A model generated the notes under the pieces. That model was not told the DNA's origin. It ran no database searches and saw only the letters and a list, made by a program, of their open reading frames with translations. DNA of 20,959 bases. It comes from Parvularia atlantis. Its lineage: Eukaryota; Opisthokonta; Rotosphaerida. Position 1 is the first letter of the stretch, and each line of letters starts with the position of its first letter. The translations under genes were made by a program, and so were the position numbers. Positions 1 to 20,959 of this stretch are shown here, piece by piece. Where the stretch lies: contig CALSCO010000054.1 in the NCBI GenBank assembly GCA_943704415.1, positions 1 through 20,959 on the forward strand. Direction: 5' to 3'.

Positions 1-238
1 GCGTCGCTCGACGGCGGTTTGAACGCAATGCGCGCGAAAGTAAACAAAAATGGCTTGCAGGATATTGCCATCATGGGCCGCTCTGGACGGCCTGTTGACC
101 AATCAGCGAGGCGCAAAACCATTACGTCACAGAAGCTGGACCAATCACCCTGGCGCTTCCGTAGAAGGAAATTTGGTGGAAATCCGCCCGAACTCGTCCT
201 GCGCACGGGGCACACGCACACCGCGCCGCCGCAGCAGC
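1..238 (+). promoter_or_regulatory. GET3 upstream region with CCAAT-CRE-CCAAT cluster
   Basis: This stretch is less GC-rich than the rest of the window and precedes the GET3 start codon. CCAAT boxes lie at 99-103 and 141-145, 42 bp apart on the same strand, which is about four helical turns. Between them, 122-129 reads TTACGTCA, a CRE/ATF-type bZIP site. Further left are GCGCGAAA at 32-39, which matches an E2F consensus, and GTAAACA at 40-46, which matches a forkhead consensus. The assignments rest on matches to animal and fungal consensus motifs and are inference for this organism. The left part may serve a divergent gene beyond the window edge. Short open frames here use AT-rich codons unlike the genes and look non-coding. 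Confidence 0.5.
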
Positions 239-1776
239 ATGGAGCCGTCGCTGAAGAACATCCTCGAGCAGGTGCGCGGTGTCGCCGTTGCGCGCGTGCA
301 CGCCCTTCCCCCCGCCGTGTGCTGCCGTCTGGCTGACGTGGGCCACCTCTTCCCTGGCGCACATGCGCACGGCACACGCACGGCACACGGCACACGCACG
401 GCACACGCACGGCACACGCACGGCACACGCACGGCACACGCACGGCACACGCACGGCACGGCACACGCGCGGCACACGCACGGCACACGCACGGCACAAT
501 AGACGTCGCTCAAGTGGATCTTCGTGGGTGGCAAGGGCGGCGTCGGCAAGACGACCAACAGGCACCGTGACCCGTCCGCAGTCGAGCACGCGGCCAAGCA
601 CGCTGACGCCGCACACGGCCCGCAGTTGCAGCCTCGCCATCCAGCTCGCCCGCGTCCGCCCGTCCGTCCTGCTCATCTCGACCGACCCCGCGCACAACCT
701 CTCGGACGCGTTCAACCAGAAGTTCACCAAGACGCCGACCAAGGTCAACGGCTTTGCCAACTTGTCGGCGATGGAGATCGACCCCAAGGTGACGATGGCC
801 CTGCCCGAGGGCCTCGCGGGCGGCGCGGGTGGCCAGGATGTCAGCGGCATGGTGTCGTTCTTCGAGGAGATCTCGTCGTCGCTGCCGGGCATCGACGAGG
901 CCATGGGCTTTGCCGAAGTGATCAAGTATGCGCAGCAGATCAAGGCTTGTCATTCAGCCAACCGCACGCATACGCCCACAGGCTCGTGCAGAGCGACTAC
1001 TCGGTCATCGTGTTTGACACGGCCCCGACCGGCCACACCCTGCGCTTCCTCAACTTCCCGACGATGCTCGAGAGCCTGCTCAAGAAGCTCAACGACCTGC
1101 GCGCGCGCTTCGGCCCGATGATCAACGGCGTGCGTGCGCTCGGCGCCTGTGTGCACGCGCGGTTGCTCACGTTCGCGGCGCGTGTGCCAGTTTTCGAACA
1201 TGTTTGGCATGCCCGCGGGCGTGCAGCAGTCGCTGATCGAGCGCATGGAGTCGATGCAGGCTGTCGTCAAGCAGGTCAACGAGCAGTTTGCCGACCCCGT
1301 GCGCGCCACAGCCTGTTGTCGCCCGCTGCCACTCATGCCGCGTGGCGTGCAGGAGAAGACGACGTTTGTGTGCGTCTGCATCGCCGAGTTCCTCTCGCTC
1401 TACGAGACCGAGCGGCTCATCCAAGAGCTGGCCAAGTTTAACATGGACTGCCACAACATTATCGTCAACCAGCTGATCTTCCCGCGCAAGGGTGTGTGGC
1501 GCTCTCCTCGGCGTGCGCAAGCGGCTCAGCTGCGCGCACAGACTCGACGTGCGAGTATTGCGCCACGCGCTTCAAGATGCAGCACAAGTACCTCGACCAA
1601 GTGCGCGCGCGTTCAGCTGCGGCACGCGCACGCTGCACTCACACCGCGCACAGATCGAAGAGCTGTACGAGGACTTCCACGTTGTCAAGCTGCCCCTGCT
1701 TACCAAGGAGGTCCGCGGCGCCGACGACCTGCGCACGTTCTCGGCCATGCTCGTGCAGCCGTACCGCCCGCAATGA
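239..1776 (+). CDS. GET3: GET3/ASNA1 tail-anchored protein targeting ATPase
   Basis: Cytosolic homodimeric ATPase that carries tail-anchored membrane proteins to the ER. The spliced exons are 239-271, 503-561, 626-944, 992-1129, 1191-1298, 1353-1491, 1542-1600 and 1654-1776, giving 325 residues against about 350 in yeast and human. The P-loop [10 protein letters not shown] is at residues 20-29, switch I STDPAHN at 49-55, and DTAPTGHT begins at about 146. CEYC at 269-272 is the zinc-binding CxxC of the dimer interface, which separates eukaryotic GET3 from bacterial ArsA. The start was chosen because [11 protein letters not shown] aligns with the human segment just before the P-loop. Introns 2 (562-625) and 3 (945-991) must use GC-AG borders to keep frame. 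Intron 1 is 231 nt, about four times the usual size, because of an internal minisatellite. It is convergent with the EXS gene. Confidence 0.97.
370..502 (+). repeat. 11-bp minisatellite in GET3 intron 1
   Basis: About twelve head-to-tail copies of CGGCACACGCA, two of them truncated, fill the 3' part of the first GET3 intron. The last copy runs into the acceptor (ACAATAG at 496-502). The 11-bp period is not a multiple of three, so the chance frames through it alternate among Ala, His, Thr, Arg and Gly. The unit contains no AG dinucleotide. A CTGAC branch-point-like sequence lies just left of the array at 332-336. Confidence 0.93.
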
Positions 1777-1834
1777 GCTAGTGCTTCTGCTCGCACGTTT
1801 TGGGTGGCTGTACAGGAGAAAGGGGGCTGCCTGA
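1777..1834. other. Convergent 3' ends of GET3 and EXS gene
   Basis: Only 58 bp separate the stop codons of two converging genes. The middle of the gap holds the palindrome CTGTACAG (1808-1815), which presents the same sequence to both transcripts. Since TGTA-type polyadenylation signals are known in some green algae, one palindrome could serve both mRNAs. That role is inference. The 3' UTRs must overlap or be very short. Confidence 0.4.
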
Positions 1835-3914
1835 TCATGGCAGCAACATTGTGGGTCGTTTCGTCTGCGGCGCGGCGCGGCGCGGCGCGGTCAGCACGGC
1901 CAGCTTCGGGCGTGCGCGGCGTACAACGCCGTCGTCGTCGCTGTCGACGTCGTACGCCGCCCAGACGCTTTTGCTCACCGTGCTCTGCTCCTTCAGGAAC
2001 TGGTGCTCGATGCGCAGGAAGATCCACATGCACCGCCGCGACACCTCGAGCACCTCCGACACAAACAAGCTGGGGCGCGCGAACGACGCGTCAGGAGGCC
2101 TGCACGGCGAGCGCGCAGCGGCGCGGCCACCCCAGCTCGTGGTGTAGCCGGATGGACGAGAAGCGCATGCTCCATGACAGCCGCAGGAGCAAGTCGAGTG
2201 TGACCGCGACGTAGTAGTACGACGGTCTCTGCGGGCGCGCGTGCATAGCGTGAGCACCGGTAGGCGACACGCACGCGGAACGCCGCACCCTGAACACGAG
2301 ATGGTCGCGCAACAGCGGTCGCCCGGGCGCGGACGTTCGCTGCCCGAGGTCCCAGTCGTACACGATGTCCCAGTAGAACGAGTAGAGCGAGTTGACGACG
2401 GCGCTGAGGAGCCTGCGGAAGTGCCCGCGTCAAGCGCCGCGCTGATGAGCTGCCGGCCGTGCACACCAGCACCACCCGAGCGCGTCGGCGCTGTCCGGAT
2501 ACCGCTGCTGCAGCACCGAGAACAGCACGACCGGGAAGGCAGTCGAGTACTTGAGCGCGTTGAGCAGATGCCGCGGCTGCACGCGCGGGTCAGCCCTCGA
2601 GCGAGCACGACGCAGCGCCTCGCGCACCGCCCGGTCCTCGTCGCGGTACTGGCGCAGGCACTGGAGCAGGCGCCACACGGACGGGAGGCTGCGTCGCCGT
2701 CAGCTTGGTGCACACGCAAGCGACGGCAGCGAACCAGAGGACCAGCGGCGCGGCGATCGACGACGAGCACTGGCGGTGCAGGGCCGGGTGAAACTCAAAG
2801 TCAGGCGTGAAGAGCATGAGGCAGACGGGCGTGGTGAGGTCGGCAAAGACCTGCGCGTCACGCGTGAGCACACGGCGCGTCGACCGGCCAGCGCCGAGGC
2901 CGCACCCGCGCGAACGACGTAAATACGTCGGCCAGGATGATGTCGGCGAAGAAGACGAACGAGAGCGGCGCGGTGACGATGCGCGCGGTCGAGCTGCGCA
3001 AAGCGCCCGGGTGAGCCGTGCGGCGCGCGAGTGAGGCCGGGCCGCACCGCAGGAAGACCATGCGCAGGTCGCCGAAGAAGCGCTCCGAGGGCAGGAGCAG
3101 CAGCAGCACAAAGAGGCCGAAGAGCGTGACGGGGAGGGCCGTCGCGGGCACGAGGCCCGTCGTGACCGTGAACAGGAAGAAGTTGCTGCGGCAGCCGCCG
3201 CGTCAGCAGCGACGGGACCGATTTGGCACACGTGGCGCGCGGACCTCGAGAAGAGCAGCGTCAGCACGGCCGCGAGGAAGAAGACGGCGCGCGGCGTCTG
3301 CGCGGCCTGTGGCGCGTGCGCGTCTCTGTCAGCAGGCCGGCACGCACGTCGGCCGCCACGGGGAAGAAAGCACAGCACCGCGGCCTTGCCGTCGATCCCG
3401 AGCGACGCGTTGGCGTTGAGGCCAAACAGCGCGAAGCCGTGCAGGTTGGCGCCCCAGCACCACACGCCGTACACGACGAGGCCGAGGCCTGCGCGCCACG
3501 TCACGTCACGGCCACGACGACGGCCACGGTCTCGTCCGCACCGCGGTAGTAGATCGGGAAGCGGTCGAGGCGCTCGATCTGCGTCGGCGCGCCGTTGAGC
3601 GCGAGCACGACGAAGGTCTGCGGTGACGCGCACGGGATGAGCCCGCGTCACCCGGCACGCCGCGCGCGCACCACGACGACGCAGGCCAGCGACGCCGCGC
3701 ACAGGAACACCGTCGCCCGCACCAGCTCGGCCTCGTGCCCGCGCCGCCCCGCGCCGGGGCTGGTGCCGCCGCCGGCCGCGACGCCGTTGATGAGCAGCGC
3801 GCCGCCGTCACTCGCCGGCGCCGCGTCGGCCAGCAGCCGCCCGGCGCAGAAGGCGACCGTGACGGCCAGCGGCGCGGCCACAGACAGGCCGAGCGCGACG
3901 ACGAGCAGCGGCAT
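1835..3914 (-). CDS. EXS-domain multipass membrane protein (ERD1/XPR1 family, no SPX)
   Basis: Polytopic membrane protein of the EXS family, which includes yeast ERD1 (Golgi protein and phosphate retrieval) and XPR1/PHO1 phosphate exporters. The exons, 5' to 3', are 3914-3672, 3617-3542, 3488-3379, 3306-3245, 3185-3048, 2993-2906, 2850-2735, 2688-2628, 2576-2467, 2412-2289, 2228-2131 and 2069-1835, giving 486 residues. EXS hallmarks include FADIILADVFTSFAR, LLQCLRQYRD, HLLNALKYSTAFP, LYSFYWDIVYDWDLG and EVLEVSRRCMWIFLRIEH. The first residues already form a membrane segment, so there is no N-terminal SPX domain. This favours an ERD1-like Golgi role over phosphate-regulated export, but substrate is unknown. 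The tail is acidic (DVDSDDDG), then basic. The exon 3/4 and 7/8 borders are the least certain. The start codon lies 29 bp after the NPL4 stop codon. Confidence 0.92.
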
Positions 3915-3943
3915 CGACAAAGTGACTGCCACGCGTTGCTCAC

Positions 3944-4065
3944 TCACATCAACCGCTGCAGCACCGCCTCGATCGACCCGTTGTGCTCGGCCAGCAGCTC
4001 CAGGTTGCGCGCCTCGTTCTCGAAGCCCATCTCGAGCAGCTGCCCAAGCTCCTGTGCGAAGCGCA
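3944..4065 (-). other. UBA domain exon at the NPL4 C-terminus
   Basis: This last exon reads [20 protein letters not shown] and then [19 protein letters not shown] before TGA. It has the UBA signature: the MGF loop, a central LL, and an NG turn before the last helix. It joins exon 16 in phase 1 through an intron at 4127-4066 that begins GTGCGTC and ends CGCAG, so it belongs to the same gene model. The exon has no in-frame start that would make it a separate protein. Confidence 0.88.
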
Positions 4066-6710
4066 CTGCGCGCGGCCGTCGCGGCGTGAGCGAGAGAAGC
4101 GCACAGGAAGACGGACGGACGACGCACCGCGCGCGGGCGGCACGGCGCCTCGAGACGCCGTCGGGGCTGCGGGCGTCGGCGTGCTCTGCGCCTGGCCGAT
4201 CGCGAGCAACGTGCGCCAGCTGTCGGTTTGCGTGGCCGCGGCGAGGCGCTGGGCGTCGCGCGCACGGATGGCGTCGCACAGTAGGGCAAAGTCGCGCTGC
4301 TCGCACAATGAGCACAGGAGTGTCGGGCGAGCGCACGAGCGCGCACCTCCAGGTTGACCACGCCTGTCTTGGCGATTGCCAGCAGCACGTGGAAGTCGCT
4401 CAGCGCCGCGCCGAGGCTGCCGCCCGCCTGCTGGATGTACCTGTGCGACGCGCGGCAGTCAGCGCAAAGCGATTGCGGCGCGCCGGGCGGGCGCACCTGT
4501 ACAGCTGCTCGAGGGTGACGGCCTCCGTCGGCCGGTTCTCGACCGGGAACGACTGCGCGTTGAGGAACGTGGGCTTGGGCTCCTGCGGGCGCGAGCGTTG
4601 GGCGTGAGTTGCCGCTGCTGCCAGACGACGCTCGCAGCGTGCACCTTTGGGAAGCCGTTGTTCACGTTCACGAGCAAGTATTCGACCGGGAACGACGGCT
4701 TGGCCGGCTGTGTCACGTCCGTGCCGTACTCGTTCTGGAACCTGTAGAGCACCTCGGGGATCTGCGTGTGCCGCGCGTCAACATTGCCGCGCACCACTGC
4801 CCGTGAGTGCGTACCACGCGGCTGTCGTCCTTGACCACGCGCATCAGCGCCGGGTCGACCGTGGCCTGCATCATGTCGGCGCGCGTCTGCCGGCGCACGG
4901 CTGAGTGCGACCCGTGCACTCCTCCGCAGGCCGCACGGCACCATCGCCATCGCCTGGTTTGAGACCTGGTACGCCGCCACGCCGATGTTGACGCCCTCGG
5001 TGATCGTCGGGTCGCCTGCACGCGCGCGCGCGCGTCTGAGCGCACTGCACGAAATGGCGCGCATGGGGGCGCACCCGACACCACGACCGTCACAAACTTG
5101 GACCCGAACCGGCCCGTGTTGGAGTACCTGCACGGGTTCGGGTTGTCGAGCTGCTGGTTGGCCGAGAACAGGACCTGCGCGGGCAAACGGGCACTCAGCA
5201 TGTGATGGGCAAACGCGGTGTGCCTGCTGCTCACACCTCGAGCGAAGAGAGAAAGTACGAGTTGGCGTGGCGCTTGACCATCACGCGCCCCGAGCCCGAT
5301 TGGTCGTCGATCAGGTCCGTGAAGATCATGCCGACCTGCATCCGCGTGAGCACGCACGAGCAGACCGCCCGTGCGTGCCCGCACCTTGCGCAGCCCGAGC
5401 ACCTGCGCGATGCCGTGCGCGAGCGCGCGGTCCGGGTCCTCGTCTGCCAGCTCAAGGCCGTCCGGGTGGCCCAGCTGCGGCGGCTCGTAGATGAACGCGA
5501 CGACGGCCTTTATGCCGAGCGGCAGGTCGAGGTGCGGCTCGTAGCGGCCGTACCTGACACCCCGGTGCACGCCGTCAGCGCCTCGCACACACTCACACCA
5601 GCGCCACACGCACAGGTATCCAAAGCGCTGCGTGCCAGTCGAGCGCCAGCCCTGGAGGAAGCGGTCGACGATCTGCGACGTCTCAAACTCGACGTGGTCG
5701 ACGATGCGGAACTCCTGCAGTGTGCCGCGCGCAGCGAGTCAGACTGCCTTGGCGTGCACACGCATGGGGGGCGGCGCGGCCACCTGGCTCTTGAGCACGA
5801 CGGCCGAGGGCATGTCTGTGAGCTTGAGGATCGTCGTGTCCTTCTTGAGCGTCTTGCGCGCCAGATCCTCAACCTCGTCCTGCACGAGCTGCAGCGCCAC
5901 GCCGGTCACGCCCGAGCTACGCTGCTTGTTCTGCTGCTTGCGCAGGAACGCGTGGAACGACATGTGCTTGATGCCTTTCTCCTTGAGGTACCCGGCGTCG
6001 TACGGCTGGCGGGGCAGCGCGCATTGAGCGGGCACGATGCGCGGACACACAGCACCTCGAGCGGCAGCTCTGAGATGCGCCGCATGCCCTCGCGCTCGGG
6101 CGTGCGCGCGATCAGGCCTGACATCTTGTCGAGCTCCTGGTCGACGGGGTCCTGCGTGCGCACGCGCGCCTGAGCGGGCGGAACGGGCGCAACGGGCGGC
6201 GCGCACCTCCTGCAGCTGCGCAGCGCCGTTCGCGGCGGCGGCGGCGGCCCCGGGCCCGCTCGCGACGGCGTCGGCCCACTTGCCCTCATGCGCGTCGGCG
6301 TGGAGCAGGTCGCCGTGCCTGCGTGGCGCCCATGCGCTCGTCAGTGTGCCGGGCGCAGCAGTGGCGTGCGCTGACCTCAGCGGCACCGTGCCAATGGCGT
6401 GCGCTGCGCTGCGCAGCAGGGGCGGCCCCTGCGGCCTGGTGCTGAGCTTGAGCTGGTGCGGGTGCACGCCGAGCTGCGCACACACGCGCGCGTGCGCACG
6501 TAAGCGGCGGCGAGACAGAGATCGCGGCGCAACGTACCTCGGAGGCGGCCTTGGCGTACAGGTCCTCGACCGACTGGGCCGGGTCGACGGCGACCTTGAC
6601 CATGCCCGCGGGTGAGCGCACGCGCAGCAGCTGCCCTCCCCCCCCCGCCGCGCCGTCAGCCGGCACCGCAAGCGAGCGAGGCGGGCAGGCGGCGCGCGCA
6701 CCAAGGCCAT
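3944..6710 (-). CDS. NPL4: NPL4, Cdc48/p97 ubiquitin cofactor, with C-terminal UBA
   Basis: Partner of UFD1 that recruits ubiquitinated proteins to the Cdc48/p97 unfoldase. There are seventeen exons: 6710-6702, 6630-6538, 6473-6376, 6318-6207, 6151-6056, 6005-5784, 5714-5614, 5553-5385, 5335-5237, 5174-5075, 5015-4942, 4886-4815, 4761-4645, 4582-4497, 4440-4347, 4296-4128 and 4065-3944. They encode 610 residues (human 608). The first exon is only ATG GCC TTG. Order of parts: ubiquitin-like fold (about 4-75), zf-NPL4 remnant ending in [19 protein letters not shown], then the MPN-like NPL4 domain with [24 protein letters not shown] and [15 protein letters not shown]. The cysteines normally preceding PLEPYD are absent. 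The final exon encodes a UBA domain (about 575-610) where animals have an NZF finger. It is divergent from the methyltransferase gene. Confidence 0.96.
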
Positions 6711-6779
6711 TTGAACTGCTGACGAGTGCAAAGTGTCATAGTTCTCGAGTACTCCGGAAGCGTCTCGAAGCGTCTTGAG
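6711..6779. promoter_or_regulatory. 69-bp divergent promoter, NPL4 / methyltransferase
   Basis: The start codons of two outward-facing genes are 69 bp apart, so this interval must hold both 5' UTRs and the core promoters unless these extend into coding sequence. It contains CCGGAAG (6754-6760), resembling an ETS core. A 10-bp direct repeat AAGCGTCTYG occurs at 6758-6767 and 6768-6777. No TATA box is visible. Motif roles are inferred. Confidence 0.5.
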
Positions 6780-7850
6780 ATGGCAGGCGCCACGCGTGCG
6801 GCGGCCGTCGTGCTCGCGCTGCTCGCGGCCGTGCTCACGCTCGCGCTGCTGCTGCGGACGACGCGCGGGGCCAGCGGTGTGGTCGATGCGGCCGGCGCGA
6901 GCAGCTCGGGCGGGGTCGCGAAGGGCGGGGACGAGGGGCGGCAGCCCGCTAGCCCCGATGGGCGCACGCGCACGCTCGAGTCGTGGGCGGTCAACTACCG
7001 CGCGCTCACCCCGCCCGCGCGCCCGCCCTACGCCAATCTGCGCGGCAAGCGCTTCGTGCTGACCGCACCGCTGTGGATGGCCGTGCTCAAGCGCGCGACC
7101 GAGGACGACCGCATCGAGGCGGACCCGGTCGACGCCAACGGCGTGGCACTGCCGAATGACGGCGTCTACGCGCCCCTGCCGACGCTGATCGGGCGGTGGC
7201 AGCTCAGCTCGCTGATCGAGCGGTTGGGTGCGCGCACGGCGGTTGAGGTGGGCGTGCGCACGGGCGACTTTTCGCGCGAGATCATGCTGCGTTGGCCGTC
7301 GATGGAGCGGCTGTACCTCGTGGACGAGTGGCGGCACCTGGACAACTACCGCGAGCAGCTGAACGAGGTCGACGCCGAGAAGGAGAAGATGTTTCAGGGC
7401 GTGCAGCAACGGTGCACAGGCAGGCGTGCGGTGCACAGACCGCGAACTCACGCGCGCGCCTTGGCCTCCAGGTACGCCGACAAGGGCAGCAAGGTCCAGT
7501 TCATCCGCAAGGAGCCGACCGAGGCCGCCAAGCACATCCCCGACGACAGCATCGATTTCATCTACTTTGACTACCGCCACGACTACTGCAGCATGTGGAG
7601 CTATCTCGTCGCGTTCTGGCCCAAGATGCGCCGCGGTGGCATCGTCGCGGGGCACGACTACCTCGACGCCGACAGCCCGCTGCTGCAGGAGACGCACCAG
7701 GACTGGTCGGTCTGCCCGAACGGCGACGTCAACAGGGGCGCGGTCAAGGGCGCGGTGGACGACTTTGTACGGGCGATGGGCGGGTCGGCGGGGCGTCTGC
7801 GCGTGACGGACGACGCGTGGACGACGTTCTACTTCCGGCGGATCTTGTAG
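6780..7850 (+). CDS. Membrane-anchored methyltransferase-like protein (Methyltransf_24-like)
   Basis: Predicted type II membrane protein of 336 residues. An N-terminal hydrophobic helix (about 7-23, [19 protein letters not shown]) is followed by a Gly/Ser-rich linker and a class I SAM-dependent methyltransferase-like domain. Motif I is [15 protein letters not shown] (about residue 152 on). LYLVDEW follows as the second strand, [12 protein letters not shown] as the motif II region and [12 protein letters not shown] as motif III. The AGHDY ending is typical of small-molecule or sugar methyltransferases of the Methyltransf_24 type. One intron (7412-7471) is a multiple of three with no stop; removing it gives [13 protein letters not shown]. 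This is the only recognised gene here with a single intron. The substrate is unknown; a Golgi-lumen sugar or glycan target is a guess from topology. It is convergent with CSN4, 50 bp away. Confidence 0.85.
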
Positions 7851-7900
7851 TTGTATTGCTAGCGGGGCGTTTGACGATGCGCCCGCCCACAGAGCGGTCA

Positions 7901-9584
7901 TCACTTGGTCCGCGCGGCGACGTACTCGGGGTACCGTGCAGCCAGCGTCTCGACCACGTCGCCCACCTCACGGCACAGTCCCTGGATGCGCTCGTCCCAC
8001 GAGACCATGGCGGGCTCTGCAAGCGCGCACCGTGAGGACGACCACGACGAGCACATGGGCCAGCGCACGCACTCGCTTCAAAGTGGATCAGGCCCTCGAT
8101 CTGGTCGATGTGTCCGCTCATGCGCCCCTCGCCGATCATCTTGCTGGCCATCCTCTCGGCGCGCTCGGCGTCGATCGCGAGCAGCGCCCCGAGCTCGCCA
8201 AACGCGATGTTCTTGTACAGCTTGGACGCGGAGAGCATGTTGTGCTCGATCACGGCGCGGTCGAGCACGGTCATGCCTGGCACGCGGGCGCACACGCTCA
8301 GCCGCAGCGCACACAAGCGCACGGCAGGCGGGACCGCACCGTCGCCGACCAGCGCGAGGTGGTGTGGCCTCAGCGTCTGCGCGAACGACGCCACCAGGTC
8401 GCGCTGGAGCACGCGGTCGAGGTACCTGCGCCGGCTCAGGACGTATCGTGCACGTGGCGTGCGCTGCCACGCCACGTACATCTTCTCGAGGATCGTAAAG
8501 ATCGACAGGCGCCCGCACCGCTCGTCCTTGTACAGCGTTGCGAGCATGCGCGAGCGTTGCGGGCCGGCCGGCGCGAGGATCGCGCAGGTGACCGACTGCG
8601 TGAGCGAGTACGTCCTTGCTCGGGCGCGCGTCAGCAGCGGGGTGGGCGGGTGGGCGGGTGCGCAAGGTGCTGTGCCGCACCGCTCCTCCTCGCCGACGAG
8701 GTACGACAGCTCGAGGTACTTTTGTGCGGCCTCGAGGAAGCGCCGCTTGAAGTCGAGCATGCGCGCGTAGCACACCTACGTGCGCGCACACACCGTCAGC
8801 GCGCACAAGAAGCGCACACAAGCCACAGCGCACGCACCTTGTACTTGAGCTGGATCGTCAGCACCTTGCAGTCGTGGATCAGCACCGACGCGCGGTTGAT
8901 GTACGACTCGGCGCCCACGGCGTCCTCGTCCTCGATGTACAGCTGCGCGATCTTGATGAAGATGTTGAGCTTGTACTCGGGCGCGATGGCGCTGCGGCCG
9001 CGTCAGCACGGGTCGGCGGCACAGGCGACAGACGGCGGCGGCGAGACGAACCGGTGGCCTGACTCGAGCGGGATGCCCGAGAGCACCTTGGCGGCCTCGG
9101 TCCACTCCTCCGCGCGCTCGTAAAGCTCGGCCAGCTGCTCGCGGAAGGTCGAGGCTTGCTCTGCACGCGATGTGTGGGTGCGAGGGTGCACGCGGGTGCT
9201 GATGCGCCATCGCACCCTCAAACGAGACGATTCGCGGCTGGATGCGCTCGAGCGTCCACTGCAGTAGGTCGCGCGCGAGCTCGGGCGGGAAGCGCGGGAC
9301 GAGCGTCGCCAGCTCTTGCAGCAGCTGGCGCGACACGACCAGCCCGAGCGACTCTTGCAGCGCCGTCTCGACGAACGCCTGCAGCCCGTCGACGTCGCGC
9401 GCCTCGGCCACGCCCGCCAGCAGCTCGCGCAGCGCGGCGACGCGGTCGCGCTGGGCGGCACCAGCGGCCTGCCGCACGATGCGCGCGGTTGGCGGGCGCA
9501 GCAGGGCGATGCAGACGCCGCGCGCACCTCGGTGAAGCGACGCCGGATGTCTGACGCGGCCATCGGCGCGGATGTGACCGCCAT
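7901..9584 (-). CDS. CSN4: COP9 signalosome subunit 4
   Basis: PCI-domain subunit of the COP9 signalosome, which removes NEDD8 from cullin-RING ubiquitin ligases. The nine exons are 9584-9528, 9468-9216, 9160-9052, 8991-8838, 8775-8681, 8614-8480, 8425-8340, 8276-8073 and 8016-7901. The product is 402 residues, close to the human 406. Close matches to animal CSN4 include [62 protein letters not shown] and [17 protein letters not shown]. The last two cover the PCI winged helix. Introns use GTTCG (intron 3) and GTACG (intron 6) donors as well as GTGCG; intron 5 ends in AAG instead of CAG. A second in-frame ATG lies at 9563. The gene starts head-to-head with the J-domain gene, 35 bp away. Confidence 0.97.
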
Positions 9585-9619
9585 CACGCGCTGGTGGCAG
9601 CGTTTGCACGACGCCCGGC
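9585..9619. promoter_or_regulatory. 35-bp divergent spacer, CSN4 / J-domain gene
   Basis: The two start codons are only 35 bp apart. Using the second CSN4 methionine (9563) would widen this to 56 bp. No TATA box or CCAAT box is present. Promoter elements, or one of the 5' UTRs, must therefore overlap the neighbour's coding region. Confidence 0.5.
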
Positions 9620-10990
9620 ATGCCCGCTGATGCGCCGCACCCGCCACACGGCGTCGCGCCCGAGACGCTCGTCGCGGCCGTGCTCGGCGCGCGCTCGCTG
9701 TACGACGTGATGGGCGTGCGCCCGGACGCGAATGCGCGCGAGCTGCGCGCGCAGTACCTGCGGGTGCGCGCCGCGCTGCTCCCGCTTGTCTGCCTCTCTG
9801 ACGCGGCGGTTTTCACGTGTTGCCAGCTCTCGCGCCAGCTGCACCCGGACAAATGGTGCGCGCGGCTGCGGTGCGGCGGCCGATGGGCGTATGCTGACAC
9901 AGTGGAGCACGCGCACAGCCGCCTGCCGCGCGCCAAGGAGGCGTTCCAGCGGCTCGCGCACGCCTACCACACGCTCAGTGACGCGCACCTGCGCACGCGC
10001 TACGACCAGACCGGGCTGAGCGGGCTGGACGGGCCCGGGGCGAACGAGCACACGCTGACGGAGCTGATGGACCAGGTACGACGCACGACGCACGACGACG
10101 CACGACACACGCGCGCGCAGAAGATAGGGAACGCTGACGGTCCGCTGACGGTCGCGGTGCCGCACCGCAGCTCCTGCGCGAGTTCTGGAGCGGCAACTTT
10201 GACAACATCCTGCTGCTCGTGGACGTGCTCAACGCGACCAACCCGGAGCTGCAGCTGCCCAAGGACACGGTCGCGCACTTTCTCGAGACGACGCGGTCGA
10301 CGGTGCAGGGTGCAGGCCGCGCGATCGCGCGATCGCGCAATCGTGTCGATCGCTGACATCCGAGCGGTGCGCCAGAGGTCGACGTGTTTATCCGCATTGT
10401 CCGCGCCGACACGATCAAGCTGTGGGAGCTCAAGGACGAGTTTGCGCACACACCTTGGCTGGACCTGGTCGGAATGGCGCACATCGGCGTGCGGGCCCTG
10501 CAGGTGCGCTTTGTGTGCGCGAGACCCGCTTCGCTGCTGACACGTGCGTATGCGCAGGTGCCAGTCATCGTCGCGCTCGCCGTCAACCAGAGAAGACCGG
10601 TGCTTTTCACGTTTGTCGCGGCCTGCCTCGCCGCATGCCTCGCGCTGCTGCAGGCGGCCGACATGAGGGTGCGGCTGCGGATCGCGCGACGTTGTGTCGG
10701 CTCATGCGGCGGCGGGGCAGATATCGGCCGCGCGCGTCGCACTGCGGCCCGCCTGGGACGTCTCAGCTGAGTCGGTGCGGCTGCTGTACGCGCTGCTGTC
10801 CATCCCCGTGATGGTGATGGCGTTGTTGTGGCGGCAAGCGTCGGTGCGTCGCTGCGTTGGCAGTGCGCACGCGCGGAGGCTGGCTGGCTAAAAAAAAAAA
10901 ATGCGTTTGCGGTGCGCCTAGTCACGCTTCGCCGGAAAGGGCAGCGCTACCGTGAGCCCGCTGCTCAGCCAGGGCTTTGCATTGCTGTGA
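9620..10990 (+). CDS. J-domain co-chaperone with two C-terminal membrane helices
   Basis: Hsp40-type protein that would stimulate an Hsp70 ATPase. The exons are 9620-9763, 9827-9855, 9919-10075, 10171-10309, 10376-10503, 10558-10668, 10721-10843 and 10922-10990, giving 299 residues. The J domain spans about 26-90, with LYDVMGVRPDANARELRAQY, the HPD motif at 54-56, and AKEAFQRLAHAYHTLSDAHL. It is followed by a conserved-looking segment (LLREFWSGNFDNILLLVD) and two hydrophobic helices, about 214-232 and 255-273. There is no Gly/Phe region or Cys-rich finger, so it is a class C J protein. Membrane anchoring suggests an ER or organelle role (inference). The 3' end is uncertain: if the last intron (10844-10921, GTGCGTC...CCTAG) is not spliced, translation stops at 10891 instead. 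The run of A at 10890-10901 lies in that intron or in the 3' UTR. Confidence 0.88.
10310..10375 (+). other. J-domain gene intron 4 with 20-nt palindrome
   Basis: This 66-nt intron contains a perfect 20-nt palindrome at 10319-10338 built from two overlapping GCGATCGC units, with a further CGATCG at 10347-10352. The intron borders (GTGCAGG...GCCAG) keep frame between STVQ and EVDVFIRI. The branch-point-like CTGAC at 10352-10356 follows the palindrome. Confidence 0.6.
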
Positions 10991-11133
10991 CTCGCAGGTG
11001 TGTGTGTTGATAAAAATGAGTGATGAGTAGCCTGCACAAATGGAGGATGATCAAAAAGTGGGATAAGGCGGGACGTGGGGCGGGCGGCGGGCGGCAGCGG
11101 GCGGGTGATGCGAGCGAAGCGGAGGGACAGCGG
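10991..11133. other. Convergent 3' region, J-domain gene / poly-Ala ORF
   Basis: This 143-bp interval separates two facing stop codons. It is locally A-rich on the + strand (TTGATAAAAATG, GATCAAAAAGTG) in an otherwise GC-rich window, as expected for 3' UTR and polyadenylation sequence. The right part returns to G-rich sequence. I see no gene in it. Confidence 0.45.
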
Positions 11134-11940
11134 TCACCACCCGCCAAAGACGTTGGAGCGGAACGAGAATATGCTCGAGTCGTACAGGTGCTCGTCCTTC
11201 GTGCCCGGCGGGACGAGCTGGCGCGCCACGACCGAGATGAGCGGCTTGCGGTCGCGCTGCTGCTGCTGCTGCTGCTGTTGTTGTTGCTGGTGCTGCTGTG
11301 CTTGTTGTTGCAGCTGTTGTTGCTGCTGCGCCTCGCTCACCTGCTGCAGCCGCGACGTGGCCGTCGTGGTCGCGCTGGGCGGGAGGGGTGCGGCGGCGGC
11401 GGCGGCGGCGGCAGCGGCGAGGTTGCGGCTCCGACCGTGCGAGACGAGGCCCGTGCCCGGCGGCGACGTCTGCCCGACCGGTAATGTCCCCGCAGCACTA
11501 GGCGTTTGCAGCGAGCTCGGGGCCGAGCTGCCGCGGCGCAGCTGGAGCGACAGCAGCGACTTGGCCGGGCGGACGATGGGCTTGACCTCCTCGCGCCGGA
11601 AGAAGATGTCGGCCGAGGACGCGGCAGCCTCACCCACGGCCGCCGCGGCCAGGGCGATGCGTGAGGGCCGTGTTGCGGCGTCGGGCGCGCGTGGGAAGCG
11701 CGACTTGAGCAGCGGGTGCTGTCGCGCGGCGCCCTGGGGCTGCGGCTGCTGCGGCTGGGCGGGGGCGGGAGCGGCGGCTGGCCGGGCCGCGGGCTTGACG
11801 GGGGAAATTGCGGGCGACGTGGTGATCGTCGGGGCGGGTGCAAGGGTGGTCTCGGCACGCGAGGGCGAAGGCACGATGGCCTGGAGCGACACGGCGCGGG
11901 GCAGCTGACCGTCGGCGGGGAGCGGGGCGCGCCCGGGTGT

Positions 11941-12033
<93 letters not shown>

Positions 12034-12366
12034 GGCGGCGGCGGCGGCGGCGTGCGGGGCCACCGGGGCCGCGGCCGCGTCGAGCAGCCCGGTGGCGCGC
12101 GGGGTGATGGCCGAGGTCGACGCGACCTTGGCGACGGCGCGGCCGCTGGCGCCGAGGCCGAGCGGGGCGTGGTGGTGGTCGGAGCTGGAGGGTGCGCGCT
12201 GCAGGCTGGCGCTCGGGGACGAGGCGAGGGACGAGGCCTCGCTGGCCGACTCGCCGCCGATGAAGAACATGCTCGTGGTCGTGTCCGTGTCGCGCACGCG
12301 ATCGCGCTCGAACCAGAGCTGGGCGAGGTCGAGGGCGAGCGCGGCGGTGGTGGTGGTGGCCTGCAT
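11134..12366 (-). CDS. Intronless low-complexity protein with poly-Ala and poly-Gln tracts
   Basis: Uninterrupted 410-codon ORF that I do not recognise. The N-terminus (MQATTTTAALALDLAQLWFE) has one predicted helix. Ser-rich sequence follows, then 36 consecutive alanines (residues 106-141). A Pro/Ala-rich region, short conserved-looking pieces (REEVKPIVRPAKSLLSLQL), a second Ala run, and a 24-residue Gln-rich tract come next. The tail, LYDSSIFSFRSNVFGGW, is of normal complexity and most likely functional. The composition resembles disordered transcription or RNA regulators, but no domain is identifiable. It lacks introns, unlike every recognised gene here. Long chance ORFs are common in this GC-rich sequence, so coding status rests on its filling an otherwise empty interval and on its structured ends. 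The start codon is the first ATG of the frame. Confidence 0.55.
11257..11328 (-). repeat. Poly-Gln (CAG/CAA) tract of 24 codons
   Basis: Twenty-four codons near the C-terminus of the intronless ORF are nearly all CAG or CAA, with single Leu, Ala and His interruptions. The mixture of CAG and CAA suggests an old, partly stabilised glutamine tract. It lies in the frame that gives Gln, whereas the larger triplet array at 11944-12051 is in the Ala frame. Confidence 0.85.
11944..12051 (-). repeat. Trinucleotide array, 36 alanine codons including (GCA)29
   Basis: On the minus strand the array reads six GCC codons, then 29 uninterrupted GCA codons, then one GCG, all in the alanine frame of the intronless ORF. 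In RNA terms this is a pure CAG repeat of about 29 units. The absence of interruptions implies a young or actively changing tract, unlike the interrupted Gln tract of the same ORF. Confidence 0.95.
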
Positions 12367-12891
12367 CGCGGGCGAGTGTGGGGGGGTTGGGGCCGCCGTG
12401 AGAACGCAATCTTCTCAGCGGCACGTCACGCAGCGAGCGCACGCCGGGAGGTGTGGGGTTTGGGGTGATTGACAGTTGCTGATCCACCAGAACGGAGGAC
12501 CCTTCCCCAGCCGGGGCAGCGAGGGTGCGCGCGACACAGAGAGACGGAGAGGGAGACAGCACCGGGCACGCCACCGGGCACGCAAACAGTTCGGCTCGCT
12601 GCGCCCGGGCCGGACTAGCAATGACGTCGACACCGCCCCGGCGTGCTCAGCCGAAACCACTGCCACGTGGGCGTCCCGTGCCCAGCGCGAGCGACCAGCT
12701 CGGGGGGCGCGCGCACACGCGCAGCAGCCCGCCAACCACGGCCCGCCCAAAGAGCAGAGCGAGGCGGCACAGCGCAGAGGGCGAGGAGCCTGGGTGCAAA
12801 AATGGGTCTAGGTCATGGGAATCTGTGGGGCAACGGTCACGTTGCCACGCCCCAGCAGATGATTCGTCCGCCGCGCGGCGAGACAGCTGAC
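12367..12891. promoter_or_regulatory. Largest intergenic gap, 5' of poly-Ala ORF and 3' of MBOAT
   Basis: This 525-bp interval has no convincing gene: chance frames in it are short and Arg/Ala-rich. It must hold the promoter of the minus-strand poly-Ala ORF and the 3' UTR of the MBOAT gene. Visible sites are a TGACGTC CRE-like core (12622-12628) and the palindromic G-box CCACGTGG (12663-12670). A 7-bp inverted repeat GGCAACG/CGTTGCC with a 4-nt loop lies at 12829-12846, 46-63 nt after the MBOAT stop. An undetected small exon cannot be excluded. Confidence 0.45.
12829..12846 (-). other. Perfect 7-bp stem hairpin after MBOAT stop
   Basis: GGCAACG and its exact complement CGTTGCC are separated by GTCA. 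The position fits the MBOAT 3' UTR. The half-sites are in the opposite order to an RFX X-box, so that reading does not fit. It could be an RNA hairpin or a dimeric protein site. Confidence 0.35.
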
Positions 12892-14956
12892 TCACGCTGC
12901 CTTGCTTGCTTTCGGCGCATCGACCGAGGCGGTGCGCGGCGGCTTGACGCCGAGCGCGGGTGCGAGTAGCGAGAGCGTGACGACGGCGGCGAGGATGGCG
13001 TGCCCGACGTAGGCGACGGACGACCACTGCAATCCCCGATCGCACGCATCAGCGATGTCGTTGCCGGCGCGCGAACGCACCAGGAACAGGCTGCGCTCGA
13101 CCGTGAGGCACATGAACGCCGCGCCAAAGTAACTGACGAGGACCTGTGACCGATCCGCGCGCGATCAGCGCGACGCGCCCGCATGCCGTCCGCCGCACCT
13201 GCGTCACGACGAGACCGCCGAGGTCATAGACGCGCTTGAGCGTCGGGTCGCCGAGGAAGCGCGGGCGGACGAGCGTGCGGAAGGTGCTGTGCGTGCGCCC
13301 AAACGGCGTTGTCAGCGCCTCGCATCGGCAGCAGCGCCGCACACGCACCGGACGCCCAGCTGCAGCACGCCCGCCGACAGGAAGAACAGGTAGTAGCCCG
13401 GCCAGAAGCCGTGCCAGAACGCGCTCGCGCCGTAGATGCCGAGCATCTGCAGCACACTGTTGGCGGGCAGGCGGTCGTAGACGCAGAAGCGGAGCCACTC
13501 GCCCGTGACGCGGTTCCAGCGCACGGACGCGTCGCGCGGCGACTGGGACAGCTGCGGCGGCGGCGACGACAGTCAGCGGTGCGCGGTGCACGGCAGATGA
13601 GTGTGCGAGAGAGGGGGGTGCGTGCCTCGTAGCTGACGATGTCCATGTTGTTGATAGCGTCCCAACGCGGCTGCCCGTTGCTGTCGAGGCCGTTGTACCT
13701 GCGCGGCCGGTCGGCTGAGCACTCGTTCACCGGGCCCCTAACCACGCGAGGCGCACCCAAACTCGGCTACGATGCACGCTGTCTCAGCCATGGTCCACGC
13801 AAAGTAGTACTTGGCGCGCTCGAAAAACATCGCGAACCACTGAGGTCGAGCCCACGCTCAGCATCGCGATCTGAGCGCGCGAGCACGCAGCACCGCACCA
13901 TGTTGCCCAACCGCGCCAGCAGGCCCTCGCCCAGGTACGTGCGCTCGGGCGTCCACATGGACGAGAGCGGGAAGAACGCAGCGCCGAGCACGTGCAGCAC
14001 CTGGGCGTCTGCGTCACACACGCACACGCACACAACAGCGGCACCCGCACGCACAAGGAACACGAGCGCAAACGCGGCCGAGCGCAACGCCGGCACGACC
14101 GAGTCGAGTGCGCGCCCGGTCGTCTTGCGCGCCTCGGCCATCTTGGAGCCGTCGACTGTGGTCACGTACTCGCGGTACGAGATCGCCGGGCCGGTGATGA
14201 CCTGCGCGTGTCGCGCGTCACGCGCCCACTCCACACTCGGGCCGTCGCACCGTTGCGAAGAAGTAGACGTAGCCAAAGTACTCGAGCGGGGTTGGCGTGC
14301 GCTCGACCGCCAGTCGTCTCCGCTCGTCGAGCACGACGCGCTGGCGATCTGCGAGCTTCTGCCGACCGGTGCGTGTGTGTCGGGCCCTCCCCCAACCAGC
14401 ATCGCAGCCGCGCCCCGCCAAAACGCACGCTGTCGTCGCCGCGCTGCTGCTGCTGCTGCCGCCCGGCGTCGTACAGGCTGAAGGCGAGCGAGGTGAGCTT
14501 GATCGTCATGGTCATCTGCGCGGCCGAGTAGTCCTCGTCCGGGCGGGCGACGCGGTAGACATGGCTGACGCTGACGAAGCCAAAGGCGACGGCGAACACG
14601 GCCGCGACGACGGCGGCGCTGCCCTGGGGCAGCAGCGCGAGCAGGCCGTACACGACGACGGTGCTGGCGAGGGTCTGGACCCAGTGCGAGCCCATGACGA
14701 ACTGCGTCACGAGCACGCCGGCCACGGCGCACCACGCGTGCCGCACGGCCACGGGCGCGCCGCGCGTGGTGAGCGCGCGCAGGCCCGCTGCCAGCGCAAA
14801 GTTGAGCACGAGGTAGAACACGTTGCGCAGCCCGGGCACGGGCAGGTCGAGCGCGCCGGCGACGTCGGCCACGGCGCGGTTGAGCAGCGGGAAGTGCCAG
14901 GTGAGGGGCTCGGCGGCGTCGCGGGCCCACGCGACGGCGTCGAGCAGCGGGTCCAT
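12892..14956 (-). CDS. MBOAT-family lysophospholipid acyltransferase
   Basis: Multipass ER membrane enzyme that re-acylates lysophospholipids from acyl-CoA (Lands cycle; relatives are yeast ALE1 and animal LPCAT3/MBOAT1/2). The exons are 14956-14429, 14340-14251, 14201-14055, 14000-13899, 13839-13757, 13698-13626, 13551-13349, 13286-13199, 13143-13081 and 13026-12892, giving 503 residues. Family blocks are MTIKLTSLAFSLYD, TPLEYFGYVYFF, FFERAKYYFAWTMAE, YNGLDSNGQPRWD, and GASAFWHGFWPGYY with the catalytic His at 388. Asn354 in RWNRVTGEWLR is the second conserved polar residue. Intron 6 (13625-13552) uses GC-AG. Intron 9 (13080-13027) is 54 nt with no stop, so its retention would insert 18 residues. 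The C-terminus lacks a typical KKxx ER signal but is Lys-rich. Which lysolipid is used cannot be read from sequence. Confidence 0.96.
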
Positions 14957-15180
14957 AGGTGTGTCACGCTGGCGGCTCGTCACGGTGGAGAACGAATCGA
15001 GTCTGCGATCGCGCCCGATCGCCCGGCCCACAATATCGGTCGCCCTTGGCCGGCCGCCGTGCGCCATGCGCTGCCGTGCGCCATGCGCTGCCGTGCGCCG
15101 TGCGCTGCCGTGCGCCGTGCGCTGCCGTGCGCCGTGCGCTGCCGTGCGCCGTGCGCTGCTCTCCCATCAAGGTCTCTCTC
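14957..15180. promoter_or_regulatory. MBOAT upstream / ARL5 downstream region
   Basis: This 224-bp spacer between tandem minus-strand genes must carry the MBOAT promoter and the ARL5 3' UTR. Nearly half of it is the 17-bp minisatellite at 15059-15160. The part next to the MBOAT start holds paired CGATCG-containing sequences (around 15007-15027). No TATA or CCAAT box is evident. Confidence 0.45.
15059..15160. repeat. 17-bp minisatellite, six copies
   Basis: Six exact-length tandem copies of GTGCGCCGTGCGCTGCC are present. The two copies nearest MBOAT carry an A in place of the central G (GCCATGCG), and the copy nearest ARL5 ends CT. The unit is itself two near-copies of GTGCGC. The array lies upstream of MBOAT and downstream of ARL5, outside coding sequence. 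Confidence 0.95.
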
Positions 15181-16096
15181 TCATGGTCTCAAGCGCGACA
15201 CAATCCAGTCCAGCCCCTCGTTCAGCCCCTCGCCCGTGAGCGCACAGCACGCCTGACACGGGCGCAACGTCAGCATGCGCCGCAGGCACAGCACCGGACA
15301 CGCACCTGGATGTGCCACTGGATCTTCTTGTCGAGCGACGTCAGGCTCAGCGCGTCCGATATCTCGGCCGACGACAGCGCCTTCTTCAGGTCCTGCTTGT
15401 TGGCGTACACAAGCAGCAGGGCCTGGGCGAGCTGCTGCTTGGCGCGACGCGGTGTTGTGCCGTGCGGGCGCGTGGTCAGCGCCAGCAGCGCGGCACGGCG
15501 GCGCCCAGGCGTGCCTCGTTCTGCATCATCCGGTGCAGCTCCGCCTTGATGATCTGCAACCGCTCGGTGTCGGTGCTGTCGACGACGAGGATGACGGCCT
15601 GCGGGACGCGCACGGGGCGTGGGCAGGAACAGGCCTGGGCACGCCGGGGCCGATGCCCGCCCGCGCACCCGCGTGTTGACGTAGTACGTCGCCCACGACG
15701 TCCGTAGCTTCTCTTGCCCGCCGATGTCCCACATGATGAACCTGAGGTTCTGCCGCGCCGCGTACAGCCGTCGTCAGCCTGCCCAGCCTGTGCCCCGCGT
15801 TGCCGAGGCCGCGCACGCGCACCTTGTACTGGAACTCCTCCACGTTGGACCCGATCGTCGGCGTCGTCACGACGACCTCGTTCAGCAGCATTTTGTACAG
15901 CGCGGTGGTCTGCGCCCGGGTCGGCCACGCAGCAGCGAAGGACGCAACGAGCAGCGAGCGGGCGGGTCAGTGCACGCCCCGGCCGCGGTCGGCGTCCGCG
16001 CACCTTGCCCGCGTTGTCCAGCCCGACGATGACCATCTTGATCTCCTCGGGGCCCCACCCAAGCAGCACGCGCAGCGTCGACAGCACGTAGCCCAT
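15181..16096 (-). CDS. ARL5: ARL5-type Arf-like small GTPase
   Basis: Small GTPase of the ARL5 subgroup, which works at the trans-Golgi recruiting the GARP tether for endosome-to-Golgi traffic. The exons are 16096-16004, 15909-15823, 15749-15669, 15598-15515, 15434-15306 and 15252-15181, giving 181 residues (human 179). Gly2 is available for N-myristoylation (MGYVLSTL). G1 is GLDNAGKTT (25-33), split by intron 1 between Lys and Thr. The effector loop is TPTIGSNVEEF, G3 WDIGGQE (67-73) and G4 NKQD (127-130). The end, WHIQACCALTGEGL, is diagnostic of ARL5 rather than ARF or ARL1. Intron 4 (15514-15435) uses GC-AG; a downstream GT donor would add five residues not seen in relatives. It lies 101 bp downstream of ZC3H15 on the same strand. 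Confidence 0.97.
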
Positions 16097-16197
16097 GGGT
16101 GTGTGACGCGGTGCGCGCGGCGCACGGCTCGTGCGTGTGTGCGGGCTAGACACGCGTGGATTGACTTTTGAAAACTAGCAGCGAAGCATACACACGA

Positions 16198-18097
16198 TCA
16201 CGCCCGCCCGCCGCTGCTGCTCCCGCCTTGCTGTTGTGCGCGCGCGAGCGAGCGTGAGTGCGTGCGCACAGTGCGCTGCGGGGCGGGCCACACGCACGTC
16301 CACCGCCTCGTCGTCGTCGGCGTCGTCGTCGTTGTCGTCGCCGCCGTCCTCGTTGCCGTCGTCATCGTCATCATCCACGTCAATGTCGGCGTCCTCAAAC
16401 ACGTGCAGCTGTGTGCGCGCGGTCAGCACTGCCACGCACCCCGATCGCAGCAGCGCAGCGTACGTCGATGCCGGCCGCCGCGGCCGAGCTCGAGCCGCCC
16501 ACGTCCGCGTCCTCATCCTCGTCCGGCCCGTCGTCGTTGCCGAGGTAGCCCGAGTGCTGCCGAGCGCGGCCGTGAACACGGCTGCTGCCGCCGGCACACG
16601 CTCAGCGCACACACCGCAGCCCCATCCTCGTCCTCGTCCTCATCGTCGGCGCCGTCCTCGACGTCGCGCACGTAGTCATCCTGCCCGCCCGCGTCGTCGT
16701 CGTCCACAAAGAGGTCTGGCCTGAACGTGAACAGGTCGCGACCCGAGATCTGCGCGCACGCCCGTCCACACGCTCGCTCGTCGTCGGCGGCCGGTGCGTG
16801 CGTTGGCAAGCAAAACAAGCGCGCACCCCGATGCCGGCGAGCGCCTTGCCGGCCTTGATCGCGGCCTCCTTCTTGTCGCGCAGCTCGCGCGCCTCCTGCT
16901 CCTTCTTCTCCTGCCAACGCACGTGCGTGTGTGAGCGCGCTATGCGCCGGCCCGGAGGCGAACGGTGCGCACCTGCCGCGCCTTCTTCCAGGCCGCGAAC
17001 GAGTCGGCCGTCACGGGCGTGAGGTCACCCTTGAGCTTCTTGCGCTGCACGAGCAGTGAGCAAGCGGCGCCGTCGTTCCTGCCGCAGCACACGACGTACC
17101 TCAACCTCGATAAACTCCTCGATCGTGATCTGCACGTCCTCCTCGTCGTTCTTCTTCTTGTCGCGTTTGAGCGTGTAGCCGGGCGGGAGGGCGTGCCTGT
17201 GCCGGGTCCCGCGTGAGACACGCGCGCGCCATCCGAGCGGCGCACGGCTCGCGCACCGGTAGTGGCACTTTTCGCCATTCGGGCACTCCCAGAAGAAGCC
17301 GTACTTTTCCTTCTCGACGGCCTCGAGAAAGTACTTGCAGACCTGCGCATCGCGCGCGTCAGACGGAGCAGGCGCCGAGCGTCGCCGGCCAGGCTCACGC
17401 ACGATGTCGGTCTCGGGCATGCTGCCCTTCTGCTTCATCTTGACGACCTGCTCGAGCGTGGCCTGGTCCCACTTGTCCATCGTGTCTGCGCGAGCCGCAT
17501 CAGCCGCACGCGTGCCAAGGCCTCGCACGCACCGCCCTGGATGTCCTTCTCCTTGTCCTTGCGCATGTCCGTGTACAGGTTGATCTTCTCCGACTTGCGC
17601 TCGACCGAGATATCGTGCGAGAACTTGCACTTGGCGCCCTTCTCGCAGATGCCCGCCTTGAAGAACTGGCACAGGATCGACTTGGGGTCGACGCCTGCGC
17701 GCGGGGGGCCCGGCGGGTGCGCGTTCAGACAAGCCACCGCTGCAGCGCGCGCGCGTCCGCAGAACGCACCCGCCGCGACCTTCTGCGTCTGGACGGGCTT
17801 GGCGAGGGCCGCGAGCTCCTTCTTGTACTTTTCGTCCTCCTCCTTCTTCTTCTGCTCGGCGCGTGCGCGCATCAGCGGTGTGCGGTCTGGTGCAGCGTGC
17901 ACGCGGCGCACCAGCGCCTGGGCCTTCGGGTCGAGCTCGGGCCGGCGCGCCTGCGTCCCGCTGACCTGCTTCTGCACCGACTGGACGTAGTCCTGCACCT
18001 TGCGGCTCTTGCTCTTGTTCTTGAGCCCGAAGGTCTTGTCCTCGACCACCTTCTGCTTCTGCTTCTGCTCGCTTTTGCTCGGCTGCTTGGGCGGCAT
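16198..18097 (-). CDS. ZC3H15: ZC3H15/DFRP1/Tma46 CCCH zinc-finger protein
   Basis: Ribosome-associated partner that stabilises the GTPase DRG1 (Tma46 with Rbg1 in yeast). The twelve exons are 18097-17912, 17851-17770, 17694-17533, 17485-17403, 17342-17257, 17196-17100, 17044-16973, 16910-16827, 16749-16615, 16556-16464, 16408-16298 and 16230-16198, giving 407 residues. The N-terminus MPPKQPSKSEQKQKQK with EDKTFGLKNKSKSRK is classic for the family. CCCH finger 1 is C98-x7-C-x5-C-x3-H116. Finger 2 is C173-x17-C191-x5-C197-x3-H201, followed by ALPPGYTLKRDKK. The DFRP region ISGRDLFTFRPDLF binds DRG1. The C-terminal half has long Asp-rich stretches, one of nearly forty residues dominated by Asp. 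The last intron (16297-16231) is inferred from its donor and phase; if retained, translation would end at 16175. Confidence 0.96.
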
Positions 18098-18183
18098 CCT
18101 GGCTTTGCGCGGGCAGGCGGCAGGCGGCAGGCGGCACAGATCAAGTTTGTGACTCAACTGCCATGTGTTTGTACACGCTTGCG
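18098..18183. promoter_or_regulatory. 86-bp spacer between TPC stop and ZC3H15 start
   Basis: Tandem minus-strand genes are separated by 86 bp that must serve as the TPC 3' UTR and the ZC3H15 promoter and leader. It contains three copies of GGCAGGC (about 18114-18134) and a short AT-richer part (AAGTTTGTGACTCAAC). On the minus strand CCAGG lies directly before the ZC3H15 ATG. Confidence 0.4.
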
Positions 18184-20959
18184 TCACTCAGGCTGGCGTT
18201 GCACACTGGACGCGCTGGCATTGCCGTCGCCGCGGCCGGCTGCGTCGACGTCGCCACGGCCGCCGACATTGGCCTCATCGTCGGCAAGCTCGTTCTGGAA
18301 CATGCTGTGACGGGACCGGCGTGAGCCGCGAGGAACGGCGCATGCGCAAAACGCACCGCTCGAGCATTGCCACGGCCGAGCCCTTCTTGCTCACGCGGTA
18401 GAGCCGCTCGGCCGCGTGCTCCTCCTGCCCGAGGTTCTCGTGCGTCTCCCAGATCTCCTCCTCATTCTCCTTGGTGCTGTGGCGCCGCCCAACCCGCGTC
18501 AGCCATTATCAGCACAGACGGTCTGCACGCACATAATTTGCAGATGCAGGTCGTGCATGCGCTCGAGCACGCGGTCCTTGGGCTCATTGTCGTACAGTTT
18601 GTACTGCGCGGCACAGTGCGGCGTGTCAGAGCGTGAGGCCGCATCACAATCGCTGCGTGGGCTCGCACCTGCACAAGGAACTGCTCGAGAATGAAGGCGA
18701 CGATGATGTTGATGAACAGCACGTTCGTCAGCAGGTGGAACACGACAAAGTAGACGCGGACCCAGGCCGACGCCGACGCCGCCTCAAAGCCGCCGACGAG
18801 CACCTCCCAGCTCTGGTGGGCGCGCACACGGGTTCGGTCGCCGATGCGGCGCCGCACGCGCTCGCACGCGCACCTGGACGACCATGATGATGAACAGCGT
18901 CACGCACGCGTTGCCAAACGAGTCAAAGTTGACGCCCCAGTAGTTTTGCGCGGCGTACGCTGTGAGCCCCGCGGCGCGTCAGCCGCGCCTGCGTGCATGC
19001 GCGGGCTCGGTCGTGCGCACCGCTGTTGACCAGGCGCAGGTTGTCGCGCGTCATCTGGCCCGCCCAGACCTCCATGCCCACGACGCCAAAGACGTAGAAG
19101 AGCAGCTGCGAGCGCCGCAGCACCCCCGTTGTAACCTCCACCACCGAGCGCATTGCCGCACGTGCGCACACCAGCAGCACCGCCGTGTAGACGTACATCG
19201 ACGGCAGGATTTTCTGAATCGTGCGCACGATGCGCAGGTAGCTATGGCGTCACGCGGTGTCAGCGCACGCATCCCACGCAGCACGCCACGCGCGAGGCGC
19301 ACGTGGGCACGGCCGAGGCGACCTTGATCAGCCGCAGCACACGCAGGCACAGGATCAAGTCGCGCCAGCGGTCGTCCAGGTCGGTCACGCCCGAGATGAT
19401 GGCCACGACGACGCCGGCGGTCATGACGACCAGGTCGAAGCTGCGTTCCGTCAGCCCAGCCACGCCACTCTACGCACAGCCGCACGCACCGGTTCCACCC
19501 ACTGCGGATAAACGTCTGCCAGCCAAAGGCGTAAAGCTTGAGCAGGATCTCAATCCAGTAGACCGCGAGGAAGATCGTCTCGACGTCGACCGACATGGCG
19601 ATGTACAGCGCGTTGAGCAGGATCACGCCCGCCGACATGAACTTGAACATGCTGCATCATCGCGCCGTCAGTGCGGCAGCGCGCCTGCGCGTGTCCGTCG
19701 CGCACCGGTGCCGCACAAACTTGCACAGCAGCCGGCTCGCCTTGGAGCGGTACACCTGCGGCATCGTCCTGTCAAACAGGTTGCGCGACGTCTGCGCGCG
19801 CGCCTCACGCGGGTCAGCGATCGCCGCGCCTAGCAGCCACCGCACCATCTCGACCGTCATCTTGAGCGACAGCACGTCGACAATCCAGCGAAAGCGCTGC
19901 TTGTCTGGACGCGTGCGTGTGGTGCGATCAAGCGCCACCTCTGCAGCACGCATGCGCAGCCAGCGCACCGATACTCTCGCCGCTGTCGCCCACGCACAGC
20001 AGGCGCCAGTTGATGTCGACGAGCTCGCGCGTGGCATTGGGCACAAGGTGCGCAAACAGCAGGTTGAACGTGCCCTGCCCGCGCGTGCGTCAGGCGCACG
20101 CTCAAGCCAGGCGCGCACGCGCACCCGCGACAGACGCTCGCCGCCGCGTGTGAGCAGCACAAACGCGCGGTCGAGGTACGCCATACGGCGCGAGACCGTC
20201 ACACGGATGTCCTCCTGGCGACCGCGCGCATCAGCGCCTGCCGACCGCGCGCACCGGGCGCACGGCGCGCGCCTTCAGATACGCGCGGTAGTTGTAGTAC
20301 ACGATCGCGAGCATCACGCTCATGAAAAAGTAGTAGCCGCCCATCAGATAGAAGATGAACGCGAACGAGTACCACGCGCTGATCTCGTACGCAGGCAGCC
20401 TGCATGCGCGCGCGCGTCGACATGAGGAGCACGCGGTGCCGCCTCGACCGCGGCGGCGCACATGATGTCTGGAAAGATGTCGGTCGTGAGGAGGCAGTAC
20501 AGATCGTAGTACGTGTCGACAGGGCCCTCAAAGTACGGCAGCTGGTTATCGCTGTCGCGGCCCAGCCCGCGGTCAGGCGCGACCGCGCTGGCACCGCAAC
20601 GCGGTCACGCACTTGGACCGGAACAGCACAAAGAAGAACAGTGTCGTGATGCCGATGAGCACGGCGAGCAGCGACACGACGATGAGCATGTCCTTGGTCG
20701 AGCGCAGGATGTTGTTGACCGCGCGGCGCACTGCGAGCGCCCCTCAGGTTTTGCGCGCCACGTCATCGGGCGGCACCCACCCTGCCGATGCGCCAGCACG
20801 ACCAGGACGGGCCGGAGCGGCCGCGACCACCGGTATCGCGGATCGACCTGCTGCACCATCATCGAGATGTACACGACCATGTCGAGCACGGTCAGCTGCG
20901 CACGCGCCCCGCGTCAGCGCACACGACCGAGCCTTCAGTCGCAACGTACTGTCAGCACA
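18184..20959 (-). CDS. Two-pore channel (TPC), 5' end beyond the window
   Basis: Vacuolar or endolysosomal two-domain cation channel. The readable exons are 20895-20781, 20730-20613, 20551-20462, 20399-20264, 20214-20125, 20074-19969, 19904-19846, 19791-19706, 19651-19490, 19440-19303, 19241-19172, 19105-19021, 18959-18874, 18812-18669, 18603-18533, 18476-18357 and 18304-18184, giving 598 C-terminal residues. Missing at the 5' side are the N-terminus and helices S1-S2 of domain I. Present are S3-S4 of domain I (WSRPLRPVLVVLAHRQVRRA), pore I (LLTTDIFPDIMLPAYEIS), S6 of domain I, the linker, and all of domain II with S4 LILCLRVLRLIK. Pore II reads FIIMVVQSWEVLVGGF, and S6 NVLFINIIVAFILEQF. The order and the PAY and SWEVLVGGF blocks mark TPC rather than a four-domain calcium channel. 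Filter residues differ from human TPC. No clear EF-hand is seen in the linker. Confidence 0.95.

Follow-up and report, generated by a model that had tools for sequence, protein, structure and literature searches.

In this genome a full-length NPL4 appears to have gained a ubiquilin/NBR1-type UBA domain at its C terminus, attached through a short linker rich in Ala and Pro, and the added domain most likely serves as a ubiquitin-binding arm in cis. NPL4 is the Cdc48/p97 cofactor that feeds ubiquitin-tagged proteins to the unfolding machine. The window, meaning the whole stretch of DNA that was analyzed, is the entire contig C9 (20,959 bases) of a draft genome of 16.25 Mb in 616 contigs, and the features of the gene are collected in Table 1. 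At the level of sequence the fusion described in the original prediction is confirmed, whereas its interpretation has partial support and needs broadening to a predicted NPL4 that is without zinc fingers and carries a UBA domain.

Table 1. Features of the NPL4 gene, in positions of the window.
Feature	Position	Strand	Description
NPL4 gene	3944..6710	minus	17 exons, 610 aa, open over 1833 nt including the stop codon
NPL4 exons 1-6	6710-6702, 6630-6538, 6473-6376, 6318-6207, 6151-6056, 6005-5784	minus	Splice model
NPL4 exons 7-12	5714-5614, 5553-5385, 5335-5237, 5174-5075, 5015-4942, 4886-4815	minus	Splice model
NPL4 exons 13-17	4761-4645, 4582-4497, 4440-4347, 4296-4128, 4065-3944	minus	Splice model
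UN_NPL4 UBX-like domain	6303..6710	minus	Exons 1-3 and start of exon 4; N-terminal
zf-NPL4 region without zinc ligands	5784..6151	minus	Exons 5 and 6; alignment A1
Ala/Pro/Thr-rich linker, ~22 residues	4128..4193	minus	End of exon 16; between NPL4 C-terminal domain and UBA
Intron 16	4066..4127	minus	62 nt, GTGCGT...GCGCAG, phase 1
Exon 17	3944..4065	minus	Predicted ubiquilin/NBR1-type UBA domain, residues about 571-610, and stop codon

The splice model contains 16 introns, all of them GT-AG and 49-71 nt in length, and the 610-residue reading frame runs through the joined exons unbroken. The boundaries given in the original prediction (end of exon 16 at 4128, intron at 4127-4066, exon 17 at 4065-3944 including the stop codon, 610 residues in total) were found to be right, and its description of the gene as a full-length NPL4 is borne out by Pfam matches to the UN_NPL4 domain (PF11543; residues 3-72, 38.4 bits against a cut-off of 21.9, E 1.8e-9), the zf-NPL4 region (101.9 bits, E 4.3e-29) and the NPL4 core (PF05021; residues 240-547, 349.7 bits, E 2e-104, family cut-off passed). 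The best PDB matches of the protein are NPL4 chains, namely 6chs_A (2.2e-99, the best overall), 11ve_G (9.6e-96) and 8dar_G (3.4e-88), which we take to be the Chaetomium, human and yeast proteins, respectively. In alignment A1, which sets the protein beside Chaetomium and human NPL4, it is 42% identical to the Chaetomium row and 38% identical to the human row. A genome-wide search at E<=0.001 gave NPL4 matches confined to C9, where the gene described here is the single NPL4 found in the genome.

Gene packing around NPL4 is tight by eye, with its start and an opposite-strand open frame lying approximately 70 nt apart (window 6710-6780), and the next minus-strand frame seen by eye begins with an ATG at 3914, 29 nt past the NPL4 stop codon. 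This stop codon sits inside ATGTGAGT, a splice-donor-like string (window 3942-3949, minus strand), and a further exon may follow. Elsewhere in the window, a short repeat at 300-570 is located just upstream of a frame with a GET3/ArsA-like P-loop, recognized by eye, and a long triplet run at 11900-12070, which reads as poly-Q, poly-A or poly-S depending on the minus-strand frame, lies within large open frames.

Exon 17 carries the codon signature of the gene to which it is joined. The GC content at codon positions 1, 2 and 3 is 0.72, 0.30 and 0.93 in the UBA frame, compared with 0.68, 0.43 and 0.94 in the remaining coding sequence, and the third-position GC of the other two frames is 0.72 and 0.30. 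The mean codon log-likelihood is likewise highest in the UBA frame (-3.60 versus -4.94 and -5.18), and this signature together with the intact UBA pattern points to selection acting on the UBA frame. The donor and acceptor of intron 16 score 6.9 and 5.7 bits, compared with ranges of 3.7-11.7 and 3.2-10.0 for the other 15 introns, which are training scores in that the splice matrices were built from these same introns. Nine GT-AG joins with introns of 40-94 nt link the NPL4 and UBA frames, and the proposed join is the top one among the best six of the nine. The claim that exon 17 is attached in frame by a normal intron is thus upheld in the sequence, by a 62-nt GT-AG intron with ordinary splice scores, and the two exons would be expected to be spliced together in the cell. 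In the UBA open frame no ATG precedes the domain, so that a UBA gene of its own would require a further exon inside NPL4. The Ala/Pro/Thr-rich linker between the two parts of the protein is probably flexible. The NPL4 frame is also open across intron 16 to a stop codon at 3949-3951 (ORF 3949..4458, minus strand), and retention of the intron would therefore give an arginine-rich tail without the UBA domain.

A phmmer search of PDB sequences with 44 residues of the tail matched ubiquilin-2, -4, and -1 at 3.1e-5 to 3.2e-5. Twelve of the 14 matches at E<=1 are named ubiquilin, Dsk2, NBR1 or p62, and the other two (RIKEN cDNA, unnamed product) have uninformative names but cover the same stretch. 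None of the 14 is a chain of NPL4. The tail is identical to the ubiquilin-2 UBA domain at 19 of 41 residues, and the MGF loop, which is a ubiquitin contact of UBA domains, is kept (LEMGFENE in the tail, NAMGFLNR in ubiquilin-2). With an 11-row ubiquilin/NBR1-type profile, in which five rows came from the PDB matches and six from the same genome and some were picked because the tail matched them, the tail scores 41.4 bits and the best of 20,000 shuffles 13.9 (11.3 in an earlier shuffle set). Because of this selection, a second profile was made from 16 independently found UBA domains, all of them detected only with Pfam's model and none with the tail (a genome-wide PF00627 search supplied 20 loci, of which 16 were used, leaving out the ubiquilin-like L009 as well as L021, L022, and L024), and here the tail scores 18.3 bits, with 11.3 bits as the top score among 20,000 shuffles. 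Both of these profiles, and a third consisting of four of the 16 rows, place the tail at the head of 20,001 sequences (20,000 shuffles plus the tail), and the tail is also first among the 328 six-frame peptides of the window with the ubiquilin/NBR1-type profile (38.8 bits, the next 5.0).

On the tail alone PF00627 gives 13.9 bits and UBA_NBR1_C 20.2 bits (E 5.7e-4), below their respective cut-offs of 22.4 and 27. On the whole protein UBA_NBR1_C is the sole UBA match in Pfam (15.7 bits, E 0.014), and the tail is not among the 27 matches of the genome-wide PF00627 search at E<=1. The HMMER-type searches support UBA homology through the PDB matches and the custom profiles, whereas the Pfam scores stay below gathering. 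The tail had been called a textbook UBA domain; the assignment stands above chance, but the adjective is too strong for a domain that falls below the Pfam cut-offs. AlphaFold returned one long helix, and not a three-helix UBA bundle, as the best model of the lone 39-residue peptide, with a mean pLDDT of 96.3. For a short single sequence this is a weak test, yet the model lends the UBA assignment no support. The other four models have mean pLDDT values of 82.7, 78.9, 78.3, and 75.5. The nearest UBA domains of the same genome belong to an NBR1-like gene (L026, G000:C454; 44%, 1.7e-4) and a ubiquilin-like gene (L027, G000:C385; 38%, 0.002), both named by eye, which are possible donors of the domain. 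By homology, the C-terminal tail is supported as a predicted UBA-like domain of the ubiquilin/NBR1 type.

In the predicted protein the ligands of both ring-docking zinc fingers, ZF1 and ZF2, are gone, a point absent from the original prediction. Alignment A1 contains 11 columns with Cys or His in both reference rows, eight of which we assign to the two fingers (C, H, C, C in each). None of these eight is kept in surroundings that are conserved, and two of the other three columns are kept. There are zero cysteines in residues 101-215, and the protein is several residues shorter at both finger sites. The last 43 residues are also without cysteine, indicating that a four-cysteine NZF is absent as well. 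A hidden zinc-finger exon was considered and is unlikely, since the sites of ZF1 and ZF2 are covered by exons 5 and 6, and translation continued into intron 5, where there are cysteine codons, leaves the frame of the conserved PLEPYDAGYL. Finger loss does not bar a protein from the NPL4 family, as the accessible text of PMC1949818 describes loss of the central zinc cluster in NPL4 of the plant lineage, and that of PMC7403338 loss of both Zn fingers in Leishmania NPL4. For the human complex, the part of PMC7785736 that is available describes contacts of ZF1 and ZF2 with the D1 ring and N domains of p97, calls the see-saw motion of NPL4 arising from these contacts essential for unfolding, and reports that cupric ions from the disulfiram derivative CuET act on the two fingers of human NPL4.

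The original prediction contrasted animal NPL4, ending in an NZF, with yeast NPL4, which has none, and this is stated in the accessible text of PMC9377798 and PMC7785736, where human NPL4 has the NZF and yeast or fungal NPL4 is without it. Its wording that the UBA domain is present in place of the NZF is not supported as it stands. The marker genes lean fungal and published fungal NPL4 has no NZF, and the UBA domain is therefore more likely to have been added to an NPL4 already without an NZF, at the end where animals carry one, than swapped for it. The EF-1A of the genome carries the insertion GWKKLDKKGAEVKG, and an insertion of this kind marks opisthokonts. Two groups of PDB chains cover the insertion region with 282-284 and 269-271 residues, which we take to be mammalian and yeast chains and archaeal chains, respectively. 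On contig C181 all 15 LYS2-like matches follow the order of the profile, between positions 294 and 1341 of its 1390, each of them below the cut-off. The LYS2 family is also matched in 12 of 14 control prokaryotes, which makes the fungal label only a leaning. The EF-1A insertion and the LYS2-like exons lean toward an early or unusual fungus and are not proof of one. An algal origin is not favored, with no chlorophyll a/b-binding match in the genome at E<=0.001.

The genome search also located partners of the complex, with one exon match to UFD1 on C118 and a Cdc48-type N domain on C21. Seven UBX matches are present in the genome, six of them above the cut-off alone or with their neighbors, and contig C128 has a UBA and a UBX match on one strand, with the UBA match as the upstream one in a UBXN1-like order, so that UBA help in trans may still exist. 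In the mechanism that we propose, the UBA domain would hold the ubiquitin chain of the substrate near the NPL4 tower, and the held chain would help the tower, the unfolding groove and the UT3 domain of UFD1 to engage the substrate. Such an arm in cis would parallel the NZF in animals, with which it may be a convergent solution, and the UBA domain of UBXN7 in trans. With the ligands of both D1-ring-docking fingers lost, contact with the ring would be left to the UBX-like domain of NPL4, what remains of its core and UFD1, and, speculatively, the added affinity for ubiquitin may compensate for a weaker hold on the ring.

Support for an effect of such a module comes from the human system. As described in the accessible part of PMC9377798, human NPL4 from which the NZF has been deleted loses most of its in vitro binding to K48 chains, and disassembly becomes less efficient; the NZF accounts for most of the detectable ubiquitin binding of the protein and raises efficiency without being essential, and the UBA domain of UBXN7 is needed for efficient stimulation and helps substrate engagement. 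The same text describes the human NZF as dispensable for ERAD and the UBA domains of FAF1 and FAF2 as dispensable in vitro, and the available text of PMC12965308 describes the FAF2 UBA domain as nearly dispensable, from which it follows that the UBA arm may matter little.

The tail could be a genuine UBA domain that binds a UBL, either the UBX-like domain of NPL4 itself or the one carried by a shuttle of the Rad23 or ubiquilin kind, in which case NPL4 would recruit or autoregulate shuttle factors and not substrate. UBL-UBA contacts of the Dsk2/ubiquilin type occur, the tail is closest to the ubiquilin/NBR1 UBA domains, and a ubiquilin-like gene, named by eye, is present in the same genome. We nevertheless regard this as unlikely, as no examined sequence feature prefers UBL over ubiquitin and the MGF loop that contacts ubiquitin is retained. 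The codon signature shared by exon 17 and the gene body and the intact UBA pattern make it very unlikely that the exon is an addition with little or no effect on fitness, or is present in only some transcripts through retention of intron 16, even though the NPL4 frame is open through this intron, GC-rich introns would seldom contain stop codons, and the architecture was not seen elsewhere in the viral and prokaryotic collections.

That exon 17 belongs to another gene, or that the contig is misassembled at the junction, is highly improbable. The assembly is a draft in 616 contigs, the fusion is known from genomic sequence alone, and the ATG of the next gene, placed by eye, follows on the same strand. 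However, the UBA frame is without an ATG upstream of the domain and its own stop codon precedes the next ATG, and exons 16 and 17 are only 62 nt apart with splice signals like those of the other 15 introns. We favor the UBA domain being part of NPL4 and acting as its ubiquitin-binding arm.

When compared with known systems, the predicted protein shares with animal NPL4 the UBX-like domain, the MPN core and a C-terminal ubiquitin-binding module placed after a linker. In animals this module is the NZF, whereas here it would be a cysteine-free UBA domain, and the protein has none of the ZF1 and ZF2 ligands seen in the human row. Fungal NPL4 of Saccharomyces and Chaetomium is alike in lacking the NZF, according to the available text of PMC7785736 and PMC9377798, and 6chs_A is the best PDB match, but the Chaetomium row keeps ZF1 and ZF2 and the protein described here does not. 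The loss of zinc is shared with plant NPL4, in which the central cluster is lost, and with Leishmania NPL4, in which both fingers are lost; the latter is also without the UBX-like domain that is present here, and the accessible text of these sources mentions no UBA domain on either protein. The UBA-UBX cofactors UBXN7, FAF1, and FAF2 likewise bring a UBA domain to the p97 complex (PMC12965308, accessible text), but they are separate proteins with an N-terminal UBA and a C-terminal UBX domain, whereas here the UBA domain is the C terminus of NPL4. The C-terminal UBA domains of ubiquilin and NBR1 belong to the same sequence subfamily as the tail, although the host protein here is NPL4, with no other ubiquilin or NBR1 domain found in it by Pfam.

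No NPL4 was confirmed at E<=1e-3 in viral contigs, with either the protein or A1 as the query, or in prokaryotic genome contigs with A1, from 17, 34, and 19 pattern-matching stretches, respectively, and with collections that are viral and prokaryotic this absence says little about eukaryotes. The original prediction knew of no description of the architecture. In this it agrees with the accessible portions of the open-access literature, where no NPL4 with a UBA domain was found, but zinc-finger loss is already in print for plants and Leishmania.

A broader reading, which is plausible but which we hold with more doubt than confidence, is that a lineage, probably fungal, rebuilt NPL4 without any zinc module (ZF1, ZF2, and NZF of the animal protein all absent) and with a ubiquilin/NBR1-type UBA domain joined to it as a new arm that captures ubiquitin in cis. 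The resulting Cdc48 unfoldase would dock NPL4 without zinc fingers and use its own UBA domain instead of a separate UBA cofactor. An otherwise conserved NPL4 without ZF1 and ZF2 is a natural test of whether zinc-finger docking is needed for unfolding. The UBA domain in cis in turn amounts to a natural version of a UFD1-NPL4 with added ubiquitin affinity, and would let one ask whether the extra affinity that it may provide lowers the number of ubiquitins that a substrate needs.
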